Shown piece after piece: positions 1 through 64,000 of a stretch of 64,000 nucleotides of DNA. Numbering within the stretch: position 1 is the first letter of the stretch; each line of letters begins with the position of its first letter. The notes below the pieces were generated by a model that was given only the letters and a program-made list of their open reading frames with translations, did no database searches and had not been told where the DNA came from. The translations under genes and the position numbers were made by a program. This stretch comes from Deferrisoma camini S3R1 (GTDB lineage: Bacteria; Desulfobacterota; Deferrisomatia; Deferrisomatales; Deferrisomataceae): positions 1,885,014 to 1,949,013 of the forward strand of contig NZ_JAFN01000001.1 of assembly GCF_000526155.1 (NCBI RefSeq), given 5' to 3'.

Positions 1-428
1 GAAACCACGTGGGCGGGCGTTTCGGCCCGCCACTCCTCCACGGTGGCGTAGTCGAAGCTGTCCACCACGTCCACGGCGTCCACCAGCGCGGCGAAGTGGT
101 CGGGTAGCCTCCGCCCCTCGTCCCGCAGATAGCCGTACACCACCCGCGCGCACGACTTCTCCGGCGCGAACCGGCCCGGAATCGAAGCGGGGTCGAGCCC
201 CCGGTGCTCCAGGTCGGCCAGATTGCCTTGGTGGTGATCGAACCACAGGCCGCACTCCACCGGGTACGGCAGGTCGCACACGATGTCCCGGGCCGTGATG
301 GTCACCCGGGCCTGCTGCACCAGCACGGGCCCGGTGAAGAAGATCCGGTTCACCCCGTAGGCCTTGGAGCACAGGGCGGCCGAGGCCACGCCGTCGAGGT
401 CGTTGTGGGTCACGATGGTCTGGAACAT
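1..428 (-). CDS. DHH-family phosphoesterase, partial (3' end outside window)
   Basis: The minus-strand reading from ATG at 428 runs open to base 1, so only about 142 N-terminal residues are present. The start MFQTIVTHNDLDGVAS carries the DHH motif I variant (HNDLDG), and WFDHHQGN further on is the DHH motif that names the family; both bind divalent metal. DHH proteins hydrolyse phosphodiester bonds in nanoRNA, cyclic dinucleotides or related substrates, but which one cannot be told from this fragment. It begins inside the last codons of lipB (19-base overlap), so it is probably co-transcribed with it. The domain family is seen directly; the substrate is unknown. Confidence 0.85.
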   Translation of the reverse strand, partial: MFQTIVTHNDLDGVASAALCSKAYGVNRIFFTGPVLVQQARVTITARDIVCDLPYPVECGLWFDHHQGNLADLEHRGLDPASIPGRFAPEKSCARVVYGYLRDEGRRLPDHFAALVDAVDVVDSFDYATVEEWRAETPAHVV

Positions 429-1075
429 GGCTCGCGCGGCTCCTCCATTCGTTTCAGGCGCACCAGGATCTCCTCGATCACGGCCTCGCGCACCACCCCC
501 AGGGGCACCGGCGCGTGGTCGGCGACCCGGGTCATGGGAACCCCGGTGAGCCCGCAGGGGGTGAAATGACGGTACACCCGGAGATCGTTGACCACGTTCA
601 CCGCGATGCCGTGGCGGGTGATCCACCGCCGCACGGCCACCCCGATCGAGGCCACCTTGGCCGCCCCGATGAACACGCCCACGGGGTCCCGGCCCGGCTG
701 GGCCGGGATGCCGAACCGCTGCAGGGCCGCCGCGGCTGCGTCCTCCAAGGCGTGCACGTAGGCCCGCACGTCCCGGCCCCGGCGCCGCAGGTCCACGATG
801 GGGTACACCACCACCTGGCCGGGCCCATGGTACGTGGCCCGCCCGCCCCGGTCCACCGGGACCACCTCGACCCCTCGGGCCCGCCACTCCTCGGCCGGGA
901 GCCCCGCGTCCCCGGGCTGGGTCGAGCGGCCCAGGGTGATCACGGGCGGGTGCTCCAGGGCCAGGATCAGCTCGGGGCCCTCTCCCCGGAGCAGGGCCTC
1001 GCCCAGGCGCTTTTGGAGCTCCCAGGCCTCCCGAAACCCCACCCGGCCCAGGCGCCGGACCTTGGGGCCGGTCAC
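410..1075 (-). CDS. lipB: octanoyl-[acyl carrier protein]:protein N-octanoyltransferase
   Basis: LipB transfers octanoate from ACP to the lipoyl lysine of carrier domains, the first step of de novo lipoate synthesis in the cytoplasm. At 221 residues it has normal family length. The signature RGGRATYHGPGQ lies at residues 76-87, the catalytic Lys at about 140 (AAKVASIG) and the catalytic Cys at about 174 (TPCGLTG). The GTG start overlaps the stop of the upstream lipoyl-domain gene (GTGA), which argues for translational coupling. Its likely local acceptor is therefore the small lipoyl protein encoded just before it. No lipA gene is visible in the window. Confidence 0.95.
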   Translation of the reverse strand: MTGPKVRRLGRVGFREAWELQKRLGEALLRGEGPELILALEHPPVITLGRSTQPGDAGLPAEEWRARGVEVVPVDRGGRATYHGPGQVVVYPIVDLRRRGRDVRAYVHALEDAAAAALQRFGIPAQPGRDPVGVFIGAAKVASIGVAVRRWITRHGIAVNVVNDLRVYRHFTPCGLTGVPMTRVADHAPVPLGVVREAVIEEILVRLKRMEEPREPCSRPS

Positions 1076-1323
1076 GCGGCCTCCGGCCGGATTCGGGCCA
1101 CTACCTGATCCGGGGACACCCGGGCCCCCGGCTCCGCGAGGACCTCGATCACCACCCCGTCCACCTCGGCCTCCACCTCAAACACGGCCTTGTCCGTCTC
1201 CACCTCGAACAGCACGTCGCCGTCGCGCACCCGGTCGCCCTCGGCCACGTGCCACGCCACCAGCACGGCCGTGGCCACGTCGTCCCCCAGCCGGGGCACC
1301 CGTACTTCCACCCACTCGCTCAC
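1072..1323 (-). CDS. stand-alone biotin/lipoyl-attachment domain protein
   Basis: An 83-residue protein consisting only of a lipoyl domain of the E2 type. The lipoylation lysine is K45 in FEVETDKAVFEVEA, and PRLGDDVATAVLVAWHVAEGD is the usual beginning of such domains. The GTG start at 1323 is supported by a strong ribosome site, GGAGGAGACGAC, directly before it. There is no E1/E3-binding or catalytic E2 domain. It could serve a 2-oxoacid dehydrogenase encoded elsewhere or be a free carrier like LbpA/GcvH, although the sequence looks E2-like. It couples by a GTGA overlap to lipB. Confidence 0.88.
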   Translation of the reverse strand: MSEWVEVRVPRLGDDVATAVLVAWHVAEGDRVRDGDVLFEVETDKAVFEVEAEVDGVVIEVLAEPGARVSPDQVVARIRPEAA

Positions 1324-1760
1324 GTCGTCTCCTCCTGGCAACTTCGGTCTTCGGTCGACGGTCGTTGGTCGAAAACCGTGAGCCCCGGGCAGACCCCCAA
1401 GCCTGGGAGCATGGGGTCTGCCGGAGAGCCGGGCGCGGCCCCTACTGCCAAGTTGCGTTCCAACCAAGATCCATCCGGGGGTCGGGGCAAAGGGGCCTGG
1501 TGGAGCGCCGGGCGTGGCTCCCACAGTCGCTGCCCCCGGCACTCAGCCGATACCCGCTCTGCCGGTGACCCGAAATGCATTGCCAACGTTCGCTTTCCTA
1601 CCGTTCCTGGGACACTCGGGCTGAGTGTCGGGGACAGCGTGAGTCGGATGCTGCACTCACGCACGGCCGGGACCAGGCCCCTTGCCCCGCCGGTTCAGAG
1701 GTCTGATGGCTTTGAACGCAACTTGGTATGAAACCCTTGCCCTCCGCCCAGGCAAAGCGC
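1324..1760. repeat. intergenic region with 7-mer array and palindromic element (copy E1)
   Basis: This 437-base gap has no convincing gene. Bases 1342-1375 are a degenerate 7-mer array (units like GTCTTCG, GTCGACG, GTCGTTG). A short copy of element end 2 follows near 1410-1443. A full palindromic element then spans about 1441-1732: outer arms (CCAAGTTGCGTTC... and ...GAACGCAACTTGGTA), inner arms GGGGCAAAGGGGCCTGG and CCAGGCCCCTTGCCCC, and a core of about 170 bases. The same arms recur at 17165-17456, but there the core is inverted. Confidence 0.8.
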
Positions 1761-2408
1761 CTATTTTGTCGCCGGGGCCGCCAGGCCGGCGGCGATGCGG
1801 CGGGCCAGGTCGTCCGGGGCCAGCCGGCAGCCGTGGTCTTTGAGGTTCGTCAGAAACTCCCCGTGGGGCCGGCCCCGCCGGTACCCGGGCTCCCGGGGCG
1901 GATGGGGAAGATAGCGGTCCACCAGCGAGAGGTCCATGTCCACGAGCAGGCTCGCCTGGTACAGGAACCCGCCCCGCCGGGCGAACACGCTCGACCCCAG
2001 CACCTTGCGGTCGCCCACGCACAGGTCGCCCGTGCCCCGGGCCGCGAGCTCCACCCCGGCCGCCCGACCGATCACCCCGGCCAGGGCCTCCACGGTCCGG
2101 GCCATCCGGGGGGCCACCCGAACCGGGTCCTCCAAGGGCTCCGACACACTCACCACCACGCACCCCGGGGCCAGCACCACCGTGCCCCCGCCGCCCCGGC
2201 GGCGGTACACGGGAACCCCGTCGGCCGCACACCGCGCCGCGTACACCTCCTCGTCCACCCGGCCCGACCGGCCCAGCACCACGCACACCTCCCGCACCGG
2301 CCAAACCCGCACCCCGCCGCCGGCGTCGAGCACGGACGGGGCCAGCAGATCCTCGTCCCAGGCGATCGGCACGACCGTCGCGGCCGACGGTGAGCTCACG
2401 GCCCGCAC
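1761..2408 (-). CDS. lipoate-protein ligase A-like protein
   Basis: A 215-residue member of the BPL/LplA/LipB fold. It has the substrate-loop motif RRRGGGGTVV (residues about 69-78) and the Lys at about 135 in GDRKVLGSS that contacts the acyl-adenylate. LplA-type enzymes attach exogenous lipoate or move octanoyl/lipoyl groups between carriers. The protein is shorter than classical LplA (about 330 residues) and lacks the C-terminal accessory domain, so octanoyltransferase (LipM/LipL-like) or amidotransferase activity is also possible. It starts within the last 13 bases of thrB, giving a two-gene operon. The exact reaction is not fixed by sequence. Confidence 0.8.
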   Translation of the reverse strand: MRAVSSPSAATVVPIAWDEDLLAPSVLDAGGGVRVWPVREVCVVLGRSGRVDEEVYAARCAADGVPVYRRRGGGGTVVLAPGCVVVSVSEPLEDPVRVAPRMARTVEALAGVIGRAAGVELAARGTGDLCVGDRKVLGSSVFARRGGFLYQASLLVDMDLSLVDRYLPHPPREPGYRRGRPHGEFLTNLKDHGCRLAPDDLARRIAAGLAAPATK

Positions 2409-3331
2409 CTCAGCGCCTCGAGCTTCCGCTGGAACTCCACCGGGTCCTTAGGGGTGCCCGCCACCATGGCCCGGCCCGGGAGCCAGGCCCGTTCGATCCG
2501 CAGGCACAGGAACCGCAGCGCCGCCCGGCGCAGCCACGGCCCGAGGGCGGCCGGGTCCAGGGCTGCGGGCGCCTCCCCGTTGTAGCCCCGCAGCAGGGCC
2601 CACACCCGGTCCGGATCCGGCCCCTGCTCCGCCCAGGCCGCGTCCAGGATCGTCACGGCCGGATCGTAGGGCAGCGGACCCCGGCCGGCCATGTGGAGGT
2701 CCAGCACGGCCCGCACCTCCGGGCCGCCCGGCTCGAACAGCACGTTGTCCAGGAACAGATCGCCGTGGACCAGCCCCCACGGCACCGCGTCCTCCGGCAC
2801 CCCCTCCTGGAACGCGGCCTCGTCCCGAAGCAGGGCTGCCACCTCCGGACGGGCCGGCTCCAGGGCCGCGGCCACGGCCCGGGCCAGCTCCGCGAGCTCG
2901 GCCGCGACCTGGGGGCCCTGCCGGCTCACCCCCAGGCCCTGCCCCTGCCGGTGGAGCCGGCCCAGGCACCGCCCCAGGGCCTCCAGCCGCTCGGGCCGGG
3001 GCCGCAGGTCCATCTCCCCCTCCACCCACGGCACCACCACCGCCGGCCGCCCGGCCAGGGTGCCCACCAGGCCCTCGGGGCCTTCTACCGGCTCGGGGCA
3101 CGGAACCCCTCGCCGCGCCAACTCCCGGGCCAGGGCCATGGTCTCCCGGGCCCGGTCAAGGGTCTCGCGCTCGAGCAGCGTGAGCACGTACCCGCGGCCC
3201 CCGGCCCGAACCCGGTAGTTGGTGTTCTCGATGCCCTGGCCGATCGGCTCCAGGGCCTCCAGGGGGCCGATCCCCCGGGCCGCCAGGAACCGCCCGGCCT
3301 CCTCGGCCGAGACCTCCGTGTATACCGCCAC
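2396..3331 (-). CDS. thrB: homoserine kinase, phosphotransferase type
   Basis: The 311-residue protein belongs to the aminoglycoside-phosphotransferase-like homoserine kinases, which phosphorylate homoserine in threonine synthesis. The N-terminus MAVYTEVSAEEAGRFL and the nucleotide loop IGQGIENTNYRV (residues about 30-41) are typical of this ThrB type. The catalytic loop HGDLFLDNVLF begins at residue 189 and the metal-binding segment LDLHMAG at about 210. Length fits the family. It overlaps the lipoate ligase-like gene downstream. A related choline/ethanolamine kinase-like role is the main alternative, but the N-terminal sequence favours ThrB. Confidence 0.88.
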   Translation of the reverse strand: MAVYTEVSAEEAGRFLAARGIGPLEALEPIGQGIENTNYRVRAGGRGYVLTLLERETLDRARETMALARELARRGVPCPEPVEGPEGLVGTLAGRPAVVVPWVEGEMDLRPRPERLEALGRCLGRLHRQGQGLGVSRQGPQVAAELAELARAVAAALEPARPEVAALLRDEAAFQEGVPEDAVPWGLVHGDLFLDNVLFEPGGPEVRAVLDLHMAGRGPLPYDPAVTILDAAWAEQGPDPDRVWALLRGYNGEAPAALDPAALGPWLRRAALRFLCLRIERAWLPGRAMVAGTPKDPVEFQRKLEALRCGP

Positions 3332-3364
3332 GGTTCACACCCTAGTGTCGTGTTCGGAAATCTC

Positions 3365-3580
3365 GCGGTGTTCCCCGGGGGGCAAGGGACCTGCCGGAGA
3401 GCCGGGTGCGGCCCCTTAGCTCGCCGCGCAGCGCCTCTGACGCTCGAACCGCGAAATGGTTTGGATTCCACCAAGCTGTCATGAAACCAGCACTTCGGTC
3501 CCGTGCCTGCGCGGCGAATCTCGATGCCCGGCTTCGCGCCCGGCCGGAGGCAGGTCCCTTGCCCCGCCCGCCGAAGTGCC
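3365..3580. repeat. palindromic intergenic element (copy E2)
   Basis: The gap between rsmA and thrB is filled by a palindromic element. Its left end reads GGGGGGCAAGGGACCTGCCG then GAGAGCCGGG, and its right end reads CCGGCCGGAGGCAGGTCCC then TTGCCCC. The core of about 150 bases contains CGCGCAGCGCCTCTGACGC and GCATGAAA-like segments that reappear, in inverted order, in copy E3 (5510-5715). Open reading frames through it are shadows without ribosome sites. Confidence 0.7.
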
Positions 3581-3584
3581 GCGC

Positions 3585-4397
3585 CTATTTTGCCGCCAGG
3601 CTCATAGTCACCGCGTTGGCCAGCCGCACCCAGGTCTCGGCGTCCAGGGCCTCGGCCCGCTCCCGGCCCGTCAGCCCGGCGGCCTCCAGGCAGGCCACCG
3701 GGTCCGGCACCACGCCGGCCAGCGCGTTCCGGAGCATCTTCCGGCGCCGGCCGAACCCCGCCCGCACCACCCGCCAGAGGGCCTCCTCGTCGTCCAGGGG
3801 CGCGATCGGGGCGGGCAGCACGTCGAGCCGGATCACCTGGCTCTCCACCCTGGGCGGGGGGGTGAACGCCCCCGGCCCCACCCGCAGGACGGAACGGATC
3901 CGGCAGAAGGTCTGGGCCAGCACGCTCAGGCCGCCCCGGGCCCGGGTGCCCGGCCGGGCCAAGATCCGCTCGGCCACCTCCCGCTGGATCATGACCGTGA
4001 TCGAGGGGAACGCCCGGCGCTCCCGCAGCAGCTTGGCCAGGAGCGGTCCGGAGATGTTGTAGGGCAGGTTCCCGACCAGGCGCAGGGGCCCGCCGGCCCC
4101 CTCGGCCAGGGTCGGGTAGTCCACGGCGAGGGCGTCGGCCTCGATCACCTCCAGCCCCTGCCAGCCGAGCGCCCGCAGCCGCGCCACCATACGGCCGTCG
4201 GCCTCCACCGCCCACACCCGGGCCCCGTCGTCCAGGAGCGCCCGGGTCAGGCCCCCCGGGCCGGGGCCGATCTCCAGCATCCGCTCCCCCGGGGCCGCCC
4301 CGGCCGCCTCGGCGATGCGCCGGATGATCCCCTGGTCGTGGAGGAAGTGCTGGCCCAGGCTCTTCTTGGCCGGGGGCACCGGCGGGGTCGCCCTCAC
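3585..4397 (-). CDS. rsmA: 16S rRNA (adenine1518-N6/adenine1519-N6)-dimethyltransferase
   Basis: RsmA (KsgA) dimethylates two adenines in the 3' hairpin of 16S rRNA during 30S assembly. At 270 residues it has family length. N-terminal KKSLGQHFLHD (residues 11-21), SAM-binding LEIGPGPGGLT (41-51) and catalytic NLPYNI (110-115) are all present. The GTG start at 4397 overlaps the tsaD stop (GTGA), so translation is probably coupled to tsaD. Nothing unusual is seen apart from the repeat element abutting its 3' end. Confidence 0.97.
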   Translation of the reverse strand: MRATPPVPPAKKSLGQHFLHDQGIIRRIAEAAGAAPGERMLEIGPGPGGLTRALLDDGARVWAVEADGRMVARLRALGWQGLEVIEADALAVDYPTLAEGAGGPLRLVGNLPYNISGPLLAKLLRERRAFPSITVMIQREVAERILARPGTRARGGLSVLAQTFCRIRSVLRVGPGAFTPPPRVESQVIRLDVLPAPIAPLDDEEALWRVVRAGFGRRRKMLRNALAGVVPDPVACLEAAGLTGRERAEALDAETWVRLANAVTMSLAAK

Positions 4398-5425
4398 AGG
4401 TCCTCCAGGTGCCAGGTGGGCACCGCGTCCAGGTCGGGGCCGGACCGGTGGCCTTGCAGGAAGCGGTGGAGCCCGGCCGCCGCCACCATGGCGGCGTTGT
4501 CCGTGCACAGCCGGGGCCGGGGAAGCACCAGCCGGACCCCCAGCCTGTCGGCCAGCTCCGCCGCCCGCTCGCGCAGGCGGCTGTTGCACGCCACCCCCCC
4601 GCACACCACCAGGCAGGCGGCGCCGGTGCGCTCCAGGGCGGTGCGGGCCTTGGCCAGCAGGGTGTCCACCACCGCCTCCTGGAACGAGGCGCAGGTGTCC
4701 CACAGGTCCTGCTCGGTGAGTCCCTTGAGGAACCGCTCCCGGTGGGTGCGCACCGCGGTCTTGAGGCCCGAGAACGAGAAGTCCAGCCGCCCGCTCCCCA
4801 TCATGGGCCGGGGGAACGCGAACCGCTCCGGGTCGCCCTGCCGGGCCAGGCGGTCCACCACCACCCCGCCCGGGTAGCCGAGCCCCAGGAGCTTGGCCAC
4901 CTTGTCGAACGCCTCGCCGGCCGCATCGTCGAGGGTCTGGCCCAGGAGCCGGTAGGTGCCCCGGCGGGGGCTCTGGTACAGGGCCGTGTGCCCCCCGGAC
5001 ACCACGAGCCCCACGAAGGGAAACTCCAGGTCGTGCTCCAGGAACGCCGCGGCCAGGTGGGCCTCCAGGTGGTTCACCCCCACCAGGGGAAGCCCCCGGG
5101 CCCAGGCCAGGGCCTTGGCGAACGACAGCCCCACCAGCAGGGCCCCCACCAGCCCCGGCCCCCGGGTCACGGCCACGGCGTCGAGCCCCTCGAGCCCCAC
5201 CCCGGCCTGCCGGAGCGCCTGGCGCACCACGGGCACCACGGCCTCGGCGTGGGCCCGGCAGGCGATCTCGGGCACCACCCCGCCGTACTCGGCGTGGAGC
5301 TCCGCCTGGCTCGCCACCACGTCGGACAGGAGCTCCTGTTCCCCGCGCAGCACGGCTGCGGCGGTCTCGTCGCACGAGGTCTCGATGGCCAGGATGGTCG
5401 GTGGTTGGCGGTCGGCTGTCGGCAT
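4394..5425 (-). CDS. tsaD: tRNA N6-adenosine threonylcarbamoyltransferase
   Basis: TsaD transfers the threonylcarbamoyl group to A37 of ANN-decoding tRNAs together with TsaB and TsaE. The 343-residue protein has AIETSCDETAAAV near the N-terminus and metal-binding H119 and H123 (VNHLEAH). VSGGHTALY and the C-terminal DNAAMVAAAG motif are also visible. The first ten residues (MPTADRQPPT) are not family-like. They are encoded by GTCGGC/GGTTGGC-type units resembling the nearby 7-mer intergenic arrays, and no good ribosome site precedes the ATG. The gene couples to rsmA downstream. Confidence 0.97.
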   Translation of the reverse strand: MPTADRQPPTILAIETSCDETAAAVLRGEQELLSDVVASQAELHAEYGGVVPEIACRAHAEAVVPVVRQALRQAGVGLEGLDAVAVTRGPGLVGALLVGLSFAKALAWARGLPLVGVNHLEAHLAAAFLEHDLEFPFVGLVVSGGHTALYQSPRRGTYRLLGQTLDDAAGEAFDKVAKLLGLGYPGGVVVDRLARQGDPERFAFPRPMMGSGRLDFSFSGLKTAVRTHRERFLKGLTEQDLWDTCASFQEAVVDTLLAKARTALERTGAACLVVCGGVACNSRLRERAAELADRLGVRLVLPRPRLCTDNAAMVAAAGLHRFLQGHRSGPDLDAVPTWHLEDL

Positions 5426-5799
5426 GTCGGTCCGGTTCGGCTAGAAAGCGGGAAGCCCCCATCGGCCCTGAGGGGCCCTACAACGGAGACGGGTAACTTG
5501 TGTTGGTCCAGGCCGGTGCCGGCGGCGGGCATGGGGCCTGCTTCCGGCCGCGCGCGAAGCCGAGCATGAGATTCGCCGCGCAGGCACGGGGCATCAGCGA
5601 TGGCTTCATGACAGACCGGCCGACACGAACGATTTCACGGTGCGAACGTTGGAGGCGCTGCGCGGCGAGCCAGGGAGCCGCACGCGGCTCTCCAGCAACC
5701 CCCATGCCCCCGACTCCGATATCGAGACGAGCTTTCGACCGACGACCAACGACTGACGACCAACGACCGAAGTTGCTGGAAAGCCTGGAAGCCGGGGCC
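5426..5799. repeat. intergenic region with palindromic element (copy E3) and 7-mer array
   Basis: No gene is evident here. Bases about 5447-5500 carry a GGCCCTGAGGGGCCCTACAACG segment that recurs (inverted) near 21040, 43675, 53393 and 53540. A palindromic element spans about 5510-5715, reading end 1 (GGGGCCTGCTTCCGGCCGCG) first and end 2 (GGCTCTCCAGCAACCCCC) last, the reverse of copies E1 and E2. Bases 5733-5778 are the complement of the GTCGTTG 7-mer array. Confidence 0.7.
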
Positions 5800-7116
5800 T
5801 CACAGCACGTTCGCGGCCAGCTCCGCCAAGGGGCTGCGCTCGCCCTTGTGCAGGGTCACGTGGGCTGCGATGGGCTGGTCCTTGAACCGCTCCACGCAGT
5901 AGCTGAGCCCGTTGCTGGTGGAGTCGATGTACGGGTTGTCGATCTGGTACGGGTCGCCGGTGAGCACGATCTTGGTCCCCTCGCCCGCCCGGGTGATGAT
6001 GGTCTTGATCTCGTGGGGGGTGAGGTTCTGGGCCTCGTCCACGATGATGTACTGGTACGGGATCGACCGGCCGCGGATGTAGGTCAGCGGCTCCAGGGCC
6101 ATCAGGCCCATGTCGATCAGCTCCTGGTACCCCCGCCGGCGGCGCCCTTCCCGGTCCTCCACCCCGGCGAACAGGAAGTCCACGTTGTCGAAGATGGGCT
6201 GCATCCACGGCCGCAGCTTCTCCTGCACGTCCCCCGGCAGGAACCCGATGTCGCGGCCCATGGGGAAGATGGGCCGGGAGACCAGGAGCCGCTTGTACAC
6301 CTGCTCCTCCACGCTCTTCTGGAGCCCGGCCGCGATGGCCAACAGGGTCTTGCCCGTGCCCGCCTTGCCCACCAGGGTCACCAGCTGGACGCGCTCGTCC
6401 AGCAGGGCGTCCATGGCGTAGCGCTGCTCCCGGTTGCGCGGGTGGATGCCCCACACCCCCTCCTTGGGCACCCGGATCGGCTCCACCTTGCCCGACTCGG
6501 CCCGGTACCGGCCCAGCGCGCCGTGCTGGGGGTTGGTCTCGTCGCGCACCCACACGTACTGGTTGTCGTACAGCTCGGCCTCCACCGGGATGCCGCCGTC
6601 GTGGAACAGCCGGTCCACGCCCCCCGCCGGCACGTTCACCTCGGCCGTGCCGGTGTAGAGCTCGTCGAGCCGCACCTTGCCCCGCTCGTAGTCCTCGGCC
6701 CGGATCCCCAGGGCGTTGGCCTTGATCCGCAGGTTCGTGTCCTTGGTGACGAACACCACCGGCAGGTCCTCGTTCTCCCTGAGGGCCAGGCACACGGCCA
6801 GGATCCGGTTGTCGGCCTTGCCCGAGGCGAGCTCCGGCGGAAGCCGGTCGGCGAACTCCAGCCCGAACATCACGCGCACGCACCCGCCGTGCTCGTTGGG
6901 GATGCCCTCGCGCAGGTCGCCCTGGGAGCGCAGCCCGTCCAGGAACCGGGAAACCTGCCGGGCGTTACGGCCGATCTCGTCCAGGTTCTTCTTGAACCGG
7001 TCGATCTCCTCGATCACGGTGATCGGGATGTTCACCGTGTTGTCCTCGAAGGCCAGCATGGCATCGGGGTCGTGGAGCAGCACGTTGGTGTCGAGCACGT
7101 AGTTCTTTTTTGCCAT
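5800..7116 (-). CDS. PIN-domain PhoH-like ATPase
   Basis: A 438-residue fusion of an N-terminal PIN nuclease domain and a C-terminal PhoH ATPase, as in YlaK-type proteins. The PIN part (about 1-140) starts with YVLDTNVLLHDPDA, with acidic metal ligands. The PhoH part has Walker A VGKAGTGKT at about 249-257 and Walker B-like IIVDEAQN near 350. Such proteins are predicted RNA helicase/ribonucleases; the cellular role is not settled. The start MAKKNYVLD is preceded by AAGGAGCCCCC. It stands between repeat-filled gaps and is probably monocistronic. Confidence 0.93.
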   Translation of the reverse strand: MAKKNYVLDTNVLLHDPDAMLAFEDNTVNIPITVIEEIDRFKKNLDEIGRNARQVSRFLDGLRSQGDLREGIPNEHGGCVRVMFGLEFADRLPPELASGKADNRILAVCLALRENEDLPVVFVTKDTNLRIKANALGIRAEDYERGKVRLDELYTGTAEVNVPAGGVDRLFHDGGIPVEAELYDNQYVWVRDETNPQHGALGRYRAESGKVEPIRVPKEGVWGIHPRNREQRYAMDALLDERVQLVTLVGKAGTGKTLLAIAAGLQKSVEEQVYKRLLVSRPIFPMGRDIGFLPGDVQEKLRPWMQPIFDNVDFLFAGVEDREGRRRRGYQELIDMGLMALEPLTYIRGRSIPYQYIIVDEAQNLTPHEIKTIITRAGEGTKIVLTGDPYQIDNPYIDSTSNGLSYCVERFKDQPIAAHVTLHKGERSPLAELAANVL

Positions 7117-7189
7117 GGGGGCTCCTTACGAACCGATGAATCCAACACGAATCTCAGCGACAGCGCTGCCAGACTCGGGCAACCTCCCG

Positions 7190-7229
7190 TCGGGGCGTGC
7201 GGGGCAAGGGGCCTGCCGGAGCGCCGGAC
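7190..7229. repeat. truncated palindromic element end
   Basis: The segment GTGCGGGGCAAGGGGCCTGC followed by CGGAGCGCCGG is element end 2 alone, abutting the stop codon of the cysteine desulfurase. No matching end 1 lies nearby, so this copy is truncated or solo. Confidence 0.6.
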
Positions 7230-8366
7230 TTACGTCCGTGCGATCTCGTGCAGGGCCCGCACGAGAGCCTCGGCGTCCTCGTGGGTGCTGAACGGGCCGA
7301 AGCTCGCCCGCACCGACCCGGCCGGGAACGAGCCCAGGGCCCGGTGGGCCAGGGGAGCGCAGTGCAGCCCCACCCGCACCGCGATGCCGTGGCGCTCGTC
7401 CAGGGCGAACCCCACGAGGGCCCCGTCGTGCCCCTCCAGGTTGAACGAGACCACCGCCACCCGCTCCGCCGGGTCGGTGGGCCCGTACAGCACCAGGCCC
7501 GGCACCCTTGCCAGCTCGGGCAGGAGCCAGGCCAGGATCTCCTCCTCCTGCCGCCGCACCCGGTCCACCCCCCGGTCCAGCAGGTGCTCCACCCCGGCCC
7601 CCAACCCGGCGATCCCCGGTGTGTTCAGGGTTCCGGCCTCCAGGGCCTCGGGCATCTCCGCGGGCATGGTCGGGGCCTCGCTCCGGGTGCCCGTGCCTCC
7701 CTCCAGCAGGGGCTCCGGCGCCAGGTCGGGGTGCACGTACAGCACGCCGGTTCCCTGGGGCCCCAGTAGCCCCTTGTGGCCCGGGGCCGCGAGCAGATGA
7801 CACCCCACCTCCTCCACCGCGATCGGCACCGCACCCGCCGTCTGGGCGGCGTCGAGCAGGAACACCACGCCCTTGCGACGGCACAGGCGGCCCACCTCGG
7901 CCGCAGGAAGCAGGGTGCCCGACACGTTGGAGGCGTGCACGAGGGCCACCAACCGGGTCCGGGGCCGCAGGGCCGCTTCGATGTCGGCCGTGCGGACCCG
8001 GCCCCCGCGATCGGCCGGGACCCGGGTCACCTCCACCCCCCGGCGCTCCAGGCCGGCCAGGGGCCGGAGCACGCTGTTGTGCTCCATCACCGTGGTGACC
8101 ACGTGGTCCCCCGGCCGCAGGAGCCCCTTGAGGGCCAGGTTCAGGGCGTGGGTTCCGTTCAGGGTGAACACGATCCGGGCCGGATCGGCCACGCCCAGGA
8201 GCCGGGCCACGGCCTCCCGGGCGCCGTGGATCCGGCGGGCCGCCTCCAGGGCCCGGCCGTGCCCCGAGCGGCCGGGGTTCGCCCCGAGCTCCAGGGCCTC
8301 GGCCACGGCCCGGTGCACGGCGGGAGGCTTGGGGTGGGAGCTGGCCGCGTTGTCCAGGTAGATCAT
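7230..8366 (-). CDS. class V aminotransferase-fold cysteine desulfurase-like enzyme
   Basis: A 378-residue PLP enzyme of the cysteine desulfurase family, which mobilises sulfur from cysteine as a persulfide. It begins MIYLDNAASSHPKPPAV. The PLP lysine is K198 (APGHKGLLGPQG), preceded by DAAQTAGAVPI. The catalytic cysteine is C336 in RVGLHCAPLAHR, a short SufS/CsdA-like active-site loop. The ATG overlaps the stop of the SPASM-protein gene (ATGA), last in a run aminotransferase - DUF1178 - SPASM - this gene. The coupling suggests sulfur supply to an Fe-S or peptide-modification process, not general IscS function; that is inference. Confidence 0.9.
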   Translation of the reverse strand: MIYLDNAASSHPKPPAVHRAVAEALELGANPGRSGHGRALEAARRIHGAREAVARLLGVADPARIVFTLNGTHALNLALKGLLRPGDHVVTTVMEHNSVLRPLAGLERRGVEVTRVPADRGGRVRTADIEAALRPRTRLVALVHASNVSGTLLPAAEVGRLCRRKGVVFLLDAAQTAGAVPIAVEEVGCHLLAAPGHKGLLGPQGTGVLYVHPDLAPEPLLEGGTGTRSEAPTMPAEMPEALEAGTLNTPGIAGLGAGVEHLLDRGVDRVRRQEEEILAWLLPELARVPGLVLYGPTDPAERVAVVSFNLEGHDGALVGFALDERHGIAVRVGLHCAPLAHRALGSFPAGSVRASFGPFSTHEDAEALVRALHEIART

Positions 8367-9214
8367 GGCGGCTCCGGCCCGGGGCACGAGGCGTCGCGGC
8401 CGTCGGGCCCGGCAAGGCCCGGGCAGCCGCCCCGGCAGGTCTCGGACAGCCCGCACCCCCCGCAGGCGGCGGGCACCGCCTTCAGGTCCCGAGCCACCCG
8501 CTGCCGCCGGTCGCCCGCCCACAGCTCGGGCAGGGGCGCCCCCCGCAGATCGCCGATCTCCAGGGGATGGGTGCGGCAGGCCACCAGCCGCCCCTCCGCG
8601 GTCACGTGTGCGAGGAGCCCCGCGCCCTGGCAACCCCGGTAGCCGGACAGGTCAAGCCCCAGGTCCCGGGCCAGGAACAGGTCGTGCACCACGGCCTCCA
8701 GGCCCGGGCCGGCCCGGGCTTGCCACACCTGGGCCGCCCGGGCCCGGTCGGCCGGCAAGAGCGGCCGGGCCGGGGCCGGCGGGTTCAGCAGGGTCACCGA
8801 CCGCAGCCCGTAGGCCCGGGCCAGCTCCAACGCCTCCTCCAGGCTCGCGAGACCCTCGGGGTCGCACCACAGGGCGGGGGTGAGGCGATGGGTCGCCGCG
8901 GCCAGCTCCTCCACGCTGAGCTCGGGGCGGTACGGCGGCAGCACCCGGGCGTCCGCCGCGGCCAGGGCCCGGGGACCCAGGGCCTCGAAGGCCGCCAGCA
9001 GGGGATCGGGGGGGGCCAGCAAGGCGAGTTGGGGGCCGGGCCGCTCGGCCCATCCCCGGCCCAGGCCGGGGAGCCCGGCCAGGGCGGTGGGGGCCAGGCG
9101 CACCTCCACGAACAGCACCCGGGCCGAGGCCAGGCGCTCCCACACGAGCCATGCGAGATCGGGGTCCGGCGGGAGGTCCCAGGTGACCCGGACGGGGGCG
9201 GAGAGCTCAGGCAT
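8363..9214 (-). CDS. SPASM-domain protein lacking the radical SAM cluster motif (GeoRSP-like)
   Basis: This 283-residue protein has a radical SAM/SPASM-like layout but no CxxxCxxC motif. The N-terminus reads LSAPVRVTWDLPPDPD. The SPASM-like C-terminus supplies Cys at about 195, 213, 251, 254, 260, 264 and 277 (CQGAG, CRTHP, CGGCGLSETCRGGC). From memory, SPASM-only partners of this form occur in the GeoRSP systems of Geobacter beside a radical SAM/SPASM protein and a PqqD-like protein; neither of those is next to it here. It overlaps DUF1178 upstream by 8 bases and the cysteine desulfurase downstream by 4. The family call is moderately sure, the function unknown. Confidence 0.7.
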   Translation of the reverse strand: MPELSAPVRVTWDLPPDPDLAWLVWERLASARVLFVEVRLAPTALAGLPGLGRGWAERPGPQLALLAPPDPLLAAFEALGPRALAAADARVLPPYRPELSVEELAAATHRLTPALWCDPEGLASLEEALELARAYGLRSVTLLNPPAPARPLLPADRARAAQVWQARAGPGLEAVVHDLFLARDLGLDLSGYRGCQGAGLLAHVTAEGRLVACRTHPLEIGDLRGAPLPELWAGDRRQRVARDLKAVPAACGGCGLSETCRGGCPGLAGPDGRDASCPGPEPP

Positions 9215-9638
9215 CGTACTTGGGCAGGGGAACCTTCAGGAACTCCACGCCCTCCTCCCGGAGGGCCTCCTCCTCTTCCGAGGTCGTGGTGCCCCGGATG
9301 TTCCGGGCCTCGGCCTCGCCCCGGTGGATCTTGCGGGCCTCCTCGGCGAACCGATCCCCCACGTCCTCGAAGTGCTTCTCCACGAACCGGGCCAGGGCCA
9401 CGAAGAACGCCTCGGGCCGGAGCTTGCCCTTGTCGTCCGGCCCGTCGCCGGGCCGATCCGGCGCGGTCCGGCGGCCCACGTGCACCGCCGGGGCGCTGGG
9501 TTCCTTGCGGATCTTGCCCGAGCCGCACACGGGGCACACCAGGAGCCCCTCGTCGAGCTGGCGCTCGAACTCCTCCCGGTTGCGGAACCAACCCTCGAAC
9601 CGGTGGCCCTGGTCGCAGGACAGGTCGAACGTGATCAT
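9207..9638 (-). CDS. DUF1178 family zinc-ribbon protein
   Basis: The 143-residue protein starts MITFDLSCDQGHRFEGWF and has a second Cys pair (VCPVCGSGKIRK), forming the N-terminal zinc ribbon typical of DUF1178. The C-terminal segment EARNIRGTTTSEEEEALREE is also conserved in that family. Its role is not established. It lies 28 bases after the aminotransferase and overlaps the SPASM-protein gene, so it is part of that operon. Confidence 0.9.
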   Translation of the reverse strand: MITFDLSCDQGHRFEGWFRNREEFERQLDEGLLVCPVCGSGKIRKEPSAPAVHVGRRTAPDRPGDGPDDKGKLRPEAFFVALARFVEKHFEDVGDRFAEEARKIHRGEAEARNIRGTTTSEEEEALREEGVEFLKVPLPKYDA

Positions 9639-9666
9639 GGCGTCTCCGGGTGCGGGGCGGGCCGGG

Positions 9667-10851
9667 TCACCGGGCCCGCAGGAAAGCCTCGAGCCGGTCC
9701 ATGCCCTCCCGGATGTTCTCGATGGAGTTGGCGTAGGTGAACCGCAGATACCCCTCCCCCCCCTTTCCGAAGTCCACCCCCGGCGTGCATCCCACCCGGG
9801 CCTTCTCGAGGATCTCGAAGGCCAGGCGGTAAGCGTCGTCGGTCAGGTGCCGCACGTTCACGAACACGTAGAACGCGCCCGTGGGGTGGCACCGGAACCG
9901 GAACCCCATGCCCTCCAGCCGCTCGATCATGTACCGCCGGCGACGGTCGTAGGTGGCGCGCATCTCGGCCACGTGCCCGTCGGTCTGGGTGAGGGCCGCG
10001 ATGCCGGCCCGCTGGACGAAGGCGTTGGCCGAGATGAAGAAGTTCTGCTGGAGCTTCTGCATGGGCCGGACGAACTCCGGGGGCGCGATCACGTACCCCA
10101 GACGCCACCCGGTCATGGCGTAGAGCTTGGAGAACCCGTTGATCACGAACGCCCGGTCCGTGAACTCCAGTACCGAGTGCTCCCGGCCCTCGTACACCAG
10201 GCCGTGGTAGATCTCGTCCGACACCACGTAGGCCCCGGCGGCCTCGGCCCGCCGCACCACCTCGGCCAGGCGGTCCCGGTCGATCAGGGTGCCGGTGGGG
10301 TTGGCCGGCGAGTTGACCAGCACCGCCTTGGTCCGGGGGCCCACCGGGCCGGTGAGATCCTCGGGCACGAACTGAAACGCTTCTGCCTCGTGCACCCGCA
10401 CGAACACCGGCTCGCCGCCGCAGAACTCCACCATGGGGGGGTAGCAGGCGTAGCACGGGTCGGTCAGGACCACCTGGTCCCCGGGGTCCAGGAGGGCGGC
10501 AAAGGTCAGGAACAGGGCCGGGGACGAGCCGGAGGTCACGATGACCCGGTCCGGGTCCACGTCCACCCCGTACCGGGCCCGGTAGTGGACCGAGATCTCG
10601 GCGCGCAGCTCGTACAGGCCCAGGCTGTGGGTGTAATGGGTCTCCCCCGCCTCCAGGGCCGCGGCCGCGGCCCGCCGCACCGGCTCGGGGGTGTCGAAGT
10701 CCGGCTCGCCCACCTCCAGGTGCACCACGTGGGCCCCGCCCCGCTCCATGGACTGGGCGGTCTCCAGCACGTCCATGGCGATGAAGCTGGGCAGGGCCTG
10801 GGCCCGCCGGGACACCGGCGATCTACACGGGCCGGTTGGGGTTTCGGTCAT
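9667..10851 (-). CDS. class I/II PLP-dependent aminotransferase
   Basis: A 394-residue aspartate-aminotransferase-like enzyme. Substrate-loop and cofactor motifs include LEVGEPDFDTP (near residue 46), NSPANPTG (near 187), SDEIYHGLVYEG, and INGFSKLYAMTGWRLGY with the PLP lysine. Closest in character to AspC/AlaT-type transaminases; the amino acid substrate cannot be told by eye. It is first in a four-gene minus-strand run. The first 15 residues look like an extension, and a later start near MDVLETAQSM is possible but would remove conserved sequence. Confidence 0.9.
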   Translation of the reverse strand: MTETPTGPCRSPVSRRAQALPSFIAMDVLETAQSMERGGAHVVHLEVGEPDFDTPEPVRRAAAAALEAGETHYTHSLGLYELRAEISVHYRARYGVDVDPDRVIVTSGSSPALFLTFAALLDPGDQVVLTDPCYACYPPMVEFCGGEPVFVRVHEAEAFQFVPEDLTGPVGPRTKAVLVNSPANPTGTLIDRDRLAEVVRRAEAAGAYVVSDEIYHGLVYEGREHSVLEFTDRAFVINGFSKLYAMTGWRLGYVIAPPEFVRPMQKLQQNFFISANAFVQRAGIAALTQTDGHVAEMRATYDRRRRYMIERLEGMGFRFRCHPTGAFYVFVNVRHLTDDAYRLAFEILEKARVGCTPGVDFGKGGEGYLRFTYANSIENIREGMDRLEAFLRAR

Positions 10852-11025
10852 GGTACGCGGCTCTCCGCTGCGAAAGGAACGAAGACCCGATCATAACAGC
10901 CGGTTTCCCGAACCGGCAAGGCGTCCCTTGCCCCCGGCCGGCCCCTGCTCTACCCTCCGTCCCAACGTCCCATCGGACCGAAAGCCCCATCCGGAGGTGG
11001 CCGACCGCCTGGCCTGACCGAGCCC

Positions 11026-11838
11026 ATGGAACCCATCGACCTGAGGTCCGACCTGCTGCCCCCCCTGATCGCGCTGGCCCTGTCGGTGGCCGTGCATCTG
11101 GCGGCCGCCTGGTGGGTGCCGTCCCCCCCCAAGCCCGACCGGTCGGAGCCCGAGGCCGTGGTCGTGGAGATGCGCGAACTGCCCGCCCCGGCGCCGCCCG
11201 ACAAACCCAAGCCCAAACCGCGCCGCCCGCCCAAGCCCCGGCCGAAGGCCGCCGCCCGGCCCCGCCCCAAGCCCGCGCCGAAGCCCCAGCCGGCCCGGCA
11301 ACCCCCGTCGCCCCAACCGGCTCCCCGACCGGCGCCCGAGCCCCCGCCGTTGGTCCAGGAGACGACGGCAAAGGCTCCGGCCCGGGCCGAACCGCCGGCC
11401 GCCCCGCCGGAGCCGGAGTCGGCGAAGCCGGCGCCCCGGCTGAGCGACCTGCTGCCGTCGCCCCGGGAGATCGCCGTCCAGGCCCGCTCCGGAGCCCCGG
11501 ACCCGGCGGGCGGGGCCCAGGAGGCCACGCTGTGGCTCGGCCAGACCGACACCCGGTACCGAGGCTACCTGGAACGGGTGCAGAACGCCATCGACGTGTC
11601 GTGGAGGTGGAAGGAGGCGCTCCTCGGGGCCGGCCGGCCCGGGAGCGTGGTGATCGGGTTCACCCTCACCCCGGACGGCCGGGCCGAGGAGGTCAAGGTG
11701 AGCCGGAGCTCCGGCAGCCCGCTGCTCGACGAGGAGGCCGCGGCAGCCGTGCGGCGGGCCGTGTTTCCGGCGTTCCCCACCCACTGGAGCATCCGCCGGC
11801 TGCGCCTGTTCGCCCAGTTCGACTACCGGCTGGAGTGA
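11026..11838 (+). CDS. tonB: TonB family energy transducer
   Basis: The 270-residue protein has one N-terminal membrane helix (residues about 12-32, LIALALSVAVHLAAAWWV) and a long Pro/Lys/Arg/Ala-rich periplasmic spacer (about 50-150). The C-terminal TonB-type domain runs from about 180 to 270 (RYRGYLERVQNAIDVSW ... GSVVIGFTLTPDG). TonB passes proton-motive force from ExbBD to outer-membrane receptors; no exbB or exbD is adjacent. It lies about 3 kb from the TonB-dependent receptor ending at 14714 and may energise it. The upstream 174 bases hold no other gene, and the ribosome site is weak. Confidence 0.88.
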   Translation: MEPIDLRSDLLPPLIALALSVAVHLAAAWWVPSPPKPDRSEPEAVVVEMRELPAPAPPDKPKPKPRRPPKPRPKAAARPRPKPAPKPQPARQPPSPQPAPRPAPEPPPLVQETTAKAPARAEPPAAPPEPESAKPAPRLSDLLPSPREIAVQARSGAPDPAGGAQEATLWLGQTDTRYRGYLERVQNAIDVSWRWKEALLGAGRPGSVVIGFTLTPDGRAEEVKVSRSSGSPLLDEEAAAAVRRAVFPAFPTHWSIRRLRLFAQFDYRLE

Positions 11839-12125
11839 TCCCAAGTTGTGCTACTAAAGTATTGCCAGGCCCGTGCCCCCTTCCCCTTAGGGAGTACGGG
11901 GTGGGGGTCTGGTGGAGCGCCGGGTGCGGCCCCTTCGCTCGCCGCGCCCTCCGAACGTGCGGATCCCCTCCGGATCCCGAGGTTTCCGCTATCGTGGCCT
12001 GGATCGACGGGTAAGCGGCGGCATGAGAAGGCGCGGCGATCGGATGCCGCACTCGCGCCCGGCCGGAACCAGGCCCCCACCCCGTACCCTGGCAATACGT
12101 TTGAAGGTCTTAGTAAAAAACATTA
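11839..12125. repeat. palindromic intergenic element (copy E5)
   Basis: The gap after tonB is an element with outer arms GCTACTAAAGTATTGCCAGG (left) and CCTGGCAATACG then TTTGAAGGTCTTAGTA (right), and inner arms GGGGTGGGGGTCTGG and CCAGGCCCCCACCCC. Between them, end 2 (TGGAGCGCCGGGTGCGGCC) comes first and end 1 (TGCCGCACTCGCGCCCGGCC) last. The same arms occur at 16733-17010 with the core reversed, and a shorter copy lies at 62775-62895. Confidence 0.75.
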
Positions 12126-12155
12126 GGCCCCTTGCCCCCCGGTTCGCGAGGCCCG

Positions 12156-12359
12156 CTACTCCTTCTGGACCTTCTCCAGGGCCTTCTTGAGCGCGTCCTC
12201 GGCGTCCTGCACCCCCCGAGCCGCCTCTTTGGCCCGCTCCAGAGGCTCCAGCACGGCCCGACCCTCGCGCCGCCCCTGGAGCACCCCCAGGTCCTGGGCC
12301 ACCAGGTACCCTGCGCCCAGGAGACCCAGTAGAATCACGATCCACCCGAGCCCTCGCAT
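12156..12359 (-). CDS. small single-pass membrane protein
   Basis: A 67-residue protein: a hydrophobic N-terminal helix (residues about 4-22, LGWIVILLGLLGAGYLVAQD) followed by a charged helical tail (ERAKEAARGVQDAEDALKKALEKVQKE). A good ribosome site, GGGAGGAGAACGGC, precedes the ATG. It is divergent from sfsA with 66 bases between. I do not recognise a family. Confidence 0.75.
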   Translation of the reverse strand: MRGLGWIVILLGLLGAGYLVAQDLGVLQGRREGRAVLEPLERAKEAARGVQDAEDALKKALEKVQKE

Positions 12360-12425
12360 GCCGTTCTCCTCCCACGCGCAAAGGGGTCCCTCGTTGTGTT
12401 CTGATCGGACCCGGAGGTCGCCGCC

Positions 12426-13139
12426 TTGAACCCGTTCGTCCCGTTCCCCGAGCCCCGGGTGTTCGCCGTGTTCCACGGCCGCCGAAAGCGGTTCCTGGCG
12501 GACATGGTGCTCGAAGACGGCACCCCCACCGTGGCCCACTGCCCGAACACCGGCTCCATGAAGGGGTGCCTGTTCCCCGGACACCGGGCCCTGCTGTGGG
12601 ACAGCCGCAACCCAAAGCGCAAGCTCCGCTACACATGGAAGGCCATCGAGGCGGAAGGCCTCTGGGTCGGCATCGACACCGGCGTTCCCAACCGCCTGGT
12701 GGAGGAGGCCGTGCGCCGCGGCGCCGTGCCCGGGCTCCGTGGGTTCACGGAGGTGCTCCGGGAGAAGCGGATGGGAGCGCGCAGCCGCGTGGACCTCCTG
12801 TTGCGGGGCCCTTCCGGAGAGTGCTGGGTGGAGGTGAAGAATGTCACCTTGGTCGAAGGGGGAGCGGCCCGCTTCCCCGACGCCGTGACGGCCCGGGGGC
12901 TCCGGCACCTGGAGGAGCTCGCGGCCCGGGTGCGCGAAGGCCACCGGGCCGCCATGGTGTACGTGGTGCAGCGGGCCGACGGCGACCGGTTCGAGCCCGC
13001 GGCCGACATCGATCCGGCCTATGCCCAAGGGCTCGCCCGGGCCCGGGCGGCCGGGGTGGAGGTCTACGCCCTGGCGACCCGGGTCACCCCGCGGGGGGTG
13101 GAGATGACCGGGCTGCTGCCGGTGGAGGTCCGGGGGTAG
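12426..13139 (+). CDS. sfsA: SfsA family DNA/RNA nuclease-like protein
   Basis: The 237-residue protein matches the SfsA family (sugar fermentation stimulation protein), with MVLEDGTPTVAHCPNTGSMK near residue 25. The nuclease-like signature is SRVDLLLRG ... CWVEVKNVTLVE around 118-145. Biochemical function is unsettled; a nuclease activity has been proposed. The TTG start at 12426 is chosen because CGGAGGTCGCCGCC sits just before it and the N-terminus FVPFPEPRVFAVFHGRRKRF fits the family. Its 3' end overlaps the convergent radical SAM gene by 56 bases. Confidence 0.92.
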   Translation: MNPFVPFPEPRVFAVFHGRRKRFLADMVLEDGTPTVAHCPNTGSMKGCLFPGHRALLWDSRNPKRKLRYTWKAIEAEGLWVGIDTGVPNRLVEEAVRRGAVPGLRGFTEVLREKRMGARSRVDLLLRGPSGECWVEVKNVTLVEGGAARFPDAVTARGLRHLEELAARVREGHRAAMVYVVQRADGDRFEPAADIDPAYAQGLARARAAGVEVYALATRVTPRGVEMTGLLPVEVRG

Positions 13140-14448
13140 GGGACGATCCGGGGCCCTTCTGATCCTGGGCTCGCGCCTCGGCCACCACGAGGGGCTCCAG
13201 CACCCGGTCCCAGAACGATCTCTGGCAGTCCACCCCTTCCATCGTGCCGTCCCGCAGGAGCTTCCGGTACCGGCAGCCTCCGAAGCACAGGGGGAGGTAG
13301 ACACACTCCCGGCACGGAGCGTGCCGTTCCCACCGGGGAACCCGGAACGGGTCGGGACCGGACGAGATGCCTCCCTCCAGGGTTCCCACCACGAACTCGG
13401 GGCGGTTGATCAGGGCGGGGCAGCGGGTGAGGGTGCCGTCCCAGTTCACGGTGATGGCGTGGTCCAGGTCGGCCATGCACGGCGAGGGCGAGAGCTTCGG
13501 CACCCGGTACCCGCGGCTCCGGACGGCCCGGTCCAGGGTGATCACCGCCTCGGCCACCCACGGCTCGGCCGTGGAGGTGCAGGCCCCGCAGGCCGGGTCG
13601 GCTCCGTCGGCCGGGAGCACCGGGCTGAACCGCACCTGGGCGACCCGGTCCGGCCCCAGGCCGGCAGCCATCAGCAGGTCGAGCAGCTCCGGGAACCGCC
13701 GCCAGGTGTGCCGGGTGAGATTGGCCCCCACCCCCACCGGGACCCCGGAGGCGCACTGCCTGAGGTTCTCCACGATGTCGTGGAAGCTGCCCCGTCCGTC
13801 CCGGTAGGGCCGACTCCGGTCGTGGACGTCCGGGGGGCCGTCCAGGGTCACCTGGGCCCCCTTGAGCCCCAGGGGAAGCAGCGCGTCCAGCACGTCCGGG
13901 GTGAGGCGGCTTCCGTTGGTCACCAGCCTCAGCTCGAGGTCCACCCCCCGGTTCGCGCATCCCTCCCGGAGGCGGGAGGCCAACGATCGGATCGTCGCCA
14001 GGTGGAGGAGCGGCTCGCCGCCGTACACGTCCACCAGCAGCCGCTCGTGGCGGGACCCGAGCCGGTCGAGCAGGTACGCCACGAGCGCCTCGGCCGTCGC
14101 CTCGTCCATGGCGCCCGGGCCCTTGTCCGCTCCCTCGTAGCAGTACGGGCAGGCGAAGTTGCAGGCCATGCCCACGATCACGGCGGCCACGAGCACCGGG
14201 CTCACCCGGTTCACCTCCCCCAGGTAGCCCCACACCTGCCGGCGCTCCGCCTCCGGATCGTCCACCCACACCCCCACCCGTCGCAGGGCCGCCAGAGAGC
14301 CCTCCGAAAGGCTGGGGGCGCCTTCCTCCAGGCCCTGGAGCACGGCACTCGGCAGCCGGACGATCGATCCGCGGCGGGTCGAGAACACCAGAACCCGACC
14401 CGGCCGATCCGGGTCCGGAAACACCTTGAGATAGCGAGAGAGCGGCAT
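13084..14448 (-). CDS. radical SAM/SPASM peptide maturase
   Basis: A 454-residue radical SAM enzyme. Residues 1-80 form a PqqD/RRE-like leader-binding region (MPLSRYLKVFPDPDRPGR...). The [4Fe-4S]/SAM motif CNFACPYC lies at C96, C100, C103. The C-terminal SPASM domain has CPALINR, CRECVYLPLCFGGC and a last Cys in GVDCQRSF. From memory it resembles enzymes annotated as geopeptide radical SAM maturases in Geobacter. These install thioether or C-C crosslinks in ribosomal peptides. The ATG at 14448 (after GGGGGTGTCC) is preferred to a TTG at 14460. A 34-residue peptide gene lies 72 bases upstream across a hairpin, which supports a RiPP role. The chemistry is unknown. Confidence 0.88.
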   Translation of the reverse strand: MPLSRYLKVFPDPDRPGRVLVFSTRRGSIVRLPSAVLQGLEEGAPSLSEGSLAALRRVGVWVDDPEAERRQVWGYLGEVNRVSPVLVAAVIVGMACNFACPYCYEGADKGPGAMDEATAEALVAYLLDRLGSRHERLLVDVYGGEPLLHLATIRSLASRLREGCANRGVDLELRLVTNGSRLTPDVLDALLPLGLKGAQVTLDGPPDVHDRSRPYRDGRGSFHDIVENLRQCASGVPVGVGANLTRHTWRRFPELLDLLMAAGLGPDRVAQVRFSPVLPADGADPACGACTSTAEPWVAEAVITLDRAVRSRGYRVPKLSPSPCMADLDHAITVNWDGTLTRCPALINRPEFVVGTLEGGISSGPDPFRVPRWERHAPCRECVYLPLCFGGCRYRKLLRDGTMEGVDCQRSFWDRVLEPLVVAEARAQDQKGPGSSPTPGPPPAAARSSPPPAG

Positions 14449-14471
14449 GGACACCCCCAAAAAGAAGAAGA

Positions 14472-14500
14472 AGGCGGGAACCTCTCGAAGGTTCCCGCCT
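14472..14500 (-). terminator. attenuator-like hairpin between precursor peptide and maturase
   Basis: On the minus strand an 11-bp stem (AGGCGGGAACC / GGTTCCCGCCT) with a 7-base loop is followed by TTCTTCTTCTTTTT. This has the form of a rho-independent terminator. It lies after the peptide stop and just before the maturase start, the usual place for a partial terminator that gives more precursor than enzyme message. Confidence 0.75.
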
Positions 14501-14520
14501 CTCCGTTCCGCCGTCTCTTC

Positions 14521-14625
14521 CTAAGTCCGCAGGTTTTGCGGCCCAGTCTTGCAGCAATCGCCGGACGCCGCCACTTCCCGAACGTCCTTGCCTTCCTCGA
14601 GGATCTGGATCTCTTGTTCGCCCAT
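14521..14625 (-). CDS. candidate RiPP precursor peptide with Cys-Cys core
   Basis: A 34-residue reading frame starting MGEQEIQILEEGKDV and ending SGDCCKTGPQNLRT. The ribosome site GGAGGGCGAGCC lies directly before the ATG, one of the best in the region. The acidic, helix-prone first part looks like a leader; residues about 21-34 (SGDCCKTGPQNLRT) look like the core, with adjacent Cys24 and Cys25. It sits between a TonB-dependent receptor gene (stop 88 bases upstream) and a radical SAM/SPASM maturase, same strand. No signal peptide or membrane segment is seen. I recognise no named family with certainty. Being a substrate of the maturase is inference from position and form. Confidence 0.72.
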   Translation of the reverse strand: MGEQEIQILEEGKDVREVAASGDCCKTGPQNLRT

Positions 14626-14713
14626 GGCTCGCCCTCCGCGCTGGGGTGGTTGGTTGGGTCTTTTCTATCGACCCAAAAGAGATCGGACTTGAGCCCTCGG
14701 CTCCCCCCTGCGG

Positions 14714-16693
14714 TCAGAACCTCATCCGGATCCCGGCCTCGAGCCATCGCGGCTCCTGGCCCCGGTCCGTGCTGTACATGGCGTCGCCGTTGAACAGGTT
14801 GTGCACGGTGGCGAACAGGTCGGCCGTGACCGTCCTCGTCAGCGTCAGGGTTTTGCGCAGGTTCAGGTCCCACAGGAAGTCGTTATGGTCCCCCTCGCTC
14901 GCGCCGGGGCCGTAGTCCCACCACACGTACCGGCCCACGGCCTCGGCGTGGAGGCCGGGATCGGGATCGTAGTACACGCCCACCACGGCCTGGTGCTGGT
15001 CCTGGTCCCGGTCGCGGCCCGAGACCTCGATGCGCACCCAGGCAAACCCGCCCCGGAGCGTGACCCCCCCCAGCCGGGCCGTCTCCGCCTCCAGCTCGTA
15101 CCCGGTGCGCCAAATCGTGCCTTGGTTCTCCCAGGTGTTCGGGTTGGGCCCAGGCGAGGCGGCCGTGCGGATCGCCCCGCTTACCTCGTGGCGGAACCCC
15201 GTGAGCTTGAGCCACAGGCCGGGCAGGGCCGTGGTCTCGAGCCCCACCTGGTAGGACCAGATCTCCTCCGGGGCCAGGTCCGGGTTGGGGTCGAAGTCGA
15301 TCCCCCCGCTGGCGAGGTATGTGAGCGGCGGCGCGCTGAACCCCCGGGCCGCGTCGGCCCGGAGCAGGGTGCCCCGGCCCAACCCCACGGTGAGCCCCAG
15401 GCTGGGGCTCCAGAACGGGTCGGTGCGGGAGCTGTCGTCATACCGGACGCCCGGCACCAGGGTGAACCGGCCGGCCCGGATCGTGTCGTTGAGGTACACG
15501 CCCCAGCGGTCGATGGCCGGCTCCACCTCGAACCGGGCCGGGTTGCCGAGGCTCTGGAAGAAATCGCCCGAGTCGGTGCGGGCCCGGAGGTCCGTGTGCC
15601 GGTAGTCCACCCCGGCCACGACCACGTGCCGGCCCTGGGCCCAGGTGGCCCGGGCCTGCACGCCGGTGTGCTCCTCGTCGTAGAGGTTGTTGATCAGCAA
15701 CTCGCCCCGGGGCGCAAAGGTGCCGTCCTCCTGGGCAAACTGCTCGAGCCGCTGCCCGAACCGGTACGCCTCGAGCCGCAGCCCCAGGCGTTCCGAGGGC
15801 CGGGCGTCCAGGCCCGCCCGGGCGAAGGCGGCCCGGGGCTCGCTCTGGGCCAGGGCGAACTGGCTGGCCAGCCGGCCGGCATCGGTCTCCACGTCCACGA
15901 TCCCCGCCGATAGGTCCACGCTCGCGGCCCCGGACAGCAACACTTCGGCCTTGGCAAATGCACTGGCCTCCTCGAACCCGGCGGGGCCGGGCTGGTCCCA
16001 CTTGGCGTTCTGGGCCTGGGCCTGGGCATAGTAGCCCACCGGGCCGGCCGCTCCAGCCACCTCCCCCCGGGTGTCCCAGGAGCGGCGCTCCCCGTAGCTC
16101 GCGGCCAGCTCCCCCAGGGGCCGCCCCGGGCCGCCGGCCTCCTTGGTGATCACGTTGATGACCCCGCCCAGCGACGAGCCCCAGGCGGAGGACGCAGGGC
16201 CCTTGAGGATCTCGATCCGCTCGATGGGCCCCACCGGGATCGTGTCCAGGAACGGCCCGGCCGTCTCGGAGCTCCAAGGCACCCCGTCCAGCAGCACCAG
16301 CACGTGGCGGTCCTCGTGGCCGTAACGGAACGGGTTCGGCTCGCCCGAGCCCTGGATGTGGGCCAGGGGGGTCGCCCCGAAGTGGTTGCCAAAAGTAAAA
16401 GTGAACACGCCGGGAACCCGCTTGAGCACGTCCCCCAGGGTGTGGGCGTTCATGTCGCGGATCTCGTCCGCGGTGACCACGGTCACGTTCTCGGCCACCT
16501 GGTCGATCGGCTTGGGGGCGCGCGTCGCCGACACCACCAGGTCCTCGGGGTCGAAGTACAGCCGCACGAACGCCGCCTCCGGGTCCCCGCTGGCCACCAG
16601 GGGAACACCGGCAACAGGGGTGGCCCCGGCCGGGTGGGCCCAGGCCACCCCCAACACCAGGAGGACGAGCGCACGGATCGAAGGGGTACCCAC
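14714..16693 (-). CDS. TonB-dependent outer-membrane receptor
   Basis: About 659 residues from the GTG at 16693, which follows GGCAGGAGTCGG and begins a signal peptide (IRALVLLVLGVAWAHPAGA). A TonB box-like segment, EDLVVSATR, comes next. A plug domain follows (VAENVTVVTADEIRDMNAHTLG; ... GVINVITKEAGG), and a beta-barrel ends in the aromatic LEAGIRMRF. Receptors of this class import metal-chelates, vitamins or other large ligands. It is first in a tight minus-strand cluster with the Cys-Cys peptide and the radical SAM maturase, so it may take up the mature peptide or its metal complex (inference). No riboswitch or Fur-box was recognised upstream. Confidence 0.92.
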   Translation of the reverse strand: MGTPSIRALVLLVLGVAWAHPAGATPVAGVPLVASGDPEAAFVRLYFDPEDLVVSATRAPKPIDQVAENVTVVTADEIRDMNAHTLGDVLKRVPGVFTFTFGNHFGATPLAHIQGSGEPNPFRYGHEDRHVLVLLDGVPWSSETAGPFLDTIPVGPIERIEILKGPASSAWGSSLGGVINVITKEAGGPGRPLGELAASYGERRSWDTRGEVAGAAGPVGYYAQAQAQNAKWDQPGPAGFEEASAFAKAEVLLSGAASVDLSAGIVDVETDAGRLASQFALAQSEPRAAFARAGLDARPSERLGLRLEAYRFGQRLEQFAQEDGTFAPRGELLINNLYDEEHTGVQARATWAQGRHVVVAGVDYRHTDLRARTDSGDFFQSLGNPARFEVEPAIDRWGVYLNDTIRAGRFTLVPGVRYDDSSRTDPFWSPSLGLTVGLGRGTLLRADAARGFSAPPLTYLASGGIDFDPNPDLAPEEIWSYQVGLETTALPGLWLKLTGFRHEVSGAIRTAASPGPNPNTWENQGTIWRTGYELEAETARLGGVTLRGGFAWVRIEVSGRDRDQDQHQAVVGVYYDPDPGLHAEAVGRYVWWDYGPGASEGDHNDFLWDLNLRKTLTLTRTVTADLFATVHNLFNGDAMYSTDRGQEPRWLEAGIRMRF

Positions 16694-17454
16694 GTGTTCC
16701 GACTCCTGCCCCCGCCACCCAGAGGAACGCCTGTTACTAAGGCCTACGAAGGTATTGCCGGACGCGGGTGGGGGGCTGGCTCCGGCCGGGCGCGAGTGCG
16801 GCACCCGTTTCGCCGCGCCTTCGCATGCCGTTGTCAGCCCGGTAGGCCGGGGCGCCGGTGGCGGAAGATCCGGAACTTCCAAGGCGATTCAGGCTTGGTG
16901 AGGGCGCGGCGATGTGAGGGGCCGCGCCCGGCTCTCCACCAGCCCCCCACCCGCTGGTTCCCTTGTGAAGGCCGGAGATCTGGCAATACTTCCGTTGATA
17001 TTAGCACCAACCCGGCGAGAGAACAGGAGTCTCACCCCGGAGGGCGGGGCAAGGGACCGATAGCGCCTGTTTGTCCGCCGGGTTGACAAACAACAGGCGG
17101 CGGAAAGCTAGCAGACCCGGCAAGGAAAAGGCAACCTGGCGGGACGAGCGCCACGCTCCGACGCAGGGCTCATACCAAATTGCGTTCAAACCAAGATCCA
17201 TCCGGGGGCCGGGGCAAGGGGCCTGGTTCCGGCCGTGCGAGAGTGCAGCATCCGACTCACGCTGCCCCCGACACTCAGCCCGAGTGTCCCATGAACGGTA
17301 GGAAAGCGAACGTTGGCAATGCATTTCGGGTCACCGGCAGAGCGGGTATCGGCTGAGTGCCGGGGGCAGCGACTGTCGGAGCCACGCCCGGCGCTCCACC
17401 AGGCCCCTTGCCCCCCCGATTCAGGGGTCTGATGGCTTTGAACGCAACTTGGTA
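16694..17454. repeat. 761-base intergenic region with two palindromic elements (copies E6 and E7)
   Basis: Two elements fill the gap. E6 (about 16733-17010) has arms TTACTAAGGCCTACGAAGG / GGCAATACTTCC and reads end 1 (CTGGCTCCGGCCGGGCGC) then end 2 (GCGCCCGGCTCTCCACCAG). E7 (17165-17456) has arms TACCAAATTGCGTTC / GAACGCAACTTGGTA identical in kind to E1 but with the core of about 170 bases inverted. Between them, TTTGTCCGCCGGGTTGACAA recurs inverted near 31479. No protein gene with a ribosome site was found. Confidence 0.8.
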
Positions 17455-17997
17455 TCAGACGCCTTGGCAGCCGGGGCACGGGGTTGGGGAGAGGCGCTCC
17501 ACCGAAGCCGGGCCGGCGGGCTCGGACAGCGCGGCCCACCGTCCTCCTTCCGGCCCCGGGACCCAGCGGAACCTCCCACACCGGGAGCAGACACCAAGCA
17601 GCCTCTCGTACCGCAGCACTTTCCTGCGCAGCTCTCGCTTCTCCGCCTGGCGGGCGACCCGGAGCACCAGCTCCTCCGGCTGGAACGGTTTGAACAGGTA
17701 ATCGTCCGCGCCCTGACGCAGGGCCTCCAGGCCCGCGTCCTCGTTGGAGTAGCCCGTGATCACCACCACGCAGACCTGGGGGTCGCGGGACCTGGCCTGG
17801 CGAAGCACGGCAAAGCCGTCCTCCCCCTCCATCCGCAGGTCGGTCACGATCACGTCGTACTCCTGGCGCTCCACGGATGCCAGGGCGTCCTCCCCGGTGA
17901 CGGCCGTATCGACCTCGAATCCGAAGGCCGAGAGCGCCCTCCCCAGCGTCACCACCAGCAGTCTCTCGTCATCCACCAGCAGAATCCGGCCTTTCAT
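17455..17997 (-). CDS. response regulator with C-terminal CxxC module
   Basis: A 180-residue protein: receiver domain at residues 1-about 120 ([16 protein letters not shown]; phospho-acceptor Asp in VIVTDLRMEGEDG; DYLFKPFQPEE) followed by a short tail. The tail holds two Cys pairs (VCSRCGRFRWV and CPGCQGV), which could form a zinc ribbon. No DNA-binding domain is seen, so output may be by protein contact. It overlaps the histidine kinase gene by 29 bases. The Cys-pair tail is typical of some deltaproteobacterial single-domain regulators. Confidence 0.9.
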   Translation of the reverse strand: MKGRILLVDDERLLVVTLGRALSAFGFEVDTAVTGEDALASVERQEYDVIVTDLRMEGEDGFAVLRQARSRDPQVCVVVITGYSNEDAGLEALRQGADDYLFKPFQPEELVLRVARQAEKRELRRKVLRYERLLGVCSRCGRFRWVPGPEGGRWAALSEPAGPASVERLSPTPCPGCQGV

Positions 17998-19606
17998 CCC
18001 TACCCTCACCGATAGGCAACTCCACCGTGAACGCCGCACCCTCACCCACCCTGCTCTCCACATGGATCCGCCCGCCGTGGCGCTCCACGATCCCGTAGCA
18101 CACCGACAGTCCCAGGCCGGTGCCCGACGCCGCGGATTTGGTGGTGAAGAACGGCTCAAAGATCCGCTCCAGGTGGTCCTCGAGAATACCGCAGCCCGTA
18201 TCCTCGACGCGAATTCTCACGAGCCCGTTCGACGACGCGGTGGATACGCGGATGGTCCCTCCCGCCTCGGGCAACGCCTCGGCAGCGTTCGTCAGCAGGT
18301 TCAAGACCACCTGCTTCAGCTGATCCTCCACCGCGAAGATCCGCTTCACCCCGGCCGAGTACGAGGTCTCCACCCGGATCCGCTGCCGTGCGAACCGCTT
18401 CTTGCACAGGATCAGCATGGTGTCGATGCTGCGGTGGACGTCCACCCATTCGGGTGTCTCGGTGCTCGGCCGGTTGAACTCCCGCAGGCTTCGCACGAGC
18501 TTGGCGATCCGGTTGCACTCCCCGATCGACAGGGCCACCAGCTCGGCGTCTTCTGGATCGAGATCCAGCTTCCGTTGGAGCTCCTGGAGCACGTTTCTGA
18601 TCCCGAAAACGGGGTTGTTGATCTCGTGGGCGAGGGAGGCAGCCAGCTTGCCGACGGCGCTGAGCTTCTCGGTCTGCCGGAGATGGCGGTGCATCGCCTC
18701 CAGCTGGGCCGTCCGCTCCCGGACCCTCTCCTCCAAGAGGTCCCGGGCCCGGCGCAGCTCCTCGTTGGCCCGGGCGAGCTCTTGGGTACGCTCGGCCACC
18801 TTCTGCTCCAGCCCCTCCTTGAGCTCCCGGATCGTGGCGAACGCGAGCTCCAGCCGCGCGACCAGCGAGGTGAAGGTGTCCCGGAGCGCCCCGAGCTCGT
18901 CGTGGGCCTCCACCGTGATCCCCTGCTCCCGGAACGCCTCCACCAACCGGGCCAAGGGCCTCGCGGCCTCCCTGGAGACCAGGAAGGCCAGAAGGCCTCC
19001 CAGGAGGAGGAACCCTCCCCCTACCGCGGCCATGCGGCGTACGACAGCGTCCGTCTCGCGGCGGAGCCGCTCCTTGGACAGGACCACGGCCACATATCCC
19101 AAGACGGACGCCCCCCCCCCCGCCCCCCCAAGCCCCTCGAAGTACAGCTCCTCAGGGGTCTCGTACGACAGCCGATCGAGCACCCCCCGCCAAAAGACGA
19201 TCCGCTCCCCGTCCTCCTGCAAGATCACCCGCGCCAGGTCGCCGGGGCCTCCGGAGGCCATCCCCGTGAACGGAACCCGCTGGGACACGTCCGGGCCTCC
19301 CCCCGTGTGCATCAGCACCTCGCCTGTCGCGTCCAGCACCACCACCTGCTCCACGTTCCGGTTCCGGAGAACCGGAGCCGCGCTGCGCACCAGGGCCTCG
19401 TGATCAGAGGCAAACACATCCAGCCGCACGCTATTGGCGAGCAGGTGCGCGAGGGTTCGACCCTCCTCCTCGAACTGCATGCGCAACGAGGCCTGCTGGG
19501 ATCGAACCAGAACCGTGCCGAGGGCTAGGGTGAGAAGGAGGATGAACGTGAGGAGATAGACCAGGACTCTCGTGCGGAAGGTCAACCCCCTGGCCGCGGC
19601 CAACAC
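17969..19606 (-). CDS. membrane-bound sensor histidine kinase
   Basis: A 545-residue kinase. One membrane helix lies near residues 14-32 ([20 protein letters not shown]), then a periplasmic sensor region to about 195 and a second helix ([16 protein letters not shown]). A HAMP-like linker and a long coiled coil (about 255-310) follow. The H-box [13 protein letters not shown] carries the phospho-His, and the ATP-binding region has [16 protein letters not shown] and GTGLGLSV. It probably senses through or with the binding protein encoded upstream. The GTG start lacks a clear ribosome site, so it may be coupled to the preceding gene (29-base gap). Confidence 0.93.
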
Positions 19607-19635
19607 GGAGGGCGTCCCCGGGTGCCAGAAGGGAA

Positions 19636-20562
19636 TCAGTCGCCACCGCCCAGCCAGGCGGTGTCGAGGAACGTGCCGAGCTTTCTTGCCACCTCGGCGT
19701 TCACCCGAACCCTTGTCCGTTGGGCGACCTCACCCCGCTCCGCCCTCGAGCCCCCGGTCGAGAGCGCGTTCTCCGCCAGCACCGCTGCCGCCTCCCCCAT
19801 ACGCCGATAATCGGACACGAGAGCGATCATGGCTCCGCGACGCAGATACTTCTCGGCAAACGTGACCACCGGAACCCGCTCTTCCATGGAGAACCGCAGC
19901 ATTGCCTCTGCCGTCTGGGGGGTGAGCACCGTCAGGTCGGGAAGCATCCAGAGCACGTCGATGCGCCCGCGCAGCTCCTCCAGGCGCCCGCGGACCTCGC
20001 GGGCGGTGCGAGCCTCGACGCCGACGATCCGCATCCCCTGCAACCGGGCCAGGGCGCTTGCCTTCCCCACGAACGCGCCGGTTCCCCCCGGAGAGAACAC
20101 GACGCCGATCCGCCGCACCTTGGGCAGGCATTTCTCGGTGACCTCAACCCAACGCGCGGGCGGCACGGAGAATGGGACCCCAGCGGCCCGATCGTGGAAG
20201 ACCAAGCGGGGCTCCGGGTCCGGCACCATCGTGTAGACCAGGGGAATCCCACGGAACCGGTCGGCAAAAGAAAGGGCCTTCCCGCCGATCGCCAGGATGA
20301 GGTCCACGGGACGGGATTCCAGGAACCGAGCCGCAGCCTCACGCCCCCCCTGATCCGCGAGCACGAACTCGGTGAACTGGTGGGGATGGAGCGTCTTGGT
20401 TCCGGAAAGGGGGGGGCGGTGGGACAGCGCCTCCCGAAAGGCCTGTCGAGCCTCCTCGTAGGGGCGGATCCTCGCGCTCTGCACGATGACGACCTCGGCG
20501 GCCCGAGCGGCCCCCCCCAACCCCACGACCAGCAAAACACACAAAAGCCACCACCGGCGCAC
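19636..20562 (-). CDS. ABC-type periplasmic substrate-binding protein (PF04392-like)
   Basis: A 308-residue protein with a signal peptide (VRRWWLLCVLLVVGLGGAARA) and an ABC_sub_bind fold: SARIRPYEEARQAFREAL, DLILAIGGKAL, RRIGVVFSPGG, DVLWMLPDLTVLTP, VPVVTFAEKYLRRGAMIALV. The GTG at 20562 is preferred over upstream starts because GTAGGGGGAGGTGCC precedes it and the signal peptide follows at once. No permease or ATPase gene is beside it. Instead it heads an operon with a histidine kinase and response regulator, suggesting it is a ligand-sensing partner; the ligand is unknown. Confidence 0.87.
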   Translation of the reverse strand: MRRWWLLCVLLVVGLGGAARAAEVVIVQSARIRPYEEARQAFREALSHRPPLSGTKTLHPHQFTEFVLADQGGREAAARFLESRPVDLILAIGGKALSFADRFRGIPLVYTMVPDPEPRLVFHDRAAGVPFSVPPARWVEVTEKCLPKVRRIGVVFSPGGTGAFVGKASALARLQGMRIVGVEARTAREVRGRLEELRGRIDVLWMLPDLTVLTPQTAEAMLRFSMEERVPVVTFAEKYLRRGAMIALVSDYRRMGEAAAVLAENALSTGGSRAERGEVAQRTRVRVNAEVARKLGTFLDTAWLGGGD

Positions 20563-21115
20563 CTGGCACCTCCCCCTACACGCGACGAACCGGGCTCCTC
20601 CGGAAAGGGATGGAACCGCCCCCCCTCCCCCACCGCCCCGACATCGGCAGCCGCACCCTCTCACTGGCTTCGCCCCCCACCGGATAGATCTCCTTCAACC
20701 TGAGGAAAAAAATCCATCAGATGTTGCGTAGTGTAACACGCACGGTCCTCGGCTGCATCCCCGATCTTCTCCCCACGCATCCTTCCCCGCCCTCGGCTCC
20801 GCCTTGCCCCGCCCGAAACCCTCGTGCTAGCTTTGCGGGCTTCCATGTGACTTCGGCCGTTGGTCGTCGGTCGAAAGCTCGCCTCGACATCAGAGTCGAG
20901 GGGCGCGGGGCCTGTTGGAGCGCCGGGCGGGGCCGTATCGGGGACCAGGACTCAGAGGACAGGGGACGGGAGAGCCTATCTTCTGTCCACCTAGTCCCGA
21001 CTCCTGAAACGCAGGCCCCCGCCCCCGCGGGAGGGTGTCCTACGTTGTAGGGCCCCGCAGGGGCCTGGCGAAGCTTTCCATATCGTAATCGCAAGCGACC
21101 CCAAGGAGCGGTTCC
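20563..21115. repeat. intergenic region with composite repeat (copy E8)
   Basis: A 553-base gap between the divergent binding-protein and gatC genes. About 20860-21065 carries 7-mer units (GTCGTCG GTCGAAA), element end 2 (GGGGCCTGTTGGAGCGCCGG), a second 7-mer pair (AGGACTC AGAGGAC AGGGGAC ... CTGTCCA) and a GTTGTAGGGCCCCGCAGGGG palindrome just before gatC. The part 20563-20860 holds the leaders of both operons; no clear promoter was resolved. Confidence 0.6.
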
Positions 21116-21406
21116 ATGGGCATCACACGCGAAGACGTCCTGCACGTGGCCCGGTTGGCGCGGCTCGAGTTCGCGGACGAGGAGATCGACGGGTTCGCCG
21201 AGCAGCTCTCCGCCATCCTCGACTATGTGGCCAAGCTGGACGAGCTCGATCTCACGGGCACCGAGCCCATGGCGCACGTCCATGAGGCCGTGAACGCCTT
21301 CCGGGAGGACCGGGCCCGGCCGCCCCTGGGGCAGGAGGCCGTTCTGGCCAACGCCCCCGAGGCGGAGGCCGGGTGCTTCCGGGTGCCCAAGGTGATCGAG
21401 GGGTGA
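21116..21406 (+). CDS. gatC: Asp-tRNA(Asn)/Glu-tRNA(Gln) amidotransferase subunit C
   Basis: A 96-residue Gat[20 protein letters not shown] and the conserved [17 protein letters not shown] are characteristic. GatC stabilises the GatA-GatB contact in the enzyme that amidates mischarged Glu-tRNA(Gln) or Asp-tRNA(Asn). AAGGAGCGGTTCC precedes the ATG. It heads gatCAB-mtnA, with gatA starting 11 bases after its stop. Confidence 0.96.
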
Positions 21407-21417
21407 GGGAGGCGACC

Positions 21418-22872
21418 ATGGAACTGGTGGGACGGACCATACGCGAACTGCGGGACCTCCTCGACCGGGGCGAGATCACCAGCGAGGAGCTCACCCGGGC
21501 CTACCTGGACCGGATCGAGGAGTGGAACCCGCGGATCAACGCCTACATCACGGTCACGGCCGAGCTCGCCCTGGAGATGGCCCGGGCCGCGGACCAGCGG
21601 ATCCGTAGCGGCCGGGCCGGGCCCCTCACGGGGATCCCGGTGGGGCTCAAGGACCTGCTGGTCACCGAGGGGGTGCGCACCACCTGCGGCTCCCGGATCC
21701 TGGAGGGCTTCGTGCCCCCCTACGACGGCACGGCCGTGGCCCGGCTGCGGCAGGCCGGGGCCGTGTTCCTGGGCAAGCTGAACATGGACGAGTTCGCCAT
21801 GGGCTCGTCCAACGAGACCTCGGCCTTCGGCCCCGTGCGCAACCCCTGGGACCCCGAGCGGGTGCCGGGGGGATCGAGCGGGGGGAGCGCCGCGGCCGTG
21901 GCCGCCGGCCTCACCGCGGCCGCCCTGGGGTCGGACACCGGCGGATCGATCCGCCAGCCCGCGGCCCTGTGCGGCGTGGTGGGGCTCAAGCCCACCTACG
22001 GCCGGGTGAGCCGGTACGGGCTGGTGGCGTTCGCCTCGAGCCTGGACCAGATCGGCCCCCTGACCGCGGACGTGGCCGACGCGGGGTGGGTGCTGGAGGC
22101 GATCGCCGGCCACGACCCCCTGGACTCCACCAGCATCGACCGGCCGGTGCCGGCCCTGCGGGACCTGCAGCCGGAGGTGAAGGGCCTCAGGGTCGGGGTT
22201 CCCCGGGAGTACTTCATCGAGGGGCTCGATCCCGAGGTGGAGGCGGCGGTGCGCCGGGCCGTCGGGGTGCTGGAGGACCTGGGCGCCGAGGTGCGGGAGG
22301 TGAGCCTGCCCCACACGGCGTACGCCGTGGCCACCTACTACCTCATCGCCCCGGCCGAGGCGAGCTCGAACCTGGCCCGGTACGACGGGGTGAAGTACGG
22401 CCTGCGGGTGGCCGGCGAGGACCTGATCGACACCTACCGCAAGACCCGGGCCGCCGGGTTCGGGCCGGAGGTGAAGCGCCGGATCATGCTGGGCACCTAC
22501 GCCCTGTCGGCGGGGTACTACGACGCGTACTACCTGAAGGCCCAGAAGGTCCGGGCCCGGGTGGCCGAGGACTTCCGCAGCGCGTTCCAGCAGGTGGACG
22601 TGATCGCCTGCCCGACCACGCCCACGCCGGCGTTCCGGCTGGGCGAGAAGGTGGACGACCCCCTGCAGATGTATCTGAACGACATCTTCACGATCCCGGC
22701 GAACCTGGCCGGGCTGCCCGGGATCAGCGTGCCGTGCGGGTTCACGGCCCAGGGCCTGCCGGTGGGGTTCCAGCTGCTGGCCGGCCCGTTCGAGGAGGAG
22801 ACCCTGCTGCGGGCGGCCCATGCCTACGAGCGGGCCGCCGGGATCGAGCGGCCGAAGCCGGCCCTCGGGTAG
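21418..22872 (+). CDS. gatA: Asp-tRNA(Asn)/Glu-tRNA(Gln) amidotransferase subunit A
   Basis: The 484-residue amidase subunit releases ammonia from glutamine for the GatB active site. The amidase-signature triad regions are present: Lys in [10 protein letters not shown] (near residue 79), and the serines in [15 protein letters not shown] and [13 protein letters not shown]. The ATG at 21418 follows GGGAGGCGACC. Length and order are normal for a gatCAB operon. Confidence 0.97.
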
Positions 22873-22932
22873 GGAGGGCGCGAACCGCGCAGGAAGTATG
22901 ACTCTAAAACTCACGGCACCCAGGAGCCGACG

Positions 22933-24377
22933 ATGGCGTGGGAAATGGTTGTGGGCCTTGAGGTCCACGCGCAGCTTCTGACCGAGACCAAGATCTTCTG
23001 CGGGTGCTCCGCCCGGTTCGGGGCCGAGCCCAACTCCCAGGTGTGCCCGGTGTGCATGGGGCTGCCGGGCGCGCTCCCCGTGCTGAACCGGAAGGTGGTG
23101 GAGTACACCCTCAAGGTGGCCCTGGCCACCCACTGCCGGGTGGCCCCGTTCAGCCGGTTCGCCCGGAAGAACTACTTCTACCCCGACCTCCCCAAGGGCT
23201 ACCAGATCAGCCAGTACGAGCTGCCGATCCTCGAGCACGGCTGGCTCGAGGTCACGGGCGCCGACGGCGGGACCAAGAGGGTCGGCATCACCCGGATCCA
23301 CATGGAGGAGGACGCGGGCAAGCTCCTCCACCCCGAGACCCCGGGCGCCGACTATAGCCTGGTGGACCTGAACCGGGCCTGCGTGCCGCTCATCGAGATC
23401 GTGAGCGAGCCGGACATCCGAAGCCCCAAAGAGGCGTCGGAGTACGTGCGCAGGCTCCGGGAGATCCTGGTGTACCTGGGGGTGTGCGACGGCAACATGA
23501 ACGAGGGCAGCCTGCGGGTGGACGCCAACGTGTCCGTGCGGCCCAAGGGGGAGACCCGGCTCGGCACCCGCACCGAGATCAAGAACCTCAACTCGTTCAA
23601 GTTCCTGGAGCAGGCCCTTGCCTACGAGGCGGAGCGGCAGATCGACCTGCTGGAGACGGGGGGCGAGGTGGTCCAGGAGACCCGGCTGTTCGACAGCCAG
23701 AAGGGCATCACCCTGTCCATGCGCTCCAAGGAGGAGGCCCACGACTACCGGTACTTCCCGGACCCGGACCTGCCGCCGGTGGTGATTGACCCGGACTGGA
23801 TCGAGCGGGTCCAGGCCGACCTGCCCGAGCTCCCGGACGACAAGCGCCGCCGGTTCCAGAGCGAGTACGGGCTGCCCGCCCAGGACGCCGACCTGCTGTG
23901 CCAGAGCCGCGACCTGGCCGACTACTTCGAGGCCACGGTCCGGCTCCACCACGACCCCAAGGCCGTGGCGAACTGGATCATGGGCTACGTGCTCCGGGAG
24001 TTGAACAAGGAGGGCGCCCCGCCGATCATCGAGGCGCCGGTGACCCCCGAGCACCTGGCCGGCATGCTCGACCTGGTGAAGAAGGGCGAGATCTCCACCA
24101 ACATCGCCAAGACCGTGTTCGACGAGATGTGGGCCACGGGCAAGCCCCCCGGCGTGGTGGTGGAGGAGAAGGGGCTCAGGCAGATCACGGACACCTCGGC
24201 CATCGAGGCCCTGGTGGACGAGGTGCTGGCCCGGAACCCCAAGGAGGTGGAGGCGTACCGGGCCGGGAAGACCAAGCTTCTCGGGTTCTTCGTGGGTCAG
24301 GTGATGCGGGCCACCAAGGGCAAGGCCAACCCCCAGGCGGTGAACCGGCTGGTGCGCGAGAAGCTGGAGGCCGGGTC

Positions 24378-24381
<4 letters not shown>
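22933..24381 (+). CDS. gatB: Asp-tRNA(Asn)/Glu-tRNA(Gln) amidotransferase subunit B
   Basis: The 482-residue GatB binds the mischarged tRNA, activates it with ATP and carries out transamidation. It starts [20 protein letters not shown], with the zinc-binding Cys set ([20 protein letters not shown]). Conserved HMEEDAGK and a C-terminal YqeY-like tail domain are also present. Its stop overlaps the GTG of mtnA (GTGA). Confidence 0.97.
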
Positions 24382-25412
<1,031 letters not shown>

Positions 25413-25461
25413 CGCCAGGGGGCGTTTCCCGCTACGGTTCTTTCCATTCCGGGAGGCCCAC

Positions 25462-26133
25462 GTGATCCGATCCGCCCGTACCCTCCTCTGCCTCGTTCTC
25501 GGCATCGCCCTCGCGGGGTGCTGGGGCACCCAGCGGCTGGAGGACCTCTCCCCTGCCGAGCTCTACGCCATGGCCCAGAGGGCCGTGGAGAAGTACCGGT
25601 ACGAAGAGGCCCAGAAGCTGATCGACCGCATCCGCGACGACCACCCGTTCTCTAAGTTCGCCACCGAGGCGGAGCTGCTCGAGGCGGACATGCTGTTCCG
25701 CCAGGAGAAGTTCGAGGAGGCGGCCGCCGCGTACCGGGGGTTCGAGGAACTCCACCCCACCTACCCGAAGCTGGACTACGTGATCTTTCGGCGGGGCTTG
25801 TGCTACTACAACCTGAGCCAGCCCCCCGACCGGGACCAAGAGCCCACCCACCGGGCCCTGGAGGCGTTCCAGAAGCTGCTGTACGCCCGCCCCAAGAGCC
25901 AATACGCGGCCGAGGCCCAGGAAAAGGTAAAGGAGCTGCGCCAGCGCCTGGCCGAGCACGAGATGTACGTGGCCCGGTACTACCTGCGGAAGAAGCGATA
26001 CTCCGCGGCCCTGGGACGGCTCCAGGAGCTGGTGCGCTCGTACCCGGACTCACCCCTGCGCGACCAGGCCCTGGCCCTGGCGTTGGAGATCCAACCGAAG
26101 GCCGAGAGGGAGAAGGTGGGGGAGGATGAGTAG
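25462..26133 (+). CDS. bamD: outer-membrane assembly lipoprotein BamD
   Basis: A 223-residue lipoprotein: signal peptide with lipobox ALAGC (Cys at residue 20) followed by TPR-like repeats (AQRAVEKYRYEEAQKLIDRI, LLEADMLFRQEKFEEAAAAY, ...). Matches the BamD/ComL (DUF or YfiO) family that supports outer-membrane protein folding with BamA. The GTG start at 25462 follows GGGAGGCCCAC. Its stop lies a few bases before a strong terminator. Confidence 0.9.
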   Translation: MIRSARTLLCLVLGIALAGCWGTQRLEDLSPAELYAMAQRAVEKYRYEEAQKLIDRIRDDHPFSKFATEAELLEADMLFRQEKFEEAAAAYRGFEELHPTYPKLDYVIFRRGLCYYNLSQPPDRDQEPTHRALEAFQKLLYARPKSQYAAEAQEKVKELRQRLAEHEMYVARYYLRKKRYSAALGRLQELVRSYPDSPLRDQALALALEIQPKAEREKVGEDE

Positions 26134-26138
26134 CTCGT

Positions 26139-26178
26139 AAAGGTCCGTTTTCCGATAGGAACGGACCTTTTCGTTTTT
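26139..26178 (+). terminator. rho-independent terminator after bamD
   Basis: An 11-bp stem, AAAGGTCCGTT / AACGGACCTTT, with a 10-base loop is followed by TCGTTTTTTG. It ends the gatCAB-mtnA-bamD side and is nearly symmetric, so it could act on both strands. Confidence 0.9.
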
Positions 26179-26237
26179 TGTTGGTCACTTTTCATTTGGG
26201 GAAGGTACGGCCGCAAAACCGGAAAGGAGACGTTCCC

Positions 26238-26945
26238 GTGGACTCGGCGATCGTGGAGCTCACCCACCTTGGGCGCGAGGCGTTCAACGACGGCCGGTAC
26301 GAAGAGGCCGAACGCTACCTGCGCAAACTTCTCGACATGGACTGCCGGTTCGCCGACATCTTCAACATGCTGGGGGCCATCGCGTTCCAGAAGGGCGACC
26401 GGGAGGGGGCGGTGGGGCTGTTCCAGGAGGCCCTGGACGTCAACCCCCACTACACCGAGGCGCTCCTGAACATGGCCGTGGCTTTGAACGACCTGGGCCG
26501 GTACGACGAGGCGGAGCGGGCCTTCGAGAAGGCCCGGAGGGCCTCCCGGGTGGACCAGGGCACGGTGGACCCGTACATCAAGGGGCGCCTGGCCAACGTG
26601 CACGCCGACATCGGCGAGATCTACCACAGCCTGGGCATGCTGGCCGAGGCCGAGGCGGAGTACCGCAAGGCCCTGTCCCTGGGCCCCACCTTCCCGGACC
26701 TGCGCACCCGGGTGGGCGTGCTGTTCCGGGACATGGGGCGCTACGACGACGCCGTGGCCGAGTTCCGGCGGGTCAAGGAGGAGCACCCCCATTACACCGA
26801 GGCCGGCATCCAGCTGGGCATCACCTACTACAGCCGGGGCCAGGTGGATCTGGCCGTGGAGGAGTGGAACGGGGTGCTGGAACGCTCGCCCGACAACCCC
26901 AAGGCCTTGATGTACCTGCGGCTCGCCGAGCGCGAGCAGGTGTGA
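26238..26945 (+). CDS. tetratricopeptide-repeat protein
   Basis: A 235-residue protein built of about six TPR units (AFNDGRYEEAERYLRKLLDM, GDREGAVGLFQEALDVNP, LGRYDEAERAFEKARRA, LGMLAEAEAEYRKALSLGP, MGRYDDAVAEFRRVKEEHP, RGQVDLAVEEWNGVLERSP). The GTG start is set by AAAGGAGACGTTCCC. There is no signal peptide, so it is cytoplasmic. TPR proteins are protein-contact scaffolds; no partner is evident from the neighbours. Confidence 0.88.
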   Translation: MDSAIVELTHLGREAFNDGRYEEAERYLRKLLDMDCRFADIFNMLGAIAFQKGDREGAVGLFQEALDVNPHYTEALLNMAVALNDLGRYDEAERAFEKARRASRVDQGTVDPYIKGRLANVHADIGEIYHSLGMLAEAEAEYRKALSLGPTFPDLRTRVGVLFRDMGRYDDAVAEFRRVKEEHPHYTEAGIQLGITYYSRGQVDLAVEEWNGVLERSPDNPKALMYLRLAEREQV

Positions 26946-26995
26946 GCAGGGAGGCTGGGAGGCCAGGAAGCTGGAAAGCTAGAAAGCTCTAACCC
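26946..26995. repeat. 8-base degenerate tandem array
   Basis: The bases AGGCTGGG AGGCCAGG AAGCTGGA AAGCTAGA AAGCTCTA form five 8-base units directly after the TPR gene stop. The complement of this pattern occurs at 54859-54906 and 58860-58884. Confidence 0.65.
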
Positions 26996-27113
26996 CTCCG
27001 GCTCCAGCTTGGGAACTCCGCCCTTGCGAGAACGTCCTTCCCTTCGCGAAAGGATCTCTCGTCGCGTCTCCGGTTCGGGCCGCCCCGGAGCACGGCGGCC
27101 GCCTCCCCGCGTT

Positions 27114-28646
27114 CTAACCTTTCCCCTCCCCGATCCGGAACTCCTCCTGGTGCAGGTGGGGCCGAGCCTTGAGCACGATCTGCTTGCCCAGGGTCTGCTC
27201 CAGGGCCTCGAGCCCTGAGCGCTCCTCGTCGTAGAGGTAGTGGACCACGTCGGGGTGGGCCTCCACCACGATCGTGTCCGAGGCGATCCCGTGACGACGG
27301 CGCCGGATCTCGCGGAACACGTCGTAGGCCACCGTGGACCGGGACCGCACGTACCCCTTGCCCTCGCAGTAGGGGCACGGCTCGCACAGCATCCGGCCCA
27401 GATCCTCGTGGACCCTCTTGCGGGTCATCTCCACCAGGCCTAGGCTGGAGATCTGCAGCAGGTTCGTCTTGGCCCGGTCCCTCCGCAGCTCCGACTCCAG
27501 GGTCTCGAACACCTTGCGGCGGTTCTCCTCCACTTCCATGTCGATGAAATCGATGATGATGATGCCCCCGATGTTCCGGAGCCGGAGCTGGTAGGCGATC
27601 TCCCGGGCCGCCTCCAGGTTCGTCTTGAGGATGGTCTCCTCCAGGTTGCGCTTGCCCACGTAGGAGCCGGTGTTCACGTCGATGGCCGTGAGGGCCTCGG
27701 TGCGCTCGATCACGATGTAGCCCCCGCTCTTGAGCCACACCCGCCGCTCCAGGGCCTTGGAGATCTCGATCTCGATGTCGTAGAAGCTGAAGATCGGCTC
27801 GGGCCGGTTGTAGAGCTCCACCAGCGGGCGCGCCTGGGGCACGTAGGTGCCGACGAACTCCAGGATCTTTTTGTACTCCTCGGCCGAGTCCACCACGATC
27901 CGGCGCACCTCGGGGGTGTACAGGTCGCGGATGGCCCGGAACGAGATGTCCAGGTCGCAGTGGAGCAGGTTGGGGGCCGACACCCGGGCCGCCCGCTGGA
28001 CCACGTCGTCCCACAGCCGGGTCAGGAACTCCATCTCGGGCTTCAGGTCGTCGGCGGTGCACCCCTCGGCCGCGGTGCGCACGATGAACCCGCCGGGCCC
28101 CGTGCGCAGCTCGGCCACCATCTCCCGCAGGGCGGCCCGCTCCTCCTCGTCGGTGATCCGGCGAGACACCCCGATGTGGTTCACGTGGGGCAGGTACACC
28201 ACGTTGCGGCCCGGCAGGCTCACGAACTGGGTGATCCGGGCGCCCTTGCGCCCCAGGGGCTCCTTGGCCACCTGAACCAACACCTCCTGGCCCTCGTGGA
28301 GCAGATCCTCGATGGGGGCCGCGGGCTTGGGGGGACGCAGGGGGACGTCTCCGTCCTCGTCCAGGCCGAACATCTCCGCGTACTCCTGGATGTCGGAGTA
28401 CACGTCCGACACGTACAGGAACGCCGCCTTCTCGAGGCCGATGTCCACGAACGCGGCCTGCATGCCCGGCAACACCCGCACCACGCGGCCCTTGTAGATG
28501 TTGCCCACCACCCTTCGGTCCTTGACGTGCTCGATGTAGAGCTCGGCCAGGACCTTGTTCTCCAGCAGGGCCACCCGGGTGTCCTGGGGCGTGGCGTTGA
28601 TGATGATCTCTTTCGACAGGCTGGGCGCCGCTTCCACCTCGGACAT
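27114..28646 (-). CDS. rng: ribonuclease G (Rne/Rng family)
   Basis: A 510-residue RNase E/G-type endoribonuclease. It begins IIINATPQDTRVALLENK and contains an S1 RNA-binding domain (about 35-130: VGNIYKGRVVRVLPGMQAAFVDIG). The catalytic region has DVNTGSYVGKRN and IIIDFIDM, and the zinc-link CEPCPYCEGKGYV is near 405. It processes rRNA and tRNA ends. It lies downstream of the fused radical SAM gene on the same strand, an arrangement common in Geobacter-like genomes, though here separated by a repeat-filled gap. Confidence 0.95.
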   Translation of the reverse strand: MSEVEAAPSLSKEIIINATPQDTRVALLENKVLAELYIEHVKDRRVVGNIYKGRVVRVLPGMQAAFVDIGLEKAAFLYVSDVYSDIQEYAEMFGLDEDGDVPLRPPKPAAPIEDLLHEGQEVLVQVAKEPLGRKGARITQFVSLPGRNVVYLPHVNHIGVSRRITDEEERAALREMVAELRTGPGGFIVRTAAEGCTADDLKPEMEFLTRLWDDVVQRAARVSAPNLLHCDLDISFRAIRDLYTPEVRRIVVDSAEEYKKILEFVGTYVPQARPLVELYNRPEPIFSFYDIEIEISKALERRVWLKSGGYIVIERTEALTAIDVNTGSYVGKRNLEETILKTNLEAAREIAYQLRLRNIGGIIIIDFIDMEVEENRRKVFETLESELRRDRAKTNLLQISSLGLVEMTRKRVHEDLGRMLCEPCPYCEGKGYVRSRSTVAYDVFREIRRRRHGIASDTIVVEAHPDVVHYLYDEERSGLEALEQTLGKQIVLKARPHLHQEEFRIGEGKG

Positions 28647-28659
28647 GTCTGCTCCGGTA

Positions 28660-28905
28660 ACTTCGGTCGTTGGTCGTCAGTCGTTGGCCGTCGGTCGGGG
28701 GCCTTCGGCCCGCTAGGCGGCTAGGCAGCTAGGCGGCGGGGCGGCTCTCGAATCGCGCCAAAGCTCGGGGGCATGGGGTCTGCTGGAGCGCCCGCCCGTC
28801 TAACGGGCCGATCTAGCCGGAATTTCTCTAGTTTCTAGTCTCTGGTTTCTGGTCTCTGGCCTTGCCGGAAGCAGGCCCCATGCCCCGGCAACAGAACGGA
28901 GCGGC
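28660..28905. repeat. composite intergenic repeat (copy E9)
   Basis: Directly upstream of rng: a 7-mer array (GTCGTTG GTCGTCA GTCGTTG GCCGTCG), an 8-mer array (CTAGGCGG CTAGGCAG CTAGGCGG), element end 2 (GGGGTCTGCTGGAGCGCC), a second 7-mer array (CTAGTTT CTAGTCT CTGGTTT CTGGTCT), then element end 1 (CCGGAAGCAGGCCCCATGCCC). All three array types are joined in one gap. Confidence 0.7.
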
Positions 28906-28911
28906 CGCCGG

Positions 28912-31419
28912 TCAACTCAGCCGCATCCGCACCTTGACGATCCGGTCGCAGGCCCGCACGCCCTCGGCCAGGCCTGCCAGGCGGTGCACCAGATCCTCGG
29001 GCGTGACCGCGGTGCCGTTTTCGGCCCGGCGAATCCGCACGTGCAGCCGCCCCTCCTCCTCCCAAAGGCCCTCCACGTACCGCCGGGCGTCCAGCACCCG
29101 ATCGGCCTTGTTCTTGCGGTGCTTGACCACCGGGAACTCGGCCACGGCCCAGAACGCCCCGATCCGCTCCCGCCAGCCGGAGCGCTCCCCCACGGCCGCG
29201 GCCGCCTCGGCCGTGGGCACCACCTCGTACTCCTCCACCGTGCCCCCCCCGGTCAGCCCCTTGGTGTCCGGGCCGATCACCCACAGGGCCTCCACCCTGA
29301 GCCCTTCGGGCAGGCTGGCGTTCATGCGGGCCTGGGTCTCGGGCAGGAGCGGCACGGTCCACACCTTCAGGTCCGCCAGCTCGGCCCGGCTCTCGGTGCC
29401 CAGCGGAAGCGCCGGCCCCAGCACGATCCGGGGCTGGGGATGGTGCCCGCGGGAGTACACCACGTCCACCCCGGCCGCCCGCAACGCCCGGTGCAGAGCG
29501 GTCACCGTCTCCAGATGGGCCAGGAACGAGGCCGGGCCCTGCTTGGAGAACCGGAACCGGATCCGGGGGACCTGCGACAGATCCTCGGGCTTCGGCGGCG
29601 CAGGCTCGGCCGGCGGCGGGTAGGGAACCGGGTCAGCCACCCGGGGCTTCACCCGGTCGAAGTCGCACAGGCCGCACCCCTGGCACCGGCCGCCCCGGCA
29701 GTCCGGGGTGGGCTCGGCCCGCAGGGCGCGCTCCCACTCGGTCCGCAGGAACGCGGGGTCCGCGCCCAGGTCCACCACGTCCCAAGGCTGGGGCGCGGCA
29801 GGATCCCGCTCGGCCAGGAACTCCTCGACCCGCAGCCCGGCCTCCCGGAACGCGGTCTCCCAGGTCTGCCACCGGAACTCGCCGGTCCAGGCGTCCATGC
29901 GGCATCCGTTGCGGTAGGCCGCCTCGATCACCCGGCCCAGGCGCCGGTCGCCCCGGGCAATCACCCCCTCGAGCACGCTCATCCGGGCGTCGTGCCAACG
30001 CAGGTCCACCGCCCCCCGCCGCAGGTTCTTCTTGAAGAACGCCTGGATCTCCTCGATCTCGGCCACCCCGATCTGCCGGGCCCACTGGAAGGGCGTGTGG
30101 GGCTTGGGCACGAAGTTCGAGATGCTCACGCCCACCCTGCCCCTGCCCTTGGGCGCGGCCTTGGCGATCCGGCGCACCAGCTCCACGATGGCCTGGCGGT
30201 CCTCGGCGGTCTCGGTGGGCAACCCCACCATGAAGTAGAGCTTCAGCCCCTTCCAGCCCGCCGCGAACACCTTGTGGACCGCCCCGAAGATCTCGGCCTC
30301 GGTGATGTTCTTGTTGATGACCCGTCGCAGCCGCTCGGACCCGGCCTCGGGGGCCAGGGTGAACCCCGTCTTGCGCACCCGGCGGATCTCCTCGAGCACC
30401 CGGTCGTCCAGGCTGTCGACCCGCAGGCTCGGCAGGCTCACCGCGGTCTGCCGCCCGCCGTGCTCGCGCATGAGCCGCACCAGGAGCGGCCCGATCGACG
30501 AGTAGTCCCCGGTGGACAGGGACAACAGCCCCACCTCGTCGTACCCGCTCTGCTCGACGCCCCCGGCCACGGCCCGGGCCACCTGGTCGGCCGGCCGCTC
30601 CCTCACGGGCCGGTAGTAGAACCCGGCCTGGCAGAACCGGCACCCCCGGGTGCACCCTCGGCAGACCTCCACGGCGAGCCGGTCGTGGATCGTGGAGATA
30701 AACGGCACCACCGGCCGGGTCGGCGGAGGCCAGGCCGCGAGGTCCGGCAGCACCCGCCGCCTCACCCGCATCGCGGGGTCGAACCCGGCGAACCGGCCGG
30801 CCTCGAACCGCGGCCGAGTTCGGGCCGGCACGTACACCCCCTCGACCCGCGACAGGGCCTGGAGCCTCGCCTCCCGATCCGGCCCCGCCCCCTCCAGGGC
30901 CCGGGCCAGCTCCACCACGGCCTCCTCGCCGTCGCCCACGAAAAACGCGTCGAAGAAATCGGCGAACGGCTCGGGGTTGGCGCACACCGGCCCCCCCGCG
31001 ATCACCAGGGGATGGCCGGGGCCCCGGTCGGCGGCCCGGAGCGGCACCCCGCCCAGGTCGAGCATCAATAGCACGTTGGTGATCGACAGCTCGTAGGGCA
31101 GGGTGAACCCCACCAGGTCGAACTCCACCAGCGGCCGGCCCGACTCCCGGGTGACCAGGGGCCAGCCCCGGCGCCGCAGCAGGGCCTCCATGTCGTGCCA
31201 GGGGGCGAAGGCCCGCTCGGCCAGGACCCCCTCCTCCCGGTTCAGGGTGTGGTACAGGATCTGGAGCCCCAGGTGGCTCATGCCGATCTCGTACACGTCG
31301 GGGAAGCACAGGGCCACCCGCACCCCGGCCCCGCCCCAGTCCTTGACCACGGCGCCGACCTCGAGCCCCTCGTACCGGCCGGGCTTCTCCACTTCGAGCA
31401 GTGCGCGTCCGTACCTCAT
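28912..31419 (-). CDS. fused B12-binding-like radical SAM protein (TIGR03960 + TIGR03936)
   Basis: An 835-residue protein that joins a TIGR03960-type radical SAM domain to a TIGR03936-type (DUF2344) C-terminal domain, as usual in deltaproteobacteria. The first 240 residues are cobalamin-binding-like (VALCFPDVYEIGMSHLGLQIL). The cluster motif is CRGCTRGCRFCQAG (CxxxCxxC), and CRGGRCQGCGLCDFDRVK is a Cys-rich linker near 590. The tail from about 640 (IRFRFSKQGPASFLAHLET) is DUF2344. The ATG at 31419 follows GAAAAGGACGGC. The reaction is not known; proximity to rng hints at RNA metabolism. Confidence 0.9.
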   Translation of the reverse strand: MRYGRALLEVEKPGRYEGLEVGAVVKDWGGAGVRVALCFPDVYEIGMSHLGLQILYHTLNREEGVLAERAFAPWHDMEALLRRRGWPLVTRESGRPLVEFDLVGFTLPYELSITNVLLMLDLGGVPLRAADRGPGHPLVIAGGPVCANPEPFADFFDAFFVGDGEEAVVELARALEGAGPDREARLQALSRVEGVYVPARTRPRFEAGRFAGFDPAMRVRRRVLPDLAAWPPPTRPVVPFISTIHDRLAVEVCRGCTRGCRFCQAGFYYRPVRERPADQVARAVAGGVEQSGYDEVGLLSLSTGDYSSIGPLLVRLMREHGGRQTAVSLPSLRVDSLDDRVLEEIRRVRKTGFTLAPEAGSERLRRVINKNITEAEIFGAVHKVFAAGWKGLKLYFMVGLPTETAEDRQAIVELVRRIAKAAPKGRGRVGVSISNFVPKPHTPFQWARQIGVAEIEEIQAFFKKNLRRGAVDLRWHDARMSVLEGVIARGDRRLGRVIEAAYRNGCRMDAWTGEFRWQTWETAFREAGLRVEEFLAERDPAAPQPWDVVDLGADPAFLRTEWERALRAEPTPDCRGGRCQGCGLCDFDRVKPRVADPVPYPPPAEPAPPKPEDLSQVPRIRFRFSKQGPASFLAHLETVTALHRALRAAGVDVVYSRGHHPQPRIVLGPALPLGTESRAELADLKVWTVPLLPETQARMNASLPEGLRVEALWVIGPDTKGLTGGGTVEEYEVVPTAEAAAAVGERSGWRERIGAFWAVAEFPVVKHRKNKADRVLDARRYVEGLWEEEGRLHVRIRRAENGTAVTPEDLVHRLAGLAEGVRACDRIVKVRMRLS

Positions 31420-31478
31420 GCCGTCCTTTTCTAACCGGCCCGGCGGGCCGGGTGCCGTCTCAGGATCGAAAGTCATTG

Positions 31479-31548
31479 ACCCGGCGGACAAACCAGCGCT
31501 ACCGCCCGGATCGGAGGGGCAAGGGCCTGCCGGAGAGCCGGGCGCGGA
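31479..31548. repeat. truncated palindromic element end (copy E10)
   Basis: GACCCGGCGGACAAACCAGC (shared, inverted, with about 17062-17090) and then element end 2 (GGGGCAAGGGCCTGCCGGAG AGCCGGGCGCGG) abut the stop of the small zinc-binding protein gene. End 1 is missing. Confidence 0.55.
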
Positions 31549-31842
31549 TCAGTGCATCCGGCCCCCGGGCCCCGGCGGCTCACCGGTCCGGGCCCGCCCC
31601 AGCGGGTCGGTCAGGAACGACGCCTTGCAGGCCGGGCACAACAGGAACCCCTGCGCCTGGTACACGTCCCGGCCGGCCGATCCCGGATCGACGCCGTCGA
31701 GGGCCCGCATGAACGCCTCCAGGTCGTCCATGTCGCCCTGGTCGGGGAGCACGCCGTCGAAATCGGCCGTCACGTGGATCGTGATCAGGTACTTGAGGCT
31801 ACCCGGGGCCAGTTCCGCCCCGCACCGGTCGCACTGGGCCAT
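31549..31842 (-). CDS. small zinc-ribbon protein
   Basis: A 97-residue protein with two Cys pairs (MAQCDRCGAEL at the N-terminus and LCPACKASFLTDP near residue 75), likely binding one zinc. The middle (YLITIHVTADFDGVLPD) is acidic and may be folded. No named family is recognised. The ATG is preceded by GAGGACGACGGGA. It sits between a truncated repeat and a terminator and appears monocistronic. Confidence 0.7.
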   Translation of the reverse strand: MAQCDRCGAELAPGSLKYLITIHVTADFDGVLPDQGDMDDLEAFMRALDGVDPGSAGRDVYQAQGFLLCPACKASFLTDPLGRARTGEPPGPGGRMH

Positions 31843-31933
31843 TCCCGTCGTCCTCGCCGGGGATCGGTCCGCCGAAATTGGAGACCGGATTCAAGCACAC
31901 CGGCCCCACCGCCACAAGCGGCCGCCCCCCGCA

Positions 31934-31960
31934 CAAAAAAACCGGGTCCGATCGGCCCGG
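31934..31960 (-). terminator. rho-independent terminator after the HD-hydrolase operon
   Basis: On the minus strand the hairpin CCGGGCCGATCGGACCCGG is followed by seven T. It lies downstream of the transketolase-HD gene pair and upstream of the zinc-ribbon gene. Confidence 0.75.
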
Positions 31961-31982
31961 CCCTGTGTCGTGGTCGCGTTGG

Positions 31983-32175
31983 TGAGTTCGGTCGTTGGTC
32001 GCTAGTCGTTGGTCGAAGAGCCAGGGATCACCGGGGCGGCCGGGCGGCTTTCGAGCCGCCACCAAACCCTTGGGGGGCGTGGGGCCTGGTGGAGTGCCGG
32101 ATGCAGCGTACGTCGGATGCTGCGCTCACGCACGGCCGGAACCAGGCCCCATGCCCCACCGCCAAACCCTCGGGG
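31983..32175. repeat. composite intergenic repeat (copy E11)
   Basis: A 7-mer array (GTCGTTG GTCGCTA GTCGTTG GTCGAAG) is followed by a short element. It reads end 2 (GGGGCCTGGTGGAGTGCCGG), a small core, and end 1 (GCACGGCCGGAACCAGGCCC CATGCCCC). At about 90 bases between arms this is the shortest full copy in the window. Confidence 0.7.
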
Positions 32176-32179
32176 GGGC

Positions 32180-32779
32180 TCAGCACGCCTCTCCGCATCG
32201 CACGGCTCGGGTCAGGTCCTCGGGGGTGAACGGAAGGCGGCGGAACAGCTTCTCCTCCAGCCTGCGGGTCCGCTCCCAGTTGGCCCGGATCCGGGCCTCG
32301 GCCTCGGCATGGTTCCGGCCGTAGCGTTGGATCAGATCCTCGAACCGCTCCGCCAGGCTCACCACCTCCTCGTGGCGTACCCGCTTGTCGCTGTAGTTGA
32401 GCACCTCGGCCTCGTCCACCCTCCCGTGGGGCCGGCTGCCCCGCAGCTCCACGTGCTGCCCCACCAGGTCGGCCACCTCCGCGTACCCGGCACCCCGGAG
32501 GATGTCCGCCCCCTCCTTGGCGTGGTCCTGGAGCGACCCGAGGCACCGGGCCTTGGCCACGTCGTGGAGCACCGCGGCCGCCTCCAGCAGGTCCGGATCC
32601 AGGTCCTGGCCCCCGTACTCCCGGAGCCACCGTCCCAGCACCCGGGCCACTCGGGCCACCTGGCGGCTGTGGCGCCGGATGTGGGCCGGCACCCCCCACT
32701 CGTCCAGCAGGCGTTCCTGCTCCGCCGGCCCGGGCACGGCCCGGGCCGGCTCGTCCCGGTCCGCCACGGGGGGGCTCAC
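32180..32779 (-). CDS. HD-domain phosphohydrolase
   Basis: A 199-residue HD-superfamily protein. The metal-binding residues are in RHSRQVARVARVLG (His), AAVLHDVAKARCLG (His-Asp) and the later VGQHVELRG and NYSDKRVRHEEVVSL (Asp). Domains of this size hydrolyse nucleotides or phosphoesters; the substrate is unknown. The GTG start overlaps the stop of the transketolase-like gene (GTGA), so the two are co-translated, and a terminator follows. Confidence 0.85.
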   Translation of the reverse strand: MSPPVADRDEPARAVPGPAEQERLLDEWGVPAHIRRHSRQVARVARVLGRWLREYGGQDLDPDLLEAAAVLHDVAKARCLGSLQDHAKEGADILRGAGYAEVADLVGQHVELRGSRPHGRVDEAEVLNYSDKRVRHEEVVSLAERFEDLIQRYGRNHAEAEARIRANWERTRRLEEKLFRRLPFTPEDLTRAVRCGEAC

Positions 32780-34725
32780 CGCTTCAGAAACTTGGCCGCC
32801 CGAGCCACCAGGGCGCTGGCGTCCAGGCCCAGGCGCCGCCGGACCTCGCCGGGGTCCCCCGCCATGCCCTCGCCCTCCACCCCCAGCTTGAGGAGGCGGC
32901 ACGAGATGCCCCGGGTGGCGATCACGTCGGCCACCCGGGCCCCCAGGCCGGTGCGCACCGTGTGGTCCTCGTAGGTGATGACCCGGCCCTTGCGCAGGTT
33001 CTGAAGCAGCACCGGGTCCTCGCTATCCACCAAGGCCCCCGGGCACGGCACGTGGAGCACGGCCGGCCCCATGCCCCGCTCACGAAGGGCCTCCCAGGCC
33101 GCGATGGCCTCCAGCACCAGGGGACCGGTGGTGAGGATCACCCCGGAGTCCCCGGGCCGCACGAGGTCGATCCGGCCGTACTCGAACCGGTACTCTCCCC
33201 CAAACAGCGGTCGGCCGTCCACGTCGGTCACCACCGCGGTGGGGGTGCGCCACACGCCCACCACCCAGTTGCCCGGCTCGATCAGGGCGACCCGCGCCAC
33301 CCGGTCCATCTGGTTCGCGTCGGCCGGGAACACCATGCGGCACCGGGGCAGGTTCTCCACCAGGCTCACATAGTCCAGGCACAGCCCCGCCCGGCCCCGC
33401 CGCCCGCCTTCCACCCCCAGGGCGGCCGCGAACAGCTTCACGTGGGTCCGGTTGAGATCGTTCAGGCGCAGGGAGTGGAACGCCCCCTCCAGGGCGTCGG
33501 GCCCCCGAGCCAGCCACACCGGAACCCCCCCGGCCAGGCTGAACGCCCCCAGGGCCACCCCCACGGCGGCGTCCTGGCCCCGCACCTCGAAGAACCGGTC
33601 CCGGGGCCGGGGCAGGTTGGCCGCGTCGGCCCCGCCCACCACCACCTTCCCCTCGAACAGGGCCATCGGCGCCCCGGATTCCTCGGCCTCCTCCGCCTCC
33701 AGCACGTCGGCCAGCACCCCGGCCAGGGCCGTCTGACCCGACACCTCGGTCCCGGCGGGGTAGTCGCGGTGGGTCAGGGGCACGGCCGGCACCGGGTGGT
33801 CCTCCGGCTCCTCCTCCAGGTTCAGGTCGAACTCCCCGAACGCGGACCGGTAGTCCTCCTCCTCGTCCAGCGACGGGTCCTGGCGCAGCTCGCGCATGGC
33901 CTCCCGGTACTCCTCGTCCGTCAGCCGGATCTCGTGGTACCGGGGATCGTTCTCCATGAACGACACCCCGTGGCCCGACGTGGTCCGGGCCACCACCAGC
34001 ACCGGGGCGCTCTGGATCTGGATGGCCCGCCGGATGGCCCGGTAGATGTCGTCGGGGTCGTGGCCGTTGACCTCGATCACGTCCCAGCCGTCGGCGATGT
34101 ACTCGTACTTGATGCTCTGGAGGTAGGCCTCGGCCGCCTTTCCGGTGGCCATCACCCCGTTGGCGTCCATCACCGCGGTGATCTGGTTCAGCCGCTGGCG
34201 CTTGGCGAACCGCCGGGCCTCGGCCACGATGCCCCGCTGCTGCTCCCCGTCGCTCACCACCACGAATACCTGGTTCTTCGCGCCGGACAGCCGCCCGGCC
34301 AGGGCGAACCCACACGCGGCCGCAAGCCCGGCGCCCGGCACCCCGCCGGTCCACTCGACACCGGGCACGGCCCGGTTCGGCGCCTCCTCGAACACGCTGC
34401 CGGCCTTGGCGAACAGGCTGACCGCGTCGTCCCGGTCCACGAAGTCGAACCGGCCCAGGGTGGCGTACAGGGCCGCCGTGAGGTGGGGAGGGCTCAGCAC
34501 GATCCGGTCCCGCTTCGGCTCGTCCGGGTCCGACGGCCGCACGTTGGCCGCCGCGTACAGGGTGACCAGGATCTCGGCGCACGAGAGGCACCCGGCCGGA
34601 TGCCCCTCGCCCACGAGGTGGATCATCTTGAGCACGTCGCCGCGGACCTGCCGGGCGAGATCCCGCAGCGTCCGCACCTGTTCGGCCGACAGCTCCTCCA
34701 GCTTGAAGCCCTTCGGTAACTGCAT
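32776..34725 (-). CDS. transketolase-like thiamine diphosphate enzyme
   Basis: A full-length 649-residue transketolase/DXPS-superfamily protein. Visible parts are EGHPAGCLSCAEILVTLY, the TPP/metal motif VVSDGEQQRGIVAEA ... DANGVMATG, a Pyr domain from about 350, and a C-terminal domain (YEDHTVRTGLGARV). Several normally fixed spots differ. The LS-GH segment is LSPPHLTAA. The catalytic-Glu motif (usually EVGIAEQN) reads EVRGQDAAVG, where Asp or Gln would replace Glu. A very acidic linker (SLDEEEDYRSAFG...NLEEEPEDHP) is present. ATG at 34725 follows AAGGAGTCGTGG. It may be a specialised paralog. Confidence 0.82.
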   Translation of the reverse strand: MQLPKGFKLEELSAEQVRTLRDLARQVRGDVLKMIHLVGEGHPAGCLSCAEILVTLYAAANVRPSDPDEPKRDRIVLSPPHLTAALYATLGRFDFVDRDDAVSLFAKAGSVFEEAPNRAVPGVEWTGGVPGAGLAAACGFALAGRLSGAKNQVFVVVSDGEQQRGIVAEARRFAKRQRLNQITAVMDANGVMATGKAAEAYLQSIKYEYIADGWDVIEVNGHDPDDIYRAIRRAIQIQSAPVLVVARTTSGHGVSFMENDPRYHEIRLTDEEYREAMRELRQDPSLDEEEDYRSAFGEFDLNLEEEPEDHPVPAVPLTHRDYPAGTEVSGQTALAGVLADVLEAEEAEESGAPMALFEGKVVVGGADAANLPRPRDRFFEVRGQDAAVGVALGAFSLAGGVPVWLARGPDALEGAFHSLRLNDLNRTHVKLFAAALGVEGGRRGRAGLCLDYVSLVENLPRCRMVFPADANQMDRVARVALIEPGNWVVGVWRTPTAVVTDVDGRPLFGGEYRFEYGRIDLVRPGDSGVILTTGPLVLEAIAAWEALRERGMGPAVLHVPCPGALVDSEDPVLLQNLRKGRVITYEDHTVRTGLGARVADVIATRGISCRLLKLGVEGEGMAGDPGEVRRRLGLDASALVARAAKFLKR

Positions 34726-34763
34726 CCACGACTCCTTCACATCCCGCGGCGCGGGCCCGGAAA

Positions 34764-35105
34764 TCAGTACTCGTCGTCCTCCAGCCCGTCCTCGTCCAGG
34801 TCCTCGTCCTCGTCGTCGTCCTCCTCGTCCTCCCGGAACGATTCCCAGGCCCTGCGAGCCACGGGGGTCTTGAGGAGCTTCCCGATGCCGGACAGGATCG
34901 CCTGCACGGGGTGGTCCACGTCCTCCAGGTCCTCCGCCTCCACGTACTCCGCCAGCTCCTCGGCCGCCTCGGCCCGGAGCTCCTCGTCGAACAGGTCGTC
35001 CCAGGAGAACTCCATGTCCTCCACGGGCTCCCCGTCCAGGTAGAAGACGACCCCCTCGTCGTCGTAGACCGCTTCCAGGGTGGAGATGATCTTCCTCTTG
35101 GGCAT
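34764..35105 (-). CDS. small acidic protein
   Basis: A 113-residue protein (MPKRKIISTLEAVYDDEGVV...) whose last 25 residues are almost all Asp/Glu (REDEEDDDEDEDLDEDGLED). The ribosome site GGAGGAGGGAGCC is strong. It lies 38 bases upstream of the transketolase-like gene on the same strand and is likely in its operon. No domain is recognised. The acidic tail recalls the acidic linker of the transketolase-like protein. Confidence 0.72.
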   Translation of the reverse strand: MPKRKIISTLEAVYDDEGVVFYLDGEPVEDMEFSWDDLFDEELRAEAAEELAEYVEAEDLEDVDHPVQAILSGIGKLLKTPVARRAWESFREDEEDDDEDEDLDEDGLEDDEY

Positions 35106-35194
35106 GGCTCCCTCCTCCGCCCCGCCACGAAGCCGGTAAAGCCGCGGGAACATAGCATCCAGGCACCATTCTGGCAAGACCGCCCTCGCCCGGC

Positions 35195-36733
35195 TCAGGC
35201 GGTTCCGCCCAGGCTCCTCACCGTGGTGCGGAACTGGAGCGCCTCGAGCACGTGCTCCCGGAGCACCCGCTCCGACCCGGCCAGATCCGCGATCGTGCGA
35301 GCCACCTTCAACACCCGGGTGTAGGCCCGGGCCGAAAGCCCCAACCGCTCCACCGCGTGGCGCAGCACCGGTTCGGCATCGTCCGCCGGGGTGGCGAACC
35401 GCCGCACCGCCCGGGCGGTCATGGCGGCGTTGGTGGTGATGCGCGTCCCCCGGAACCGGTCGGCCTGGCGGCGCCGGGCGTCGGCCACCCGGGCCCGGAT
35501 CTCGGCCGACGGCTCCCCCGGCTCCCCTTGCCCGTGGATCTGCCGGAACGGCACCGCCGGAACGTCCACCTGGAGGTCGAACCGGTCGAGCAGGGGCCCG
35601 CTCACCCGGGCCCGGTACTTGCGCAGGGCCGAGGGCGAGCAGGAGCAGGCCCGGTACGGATCTCCCCAGTACCCACACGGGCACGGGTTCATGGCGGCCA
35701 CCAGGGTGAACCGGGCCGGGAACGTCAGGGTTGTGGAGGCCCGCGAGATGGTCACCTCGCCGTCCTCCAGGGGCTGGCGCAGCACCTCGAGCACGTGGCG
35801 CTTGAACTCGGGCAGCTCGTCCAGGAACAACACCCCGTTGTGCGCCAGGCTGATCTCCCCGCAGCGCGGAACCGTGCCCCCGCCGATCAGCCCGGCGTCC
35901 GAGATGGTGTGGTGAGGAGCCCGGAACGGCCGACGCACCACCAGGGGGCTGCCGCCGTCGCGCACCCCCATGGCGCTGTAGATCCGGCTCGTCTCCAGGC
36001 ACTCGTCCCAGCTCATCTCCGGAAGGATCGTGGGCAGCCTTCGGGCGAGCATGGTCTTGCCGGAGCCGGGCGGCCCCACCAGCAGCACGTTGTGCCCCCC
36101 GGCCGCCGCGATCTCCAGGGCCCTCTTGGCGTGGGCCTGGCCGCGGACCTCGGCAAAGTCCACGTCGAAGGCCCCCCGCGCCGCCAGCACCTCTGCCGGG
36201 TCGGCCTCGACCCGGCCGAGCCCGCCGCTTCGCAGCCCCTCCACCACCTGCCCGATGGAGTCGGCCGGGTGCACGGCCACCCCTTGCACCACGGCCGCCT
36301 CCACCGCGTTCTCCCTGGGCACGCACAGAGCCCCGAACCCCAGCCGGCGGGCCTCCAGCGCGATGGGCAGCACGCCCCGCACCGGCCGAACCGAGCCGTC
36401 CAGCGCCAGCTCGCCCAAGAACAGCGTACCCTCGGGGACCGACAGCTTCAGGTCCGGGTCGGCCGCCAGCACCGCCAGGGCCACGGGCAGGTCGAAGGCG
36501 GCGCCCTCCTTCTTCACGTCGGCCGGCGCCAGGTTCACGGTGATCCGGTGGGGCGGGAACCGGTATCCGGCGTTGCGCACCGCCGCCTTCACCCGGTCGC
36601 GGCTCTCCTTGACCGCCCCGTCCGGCAACCCCACCACGGTGAACGAGGGCAGCCCGTGGGCCACGTCCACCTCCACGTCCACCCGGAACGCGTCCACCCC
36701 CAACACCGCCGCCGAGCACACCCGAGCCAGCAA
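35195..36733 (-). CDS. comM: ComM-family Mg-chelatase-like AAA+ protein
   Basis: About 512 residues from the TTG at 36733, chosen because GGGGAGGTGGGCG precedes it; longer upstream readings run into non-conserved sequence. The N-terminal domain (VCSAAVLGVDAFRVDVEVDV) is Lon-protease-like. The AAA+ core has Walker A VGPPGSGKTMLARRL, Walker B-like LFLDELPEFKRHVLEVLRQP and a zinc-binding MNPCPCGYWGDPYRACSCS. ComM promotes branch migration during integration of transformed DNA. It is preceded by a repeat-rich gap. Confidence 0.94.
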   Translation of the reverse strand: MLARVCSAAVLGVDAFRVDVEVDVAHGLPSFTVVGLPDGAVKESRDRVKAAVRNAGYRFPPHRITVNLAPADVKKEGAAFDLPVALAVLAADPDLKLSVPEGTLFLGELALDGSVRPVRGVLPIALEARRLGFGALCVPRENAVEAAVVQGVAVHPADSIGQVVEGLRSGGLGRVEADPAEVLAARGAFDVDFAEVRGQAHAKRALEIAAAGGHNVLLVGPPGSGKTMLARRLPTILPEMSWDECLETSRIYSAMGVRDGGSPLVVRRPFRAPHHTISDAGLIGGGTVPRCGEISLAHNGVLFLDELPEFKRHVLEVLRQPLEDGEVTISRASTTLTFPARFTLVAAMNPCPCGYWGDPYRACSCSPSALRKYRARVSGPLLDRFDLQVDVPAVPFRQIHGQGEPGEPSAEIRARVADARRRQADRFRGTRITTNAAMTARAVRRFATPADDAEPVLRHAVERLGLSARAYTRVLKVARTIADLAGSERVLREHVLEALQFRTTVRSLGGTA

Positions 36734-37216
36734 CGCCCACCTCCCCGCCCCCAGCGCGCCAAAGTACCCAAGGCCCTGCCGACCCGCAAGGGGCAAGGGG
36801 GCCGACGAAAGGGGCAGCACCGAGCTTTTCCCGGGAGGAACGGGAGCGGTACAGTACGGGTTCGAGCGCGTGGCCGTATCAGGGGACAGAATTCAGAGGA
36901 CAGTGGACAGGACCAAACCTTCCACGTTTTGTAAAACTCCACACAGCTTTTGGACTCTACCCGAACTTCTGTCTTCTGATCTCTGGCCCCTGACACCTGA
37001 ATCGCAGACCCCGTGCCCCACCGCCGAAACTGTGCGAGGATCGGTTCGAGTTACTTCTTCGCCAACAGGCCGCCTCGCGGTCTACTGGAGCTTCCCAGTA
37101 ACTTCGGGCCTTCGGCCCGTTGGGCGGATGCGCCGGACTCGCCGGGATCAAAGGGGGTTTTGGCCTCCTAGCCCCCCAGCGTTCCAGCGAAAGTCACTGA
37201 CAAGGACCTACCGACC
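36734..37216. repeat. intergenic region with 7-mer arrays as inverted arms (copy E12)
   Basis: Between the divergent comM and rsmI genes, 36888-36925 is a 7-mer array (AGGGGAC AGAATTC AGAGGAC AGTGGAC). 36968-37003 is the complementary kind (CTGTCTT CTGATCT CTGGCCC CTGACAC CTGAATC), so the two can form a long imperfect hairpin. Then comes GGGCCTTCGGCCC near 37106 and an 8-mer-like run (CCTCCTAG CCCCCCAG CGTTCCAG) just before rsmI. No gene or promoter was resolved. Confidence 0.65.
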
Positions 37217-38098
37217 ATGGACGAGAGCCGGTACCCCGAATCGATTCCCAGGGCGGCCGAGGGCTGCCTGTACGTGGTGGCGGTGCCGCTGGGCAACCCC
37301 GACGACATCACCCGACGGGCCCTGCGGGTGCTGACCGAGGTGGACTGCGTGGCCGCGGAGGACACCCGTACCGCGGCCCGGCTGCTGGCCCGGCACGGGC
37401 TGAGGAAGCCCCTGGTCTCGTACCACGACTGGAACGAGGAGGCCCGGGCCCGCCAGCTGCTCGGCCGGCTCGAACGCGGGGAGCAGATCGCGCTGGTGTC
37501 CGAGGCCGGCACCCCGGGCATCAGCGACCCCGGGTTCGACCTGGTGCGCCTCGCCCGCCAAAGCGGCCACCGGGTGGTGCCGGTGCCGGGCCCCAGCGCG
37601 GTGGCCGCCTTCCTGAGCGCCTCGGGCCTGCCCACCCATGCCTTCTCGTTCCACGGCTTCCCGCCAAAGCGGGCGGCCCGCCGCCGGGCGTTCTTCCGGG
37701 AGCTCCGGGACCGCACCGAGACCCTGGTGTTCTACGAGTCGCCCCACCGCATCCTGGCCGCCCTGGACGACGCGCTGGCGGAGTTCGGCGACCGGGAGGC
37801 CGCCCTGGCCCGGGAGATGACAAAGCCCCACGAGGAGTTTCTCTGGGGCACGATCTCGGGGATCCGAGGGGACCTGGAGCGGCGGGACCGGGTCCGGGGC
37901 GAGGTGTGCTGGGGGGTCCGGGGCAGGGACCCCCGGCGTCCTCCCGAGATCAGCGAGGCAGAGGCGGCCGAGGCGGCCGCCCGGGTCGAGGCCCTGGGCC
38001 TTCCCCCCCGCCGGGCGGCCCGGGAGCTGGCCCGGCTCACCGGCATGTCCACGGACGAGGCCTACCGCTACCTCTCAGAACGCCGAGGGCGGGGGTAG
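37217..38098 (+). CDS. rsmI: 16S rRNA (cytidine1402-2'-O)-methyltransferase
   Basis: A 293-residue RsmI, which 2'-O-methylates C1402 in the decoding centre using SAM. Tetrapyrrole-methylase-fold motifs are clear: LYVVAVPLGNPDDITRRAL, AAEDTRTAARLL, SEAGTPGISDPGF, VVPVPGPSAVAAFLSASGL and HGFPPKRA. AAGGACCTACCGACC precedes the ATG. There is no unusual feature. Confidence 0.96.
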   Translation: MDESRYPESIPRAAEGCLYVVAVPLGNPDDITRRALRVLTEVDCVAAEDTRTAARLLARHGLRKPLVSYHDWNEEARARQLLGRLERGEQIALVSEAGTPGISDPGFDLVRLARQSGHRVVPVPGPSAVAAFLSASGLPTHAFSFHGFPPKRAARRRAFFRELRDRTETLVFYESPHRILAALDDALAEFGDREAALAREMTKPHEEFLWGTISGIRGDLERRDRVRGEVCWGVRGRDPRRPPEISEAEAAEAAARVEALGLPPRRAARELARLTGMSTDEAYRYLSERRGRG

Positions 38099-38216
38099 CG
38101 CCGCGCCCCGCAGCCCCCTTCCCGACCCGTGGCAGGCGACAGGCCGGTTTGACAAGGCCGTGCCGGCCGGAAAGGCTGGTTGGATCCGTCACCTGCCACC
38201 GCGACGCGGGGAGCCC

Positions 38217-40220
38217 ATGCAGATCTCCCTCCTGAACGACATTCTGATCATCTTCGGGCTGTCGGTGCTCATCCTGTTCGCGTGCAACCGGCTCCGGGTG
38301 CCCGCGGTGGTGGGGTTCCTGTTCACCGGCATCCTGGTGGGCCCCTACGGGCTCGGCCTGATCCAGGCGCTCCACGAGGTGGAGATCCTGGCCGAGATCG
38401 GCGTGGTGCTCCTGCTCTTCACCATCGGGATCGAGTTCTCGTTCCAGAAGATGCTCCAGATCAAGCGGCCGGTCCTCGTCGGGGGCTCGCTCCAGGTGGG
38501 GCTCACGTGCCTGGCCGCGTTCCTGCTGGCCCGGCGGCTGGGCCAGCCCACGGGCCAGGCGGTGTTCCTCGGGTTCCTGTTCTCCCTGAGCAGCACGGCC
38601 ATCGTGCTCCGGCTCATCCAGGAGCGGGCCGAGGTGGACAGCCCCCACGGGAGCACCACCTTGGGTATCCTGATCTTCCAGGACGTGGCCATCGTGCCGA
38701 TGATCCTGGTCACCCCGCTCCTGGCCGGCACGGCCGGGGGCTCGGGCGGGGCCGCCCTGCTCCTGGTGGCCAAGGGGCTCGGCATCGTCGCGCTGGTGAT
38801 CGTGAGCACCAAGTGGGTCGTGCCCCGGGTGCTCTACCAGGTGGCCCGCACCGGCAGTCAGGAGCTCTTCCTCCTGAGCGTGATCGCCATCTGCCTGTCG
38901 GTGGCCCTGCTGACCGCCGCGGCCGGCCTCTCCCTGGCCCTGGGGGCGTTCCTCGCGGGCCTCATCATCTCGGAGTCCGAGTACAGCCACCGGGCCCTCG
39001 GGAACATCCTGCCCTTCCGGGACGCCTTCACCACCTTCTTCTTCGTATCCATCGGCATGCTCCTGGACGTGGGCTTCCTGCTCCGGGAGCCGGCCGCGGT
39101 CACCCTGCTCGCCCTCGGCATCCTGGTGCTGAAGTCGGCCATCGCCGGCCTGGCCGCCGTGCTGCTGGGCCTTCCCCTTCGCACCGCGGTGCTGGTGGGC
39201 CTGGCGCTGGGGCAGGTGGGGGAGTTCTCGTTCATCCTCTCCCGCACCGGGGTGGAGCACGGCCTGGTGACCGGGGACCTCTACCAGCTCTTCCTGGCCG
39301 GCGCGGTCCTGACCATGGCCGCCACCCCCTTCGTCATCGCCCTGGCGCCCCGGGTGGCCGACGCGGTGGTACGCCTGCCCCTGCCCCGCAGGCTCAAGGC
39401 CGGCATGGACCCGGCCCCGGCGGACGGGGACGAGACGCGCAGGGACCACCTGGTGATCATCGGGTTCGGGGTGAGCGGCAGGAACGTGGCCCGGGCCGCC
39501 GCCGTGGCGGGCATCCCCTACGCGGTCATCGAGATGAACCCCGACACCGTGCGCAGCGAGCAGGCCCGGGGCGAGCCCATCCGCTACGGCGACGCCACCC
39601 AGGAGACCGTGCTGGAGCACGCCAACGTGCCGGAGGCCCGGGTGGTGGTCGTGGCGATCAACGACCCCACGGCCACCCGCCGGGTCACCGAGGCGGTCCG
39701 GCGCCTGAACCCCAAGGCCCACCTGATCGTGCGGACCCAGTACCTCCAGGAGATGGGGCACCTCTACGACCTGGGGGCCGACGAGGTCATTCCACAGGAG
39801 TTCGAGACCTCGGTCGAGATCTTCACCCGGGTCCTGACCAAGTACCTGGTGCCCCGGGACGAGATCGAGCGGCTGGTCACCGCGGTGCGGGCCGACGGCT
39901 ACGAGATGCTCCGGAGCCTCTCCGGGCTGCCGCCCTCCGTGGCCGACCTGAAGCTCCAGCTCCCCCACATCGACATCGTCACCCTCAAGGTCGCCGAAGG
40001 CTCGGCCCTGGCGGGCGCATCCCTGGCCCAGGCCGAGCTCCGGAAGACCCACGGGGTCACCGTGCTCGCGGTGCGTCGGGGCACACAGATCGAGGTCAAC
40101 CCCCCGGCCGACATGGAGCTGCGCCACGGCGACATTCTCTTCGTCCTCGGCCCGCCCGAGAGGATCGCCGACGTGGTGGAGCTGTGCCGCGGCGCAACAG
40201 AAAGGCAAGGCGAAGGGTGA
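38217..40220 (+). CDS. Kef-type monovalent cation:proton antiporter with RCK domain
   Basis: A 667-residue CPA2 family transporter. About 11-12 membrane helices occupy residues 1-385 (starting LNDILIIFGLSVLILFACNR), including the FTIGIEFSF and AFLAGLIISESEYSHRALG regions. An RCK/TrkA-N NAD-binding domain follows (HLVIIGFGVSGRNVARAAAV, near 410), then a TrkA-C domain at the end. These exchange K+ or Na+ for protons in the inner membrane. The ATG at 38217 fits the first helix. No KefF/KefG-like ancillary protein is adjacent. Confidence 0.93.
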   Translation: MQISLLNDILIIFGLSVLILFACNRLRVPAVVGFLFTGILVGPYGLGLIQALHEVEILAEIGVVLLLFTIGIEFSFQKMLQIKRPVLVGGSLQVGLTCLAAFLLARRLGQPTGQAVFLGFLFSLSSTAIVLRLIQERAEVDSPHGSTTLGILIFQDVAIVPMILVTPLLAGTAGGSGGAALLLVAKGLGIVALVIVSTKWVVPRVLYQVARTGSQELFLLSVIAICLSVALLTAAAGLSLALGAFLAGLIISESEYSHRALGNILPFRDAFTTFFFVSIGMLLDVGFLLREPAAVTLLALGILVLKSAIAGLAAVLLGLPLRTAVLVGLALGQVGEFSFILSRTGVEHGLVTGDLYQLFLAGAVLTMAATPFVIALAPRVADAVVRLPLPRRLKAGMDPAPADGDETRRDHLVIIGFGVSGRNVARAAAVAGIPYAVIEMNPDTVRSEQARGEPIRYGDATQETVLEHANVPEARVVVVAINDPTATRRVTEAVRRLNPKAHLIVRTQYLQEMGHLYDLGADEVIPQEFETSVEIFTRVLTKYLVPRDEIERLVTAVRADGYEMLRSLSGLPPSVADLKLQLPHIDIVTLKVAEGSALAGASLAQAELRKTHGVTVLAVRRGTQIEVNPPADMELRHGDILFVLGPPERIADVVELCRGATERQGEG

Positions 40221-40301
40221 GGCGGGGCCCCGGCCGGGCGTGAGGGCAGCATCCGCAGGGATGGCGAAGCAGGGCGTCCAACCGTGCCAGAGAAAATGTC
40301 C

Positions 40302-40330
40302 TTGACAAAAAATAACCCATCCGCTATTAT
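40302..40330 (+). promoter_or_regulatory. sigma70-type promoter of the marR-like gene
   Basis: TTGACA (40302-40307) and TATTAT (40325-40330) are separated by exactly 17 bases, near-consensus, 30 bases before the MarR ATG. The stretch is strikingly AT-rich for this genome. Confidence 0.88.
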
Positions 40331-40342
40331 TTTAACATTAAA
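40331..40342 (+). promoter_or_regulatory. candidate MarR operator 1
   Basis: TTTAACATTAAA, an inverted repeat directly after the -10 box and covering the expected start of transcription. A near-identical TTCAACATTGAA occurs at 40838 before the next gene, so the regulator probably represses both. Confidence 0.6.
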
Positions 40343-40360
40343 CTACATACTGGAGGCAGC

Positions 40361-40813
40361 ATGGGCACCCACCATCTAGGAACCGAAGAAGAGGTGCGGG
40401 CGTTGGACGCCTACATCAAGCTGATGCGGGCTGCCAACGCGCTGACGGCTCGCGTGCACCGTCACCTGGCGGAGGAGAGGCTCACGATCAGCCAGTTCGG
40501 TGCGCTGGAGGCGCTGTACCATCTCGGCCCCCTCTGCCAAAAGGACCTGGGGAGGAAGCTCCTCAAGACCGACGGGAACATCACCCTCGTCGTGGACAAC
40601 CTGGAGAAGCGGGGGCTGGTGGAGCGCCGGCGAGATGCCAAGGACCGACGCTACGTGATGGTTCACCTCTCCGACGAGGGCCGAGAGCTGATCCGACGGA
40701 CCTTTCCCCGACACGTGGCCGGCGTGGTCGAGGCCCTGAGCGTTCTCGACCCTTCCGAGCAGCAGGAACTGGCGCGGCTGTGCCGCATCGTTGGAAAGCG
40801 GGCAGCCGACTGA
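40361..40813 (+). CDS. MarR family transcriptional regulator
   Basis: A 150-residue winged-helix regulator. The recognition region is LTISQFGALEALYHLGPLCQKDLGRKLLKTDGNIT and the wing is VERRRDAKDRRYVMVHLSDEG. MarR proteins repress near-by genes and let go on binding phenolic ligands or on oxidation. TGGAGGCAGC precedes the ATG. Matching inverted repeats before this gene and before the downstream hydrolase group suggest autoregulation and control of 41105-43424. Confidence 0.93.
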   Translation: MGTHHLGTEEEVRALDAYIKLMRAANALTARVHRHLAEERLTISQFGALEALYHLGPLCQKDLGRKLLKTDGNITLVVDNLEKRGLVERRRDAKDRRYVMVHLSDEGRELIRRTFPRHVAGVVEALSVLDPSEQQELARLCRIVGKRAAD

Positions 40814-40837
40814 TGGGAGTTTTTCTTGGAGATTTAG

Positions 40838-40849
40838 TTCAACATTGAA
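40838..40849 (+). promoter_or_regulatory. candidate MarR operator 2
   Basis: TTCAACATTGAA, a perfect 5-2-5 inverted repeat, differs from the site at 40331-40342 at two symmetric positions. It lies in the 291-base gap after marR, upstream of the isochorismatase-like gene. Confidence 0.6.
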
Positions 40850-40917
40850 ACGTATGGAGCGGAGCCCCACTCCCTCAGGCCGAGCACGAACCCAATGTGA
40901 AGGAGACAGCCCGATCA

Positions 40918-41108
40918 TGGAGAGCGTGTCCACGTCATCCGACGCGGCAAGCCGGCTCACGCGCGCCTGGCTGCTGCGGGGAGCGGCGCCGATCCTCCGG
41001 TACCACCGCGGCAAGACCGGTGCTCCTGGCGTCTGTGGCCCCTCGGGCCGCGCCGACTCCCCTTCCGTACTTTTGGCGAACCATAAAACGAAAGGACTAC
41101 AGCCATGA
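40918..41108 (+). CDS. possible small leader reading frame
   Basis: A 63-codon frame (MESVSTSSDAASRLTRAWLL...) with AAGGAGACAGCCCGATC before its ATG and a stop that overlaps the next gene's ATG (ATGA). The product has no recognised domain. It may be a translated leader that couples to the isochorismatase-like gene, or chance. The downstream gene has its own GAAAGGACTACAGCC ribosome site. Confidence 0.35.
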
Positions 41109-41785
41109 AGAACATCCTGCCCCACACCGATGCCGGCCTGATCACCCCGGAGACCTCGGTCGTCGTATTCATCGACCACCAGCCGCAGATGCTGTTCGGC
41201 GTCGCCAACATCGAGCGCCAGCAGCTCGTGAACAACGTCGTCCTGCTCGCCAAGGCGGCGAAGGAGTTCGGGGTCCCCACCGTTCTCACCGCCGTGGAGA
41301 CGGAGTCGTTCAGCGGCTACGTATGGCCCCAGCTGATGGACGTCCTTTCGGACCAGCAGCCCATCGAGCGCTCCAGCATGAACTCCTGGGACACCCCCGC
41401 GTTCCGCCAGGCGATCGAGACCTCGGGGCGCAGGAACGTGGTCGTCTCTGGGCTGTGGACCGAGGTCTGCGTGACCTGGCCCACGCTGAACATGCTGGAT
41501 GCCGGCTACAACGTGTACATCGTGGAGGACGCCTGCGGTGCCACCTCCTCGGCGGCCCACGATGCGGCGCTCCGGCGTTCCGTACAGGCCGGGGCCGTGC
41601 CGATGACCACCATCGCCACGGTGCTCGAATTCCAGAGAGACTGGGCCAACCGGGACCACTATGACGCCTTGATGGATCTCCTCCGGGAGCATGCCGGAGC
41701 GTACGGCAGCGGCATCGAGTACGCCTACTCGATGGTGCACAAGGCTCCCCAGGCGGCGCTCCACCCGCACGTGGTCAGCCCTTAG
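41105..41785 (+). CDS. isochorismatase-family hydrolase (YcaC-like)
   Basis: A 226-residue cysteine hydrolase fold protein. The catalytic Asp is in VVVFIDHQPQML and the catalytic Cys in SGLWTEVCVTWPTLNML, with AYNVYIVEDACGATS-like sequence following. The extended C-terminus (NRDHYDALMDLLREHAG...) resembles YcaC-type hydrolases of unknown substrate. It probably belongs to a MarR-regulated set with the ABM-domain protein and pirin. Confidence 0.88.
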   Translation: MKNILPHTDAGLITPETSVVVFIDHQPQMLFGVANIERQQLVNNVVLLAKAAKEFGVPTVLTAVETESFSGYVWPQLMDVLSDQQPIERSSMNSWDTPAFRQAIETSGRRNVVVSGLWTEVCVTWPTLNMLDAGYNVYIVEDACGATSSAAHDAALRRSVQAGAVPMTTIATVLEFQRDWANRDHYDALMDLLREHAGAYGSGIEYAYSMVHKAPQAALHPHVVSP

Positions 41786-41844
41786 GGGCAACCGAGCCGG
41801 CCGGCGGTCCCCCACCGGACCGCCGGCCGCGAGGAGGCAACGGA

Positions 41845-42408
41845 ATGGAAGACCCTATCCATGTCGCCGTCACCCGCACGGTGAAGCCGGGATGCGAGGC
41901 CGCCTTCGAGGACGCCATCCGCGCGTTCTTCGTGGCGTCCATGGGCGAGATCTCGACCCTCGGCGCGCAGCTGCTGCGGCCCCTGCCCGGACGAAAAGAT
42001 CGCACCTACGGGATCCTGCGATCCTTCGCCAACGAGGAGGAGCGCGATGCGTTCTACGCCTCCGAGCATTTCCGCCGTTGGGAGGAGACCGTGGGTCCGC
42101 TCGTGGAAGAGGGGTACTCGCGCCGGAACCTACACGGCCTGGAAGCCTTTTTCGAACCGACCGGGACGGACCGTCCCCCTCCGCGCTGGAAGATGGCCGC
42201 GCTGACCTGGCTCGGGGTGTGGCCGACCGTCTACCTCGTCTCAATGGGGGTGTCACGGCTGCTCCAGGGCTGGCCCCGGTGGGCCGCCACCGGGGTGGTC
42301 ACCCTGCTGGTCGTGCTGGCCCTTGCCTGGGGCGTGATGCCCATCATGACCCGGTGCTTTCGGCCCTGGTTGAGCGACCCCGCTTCCGCCGAGACGCCAC
42401 CGGGCTGA
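41845..42408 (+). CDS. ABM-domain membrane protein
   Basis: A 187-residue protein. Residues 1-about 100 form an antibiotic-biosynthesis-monooxygenase-like domain (HVAVTRTVKPGCEAAFEDAI; ...LRSFANEEERDAFYASEHFRRW). Two membrane helices follow (ALTWLGVWPTVYLVSMGVS and VVTLLVVLALAWGVMPIMT). Such fusions are known as membrane-anchored ABM proteins of unknown role. It lies between the hydrolase and pirin; GAGGAGGCAACGG precedes the ATG. Confidence 0.87.
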   Translation: MEDPIHVAVTRTVKPGCEAAFEDAIRAFFVASMGEISTLGAQLLRPLPGRKDRTYGILRSFANEEERDAFYASEHFRRWEETVGPLVEEGYSRRNLHGLEAFFEPTGTDRPPPRWKMAALTWLGVWPTVYLVSMGVSRLLQGWPRWAATGVVTLLVVLALAWGVMPIMTRCFRPWLSDPASAETPPG

Positions 42409-42554
42409 CGTCCCCTGGGAGCGGAACGCCCGACGGGTCGCTGCCGGGGCACGAAGCCCCCGCACATACACCCATCCGGCCTCGGGGCGTGGAGGTTGAC
42501 CCTCCGCCCCCGCTGCCGCACCACTCGCGCCGAACGGCCGAGAGGAGAGCGAAC

Positions 42555-43424
42555 ATGAACCGGACACGAGAGCCGCAACAGATCCTTGCCAGCCGTCCCA
42601 CCGTGGACGGGGCCGGCGTACGGCTCCGGCGCAGCGTCGGCCACGACCGGGGGCTGATCCCCCGCTTCGACCCCTTCCTGCTCCTCGACGACATCCACGC
42701 CAGCGACCCGGACGACTACCTGGCGGGGTTTCCGTGGCACCCCCACCGGGGCATCGAGACGGTGACCTACGTGCTCCGCGGCGAGGTGGCCCACGGGGAC
42801 AGCCTCGGGAACCAGGGCGTGATCGGCTCGGGCGACGTGCAGTGGATGACCGCCGGCAGCGGCATCGTGCACCAGGAGATGCCGCGACGCTTCCCGGGGG
42901 TCATGCGCGGGCTGCAGCTGTGGGTGAACCTGCCGGCCAGCCACAAGATGATGCCCCCGCGGTACCGCAGCGTGACCGCCGCGTCCGTTCCCGAGTGCCG
43001 CCTCGATGGGGGCGCCGTCGTGAGGGTGATCGCCGGCCGCTGCAACGGCTGCGAGGGCCCGGTGGCCGAGATCGTGCGAAAACCGGAGTACCTGGACGTG
43101 GAGGTGTCCCCGGGCGGAGAGTTCACCCACGCCACGGTACCGGGCCACACGGTGCTCGCCTACACCCTGGAGGGCGAGGGGCTCTTCGGTCCCGGATCGT
43201 CCCGGGAGACCCCGGCCGACCACGTCGTCCTGTACGGCCCCGGCGACCTCGTCACCGTTCGGGGCGGGGCCGGCGGGGTCCGGTTCCTGCTCTTGGCCGG
43301 CGCCCCCCTGGGCGAACCGGTGGCGTGGCGAGGACCGATCGTCATGAACACCGAGGAGGAGCTGGACCTCGCCTTCCGGGAGTATCGTAACGGGACCTTC
43401 CTCAAGTCGAGCCCCCATCCGTGA
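42555..43424 (+). CDS. pirin family protein
   Basis: A 289-residue bicupin of the pirin family. The metal-binding N-terminal cupin has FPWHPHRGIETVTYVLRGE and the His/Glu set in GSGIVHQEMP. The C-terminal cupin starts about residue 170. Some bacterial pirins act as quercetin dioxygenases, others as redox-linked regulators; sequence alone does not decide. It is last in the MarR-linked set. The ATG at 42555 follows GAGGAGAGCGAAC. Confidence 0.93.
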   Translation: MNRTREPQQILASRPTVDGAGVRLRRSVGHDRGLIPRFDPFLLLDDIHASDPDDYLAGFPWHPHRGIETVTYVLRGEVAHGDSLGNQGVIGSGDVQWMTAGSGIVHQEMPRRFPGVMRGLQLWVNLPASHKMMPPRYRSVTAASVPECRLDGGAVVRVIAGRCNGCEGPVAEIVRKPEYLDVEVSPGGEFTHATVPGHTVLAYTLEGEGLFGPGSSRETPADHVVLYGPGDLVTVRGGAGGVRFLLLAGAPLGEPVAWRGPIVMNTEEELDLAFREYRNGTFLKSSPHP

Positions 43425-43663
43425 CCCCTTTCCACGCGTTCTAGGCATTGCCATGCCTCTTCGCCTCCACCTCATGGTCCGGGGGGCACGGGTTTCAGGG
43501 GCCAGGATTCAGAAATCGGTGGACAGGGAGAAGGCTCTTCGGTGCCTCGAGAGGATACCCCCAGGAACCCAAACGCTTTTCGGGATTTCCTGTCTCCTGT
43601 CCGCTGAATTCCGGTTCCTGAACCCCATGCCCGCCGCCGGTAATGGCCCTGGACCAACGCACG
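43425..43663. repeat. intergenic 7-mer inverted arms (copy E13)
   Basis: 43492-43528 holds units AGGGGCC AGGATTC AGAAATC GGTGGAC, and 43590-43625 holds CTGTCTC CTGTCCG CTGAATT CCGGTTC CTGAACC, together able to fold as a long hairpin. CGTCGTAGGGCCCCCCAGGG follows at the 3' end of the convergent hydrolase gene. No gene is seen in the 239-base gap. Confidence 0.65.
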
Positions 43664-44278
43664 TTACCCTTCTCCGTCGTAGGGCCCCCCAGGGTCGATG
43701 GGGGCTTCTCCGTCATCCGGTCGGCTCACCCGGGCCTTGAGGCGGGGGAGCACTTGGGAGAAGGCGGGGTGGTCGCGGCCGCCCAGGAGGGCGAACAGTA
43801 GGACCTCGGTGGTGAGGGGCACGGCCCCGGCCCGCACTAGGAGCTCCCGGCCCACCCGCTGGTCGCGGGGGGTCCGGGAGAACACGGCGTCGTCCAGGAA
43901 CGCCACGGTGCGGCCCCGCCCCAGGAGCCCCACCGCGGTCTGGAGCACGCACACGTGGGTCTCGACCCCGAGCAGCACGAGCCAGGGCCGGTCTAGGTCC
44001 TCCAGGGCCTGGAAGCTCTCTGGGTCGGCCGTGGCGTCGTAGCGGGCCTTGGCGACGACCCGGGCGCCGGGGGCGGCCCCGAGCACCCGGCCGTGGGTGG
44101 GGCCGAGCCGGTCCGGGTCCAGTTCCAGGATCAGGGTGGGGAGCCCCAGGGGCGCCAGGAGGTCCAGCGCCCCGGCCGCGGACTCGACCACCCGCCGGGC
44201 CCGCCGGGGCGGGTAAGCCTTGAGCAGCCCCGGCTGCACGTCGATCACCACCAGGCCAGCCCCGGCCCGGCCCGGCAT
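43664..44278 (-). CDS. isochorismatase-family hydrolase
   Basis: A 204-residue protein. Catalytic Asp is in GLVVIDVQPGLLKAY, Lys in ARVVAKARYDA, and Cys in LLGVETHVCVLQTAVGLL, the full D-K-C triad. It is a different subgroup from 41105-41785, closer to nicotinamidase-like cysteine hydrolases. The ATG at 44278 follows GGAGGGCGGTG. It is divergent from the transporter at 44578, with no promoter resolved in the 299-base gap. Substrate unknown. Confidence 0.88.
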   Translation of the reverse strand: MPGRAGAGLVVIDVQPGLLKAYPPRRARRVVESAAGALDLLAPLGLPTLILELDPDRLGPTHGRVLGAAPGARVVAKARYDATADPESFQALEDLDRPWLVLLGVETHVCVLQTAVGLLGRGRTVAFLDDAVFSRTPRDQRVGRELLVRAGAVPLTTEVLLFALLGGRDHPAFSQVLPRLKARVSRPDDGEAPIDPGGPYDGEG

Positions 44279-44577
44279 CACCGCCCTCCGACCGGGGCGC
44301 CTTCCTCCCGCGTCGCTATGATCGCACATCGTTCCCGCTCTCCTCTCCGCCAGCCCCATGCCCTCGCTCCCAAACCGGGCGGGGGCCCGCCGTTGTTGCG
44401 ACATTCCCCACCGCAGTACACTACACCGCGACCCGCCGGAGGAGGAGCCCCTGTGAGCGAACGCGTCGGAGGGCAGGAGGGAACGGTGCTGCGGCCCTGT
44501 TTCGGGCCCGCGCGGCAGTGCCCCCTCACCCTCCGAGTGGGGGGTGAGCCGCGGGGCTGCGACCGCCGGGAGATGCG

Positions 44578-45786
44578 ATGCTGAGTGCCCTGATCGTTGC
44601 CGTGGCCCTGGCGCTCGGCGCGTACCTGGCGTTTTCGCGGCGCCTGGCCGGATCGGCCCGGTGGAAGGCCACGGTCACCCCCCTGGCGTCGATCATGGGC
44701 AGCGGGTTTCTGGTGAGCGCGCCGCTGCTCGGGGGGATCGTGGGGAACCTGGCCGTGGGGTTCATGGCGGTCCTGCTCGTCCTGGCCTACGCGGTGGGCG
44801 GCGCGATCCGGTTCAACATCCGCCACTTCGAACCCCTGGAGAACCGGGGCCACGGCCCGGCCCAGGTGATCGGCGAGCTGTCCCGGATCGTGCTGTCCGG
44901 GGCGTACTTCATCTCGGTCACCTACTACCTGCAGCTCCTGGCCGCCTTCCTTCTCAACGCCGTCGGCGTCCACAGCCCCACGGCCGGACACGCGATCACC
45001 ACCGCCCTGCTGGTGGCGATCGGCGGGGTCGGCATGTGGCGAGGGCTGGGGGAGCTGGAGGGGCTCGAGAAGTACGCCGTGGCGCTGAACCTGGGGATGA
45101 TCGGGGCTCTTCTGGTGGGGCTTGCGGTGTACAACGCCGGCCTCTTGATCCACGGCCGGTGGGCGCTGCCCGCCGTGCCCTCGGACGTGGACCTGCACGA
45201 CGCCCGGGTCCTGCTGGGCCTGCTGATCGTGGTGCAGGGGTTCGAGACGTCCCGGTACCTGGGGGACGAGCACCCGGCCGCCCTCCGGATCGCCACCATG
45301 CGGACCGCCCAGCTCCTGTCGGCGGCGATCTACCTGGTGTTCATCGCGCTGGTCACGGTGCTGTTCCACCCCGATCTGGGCGCGGACGTCACCGCGATCG
45401 TGGGCATGACCCGGCCGGTGTCCGCGGTGCTGCCGATCCTGCTGTCGGTGGCCGCGATCGGCAGCCAGTTCAGCGCGGCCGTGGCCGACACCGAGGGGGC
45501 CGGCGGCCTGATCGAGGACATCACCCACCGCCGGGTGCCGGTGCGGTACGCGTACCTGCTGATCCTGCTGGTCACGGTGGCTCTGGCGTGGAGCACCGAC
45601 GTCAACGGCATCATCGCGTACGCATCGCGGGCGTTCGCCCTCTTTTACACGCTCCAGTGCATCGTGGCGGTGATCGTGGCGTGGGAGGCGCGGGACCTGC
45701 CCCGGCACCGCCTGAGGGCTGCCGGGTTCGCGGGCCTGGCCGTGGCGTGCTTCGCGGTGTTCACCCTGGGGCTTCCCGCCGGTTGA
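44578..45786 (+). CDS. APC-superfamily-like integral membrane transporter
   Basis: A 402-residue membrane protein with about 10-11 hydrophobic helices, starting MLSALIVAVALALGAYLAF. A conserved-looking GSGFLVSAPLLGGIVGN loop in the first core helix pair recalls the broken helix of amino-acid/polyamine transporters. FETSRYLGDEHPAALRIATM and an acidic VADTEGAGGLIEDITHRR lie later. I recognise no specific substrate. GGAGATGCG is close to the ATG. Confidence 0.75.
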   Translation: MLSALIVAVALALGAYLAFSRRLAGSARWKATVTPLASIMGSGFLVSAPLLGGIVGNLAVGFMAVLLVLAYAVGGAIRFNIRHFEPLENRGHGPAQVIGELSRIVLSGAYFISVTYYLQLLAAFLLNAVGVHSPTAGHAITTALLVAIGGVGMWRGLGELEGLEKYAVALNLGMIGALLVGLAVYNAGLLIHGRWALPAVPSDVDLHDARVLLGLLIVVQGFETSRYLGDEHPAALRIATMRTAQLLSAAIYLVFIALVTVLFHPDLGADVTAIVGMTRPVSAVLPILLSVAAIGSQFSAAVADTEGAGGLIEDITHRRVPVRYAYLLILLVTVALAWSTDVNGIIAYASRAFALFYTLQCIVAVIVAWEARDLPRHRLRAAGFAGLAVACFAVFTLGLPAG

Positions 45787-45833
45787 GGCGACAAGACGTT
45801 CGCCAAGCCCCGGGGGGAACCTCTGCCCTCCCC

Positions 45834-46427
45834 TCAGCCCCGGCCGCGCAGGAACTGCACGGTCACCTCGGCGACCCGCCGGCCGTAGCGCTCGGCCGTG
45901 GCGATGTCGCCCGGGCCCGGAGCCTCGGGCGGATCCACCTGGAAGCTGGCGGCCATGGGCCCGATGAACGAGCCGACCCGGTTGGTGACCTCGGGGCCGG
46001 GGCCTCCCACGGCGTTCATGGAGTCCGGGTCGCTCTCCGCCGGGAACATGCCCGTGCCCACGTAGATCATGCCGTGCTGCATGGCGAACACCACCAGGCC
46101 CTGGAGGGTGTTGAGCTTGTCGCCGCTGAACGAGCTGGAGTTGGTGAACGCCCCGGCGATCTTGTTGCGCCAGGTGGCCGCGAACCATTTGGACACCGAG
46201 GCCTCCATGAACCGCTTCATGCCGGCCGAGATGTTGCCCATGTACGTGGCGGTGCCAAGAACGATCGCGTCGGCCGCGTCCAGCTCGTCGATGCGCTCGA
46301 CGGCCTCTTCGGCGGTGTAGAGCCGGACGTCCACGCCGTCGACGGCGGCGGCGCCCCGCGCCACGGCCTTGGCCTGCAGCTCGGTGTGGCCGTACTGGGA
46401 GTGATAAACGATCGCGACGGTTGCCAT
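45834..46427 (-). CDS. flavodoxin-fold NAD(P)H:quinone oxidoreductase (WrbA-like)
   Basis: A 197-residue flavodoxin-like protein. FMN-binding residues are in VAIVYHSQYGHTELQAKAV, then DAIVLGTATYMGNISAGMKRFME and the typical insertion AGAFTNSSSFSGDKLNTLQGL. WrbA-type enzymes reduce quinones by two electrons. The ATG at 46427 follows GAGGAGGGCCCATC. The length equals the family norm. Confidence 0.9.
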   Translation of the reverse strand: MATVAIVYHSQYGHTELQAKAVARGAAAVDGVDVRLYTAEEAVERIDELDAADAIVLGTATYMGNISAGMKRFMEASVSKWFAATWRNKIAGAFTNSSSFSGDKLNTLQGLVVFAMQHGMIYVGTGMFPAESDPDSMNAVGGPGPEVTNRVGSFIGPMAASFQVDPPEAPGPGDIATAERYGRRVAEVTVQFLRGRG

Positions 46428-46581
46428 GATGGGCCCTCCTCGTCTGCAGTGGACTGTGCGAGTCGAAGCCGACTCTACACCGCCCCGCCAGACCTGCAAG
46501 GCCGGGAGGGCCGCAGCCGCTGAAAAAGCCTCTTTCAGGCACTCCCTTTGCGCACAGCTCTTCCACGAGCCGGAACTCGAC

Positions 46582-47154
46582 CTACGGCTTCGCAAAGTTC
46601 ACGGTGTAGTTCTTCCCCCTGCCGCAACTCGACACGAACGCAAACCCCTGCTCTTCAGCCAGTGAACGCACGGCCTGCAGGGGCAAGAAGTCAGGGTCTC
46701 CCGGCTGCTCCGTGATCGAGAGGAGCCCTGGGCTGCGAAGGCACCTGTAGATCCCTTGGAGGCACGCTGCCCGATCAGAGACCTCGCCCAACACCGCCAC
46801 AAGAAAAACGACATCGAAACTGCCTTCACCAAAGGGCAGGTTGGTCGCGTCACCTTGCGTGAACCCCACAGAGCGCAATCCTGCCGTCCCGATCCTCCGG
46901 CGTGCCCTCTTGAGCATCTCCGATTGCACATCGAGCACCGCCAGGTGCCCGTGCGGGATGCGCCGTGCCACCTCGACGCTGAAGTATCCCGGACCCGAGC
47001 CGATTTCCAGCACCCGAGAGTCTTGTTCGAGGTGCAGACGATCGGCCAGCTTCTGGGGGGAAAGCACCAGCCGGCGCAAGAACGAGCCCAAAAGCAACGA
47101 AAATTGGTACGGGTAGACGCCTTTTCCGAAAAACCGCCTGACGATGTCTACCAA
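46582..47154 (-). CDS. class I SAM-dependent methyltransferase
   Basis: A 190-residue Methyltransf_11-like protein with VLEIGSGPGYFSVEVARRI (motif I), AVLDVQSEMLKRA and FDVVFLVAVLGEVSDRA. The TTG start follows GGAGAGGAGCC. The target molecule is unknown. Base composition is lower in GC than its neighbours, which fits an accessory origin. A weak hairpin plus T-run (GCCTGAAAGAGGCTTTTTC) lies about 45 bases beyond the stop. Confidence 0.85.
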   Translation of the reverse strand: MVDIVRRFFGKGVYPYQFSLLLGSFLRRLVLSPQKLADRLHLEQDSRVLEIGSGPGYFSVEVARRIPHGHLAVLDVQSEMLKRARRRIGTAGLRSVGFTQGDATNLPFGEGSFDVVFLVAVLGEVSDRAACLQGIYRCLRSPGLLSITEQPGDPDFLPLQAVRSLAEEQGFAFVSSCGRGKNYTVNFAKP

Positions 47155-47284
47155 GGCTCCTCTCCGCTCACCCCACGGGCCTCCTTTCTCGCCCCGGTCA
47201 GGATCTCCTGAACCGCTTCGGGATCCTCCCGAGCCACCCTGCGCCAGGGGCCGGGCCGCGGCTCACCTTGGCGCGCCCACCCCC

Positions 47285-47389
47285 ACCCTCTCGTCGCAGG
47301 CCTCCTGTTCCCTGCCTCGCCCGAGCACCTTCAGACTCCGGCACGTGCTGCCCCAGTCCAGGCAGGTCGATCCGGGCGCTTCGCGGCAT
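47285..47389 (-). pseudogene. internally deleted remnant of the REP-associated transposase
   Basis: The minus strand from 47389 starts MPRSARIDLPGLGQHV, like the intact transposase at 48721-49722. It then jumps in another frame to RSLKVLGRGREQEACDERV, which matches transposase residues about 200-220. Some 190 codons are missing. It precedes the sulfite-reductase-like gene at 47585. Confidence 0.75.
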
Positions 47390-47584
47390 CCCCCGCTACC
47401 ACGCATCCCCAATTCTCGCAACTACGACGCCCCGGCCCTGCAGGGGCATCCGGGGCGGCCCGGCCTCGATCGCCGTTTGACCCCTGGGGGTGCCGGGGGT
47501 AGCCTTTTCGGGAAAGCGCGGTGGCCCCCGGGCGGCTGCTTTCGTCCCCTGGAGGGCGCTCCCGGACACGAAAAGGAGAGAAGC

Positions 47585-48391
47585 ATGGACACCTCGGCCC
47601 GGCCCGACAACGAGCTTCGCAGAGCCACGATGGAGCGCAAGAAAGCGCCGGGGCACCGATGCCTCGGGCGGCAGCGGGACGGCAAATACGCGCTCTCCGT
47701 GGGGGTTCCCACGGGGTGTCTGTCCCCTTCGCAGCTCCGGAGCCTAGCCGACATCGTGGAGAGGTACGGGAGCGTCGGCCACCTCTCGACGGCCCAGAGC
47801 CTGATCATCGTGGGGATCGACGGGGAGCACTACTACGAGGCCAGGCAGGCCGTGATGGACGCGGGCCTCGACGTGCGCTCCATCGGCAGGGACGTGCGGC
47901 AGGTGAAGTGCTGCCCGGGCGCGGACTTCTCTCCCTTCGGCCTCCAGCGAACCCTTCCCCTGGCGACCCTGCTGGAGGAGACGTTCCGGGGGGTCCCCAC
48001 GCCCATGAAGTTCAAGATCAGCGTGTCCGGATGCCCCAACTGCTGTGCCAACACGAAGCTCAACGACTTCGGGATCCACGGCACGGTGGACGGCTGGAAG
48101 GTGTTCGTGGGGGGGAAGATGGGCAACACCCCGGTGATCGGCCGGGAGATCGCCTCGTCCGTGCCCACGGACGACGTGCCGAGGTACCTGGCGGCCGTCA
48201 TCCGCACGTACCGGGACCGGGCCGAGCCCGACGAGCGCCTCGCCGCCACCATCGAGCGCATCGGGCTCGACGCGTTCCGGGAGGCGGTGGAGGGGTGCCT
48301 CGACCTTCCCTACGACGATCTGGCCGCCATGGCCAGGGAGGCGCGCGAGGAGGCGGCCCGCTGCCAGTGCATCGGTCCCCTCGGCGCATGA
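47585..48391 (+). CDS. small sulfite/nitrite reductase-like siroheme Fe-S protein
   Basis: A 268-residue protein with a ferredoxin-like half domain (LSVGVPTGCLSPSQLRSLADI) followed by the siroheme/[4Fe-4S] signature: VKCCPGADFSPFG and SVSGCPNCCANTKLNDFG (C-x5-C ... C-x3-C type). It is far shorter than assimilatory enzymes (about 550) and resembles the small one-repeat 'Fsr/NirB-like' proteins of anaerobes. Redox partner and substrate are unknown. AAAAGGAGAGAAGC precedes the ATG. It is bracketed by direct repeats with CTGAACCGCTTCGGGA (47208 and 48486) and by transposase sequences. Confidence 0.82.
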   Translation: MDTSARPDNELRRATMERKKAPGHRCLGRQRDGKYALSVGVPTGCLSPSQLRSLADIVERYGSVGHLSTAQSLIIVGIDGEHYYEARQAVMDAGLDVRSIGRDVRQVKCCPGADFSPFGLQRTLPLATLLEETFRGVPTPMKFKISVSGCPNCCANTKLNDFGIHGTVDGWKVFVGGKMGNTPVIGREIASSVPTDDVPRYLAAVIRTYRDRAEPDERLAATIERIGLDAFREAVEGCLDLPYDDLAAMAREAREEAARCQCIGPLGA

Positions 48392-48591
48392 CCCGGCCGC
48401 CAGCCCTTCCGGCGTGACCCCGGAGGGCCGCTCATCCCCTTTCAGCGGATTTGCTTTCTCCCCCGGCCAGGGTCTCCCAGGGTCTCTGAACCGCTTCGGG
48501 ACTCCCTATGCCGGCCCCGCAGGGGGGCGAAGCACGTGGTAGTCCTGGTCACCCGCAAGCGCCCACGCCAACAATCGGGCCTCCCCTCCCC

Positions 48592-48736
48592 CTCGACAAC
48601 CGGGAGGGACGCTGCTGGACAACCGGGAGGGACGCTGCTGCGTAGTTGCCTAGCGCTTCCTCACGCACCCTCTACCGGACAACCGGGAGGGACGCTGCTG
48701 CGTAGTTGCCTAGCGCTTCCTCACGCACCCTCTACC
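48592..48736. repeat. 60-base tandem repeat at the transposase 3' end
   Basis: Two identical 60-base units (48617-48676 and 48677-48736, from GGACAACCGGGAGGGACGCTG to ...CACCCTCTACC) follow a partial unit (48592-48616). Each contains GCTGCTGCGTAGTTGCCTAG, related to the complement of the REP GCAACTAGGCAGCTGC. The second unit includes the last codons of the transposase. Confidence 0.85.
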
Positions 48737-49722
48737 GCGTCTCCGCCCAAAACGTCCCGAAGCACCTCCGGCTCCGCCCGGGCCACCTTCCGCCCACGCG
48801 CCAAGCACCGGCTCGCGCCCGATCGCCCAAGCCTTAGAATCCGCCCCACCTCCGTAGCCTTCAGCCCCAGCACGTCCACCCCAACGTGGCACACCAGCCC
48901 CCGCGCGTCGCTCACCCGCGAATCCGTGCTCCGCCGCAGCACTCGCTCGGGTTCCAGCCCGTAGCGTGCAGCCACCCGCTCCACCACCTCCTCTACTGTC
49001 CACGGCGGCCGCACCACGTCCCGTAACTCCTCCCGACGCCACAGCTCCTCCACGAACGCCCCGCTTCCCAGCACCCGCTCGTCGTATGCCTCCCTCTCCT
49101 TCCCAGGCCCAAGGACCTTGAGGCTCCGGCGCAGCCCGCCCCCCACCAGCTCGTCCCGCCGGCCTTGCTTCACCCCGGCCGCCACGAACCGCTCGTATTC
49201 TTGCCTTGCCTCCCCGACCGTTCGGCCGAACCGCCGCAGAACCTCTTCCTCCGCCTGCCCCGGAAGCTCCCGCGCCCCCATCAGCACCGCGTGCCCGCTC
49301 CACCGGTACCGGCGAAGCCCCTCCACCCCCGGCACCAGGCCGGCCCGAACGGGGTTCAGGTGGATGTACCGGACCAACTCCAACAGGTACGGCTCCTCCT
49401 CGCACACGATCGACTTGTACCGGTTCTGGAACAAATGCCCGCTGCGGGCGTGGCGCTTGTTGAAGGTCCCGGCGTAGCCCGTGAGGAGCCGGCGCATGAA
49501 CGTGGACAGCGGCACGTCCCAACGCCGAAGCAGCAGGTGCACGTGGTTCGACAACAGCGCCCAGGCCAGGCACTCGGTGCCGGTGTCCACCAGGAGCGAG
49601 CTCAGTCGGGCCACAAACCGCTCCCGATCCTCCTCGTCGCGAAAGATCACCTCGCGGGCCACCCCACGCACGATCACGTGCTGCAACAGTCCAGGTAGGT
49701 CGATTCGGGCGCTTCTCGGCAT
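48721..49722 (-). mobile_element. rayT: REP-associated tyrosine transposase (intact copy)
   Basis: A 333-residue Y1/HUH transposase. The start MPRSARIDLPGLLQHVIVRG follows AGGAGGTGGGGT. The HUH motif is NHVHLLLR and the catalytic Tyr is in YIHLNPVRAG. A C-terminal helix-turn-helix-like region (GLKATEVGRILRLGRSGASRCLARG) resembles DnaA-C/Chromosomal-replication binding modules often found in such proteins. Family members act on REP palindromes. REPs (GATTCGCAACTAGGCAGCTG CGTCC) lie at 49749-49778 and beyond. It is nearly identical over 640 bases to the truncated copy at 50779-51402. Confidence 0.93.
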
Positions 49723-49748
49723 ACCCCACCTCCTGGCGCACCTCGCTT

Positions 49749-49778
49749 CGATTCGCAACTAGGCAGCTGCGTCCCCCT
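49749..49778. repeat. REP palindrome upstream of rayT
   Basis: CGATTCGCAACTAGGCAGCT followed by GCGTCCCCCT, centred on the GCAGCTGC palindrome. The same 30 bases recur at 51429-51458 and 51469-51498. Confidence 0.8.
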
Positions 49779-49788
49779 GAACCTCCCT

Positions 49789-50478
49789 TCAGGAACGGAT
49801 CCCCGAAACCGGCCCCCCGATGTGGCGAGACCGCTCTCCCATCCCCGTAGCCCCCACGGGGCACACGCTCACACACAGCCCGCAGCCGTAGCACCGATCG
49901 GCAGCGTACACCATCCGCCCCGCGTCTAGAGCCCGTGCCCCGAACACGCACCGATCCACACACGCACCGCAGTGGAGGCAGGCGTCCCGGTCCGTCACAG
50001 CGACGTACTCCGAGCGGGCTACCAGATCCACGCGGCCTCGCCCTTTCAGAAGGTAGAGGTCGTGACAGCAACATTCGCAGCAACTGCACACTGCGAACAC
50101 CTCCCGATGCTCGTTGTACAGCGTGAGGTGGACCAACCCCTTCTCGTCCGCCCGCTCCACGGCTGCTCGTGCCTCGTCCAGCGACACCTTCCGAGCCCTT
50201 CCCCGTGCGACATTGCGCTCGGCGAACGACCCCAGATACAGACATACGTCCAGCGGCTTGTCGCACCGGCGGGCCAGGGCCCGACACATGCAATCGGCTA
50301 GGGCGATGAAAGGGCTCGCCTGCAAGTACTCGATCACCTGATTGCCCGGCATAATCCATTGCCGGAGCTTGAAAGACTTGCCCACCGGCACGACTTTAGA
50401 AGAGTGGGTCATCTTCCCTTCGGCGATCCACCGGTCGTACCGGGCCACGGTCGCGTCGACGTACTCATTCCATCGCAT
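49789..50478 (-). CDS. 4Fe-4S ferredoxin-type protein with Cys-rich middle
   Basis: A 229-residue iron-sulfur protein. Two [4Fe-4S] ferredoxin motifs end it: CLHCGACVDRC (Cys 167-177) and CYGCGLCVSVC (196-206). Ahead lie CMCRALARRC (63-72) and an unusual CSCCECCC run (131-138). This layout matches ferredoxin-like proteins common in anaerobic deltaproteobacteria; the partner is unknown. ATG at 50478 follows AAAGGATGGCCC. It lies between two copies of the transposase, so it may have been moved with them. Confidence 0.85.
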   Translation of the reverse strand: MRWNEYVDATVARYDRWIAEGKMTHSSKVVPVGKSFKLRQWIMPGNQVIEYLQASPFIALADCMCRALARRCDKPLDVCLYLGSFAERNVARGRARKVSLDEARAAVERADEKGLVHLTLYNEHREVFAVCSCCECCCHDLYLLKGRGRVDLVARSEYVAVTDRDACLHCGACVDRCVFGARALDAGRMVYAADRCYGCGLCVSVCPVGATGMGERSRHIGGPVSGIRS

Positions 50479-50519
50479 GGGCCATCCTTTGTTCAGCCTG
50501 AGTTGGGGACCAGGAGGCT

Positions 50520-50745
50520 TCAGCCCGTCCCGGTTGCATTGCGGCACGCCACCATGTACCGGTACCCGTAAGTGACCACCGTTTGCCCCCTCTGGTTGGC
50601 ACCCTCGCACCGGATAGAAGCGAACCCCCGCCCCGGCCGGCTCCGGGAACGACGGAGATCGCACCACCATGCTTTCACGGCCAAAGTGTCCCCAGGCCTT
50701 ACCGGGGCGTGCATCTTGGCCTCGGGAAGAGGAAGGAAGAGGAAG
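50520..50745 (-). pseudogene. remnant of a MaoC-like hydratase
   Basis: The minus-strand frame contains MHAPVRPGDTLAVKAWW, RRSRSRPGRGFASIRCEGAN and QRGQTVVTYGYRYMV, which match the C-terminal half of MaoC-type (R)-hydratases. No N-terminal half or start with a ribosome site exists; the frame runs straight into the truncated transposase copy. It is a fragment left by a rearrangement. Confidence 0.6.
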
Positions 50746-50778
50746 GGACACTCTATAGTCCCTCCGAACACCCCTTTC

Positions 50779-51402
50779 CTTCCCCGGCCCAAGGACCTTG
50801 AGGCTCCGGCGCAGCCCGCCCCCCACCAGCTCGTCCCGCCGGCCCTGCTTCACCCCGGCGGCCACGAACCGCTCGTATTCTTGCCTTGCCTCCCGGACCG
50901 TTCGGCCGAACCGCCGCAGAACCTCTTCCTCCGCCTGCCCCGGAAGCTCCCGCGCCCCCATCAGCACCGCGTGCCCGCTCCACCGGTACCGGCGAAGCCC
51001 CTCCACCCCCGGCACCAGGCCGGCCCGAACGGGGTTCAGGTGGATGTACCGGACCAACTCCAACAGGTACGGCTCCTCCTCGCACACGATCGACTTGTAC
51101 CGGTTCTGGAACAAATGTCCGCTGCGGCCGTGGCGCTTGTTGAAGGTCACGGCGTACCCCGTGAGGAGCCGGCGCATGAACGTGGACAGCGGCACGTCCC
51201 ACCGCCGAAGCAGCAGGTGCACGTGGTTCGACAACAGCGCCCAGGCCAGGCACTCGGTACCGGTGTCCACCAGGAGCGAGCTCAGCCGGACCACAAACCG
51301 CTCGCGATCCTCCTCGTCGCGAAAGATCACCTCGCGGGCCACCCCACGCACGATCACGTGCTGCAACAGTCCAGGTAGGTCGATTCGGGCGCTTCTCGGC
51401 AT
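50779..51402 (-). pseudogene. rayT: truncated copy of the REP-associated tyrosine transposase
   Basis: Starts MPRSARIDLPGLLQHV at 51402 with the same AGGAGGTGGGGT site and follows the intact copy almost base for base through SLKVLGPGKER. Homology then stops near 50779 and the MaoC remnant begins. The HUH motif and catalytic Tyr are retained; about 125 C-terminal residues are lost. Confidence 0.88.
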
Positions 51403-51428
51403 ACCCCACCTCCTGGCGCACTTCGCTT

Positions 51429-51510
51429 CGATTCGCAACTAGGCAGCTGCGTCCCCCTGCCCCCCCCCCGATTCGCAACTAGGCAGCTGCGTCCCCCTGC
51501 CCCCCCCCGG
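51429..51510. repeat. tandem REP palindromes with C-runs
   Basis: Two copies of the 30-base REP (51429-51458, 51469-51498), each followed by a run of about nine or ten C. A single copy lies at the same place before the intact transposase. Confidence 0.85.
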
Positions 51511-51534
51511 AAGAACCTCTGAACCCCCCTTACG

Positions 51535-51560
51535 CAAAACCGAGAAAAACCTCGGTTCAG
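51535..51560 (-). terminator. candidate terminator after the TIR gene
   Basis: On the minus strand the hairpin ACCGAG-GTTTTT-CTCGGT is followed by TTTGCG, about 50 bases beyond the TIR gene stop. The T-run is short. Confidence 0.45.
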
Positions 51561-51598
51561 GGACCGTTTTCGCCTTGACCGGAGGAGGCCATATACGT

Positions 51599-51605
51599 GT
51601 TGGGC
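51599..51605 (-). other. integron-type core site (3' side of TIR cassette)
   Basis: GTTGGGC on the plus strand (GCCCAAC on the gene's strand), fitting the RYYYAAC consensus. It starts 1 base beyond the TAA stop of the TIR gene. No complete attC palindrome follows. Confidence 0.5.
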
Positions 51606-51606
51606 G

Positions 51607-52737
51607 TTATTTTTCATCAACAAGTCCCTCACGCTCAAGTACTCGACGTATATCTTCAAAAATAGCTGAAATATTTCCCTTAGGAAACCTAATCTGTCCT
51701 AGTCCCTGAATATTCGAAAATTCCTCGCAACCCTCTTCTAATAAGATTATTGCACGCTCAAAACCCAAACGCCCTTGAAATAATCCAGCCTCGTGTATAA
51801 CATTTTGCCTAGCGTGCTGTTTTCCGTCCGCTTGCTCATCTTCTGCAGTCATAATGAGGAATGCAATTGCTGCTTCATCAAGCATCTGAGACAATCTAGC
51901 TATATTTGTAAATCCTGCCACAGGCACACGATTAAACTCATCCCAAGGAAGATGCATTCGATCCTGAATAAAGTCTTTCAAATCTTTCCAGACAGCGGAC
52001 CTTCCATGACCAATGAATACATTTGTCCCTATGCGTTCAGATTGCACCTTATGCTTCTCGACATTCTGAAGATGCGAAGCTGCACGACGACTTAATTTGG
52101 AGAGCTCTTTGCAAGCGGTAAATGGATAACGAATAGCATGGATCGATGCAAGCACGCTTAAGTGTGGTGGCGTATGCAGGCCCGCTTGGATGGCTGGCAT
52201 ATCCCTTGACATCATTTGTCCTTTAGGACGAATGGCTTCAATAAAATCACTCGCTCCAAATATTTTTAGATTTTCTACTTTCTCAGTAATATCAGCCAGA
52301 AACTTATCATCCTTTCTATTAGATAGGGCACTGGATAACAACGAAACAATTCGCGCTTGAGCTTCCTCAAATTCTTCTGCTATAGAAGTCGCTTTCTCTT
52401 CTTGAAAATGAATATCTGGATTGCCAGCAATTCCCTCTATAGCCGACACAACATCCTCAAATCTATATTCCCTCCAATCACCGATGGTTTCTTGAACAGC
52501 AAAGGTATCCATCAAACCCCACTCTTGGCTAAAACGTGCACCAGGCGGAGGAGGAGACAAATCTTTATAATAGACTCTGGAATGATATCCTAGCCATGAA
52601 CCGCTCCATGCTTTACCAACATCCTCTGCAGCATCAGCTAGTTTTTGCAGGGGCTCACTAAAATCCGTGTTCTGCAGAATATCACTCTGCTTTTGCAGAC
52701 TATCTGCGATTTCAAAAAGTTCGTCAGCTACGTTCAT
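51607..52737 (-). CDS. TIR-domain (CAP12/PCTIR type) NADase-like protein
   Basis: A 376-residue protein. Residues about 239-365 match the predicted nucleotide-binding TIR domain of Cap12/PCTIR (PF10137). It begins TNVFIGHGRSAVWKDLKDFI and has ARQNVIHEAGLFQGRLGFER; E316 is the likely catalytic Glu. Residues 1-238 are mostly helical, with no domain recognised. Such proteins deplete NAD+ in anti-phage responses. No cyclase or other partner lies next to it. The gene is plainly AT-rich (roughly 40-45% GC by eye) against this genome, with codons unlike its neighbours, and lies between integron-type core sites. Foreign origin is strongly indicated. Confidence 0.85.
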   Translation of the reverse strand: MNVADELFEIADSLQKQSDILQNTDFSEPLQKLADAAEDVGKAWSGSWLGYHSRVYYKDLSPPPPGARFSQEWGLMDTFAVQETIGDWREYRFEDVVSAIEGIAGNPDIHFQEEKATSIAEEFEEAQARIVSLLSSALSNRKDDKFLADITEKVENLKIFGASDFIEAIRPKGQMMSRDMPAIQAGLHTPPHLSVLASIHAIRYPFTACKELSKLSRRAASHLQNVEKHKVQSERIGTNVFIGHGRSAVWKDLKDFIQDRMHLPWDEFNRVPVAGFTNIARLSQMLDEAAIAFLIMTAEDEQADGKQHARQNVIHEAGLFQGRLGFERAIILLEEGCEEFSNIQGLGQIRFPKGNISAIFEDIRRVLEREGLVDEK

Positions 52738-52753
52738 GCGGCTTCCTTATTAC

Positions 52754-52812
52754 GCCCAACAGGGGATTAGGCCGACGTCGGCCTAATCCGTTCGGGCTGT
52801 ATTCGGCCTAAC
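52754..52812 (-). other. attC-like palindrome upstream of the TIR gene
   Basis: Read on the plus strand: GCCCAAC, a 3-base spacer, a perfect 13-bp palindrome GGATTAGGCCGAC/GTCGGCCTAATCC with no loop, then GTTCGGGC. The last is the complement of the core with one extra C, like the extrahelical base of attC sites. A further core GCCTAAC lies at 52806-52812. The GTTGGGC core on the gene's strand is 16 bases before the ATG, the normal position for an integron cassette start. Confidence 0.6.
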
Positions 52813-53735
52813 ATGTTGTAGATTTCGCTTTGCGGGCGCGCCCCTCCGGGGAGGCGCGTGGGGCGGCGGGGTGAGCCGCGGCCCTGAAACGAAACGGCCG
52901 CAACCATTCCGGGGAATGGATTGCGGCCGTTGGATGCTGATGGTCGGTGAAGTGCTTGCCCATCGCGCCCCCCTGTGGCGTCGGAGCCCTTCAACACGCC
53001 GTTTCATAGCAGCTCTCGCCCCTTGCTGTCAACGCCCGCCCGCCGGCGATCGCTTTCCGGCCGCGCGCCTCTCCCTTCGCCCGACCTCGGTAGGGGGCCC
53101 TCGGCCACTCCGGGGGACGAAGCACGGGGTCTCGGTGGTGAGGGGGCGGGCCAGGCCGGGCGTTCTTGCGGCTTGCGGCGCCCGGAGTACACTTCCATGG
53201 AACTTCCCAGCTCGGCGGCTGGGCAGCTAGGCGGCTAGGCAGCTAAAACCATCGTGATTCCAGCTCGATAGCCTGAACAGCACCGGGGGAGCGGCCCTTT
53301 GGGCCGCGATGCATTCCCTGTGCGGGCCTACGGCCCGAATCGCGGCGTGGACGCCGCTGCCACACCGGGCCTCACCCAGCCGTTACTCTTTACGTCGTAG
53401 GGCCCCCCAGGGCCGAAGGGGGCTTCCCAGTAACTTCCGTTAGGACGCCGGGAGGCTTGAAAACCTCACGGCTTTCCAAGCGTTCTAACCATGACCAGGC
53501 GTCTTTGGCGTCACCTCATGGTTCAGGGAAAGCTACTCTCCCCGTTGCAGGGCCCCGCAGGGGCCTGACGGGGCTACACGACAACTCGGGGCCTATGGCC
53601 CGCTGGGAGGTTGGGACGGGAGGATGCCAAGCTCCTGGCGGTAGAGCAGGCCCGCGTGGGGGAGCACACGTGACCTTGGGGCCTTCGGCCCAAAGACCCC
53701 TGAGGGGTCTACCCCACCAACGGAGGAGGAGCCCC
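52813..53735. repeat. long gene-free region with hairpins and repeats
   Basis: About 920 bases with no supported gene. It holds a long hairpin at 52893-52931 (AACGGCCGCAACCATTCC / GGAATGGATTGCGGCCGTT) and an 8-mer array at 53209-53243 (CTCGGCGG CTGGGCAG CTAGGCGG CTAGGCAG). GTCGTAGGGCCCCCCAGGGC (53393) and GTTGCAGGGCCCCGCAGGGG (53540) follow, then several GGCCTTCGGCCC-type short hairpins up to the ribosome site CGGAGGAGGAGCCCC. Plus-strand frames opening at 53457 lack ribosome sites. Confidence 0.6.
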
Positions 53736-54803
53736 GTGATCGAACGCGTGGTGGACCCGGTGTGCGGCAAGCCGGTGGAGAACCCGGACACGGCCCCCAG
53801 CACGGAGTGCAGGGGCGAGACCGTGTACTTCTGCTCGGTGTCGTGCCGGGAGAAGTTCGTGTGCGAGCCCACGAAGCGTCTGACGGACTACCTGTTCGAC
53901 GTGATCATCATCGGCGGGGGGCCGGCCGGCATCTCGGCCGGCATCTACGCCGCGCTCACGGGGCTGGACACCCTGTTCCTCACCAAGAGCCTGGGGGGCC
54001 AGGCCTGGGACTCCACGGCCATCGTGAACTACCCCGGCTTCGACCTGATCACCGGCCCCGAGCTGGTGGACCGGTTCCAGAAACAGCTGTTCGAGAGCCT
54101 GAAGCTCTCGCACCAGATCTGCGGGGTCACCTCCGTGGAGAAGCACGGCGGGGTGTTCGAGGTGCGCACCGACGACGACCGGACGTACCGGAGCCGCACC
54201 GTGATCCTGGCCACGGGCATGAAGCGCCGCCGGCTGGGGATTCCGGGCGAGCAGGAGTTCCTGGGCCGGGGCGTGCTGGAGTTCCACGCCCTGGCGGCGA
54301 ACCGGTACGACGGCACCGAGGTGGCGGTGGTGGGCGGGGGGAACTCGGCCGCCCAGGCCGCCCTGGGCCTCGCCGAGGAGGGGGCCCGGGTGACCCTGGT
54401 GACCCGGTCGTACCGGGCCGACGAGTACCTCAAGGAGAAGGTGGCCGCCTCGGACGCGATCGTGGTGCTGCAGAACCGGACCCCGCTGCGGATCGAGGGC
54501 ACCGACCGGGCCGAGGTGCTGGTGGTGCGCAACCAGGACAACGGCGCCGAGGAGGTGCTGCCGGTGGAGGCGGTGTTCGTGGAGATCGGGCTGGTGCCCA
54601 ACAGCGACCTGGTGCGGGACCTGGTCCACGTGAACGAGCGGGGCGAGGTGGAGATCGACGGCAACTGCCGCACCGGCCTGCCGGGCCTGTACGCGGCGGG
54701 CGACGTGACCAACACCTTCGGCAAGCGCATCCTCATCGCGGCCGGCGAGGGGGCCAAGGCGGTCCTGGCCATCGAGCAGTTCCTGAAGGGCCGGAAATCG
54801 TGA
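53736..54803 (+). CDS. YHS domain fused to thioredoxin-reductase-like flavoprotein without CxxC
   Basis: A 355-residue fusion. Residues 1-about 48 are a YHS metal-binding domain (VVDPVCGKPVE ... YFCSVSCREKF; Cys 10, 25, 33, 37, 43). From about 53 it is a thioredoxin-reductase-like oxidoreductase with FAD motif IIIGGGPAGISAG, NAD(P) motif VAVVGGGNSAAQAA and ATGMKRRRLGIPG. The active-site CATC(D)G of true thioredoxin reductases is absent; the position reads LEFHALAANRY. It may pass electrons to a metal or disulfide carried by the YHS domain (inference). The GTG start follows CGGAGGAGGAGCCCC. Confidence 0.88.
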   Translation: MIERVVDPVCGKPVENPDTAPSTECRGETVYFCSVSCREKFVCEPTKRLTDYLFDVIIIGGGPAGISAGIYAALTGLDTLFLTKSLGGQAWDSTAIVNYPGFDLITGPELVDRFQKQLFESLKLSHQICGVTSVEKHGGVFEVRTDDDRTYRSRTVILATGMKRRRLGIPGEQEFLGRGVLEFHALAANRYDGTEVAVVGGGNSAAQAALGLAEEGARVTLVTRSYRADEYLKEKVAASDAIVVLQNRTPLRIEGTDRAEVLVVRNQDNGAEEVLPVEAVFVEIGLVPNSDLVRDLVHVNERGEVEIDGNCRTGLPGLYAAGDVTNTFGKRILIAAGEGAKAVLAIEQFLKGRKS

Positions 54804-54854
54804 GCCGTTGGCAGTGGGGGGGGGAGAGGGGGAATCCTTGGCGTTGGTGGATCG

Positions 54855-54908
54855 CCAGCCTTCTAGCCTCCTAGCTTTCTAGCTTTCTAGCCTTCCAGCC
54901 TTCCAGCC
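54855..54908. repeat. 8-base degenerate tandem array overlapping ampD end
   Basis: Six units: CCTTCTAG CCTCCTAG CTTTCTAG CTTTCTAG CCTTCCAG CCTTCCAG. The array supplies the ampD stop codon (TAG) and its last few residues. Confidence 0.75.
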
Positions 54909-55423
54909 GCCTCCCTCACCCGTTTCCAGTCGAACAGGGGGCCGGGGTCGCGCTTGCGGCCCGGGGCCACGTGCTCGTGCCCCACGATCCGCTCCGGCCG
55001 GATGGCGGGGTGGGCCCGCATCAGCTCCGCCAGGAGCCGATCCAGGGTCTGGTACTGGGGCTCGGTGTAGGGGGTGACCTCGTCCCCCTCCAGCTCGATG
55101 CCCACCGAGAACCGGTTCACGTCGGGCACCCCGTCGAGCAGGCTCTCGCCCGCGTGCCAAGCCTTGCGGTCGGTGTCCACGAACTGCACGCACCCGCCCC
55201 GGCGGTCGATCAGGAAGTGGGCCGACACCCGCAGGTCCGCGATCTGCCGGAAGTAGGGGTGCAGCCCGGGATCGAGCCGGTTCTGGAACAGCGCCTCGAT
55301 GTGGCCCCCGCCGAACTCGCCCGGCGGCAGGCTGATGTGGTGGAGCACCACCGCGTCCACCTCGGCCCCGCCCCGGTCGGATGCGTTGGGGCTCGGCACC
55401 CACCGGGCCCAGGGCACGATCAC
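54887..55423 (-). CDS. ampD: 1,6-anhydro-N-acetylmuramyl-L-alanine amidase
   Basis: A 178-residue amidase_2 protein of AmpD type, cutting the lactyl-amide bond of anhydromuropeptides in cell-wall recycling. Zinc ligands are in VVLHHISLPPG (His) and VGHEHVAPGRKRDPGPLFDW (His, Asp), with SAHFLIDRRG and VGIELEGDEV in between. No signal peptide, so cytoplasmic. The GTG overlaps the stop of the ABC permease gene (GTGA). Lying last in a peptide-transporter operon suggests joint muropeptide uptake and recycling. Confidence 0.93.
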   Translation of the reverse strand: MIVPWARWVPSPNASDRGGAEVDAVVLHHISLPPGEFGGGHIEALFQNRLDPGLHPYFRQIADLRVSAHFLIDRRGGCVQFVDTDRKAWHAGESLLDGVPDVNRFSVGIELEGDEVTPYTEPQYQTLDRLLAELMRAHPAIRPERIVGHEHVAPGRKRDPGPLFDWKRVREAAGRLEG

Positions 55424-56274
55424 GGCCGCTCCCCCGACGGCCCGGCCCGGGGGTCGAGCCGGTCGCGCAGCACGTCACCCAGCACGTTGATCCCCAGCAC
55501 GGCCACCAGGATCGCCAGGCCCGGGAACAGGGCCAGGTGGGGCGCGAACAGCAGGTAGTCCACCCCCTGGCTCAGCAGCCCGCCCCAGGTGGGCACGTCC
55601 TGGGGCCCCAGCCCCAAAAACGAAAGGGTGGATTCGGCCAGGATGGTGCCGGCCAGGCCGAACGTGGCCTGCACGGCCAGCACCCCCACCAGGTTGGGCA
55701 GCAGGTGGCCCAGGGCGATCCGCACGGGCCCGGCGCCCAGCACCCGGGCCGCGGTCACGAACTCCCGCTCCCGCAGGGACAGGACCTCGCCCCGGACCAG
55801 GCGGGCAAACCCCACCCATCCCATGGCACAAAGGGCGATGATCAAATTGCGAAGACTCGGCCCCAGCACCCCAGCCAACGCGATCGCGAGCAGGATGCCG
55901 GGAAACGCCAAGAGGATGTCCACCACCCGCATCAGGACCTCGTCCACCCATCCGCCCCGGTACCCGGCCCACAGCCCGAGCCCCGTGCCCACCACCAGGC
56001 TCACGCCCACCACCGAGAACCCCACCGCCAGGCTCACCCGGCCGCCGTAGAGGATGCCCGCCAGCACGTCCCGGCCCAGGCGGTCCTGGCCCAGGGGGTG
56101 GGCCCGGCTCGGCCCCTCGAGGGTGCCGTCCAGGTCGATGGCCTGGGGGTCGGCCGGCGCCAGCACCGGCGCGAGCACGGCGCCGACCACCAGAAGCGCC
56201 AGGCATCCGGCCGCGGCCAGCACGAACACCCGGCCGCCCGGGATCCGGCGCAGCGCGGTCGCGATCCCCCTCAT
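55420..56274 (-). CDS. dipeptide/oligopeptide ABC transporter permease (DppC-like)
   Basis: A 284-residue inner-membrane permease with about six helices. The N-terminal HPLGQDRLGRDVLAGILYGG is the DppC/OppC hallmark, and the EAA loop (LVRGEVLSLREREFVTAARVLGAG) contacts an ATPase. No ATPase gene is in the operon. The ATG overlaps the preceding permease stop (ATGA). Confidence 0.93.
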   Translation of the reverse strand: MRGIATALRRIPGGRVFVLAAAGCLALLVVGAVLAPVLAPADPQAIDLDGTLEGPSRAHPLGQDRLGRDVLAGILYGGRVSLAVGFSVVGVSLVVGTGLGLWAGYRGGWVDEVLMRVVDILLAFPGILLAIALAGVLGPSLRNLIIALCAMGWVGFARLVRGEVLSLREREFVTAARVLGAGPVRIALGHLLPNLVGVLAVQATFGLAGTILAESTLSFLGLGPQDVPTWGGLLSQGVDYLLFAPHLALFPGLAILVAVLGINVLGDVLRDRLDPRAGPSGERP

Positions 56275-57179
56275 CCCCGCACCCTCGGGTCGGCCCACCG
56301 GTAGGCCCAGTCGGCCAGCAGGTTCACCCCCACGTACCCCAGGCTGATCACCAGCACGCACCCCTGCACCAAGGGGTAGTCCCGACCGTGGATGGCCTGG
56401 AGCAGCAGGGTGCCCAGCCCGGGCCACGAGAACACCGCCTCGGTCACCACGGCCCCCGAGAGGAGGGACCCCATCTGCAGGCCCAGCACGGTGATCACGG
56501 GCAGCAGGGCGTTTCGCAGGGCGTGGACCCACAGCACCCGGCCCTCGCCCACGCCCCGGGCCCGGGCCGCCGTGAGGTACTCGGCGCCCAGCACCTCCAC
56601 CAGGCTCGACCGGAGCATCCGGGTCAGCATGGCCGCCAGGGCCGTGCCCAGGGTGACCGCGGGAAGCACCAGGCTGGCCCAGCCCGCCCGGCCCGACACG
56701 GGGAACCACCGGAGGTGCACGGAGAAGGCCAGCACCAGGAGCGGCCCGAGCCAGAAGTTGGGGATCGACACCCCCAGCAGGCTCGCCACCAGGCTCCCCC
56801 GGTCCACGGCCGTGTCCTTGCGCCGGGCCGCGGCCACCCCCAGGGGCACGGCCAGGATCAGGGCCACGGCCAGGGCGGCCGCGGACAGCTCCAGGGTGGC
56901 CGGGATCCGGGCGGCCAGCAGCTCGGCCACGGGCCGGCGGTAGAGGATGCTTCGGCCCAGGTCGCCCCGGGCCACCCCGGCCAGGTACCCCAGGTACTGC
57001 TCGGCCAGGGGCCGGTCGAGCCCCAGCTCGGCCCGCAGGGCCGCCTTGTCGGCCGGGTTGGCGGTCTCGCCCAGCATCACGTCCACCGGGTCGCCCGGCA
57101 CCAGGTGCACCAGCAGGAACACCAGGGTCACCACGCCCAGCACGGTGGGCACCAGGGTCACGAGCCGCCGCCGGATCAC
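56271..57179 (-). CDS. dipeptide/oligopeptide ABC transporter permease (DppB-like)
   Basis: A 302-residue permease with six helices. It starts RRLVTLVPTVLGVVTLVFLLVHLVPGDPVDVMLG (DppB/OppB type) and contains the EAA motif MLRSSLVEVLGAEYLTAARARG. The GTG start overlaps the stop of the binding-protein gene. It pairs with the DppC-like permease. Confidence 0.93.
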   Translation of the reverse strand: MIRRRLVTLVPTVLGVVTLVFLLVHLVPGDPVDVMLGETANPADKAALRAELGLDRPLAEQYLGYLAGVARGDLGRSILYRRPVAELLAARIPATLELSAAALAVALILAVPLGVAAARRKDTAVDRGSLVASLLGVSIPNFWLGPLLVLAFSVHLRWFPVSGRAGWASLVLPAVTLGTALAAMLTRMLRSSLVEVLGAEYLTAARARGVGEGRVLWVHALRNALLPVITVLGLQMGSLLSGAVVTEAVFSWPGLGTLLLQAIHGRDYPLVQGCVLVISLGYVGVNLLADWAYRWADPRVRG

Positions 57180-58717
57180 GGCGCCCCCTCCGGCCTCACC
57201 CGGGCCAGGCTGGTGTACTCCCCGCCGGGCAGGGGCTCGAACCCGGTGTACCCCCGGCGCAGCACCACCACGTTGTCGAGCCACCACAGGCTCACGTACA
57301 CGCAGTCGCGGGCCACGGCCTCCTGGATGCGGAAGTACAGCTCCCGCCGCCGCTCCGGGTCGGTCGTGCGGCGGCTCTCGTCGATCCAGGCGTCCACCTG
57401 GGGGTTCCGGTACCGGCCCCGGTTGGCCCCCCGGGGCGGCACCGAGGCGGAGTGGAACAGGTAGTGGAACACGTCCGGGTCCCGAAGCCCGATCCACCGC
57501 AGGCTCATGAGCTGGAAGTCGCCCCTTTTGACGTCGGAGAAGAAGGTCCCCCACTCGAAGCTGCGCACATCCACCCCGATGCCCACCCGGCCGAGCTGCT
57601 CGGCGATCACCCGGGCCACCTCGTTGGCGGTCTTGTCCGTGCTGGTCTTGTAGCTGAGCCGGAACCGCACGGCCGGCCCCGGCCCGTCGGGGTCGGGGTA
57701 GCCGGCCTCGTCCAGGAGCCGTCGGGCCCGGTCCGGGTCGTAGGGGTAGGTGGGCACGTCCGGGTTGTGGGCCCAGTGCTCCGGGGGGAACAGGGTGGTG
57801 GCCGGCCGGGCCAGCCCGTCCAGGGCGAACCGGATCAGGGCCTGGCGGTCCACGGCGTGGGCGATGGCCCGGCGGACCCGCACATCCTTCAAGATCGGGT
57901 CTTCACAATTGAAACCGATGTACTGATACGAGGTTCCGGGCGACACGATCACCTGGAGATTCGGATCCCGCTTCAGGAACCGCACGCTGTAGGGGGGCAC
58001 GGCGTTCTGGAGCAGGTCCAGCCCGCCCGAGCGGATCTCCAGCAGCCGGGTGGTGGCGTTGGGAATGATGCGGAACCGGATCCGCTCGAGGGCCGGCGGC
58101 CCCTCGAAGTGCTCCGGGAACGCCTCCAGCACGATCTCCTCGCCCGGCCGGAAGGCGGCCAGTCGGTACGGGCCGGTCCCCACCACCCGATCGCCCAGGT
58201 CCTTGCGGTTCGCCAGGCCCTGGGGCAGGATGCCCAGGGTGAGCAGCGAGGGGAACGACACGTAGACCCGCTTCAGCCGGAACACCACGGTGTAGGGGTC
58301 GGCCGCCTCGACCGACCGGAGCGGCTCCAGGGCCCCCGCGGCCGGGCACCCGTGGGCCGGGTCGGCCACGTACCGGTAGGTGGCCACCACGTCCCGGGCC
58401 GTCAGCTCGGAGCCGTCGTGGAACCGGACCCCCTGCCGAAGCCGCAGCACGTGGGTGCGCTCGTCCGGCTGCTCCCACGCCACGGCCAGGTCGGGCACCA
58501 GCCGGCCCGAGGGGTCGGCCTTGAGCAGGCCGTGGAACAGCAGGGGCAGGATCCGGACGGCGTGGGCCCCGGCCGCGTACCGGGGATCCAGGGTGGTGGG
58601 GGTGGACTCGATCCCCACCCGGAACGCCGCCGGCTCCGGGCCGGTGCGGCACCCCATGGCTCCGGCCGCCAGCAGGGCGACGGCGAGCGATACGATCCGT
58701 GCGACGCGGGCTCCCAT
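57176..58717 (-). CDS. peptide-type ABC transporter substrate-binding lipoprotein
   Basis: A 513-residue family 5 (SBP_bac_5) binding protein: signal peptide with lipobox GAMGC (near residue 23), GIESTPTTLDPRYAAGA, RQGVRFHDGSELTARDVVATYRY and VGTGPYRLAAF. It delivers peptides or muropeptides to the permeases encoded next in the operon; AmpD at the operon end favours cell-wall peptides (inference). The ATG at 58717 is preferred; long frames upstream have no support. Confidence 0.93.
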   Translation of the reverse strand: MGARVARIVSLAVALLAAGAMGCRTGPEPAAFRVGIESTPTTLDPRYAAGAHAVRILPLLFHGLLKADPSGRLVPDLAVAWEQPDERTHVLRLRQGVRFHDGSELTARDVVATYRYVADPAHGCPAAGALEPLRSVEAADPYTVVFRLKRVYVSFPSLLTLGILPQGLANRKDLGDRVVGTGPYRLAAFRPGEEIVLEAFPEHFEGPPALERIRFRIIPNATTRLLEIRSGGLDLLQNAVPPYSVRFLKRDPNLQVIVSPGTSYQYIGFNCEDPILKDVRVRRAIAHAVDRQALIRFALDGLARPATTLFPPEHWAHNPDVPTYPYDPDRARRLLDEAGYPDPDGPGPAVRFRLSYKTSTDKTANEVARVIAEQLGRVGIGVDVRSFEWGTFFSDVKRGDFQLMSLRWIGLRDPDVFHYLFHSASVPPRGANRGRYRNPQVDAWIDESRRTTDPERRRELYFRIQEAVARDCVYVSLWWLDNVVVLRRGYTGFEPLPGGEYTSLARVRPEGAP

Positions 58718-58859
58718 GCCCCTATGGTACCCACGGCCGCCGCCCCGAACCAGAGGTGGGCTTCGGCAGGCTGCGAGGCGGCCAGCCGCCCATCGAGCCG
58801 AAGGCTCAACGTGAAACCCAGCCGGGCCGAGAAGCATCAAAAGGCCGCGGCGAAGCCTT

Positions 58860-58884
58860 CCGGCCTTCTGGCTTTCCAGCCTTC
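58860..58884. repeat. 8-base degenerate tandem array
   Basis: CGGCCTTCTGG CTTTCCAG CCTTCCAG CG, three 8-base units just upstream of the OsmC gene ribosome site. The rest of the 190-base gap shows nothing. Confidence 0.6.
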
Positions 58885-58907
58885 CAGCGTCGATAAGGAG
58901 AAGACCC

Positions 58908-59300
58908 ATGGCCATGGAAGTTCGGTACCCCGGTGGGGTTGCGGTCGAGGTGCTGCAGCGGGGGTTCACGATCCGCACGGACCAGCCCGAAGGGGCCGGA
59001 GGCGGGGGCACGGCCCCCTCGCCGTTCGAGCTGTTCCTGGCGTCGATCGCGGCCTGCGCCGGTTTCTTCGCCCTGAGGTTCTGCCAGCAGCGCGGCATCG
59101 ACACGGCCGGGCTCGGCCTGACCCTGGACACCGAGCGGGACCCGGAGCGGCACCGGGTGTCGAAGATCGTGCTGCGGCTCCGGCTCCCCGAGGGGTTCCC
59201 CGAGAAGTACCGCAAGGCCATCGTGCGGGCGGTGGACGAGTGCTCGGTCAAACGCCACATTCTGGAGCCCCCGGAGTTCGAGACCGTGATCGAGGGGTAG
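58908..59300 (+). CDS. OsmC family protein
   Basis: A 130-residue OsmC-fold protein. The first Cys is in FLASIAACAGFFALRFC, with the usual second Cys in AVDECSVKRHILEPPEF. OsmC/Ohr proteins reduce organic peroxides through these two Cys. Sequence around them resembles the general OsmC (YhfA-like) subgroup more than Ohr. AAGGAGAAGACCC precedes the ATG. Confidence 0.9.
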   Translation: MAMEVRYPGGVAVEVLQRGFTIRTDQPEGAGGGGTAPSPFELFLASIAACAGFFALRFCQQRGIDTAGLGLTLDTERDPERHRVSKIVLRLRLPEGFPEKYRKAIVRAVDECSVKRHILEPPEFETVIEG

Positions 59301-59353
59301 GTGGGGGACTCTGGGCTTGACAAAACCCTTGGGAGTTCCGCACCATCGGGGCC

Positions 59354-60547
59354 ATGATCGCGGAAGACGACCCGTCCCCTCACCCTAGACCGCCCCCAGC
59401 CTGTCCCCATTCGGGGTGCCCGGGGTGCGCCCTGGCGCACCTGCCGGCCCCGGAGCAGATGGAGACGAAGCGGCGCACGGTCGCCGAGGCCCTGGCCCTG
59501 CACCTGGGCCGGATCGTGCCGGTGGACGCCGTGGTGCCGGCACCCCGCACGGCCGGGTACCGGGCCGGAGCCAAGCTGGTATTCGGCCGCCAGGGCACGC
59601 GGGTGGTGCTGGGCATCTTCGCCCGGGGCTCCCACCGGGTGGTGGACATCCCCCGCTGCCCGGCCCACACCGCCGGGGTGGCTGCCGCGGCCCGGGCCCT
59701 GCGGACGTTGATCGGCCGGGCGCCCGGCCTGGTGTGGCAGGGGCCCGGTGGGCAGGGGTGGCTGCGGTACGCCGCGTTTCAGGAGAGCCGGGCCACGGGC
59801 CGGGTGGCCGTGACCCTGGTCACCCGCACGGACGAGGGCGCGGGCACCCTGCGGAGCCTGGCCGCCCGGCTGCGGGAGGCCGTGCCGGCCGTGGCCGGGG
59901 TCGCCTGGAACGTGAACCCCAGCTCGGGCAACGCGGTGTTCGGCCCCCGATGGGAGCCGATCCTCGGGGACCCGGTCCTCGAGGAACGGTTCCTGGGCCT
60001 GGAGTTCCGGGCCTCGCCGGGCGCCTTCCTCCAGGCCAACCGGGACCTGGCCGACGAGGCCTACCGCGCCCTGGTGGAGGCCCTGGACCCGGGCCCGGGG
60101 GACGACGTGTTGGACCTCTACTCCGGGGTGGGGGTGACCGCCATCGCCCTGGCGGCCCGGGCCCGCCGGGTGGTGGGGGTCGAGGCCCACCCGGTGGCGG
60201 CCGACGACGCCCGGGCCAACGCCCGGAGGGCCGGCGTGGAGAACGCCCTGTTCCGCCAGGGGGATGCCGCGGCCGAGGCGTGGGAGCTCGTGTCCGAGGG
60301 GTTCCGGCCGGCCGTGGCCGTGCTGAACCCGGCCCGGAAGGGGGCCGACGCCGGCGTGATCGACGCGCTGGCGGCCCTGGAGCCCCGGCGCATCGCCTAC
60401 CTCTCGTGCAACCCCCAAACCCTGGCCCGGGACCTGGCCCTGCTGCTGGAGCAGGCCCCCTACCGCATCGTGCGGGTGACCCCCTACGACTTCCTGCCCG
60501 GCACCGACCACGTGGAGACCCTGGTGCTCCTGGAGCGTGGGCCGTGA
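59354..60547 (+). CDS. 23S rRNA (uracil-C5)-methyltransferase, RlmD/RumA/TrmA-like
   Basis: A 397-residue RNA (uracil-C5)-methyltransferase. The N-terminal Cys cluster CPHSGCPGC suggests a [4Fe-4S] site. SAM motif VLDLYSGVGVTAIALA and the catalytic Cys in IAYLSCNPQTLARDL are present; motif DPPRxG reads NPARKG. It lacks an obvious TRAM domain, which is usual for RlmC/shorter RlmD types. The stop overlaps the next gene's GTG (GTGA). Exact uracil target unknown. Confidence 0.88.
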   Translation: MIAEDDPSPHPRPPPACPHSGCPGCALAHLPAPEQMETKRRTVAEALALHLGRIVPVDAVVPAPRTAGYRAGAKLVFGRQGTRVVLGIFARGSHRVVDIPRCPAHTAGVAAAARALRTLIGRAPGLVWQGPGGQGWLRYAAFQESRATGRVAVTLVTRTDEGAGTLRSLAARLREAVPAVAGVAWNVNPSSGNAVFGPRWEPILGDPVLEERFLGLEFRASPGAFLQANRDLADEAYRALVEALDPGPGDDVLDLYSGVGVTAIALAARARRVVGVEAHPVAADDARANARRAGVENALFRQGDAAAEAWELVSEGFRPAVAVLNPARKGADAGVIDALAALEPRRIAYLSCNPQTLARDLALLLEQAPYRIVRVTPYDFLPGTDHVETLVLLERGP

Positions 60548-61338
60548 CCCTCGGGTTCGTGGACGGCCACTGTCACCTGGACCACGTGCTCCAGGCCCAC
60601 CCGGGCCGCATCGCCTGGATCAAGGCGGCGGGTGGCGGCCTGGTGGGGTGGTCGTTCGCCCACCGCGTCGGGTCGGTGTCGGACCTGAGGGCCTACTGGC
60701 GCGCCCAGATCGCGGCCGTGGAGGAGGTGGCCCGGGCGGGGGTGGTCTGCGCGTTCCTGGTGGGGGTGCATCCCCGCAACATCCCGCCGGACCTCCGGCC
60801 GGAGGCGCTCGGGGACCTGCTGCGGCCCCTTCTGGACCACCCCCTGTGCCGGGGCATCGGAGAGATCGGCCTGGAGACCGCGTCGGACCGGGAGCTGGAG
60901 GTGTTCGAGGCCCAGCTCGGTCTGGCGGCCGAGCTGGGCGATCGCGGCCAGATGTTCGGGGTGCACACGCCCCGGCAGGACAAGGAGCGGGTCACCCGGG
61001 CCGTGCTCGCAGCCCTGGTCCGGCATCCTGCCGCAGCCGGGCGGGCGGTCGTGGACCACACGACCCCGGTCACGGCGCCGTGGGCCCTGGAGGCGGGGCT
61101 CCGGATCGGGATGAGCCTGAGCCCCTTGAAGAGCTCGGCCGACGACGTGCGCGCGGTGCTCCGGGCCCATCCCGAGGCGGCCGACCGGCTGTGCCTGAAC
61201 ACCGACTCGGGGACCCGGTTCTTCGAGGACCTGTGGGCCTTCTCCCGGGCGCCCGGGCTCCCCGAGCCCGTGGCCCGAAAGATCGCCCGCGACAACGCGG
61301 CGGCCTGGTTCCGGTTGGGGGAGGCCGGGGCCGGGTAA
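60544..61338 (+). CDS. TatD-family metal-dependent hydrolase
   Basis: A 264-residue amidohydrolase-fold protein. Metal ligands are in FVDGHCHLDH (HxH), GIGEIGLE (Glu), MFGVHTPRQDK (His), VVDHTTP (His) and LNTDSG (Asp). TatD-type enzymes are DNA 3' exonucleases or D-aminoacyl-tRNA-like hydrolases; the motif set is divergent from E. coli TatD. The GTG start overlaps the RNA methyltransferase stop. Confidence 0.85.
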   Translation: MTLGFVDGHCHLDHVLQAHPGRIAWIKAAGGGLVGWSFAHRVGSVSDLRAYWRAQIAAVEEVARAGVVCAFLVGVHPRNIPPDLRPEALGDLLRPLLDHPLCRGIGEIGLETASDRELEVFEAQLGLAAELGDRGQMFGVHTPRQDKERVTRAVLAALVRHPAAAGRAVVDHTTPVTAPWALEAGLRIGMSLSPLKSSADDVRAVLRAHPEAADRLCLNTDSGTRFFEDLWAFSRAPGLPEPVARKIARDNAAAWFRLGEAGAG

Positions 61339-61400
61339 AGGTTTTTCCCGGGCCGGCCGAAGGGAGAACGGAACGGCCCCGTATCCACGGAGGGAACCCC

Positions 61401-61574
61401 ATGGCGAGACCCCGGAAGCCCCGATGGTGGCGGCGTCTCAAGTACAAGGCCCGCGGCCCGCTGCTGTACGTGGTGGTGTTGGGCTCGGCGCTGGGGCTCT
61501 TCGTGGCCGTGCTCCACGTTCTGTCCACGCCCCCCGACGCACCCCGCACCGAAACCCGTCAGGATCTGCGCTAG
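61401..61574 (+). CDS. small single-pass membrane protein
   Basis: A 57-residue basic protein (MARPRKPRWWRRLKYKARGP) with one membrane helix (LLYVVVLGSALGLFVAVLHVL). Ribosome site GGAGGGAACCCC is strong. It overlaps the convergent dinB end by 4 bases. No family is recognised. Confidence 0.75.
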   Translation: MARPRKPRWWRRLKYKARGPLLYVVVLGSALGLFVAVLHVLSTPPDAPRTETRQDLR

Positions 61575-62761
61575 CGCCGGCGCAGGAGCGCCGCCCGGAC
61601 GATCCCCTGCCGGCCGAACCGCCTGCGGACCTCGTCCTGGGCCTGGGCGGCCCGGCGCCGGCGGTCCGCGTCGGCCTCGAACAGGCCGGGCTGCCATCCG
61701 GCCGCGGCCGGCACCAGGCGCGCGGCCTGGACCCCCACCAGCCTCACCCTGCCCCCCCTGGGCCACGGGACCCGGGCGACCAGGAGCTCCACCGCGGCGA
61801 ACAGGTCCTCCGCCAGGTCGGTGGGGGGCTCCAACGACGCCGACCGGGTGGCCGTCCGGAACTGCGCGTCCCGGAACTTCAGGGTCACGCCCCGGGCCCG
61901 GACCCCGTGCCGCCGCAGCCGGGCGGCCACCCGGTCGCACAGGTCGAGCAGGGTGAGCCGCACCGTCTGCCGGTCCGATACGTCCTCGGCAAAGGTCACC
62001 TCGGCCCCCAGGGACTTGGGCTCGGCCGGCGGCTCCACGGGCCGGTCGTCGATGCCCCGGGCCAGGCGCCACAGCTGCCGGCCCGCCTCGCCGAACCACG
62101 CCTCCAGGTCCCCGGGCCGGAGCCGCTGCAGGTCGCCGACGGTGCGCACCCCCCGGCTGCGCAGCTCCGCCGCGGTCTTGGGTCCCACGCCCCAGATCCT
62201 CGACACCGGCAGGGGCGCCAGGAAGGCGGCCTCGCCCCCCGGGGGCACCACGGTCAGCCCGTCGGGCTTCTCCAGGTCGGAGGCCACCTTGGCCAGGAAC
62301 TTGTTGGGGGCCACCCCCACCGACGCCACCAGCCCCAGCTCCCGGCGGATCTCCTGCTTGATCCGACGGGCCGCCTCGGGCCCCGGCCCCACCAGCCGCT
62401 CGCACCCGGTCAGGTCCAGGAACGCCTCGTCGATGCTGATGGGCTCGACCCGGTCGGTGTAGCCCCCGAGCACCTCGAACACCTGCCGGGACACCTCCTC
62501 GTACCGGGCGAACCGGGGCCGCAGGTACACCCCGTGGGGGCACAGGCTCCAGGCCCGGGAGATCGGCATGGCGGAGCGCACCCCAAAGGCCCGGGCCTCG
62601 TACGAGGCCGCGGCCACCACCCCCCGGCCCCGGCCCTGCCGGGGGTCGGCCCCCACGATCACCGGCCGACCCCGCAGCTCGGGCCGGTCGCGCACCTCCA
62701 CGGCCGCGTAGAACGCGTCCATATCCACGTGGAGGATGGTTCGAGGCACGGGTGCGGGCAT
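61571..62761 (-). CDS. dinB: DNA polymerase IV
   Basis: A 396-residue Y-family polymerase. Catalytic acids are in ILHVDMDAFYAAVE and PISIDEAFLDLTG. GRGVVAAASYEAR and a helix-hairpin-helix region (ISRIWGVGPKTAAELRSRGV) are present. The ATG at 62761 begins just after a palindromic element; longer upstream frames come from that repeat. No LexA box was recognised upstream. Confidence 0.95.
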   Translation of the reverse strand: MPAPVPRTILHVDMDAFYAAVEVRDRPELRGRPVIVGADPRQGRGRGVVAAASYEARAFGVRSAMPISRAWSLCPHGVYLRPRFARYEEVSRQVFEVLGGYTDRVEPISIDEAFLDLTGCERLVGPGPEAARRIKQEIRRELGLVASVGVAPNKFLAKVASDLEKPDGLTVVPPGGEAAFLAPLPVSRIWGVGPKTAAELRSRGVRTVGDLQRLRPGDLEAWFGEAGRQLWRLARGIDDRPVEPPAEPKSLGAEVTFAEDVSDRQTVRLTLLDLCDRVAARLRRHGVRARGVTLKFRDAQFRTATRSASLEPPTDLAEDLFAAVELLVARVPWPRGGRVRLVGVQAARLVPAAAGWQPGLFEADADRRRRAAQAQDEVRRRFGRQGIVRAALLRRR

Positions 62762-62774
62762 GGGCTCGGGTCGG

Positions 62775-62895
62775 GGGAAGGGGTGGGGGTCTGGTGGAGC
62801 GACGGGCAAGCGGCGGCATGAGAAGGCGCGGCGAGCGGATGCCGCACCCGCGCCCGGCCGGAGCCAGGCCCCCACCCCGTACGCTTGAAGGTCTT
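62775..62895. repeat. palindromic intergenic element (copy E15)
   Basis: Arms GGGGTGGGGGTCTGG and CCAGGCCCCCACCCC with a core of about 65 bases (GGAGCGACGGGCAAGCGGCG ... CGCGCCCGGCCGGAG), then GTACGCTTGAAGGTCTTCG. It matches copy E5 at 11890-12120 with an internal deletion. Confidence 0.75.
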
Positions 62896-62899
62896 CGTA

Positions 62900-63661
62900 T
62901 CAGAAGCGGTACACCCGGCCCTGCTCGGCCAGGCGCATCCGGCCCAGCCGGTGCCGGTGGGCCTCCCAGTCGTCGGAGTAGTGCACCAGGAGCAGCCGCT
63001 CCTGCCAGGCCTCGGGCAGACGCAGCAGCTCGTCGAGGGTGGCGTGGATGTGGGCGCCGTTGGAGGCGAACTGGCAGTCGTGGAACACGACCTCGACGCC
63101 GGCGCCGTGGGCCTCGAGGTTGCCGGGATCGTACCGGGTGTCGCAGGGCAGCAGAACCCGCCCGCCCGTGGCCCGGTCCTCCAGCCGGAACCCCCAGCTC
63201 GGCCGCCCCGGCACGTGGGGGGTGGGGAAGGCCGTGAGCCGCACGCTGCCCAGCTCGAACGTGCCGGGCCCGGCCAATGGATGGACCCGGAAGTAGGTGG
63301 ACAGGTCCGCCTCGAACTCCCCGTGCTCGCCCCGCAGGCGCTGGCCCATGCCGGCCTCCAAGGCGTGGGACCACAGCCACGGGAGCAGGTCCTCGGGCAC
63401 GTACAGGTCCGGCCGGATCCCCCACCCGAAGTACCCTGCGAACCCCAGCTCCTCCAGGCCGCCGATGTGGTCGGCGTGGAGGTGGCTCAGCACCACCCGG
63501 GTCACCGCCCGGGGCTCGATCCCCAGGTCGGTCAGGGCCCGGGACGCGGTGTGGCCGCAGTCGATCAGGAACGGCTCGCCCTCGGCCGGCCGCACGAGGA
63601 AGTTCGTCTGATACAGGGTCTTGGCGAACGCGTCGCCGACCCCGATGGGAATGATCTCCAT
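62900..63661 (-). CDS. metallo-beta-lactamase fold hydrolase
   Basis: A 253-residue MBL-fold protein with the HxHxDH motif VLSHLHADHIGGLEELG and downstream ligands in TPHVPG, CDTRYDPG and VHYSDDWEAH. It resembles RNase Z/PQQ-like or phosphodiesterase-type hydrolases; the substrate is unknown. It is in the same direction as the partial cupin gene, 81 bases apart. Confidence 0.88.
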   Translation of the reverse strand: MEIIPIGVGDAFAKTLYQTNFLVRPAEGEPFLIDCGHTASRALTDLGIEPRAVTRVVLSHLHADHIGGLEELGFAGYFGWGIRPDLYVPEDLLPWLWSHALEAGMGQRLRGEHGEFEADLSTYFRVHPLAGPGTFELGSVRLTAFPTPHVPGRPSWGFRLEDRATGGRVLLPCDTRYDPGNLEAHGAGVEVVFHDCQFASNGAHIHATLDELLRLPEAWQERLLLVHYSDDWEAHRHRLGRMRLAEQGRVYRF

Positions 63662-63742
63662 GGCACTCCCGGGCCGCCTGGGGAGGGTGCCGGCCCGCCG
63701 GCACCCGAGTTCCCGGTACCCATCGGCCGGAAGGGAACGAAA

Positions 63743-64000
63743 CTAAAGGGTGCGGCCGTAGTCGTCCTGGAGGCGCACGATGTCGTCCTCGCCCAGGTAG
63801 TCTCCGGTCTGGACCTCGATGATCTCCAGCAGCCCCTCGTCCGGGTTCTCGAGCCGGTGCTTCTCGCCCCTGGGGATGTGCACCGTCTGCCCCACGGTCA
63901 GGTCCAGCACCTCGTCGCCCCGGGTCACCCGGGCCGTGCCCCGCACCACCACCCACTGCTCGGCCCGGTGGTGGTGGAGCTGGAGGCTGAGGCGCTGACC
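63743..64000 (-). CDS. cupin domain of mannose-6-phosphate isomerase type II-like protein, partial (5' end outside window)
   Basis: The minus frame is open to base 64000. The visible 85 residues read LSLQLHHHRAEQWVVVRGTA ... IPRGEKHRLENPDEGLLEIIEVQTGDYLGEDDIVRL, the typical cupin of bifunctional mannose-1-phosphate guanylyltransferase/phosphomannose isomerase. Whether the nucleotidyltransferase part is present lies outside. Its stop is at 63743. Confidence 0.85.
   Translation of the reverse strand, partial: GQRLSLQLHHHRAEQWVVVRGTARVTRGDEVLDLTVGQTVHIPRGEKHRLENPDEGLLEIIEVQTGDYLGEDDIVRLQDDYGRTL

Follow-up and report, generated by a model that had tools for sequence, protein, structure and literature searches.

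The geopeptide family stands closest to the locus described here, and its radical SAM/SPASM maturases are named in NCBIfam (TIGR04280); no paper giving their role was found among open-licence PMC articles, where searches on geopeptide, TIGR04280, and the pairing of a radical SAM RiPP with a TonB receptor yielded no pertinent article. CteB/SCIFF (ranthipeptide) and sactipeptide maturases combine an N-terminal leader-binding domain, a radical SAM core and a SPASM domain, with a Cys-containing core in the substrate. Methanobactin clusters hold a Cys-containing peptide and a TonB-dependent receptor, together with MbnB and MbnC. In the case of PQQ and its receptor PqqU, a peptide-derived product has both an enzyme of the radical SAM/SPASM type and a TonB-dependent receptor to handle it. 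In TorT/TorS/TorR-like systems, the sensor kinase takes its input from a periplasmic binding protein, with no ABC transporter involved.

The locus studied here lies in a 64,000-nucleotide stretch of the Deferrisoma camini S3R1 genome (the window). It shares with the geopeptide family a maturase above the curated cut-off and a short CC peptide upstream, but its peptide matches no precursor model, and no paper was found on its receptor, binding protein and kinase partners. The domain arrangement and the Cys-containing core are those of the CteB/SCIFF and sactipeptide systems, whereas identity to CteB is only ≈ 17–18%, the cysteines form a vicinal pair, and an outer-membrane receptor and a sensor belong to the unit. 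Cys-containing peptide and TonB-dependent receptor recall the methanobactin clusters, with radical SAM chemistry in place of MbnB/MbnC; methanobactin-type chemistry was rejected, the MbnB (DUF692)/MbnC pair being absent among the genes scanned around the locus, all of which fall into other families. The same holds for PQQ, whose enzyme and receptor types are found here with a precursor unlike PqqA; identity of the receptor with PqqU was likewise rejected (NF041535, 40.7 bits against a cut-off of 1200). The coupling of a binding protein to a kinase with no ABC transporter is the TorT/TorS/TorR-like trait, whereas here an ABC_sub_bind protein (PF04392), a Cache-type sensor and an outer-membrane receptor occur in one RiPP unit. 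The geopeptide enzyme family is therefore known by name, and its obligate receptor/sensor cassette is apparently undescribed.

Precursor peptide and maturase

A sequence-only reading of this region had proposed a RiPP locus of three minus-strand genes in the order receptor, peptide, maturase, and this layout was confirmed. The stop of the receptor gene (14714–16693) precedes the peptide start at 14625 by exactly 88 bases, the 34-residue precursor (14521–14625) has the ribosome site GGAGG, and the maturase (13084–14448) carries CNFACPYC (CxxxCxxC) as well as the SPASM cysteines. The identity of the locus as a RiPP locus is close to certain. The start of the maturase is more probably the ATG at 14448 than the TTG at 14460, since the homologous proteins start at the Met of MPLSRYLK.

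The HMM search against RiPP families that had been suggested for the maturase gave 470.8 bits for TIGR04280 (geopeptide radical SAM maturase; cut-off 400; model positions 1–424 of 428), with the next-best family at 150 bits, and because the curated cut-off is passed the protein is assigned as a geopeptide enzyme. Its cysteines are invariant in the alignment. The AlphaFold model (mean pLDDT 86.7) superposes on CteB, a SCIFF maturase that forms thioethers, over residues 4–428 with Z 27.9, the N-terminal leader-binding (RRE) domain included, and Foldseek returned E values of 2.7e-18 to 8.2e-19 for the same comparison; the earlier remark on a leader-binding-like N-terminus is thereby supported, and the protein takes its place among the radical SAM/SPASM RiPP maturases. 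Its fold and HMM relatives suggest that the maturase may perform thioether chemistry.

The precursor reads MGEQEIQILEEGKDVREVAASGDCCKTGPQNLRT, with MGEQEIQILEEGKDVREVAASGD as leader and CCKTGPQNLRT as core (CC-x7-R), so that a short Cys-Cys precursor adjoins the maturase as in other geopeptide loci. None of the NCBIfam or Pfam models matched the peptide (0 hits), and TIGR04281, guessed as its model, proved to be an unrelated family. The sequence-only reading had staked its interpretation on conservation of this frame beside homologous maturases, which was indeed found. In two same-genus genomes this frame again precedes the maturase (L161 and L157, the latter with the peptide genes doubled in tandem). 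Of the 31 codons compared between the window and L161 peptides, 20 match exactly, 8 show a synonymous change and 3 a non-synonymous one. Since the frame is conserved both in these genomes and across phyla, the 34-codon frame is, judged by sequence conservation, a genuine gene beyond chance.

Nearly every maturase has beside it a short frame, most often preceded by a ribosome site, whose hydrophobic leader motif is of the EIxVLDEG type and whose Cys-Cys pair is near-terminal. In total, 44 distinct peptides were collected; all contain Cys-Cys, an invariance that is partly by construction since the collection filter demanded CC, and most fit [EIxVLDEG]...CC-x7-R. The presence of such a frame at almost all loci is independent of that filter. 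An arginine nine residues past the first Cys (CC-x7-R) occurs in 26 of 41 peptides, and the core residues are variable outside CC and Arg. The IxVLDEG leader and the CC-x7-R core thus supply a sequence rule for finding more precursors. A variant precursor at approximately L053:9715-9950 has a long N-terminus rich in Lys/Ala (KKTA repeats) and ends in AACCMGKPYVLK, with CC kept.

Receptor, binding protein and kinase as constant partners

The unit is wider than the three genes first recognised, and the window contains one copy of a gene set that is widespread in bacteria. Upstream of the receptor, on the same (minus) strand, the stretch 17455–20664 encodes a response regulator, a kinase and an ABC_sub_bind protein, which the earlier interpretation had lacked and which point to sensing; its geopeptide-type RiPP locus, its leader-binding N-terminus and the functional tie of the receptor have stood. 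The receptor possesses a PF07715 plug (E 1e-19) and a PF00593 β-barrel (E 1.3e-34), as befits a TonB-dependent outer-membrane receptor. The ABC_sub_bind (PF04392) periplasmic binding protein (19636–20664, minus) is related to TrpX-type proteins. The sensor histidine kinase (17969–19606, minus) comprises a periplasmic Cache-type sensor, HAMP, HisKA and HATPase; its sensor matches single Cache domains weakly in sequence and CitA/WalK-type sensor domains in fold (a moderate model, pLDDT 75.8). The response regulator (17455–17997, minus) has a receiver domain (PF00072, E 2.6e-28) and a short CxxC...CxxC tail, with no recognised DNA-binding domain. Genes for an ABC permease or ATPase occur neither in the window cassette nor among the commonest flanking-gene families of the other loci, so that the ABC_sub_bind protein is without the partners of an ABC transporter. 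Sensing is favoured over nutrition, since an ABC permease is missing from the cassette genes.

The same genome contains a second complete cassette (L011, C1:1480000-1499999), likewise absent from the earlier reading, in the order ABC_sub_bind, kinase, receptor, peptide MEELGILVLDEGIDGEAFGPMTTCCFTSVAIFRWSG and maturase; between peptide and maturase lies an MFS gene on the opposite strand. Identities between the two cassettes amount to 49% for the maturases, 46% for the receptors, 46% for the kinases and 35% for the ABC_sub_bind proteins.

For a broader comparison, TIGR04280 was searched in 395 Desulfobacterota genomes, 35 of which gave a match with E 1e-80 or better and 31 a match over the cut-off; named contigs of Geotalea, Desulfobulbaceae, Desulfuromonadales and Nitrospirae were added, with neighbourhoods of up to 20 kb, and occurrence beyond Desulfobacterota rests on such contigs (the Nitrospirae loci L050, L051 and L053). 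Where 6.5 kb or more of sequence upstream of the maturase was available, the receptor was found in 35/35 loci, the ABC_sub_bind protein in 35/35 and the sensor kinase in 34/35, and a receptor lay within 2.5 kb in all 42 loci with that much upstream sequence; the profiles behind these final counts were built from the same loci, and single-sequence searches beforehand had given 35/35 and 42/42 for the receptor and 33/35 for the binding protein. In the neighbourhoods of 66 other radical SAM/SPASM genes, the receptor and the binding protein occurred once each, a lenient control because many of these neighbourhoods come from Gram-positive hosts. The genome itself (4.24 Mb) offers a stricter one, with 6 plug domains and 5 ABC_sub_bind matches, two of each within the two cassettes. 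These counts show a constant partnership of the geopeptide maturase with the receptor, the ABC_sub_bind protein and the Cache-domain kinase. The receptor, which had been considered unmatched to any described system, is hence no oddity of this genome, and the 42 loci tie it functionally to the RiPP locus; as to description, the open-licence literature yielded no paper on these partners.

For the two cassettes of this genome, maturase, receptor, binding protein and kinase show co-varying distances to other loci (0.92–0.98, values weighted by a few close relatives), and co-variation is weaker or absent for the other paralogue pairs. Some co-variation of this kind is expected from common descent, and it might be asked whether the gene order is accidental or simply inherited, with no functional link at all. 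The gene set is, however, retained through four layouts, which argues against the simple inheritance of one operon; paralogous cassettes occur both dispersed and in tandem (L131, a double cassette), and the background is almost nil. This explanation, already disfavoured, can be given next to no weight.

A distant group of maturases falls below the cut-off (L056, L057 and L160, also L058, L059, L159, L162 and L163), scoring about 280–310 bits against TIGR04280 in the four genomes scored. A CC peptide lies upstream at three of these loci, and their gene surroundings differ.

A putative uptake-and-sensing circuit and its alternatives

The reading to which we incline, with somewhat better than even confidence and from the gene content, is that of a RiPP uptake-and-sensing cassette, in which the modified peptide would be exported, re-imported and sensed. 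The N-terminal domain of the maturase would serve to bind the leader, and the enzyme would place thioether bonds on the vicinal cysteines or alter them in another way. Once trimmed, the product would be released from the cell, for which some genomes may use an EntS-like MFS exporter, and would return via the cassette's own receptor, perhaps carrying a metal or another ligand; the periplasmic binding protein would then capture it and signal through the kinase and the response regulator. We infer such a loop from the constancy of its candidate parts. Its more specific form, a Gram-negative self-sensing circuit in which a dicysteine peptide modified by radical SAM chemistry exits, returns through a dedicated TonB-dependent receptor and is reported by a binding protein-coupled kinase, would make the product a peptide pheromone or the sensor a metallophore sensor working across both membranes, and we put this forward tentatively, at slightly less than even confidence.

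With receptor, binding protein and kinase nearly always present, an otherwise orphan RiPP family acquires a hypothesis that can be tested, namely that the product is retaken and sensed by its producer. If true, anaerobic lineages, metal reducers among them, would gain a modified-peptide signal or metallophore. In the open-licence literature searched, no description was found of such re-import and sensing by a cell of its own modified peptide in this family.

Alternatively, receptor, binding protein and kinase could sense an unrelated environmental ligand (a metal chelate, cofactor or siderophore), with the modified peptide as the regulated output. Related, looser sets do occur in the phylum without the maturase: receptor and ABC_sub_bind protein, often with the kinase, lie without a radical SAM maturase at L199, L202, L203, L208 and L210, in part as tandem repeats. 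We read these sets as a wider sensing module, and their existence implies that this module predates the peptide or extends beyond it, and can sense something else. On the other hand, every geopeptide maturase locus with enough sequence has the receptor, and at L209 (genome G153) the receptor, binding protein and kinase are retained with no maturase in the 18 kb examined (≈ 6 kb past the peptide on its free side). The receptor gene there is flanked by a divergently oriented geopeptide-like frame (L209:11444-11545, MREEHDDLLVLEEGSDTEMPMTCICTTSVTKIK) that has CIC instead of CC and is preceded by the ribosome site GGGGGGAGG; G153 has maturases elsewhere in its genome. This frame indicates that the receptor module follows the peptide and not the enzyme alone, and we therefore regard sensing of an unrelated ligand as unlikely, while granting it some weight.

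Less probable still is that the modified peptide stays in the cell envelope, where it would assist the relay of receptor, binding protein and kinase as a small partner of redox, metal or regulatory type. Neither an exporter nor a peptidase recurs in all cassettes among the neighbour families of the collected loci: only seven loci have an MFS gene no more than 700 bp from the maturase, response regulators are found among the neighbours, and no conserved leader peptidase was seen in the neighbourhoods. The very long Lys-rich N-terminus of the L053 peptide would also suit retention. A TonB-dependent receptor, however, normally imports from outside, and the MFS gene, where present, resembles secretion-type exporters (the two scanned match families of this type including EntS, below curated cut-offs). 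An antimicrobial role, in which the product would enter competitors via homologous receptors and the local receptor and kinase would serve self-sensing or immunity, draws on the variability of the core apart from CC and Arg and on the fact that radical SAM RiPPs are often antimicrobial, but no immunity-type gene is recurrent across the scanned neighbourhoods, and we hold this role to be very improbable.

Control elements and minor features around the locus

A strong hairpin with a 14-pair stem and a T-rich tail, an intrinsic terminator by its features, separates peptide from maturase in the gap between them (14501–14471, minus strand), a feature that the earlier reading had passed over. Comparable hairpins were found at about half of the loci scored under a strict rule, at same-genus loci, and after the L011 peptide. 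Such a terminator behind the peptide gene would let the precursor outnumber the enzyme. Riboswitch control was rejected, since between 7 and 23 kb of the window no Rfam family matched close to its gathering score, and a sigma-70 promoter scan found no promoter. A TonB-type energiser gene (11026–11838, plus; PF03544, E 2e-12) lies near the cassette in this genome.

A dispersed intergenic repeat of ≈ 100 bp has one copy directly before the receptor gene. Its copies in the window are at 16731–16829 (minus), about 12020–12116 (plus), 17223–17250 (minus) and 62840–62867 (plus), and genome-wide there are at least 40 matches, eight of them 96–100% identical. Elsewhere, at 8363–9214 (minus), the window encodes a SPASM-only protein weakly like the GeoRSP SPASM protein (57 bits, cut-off 300), adjoining an aminotransferase class V gene.
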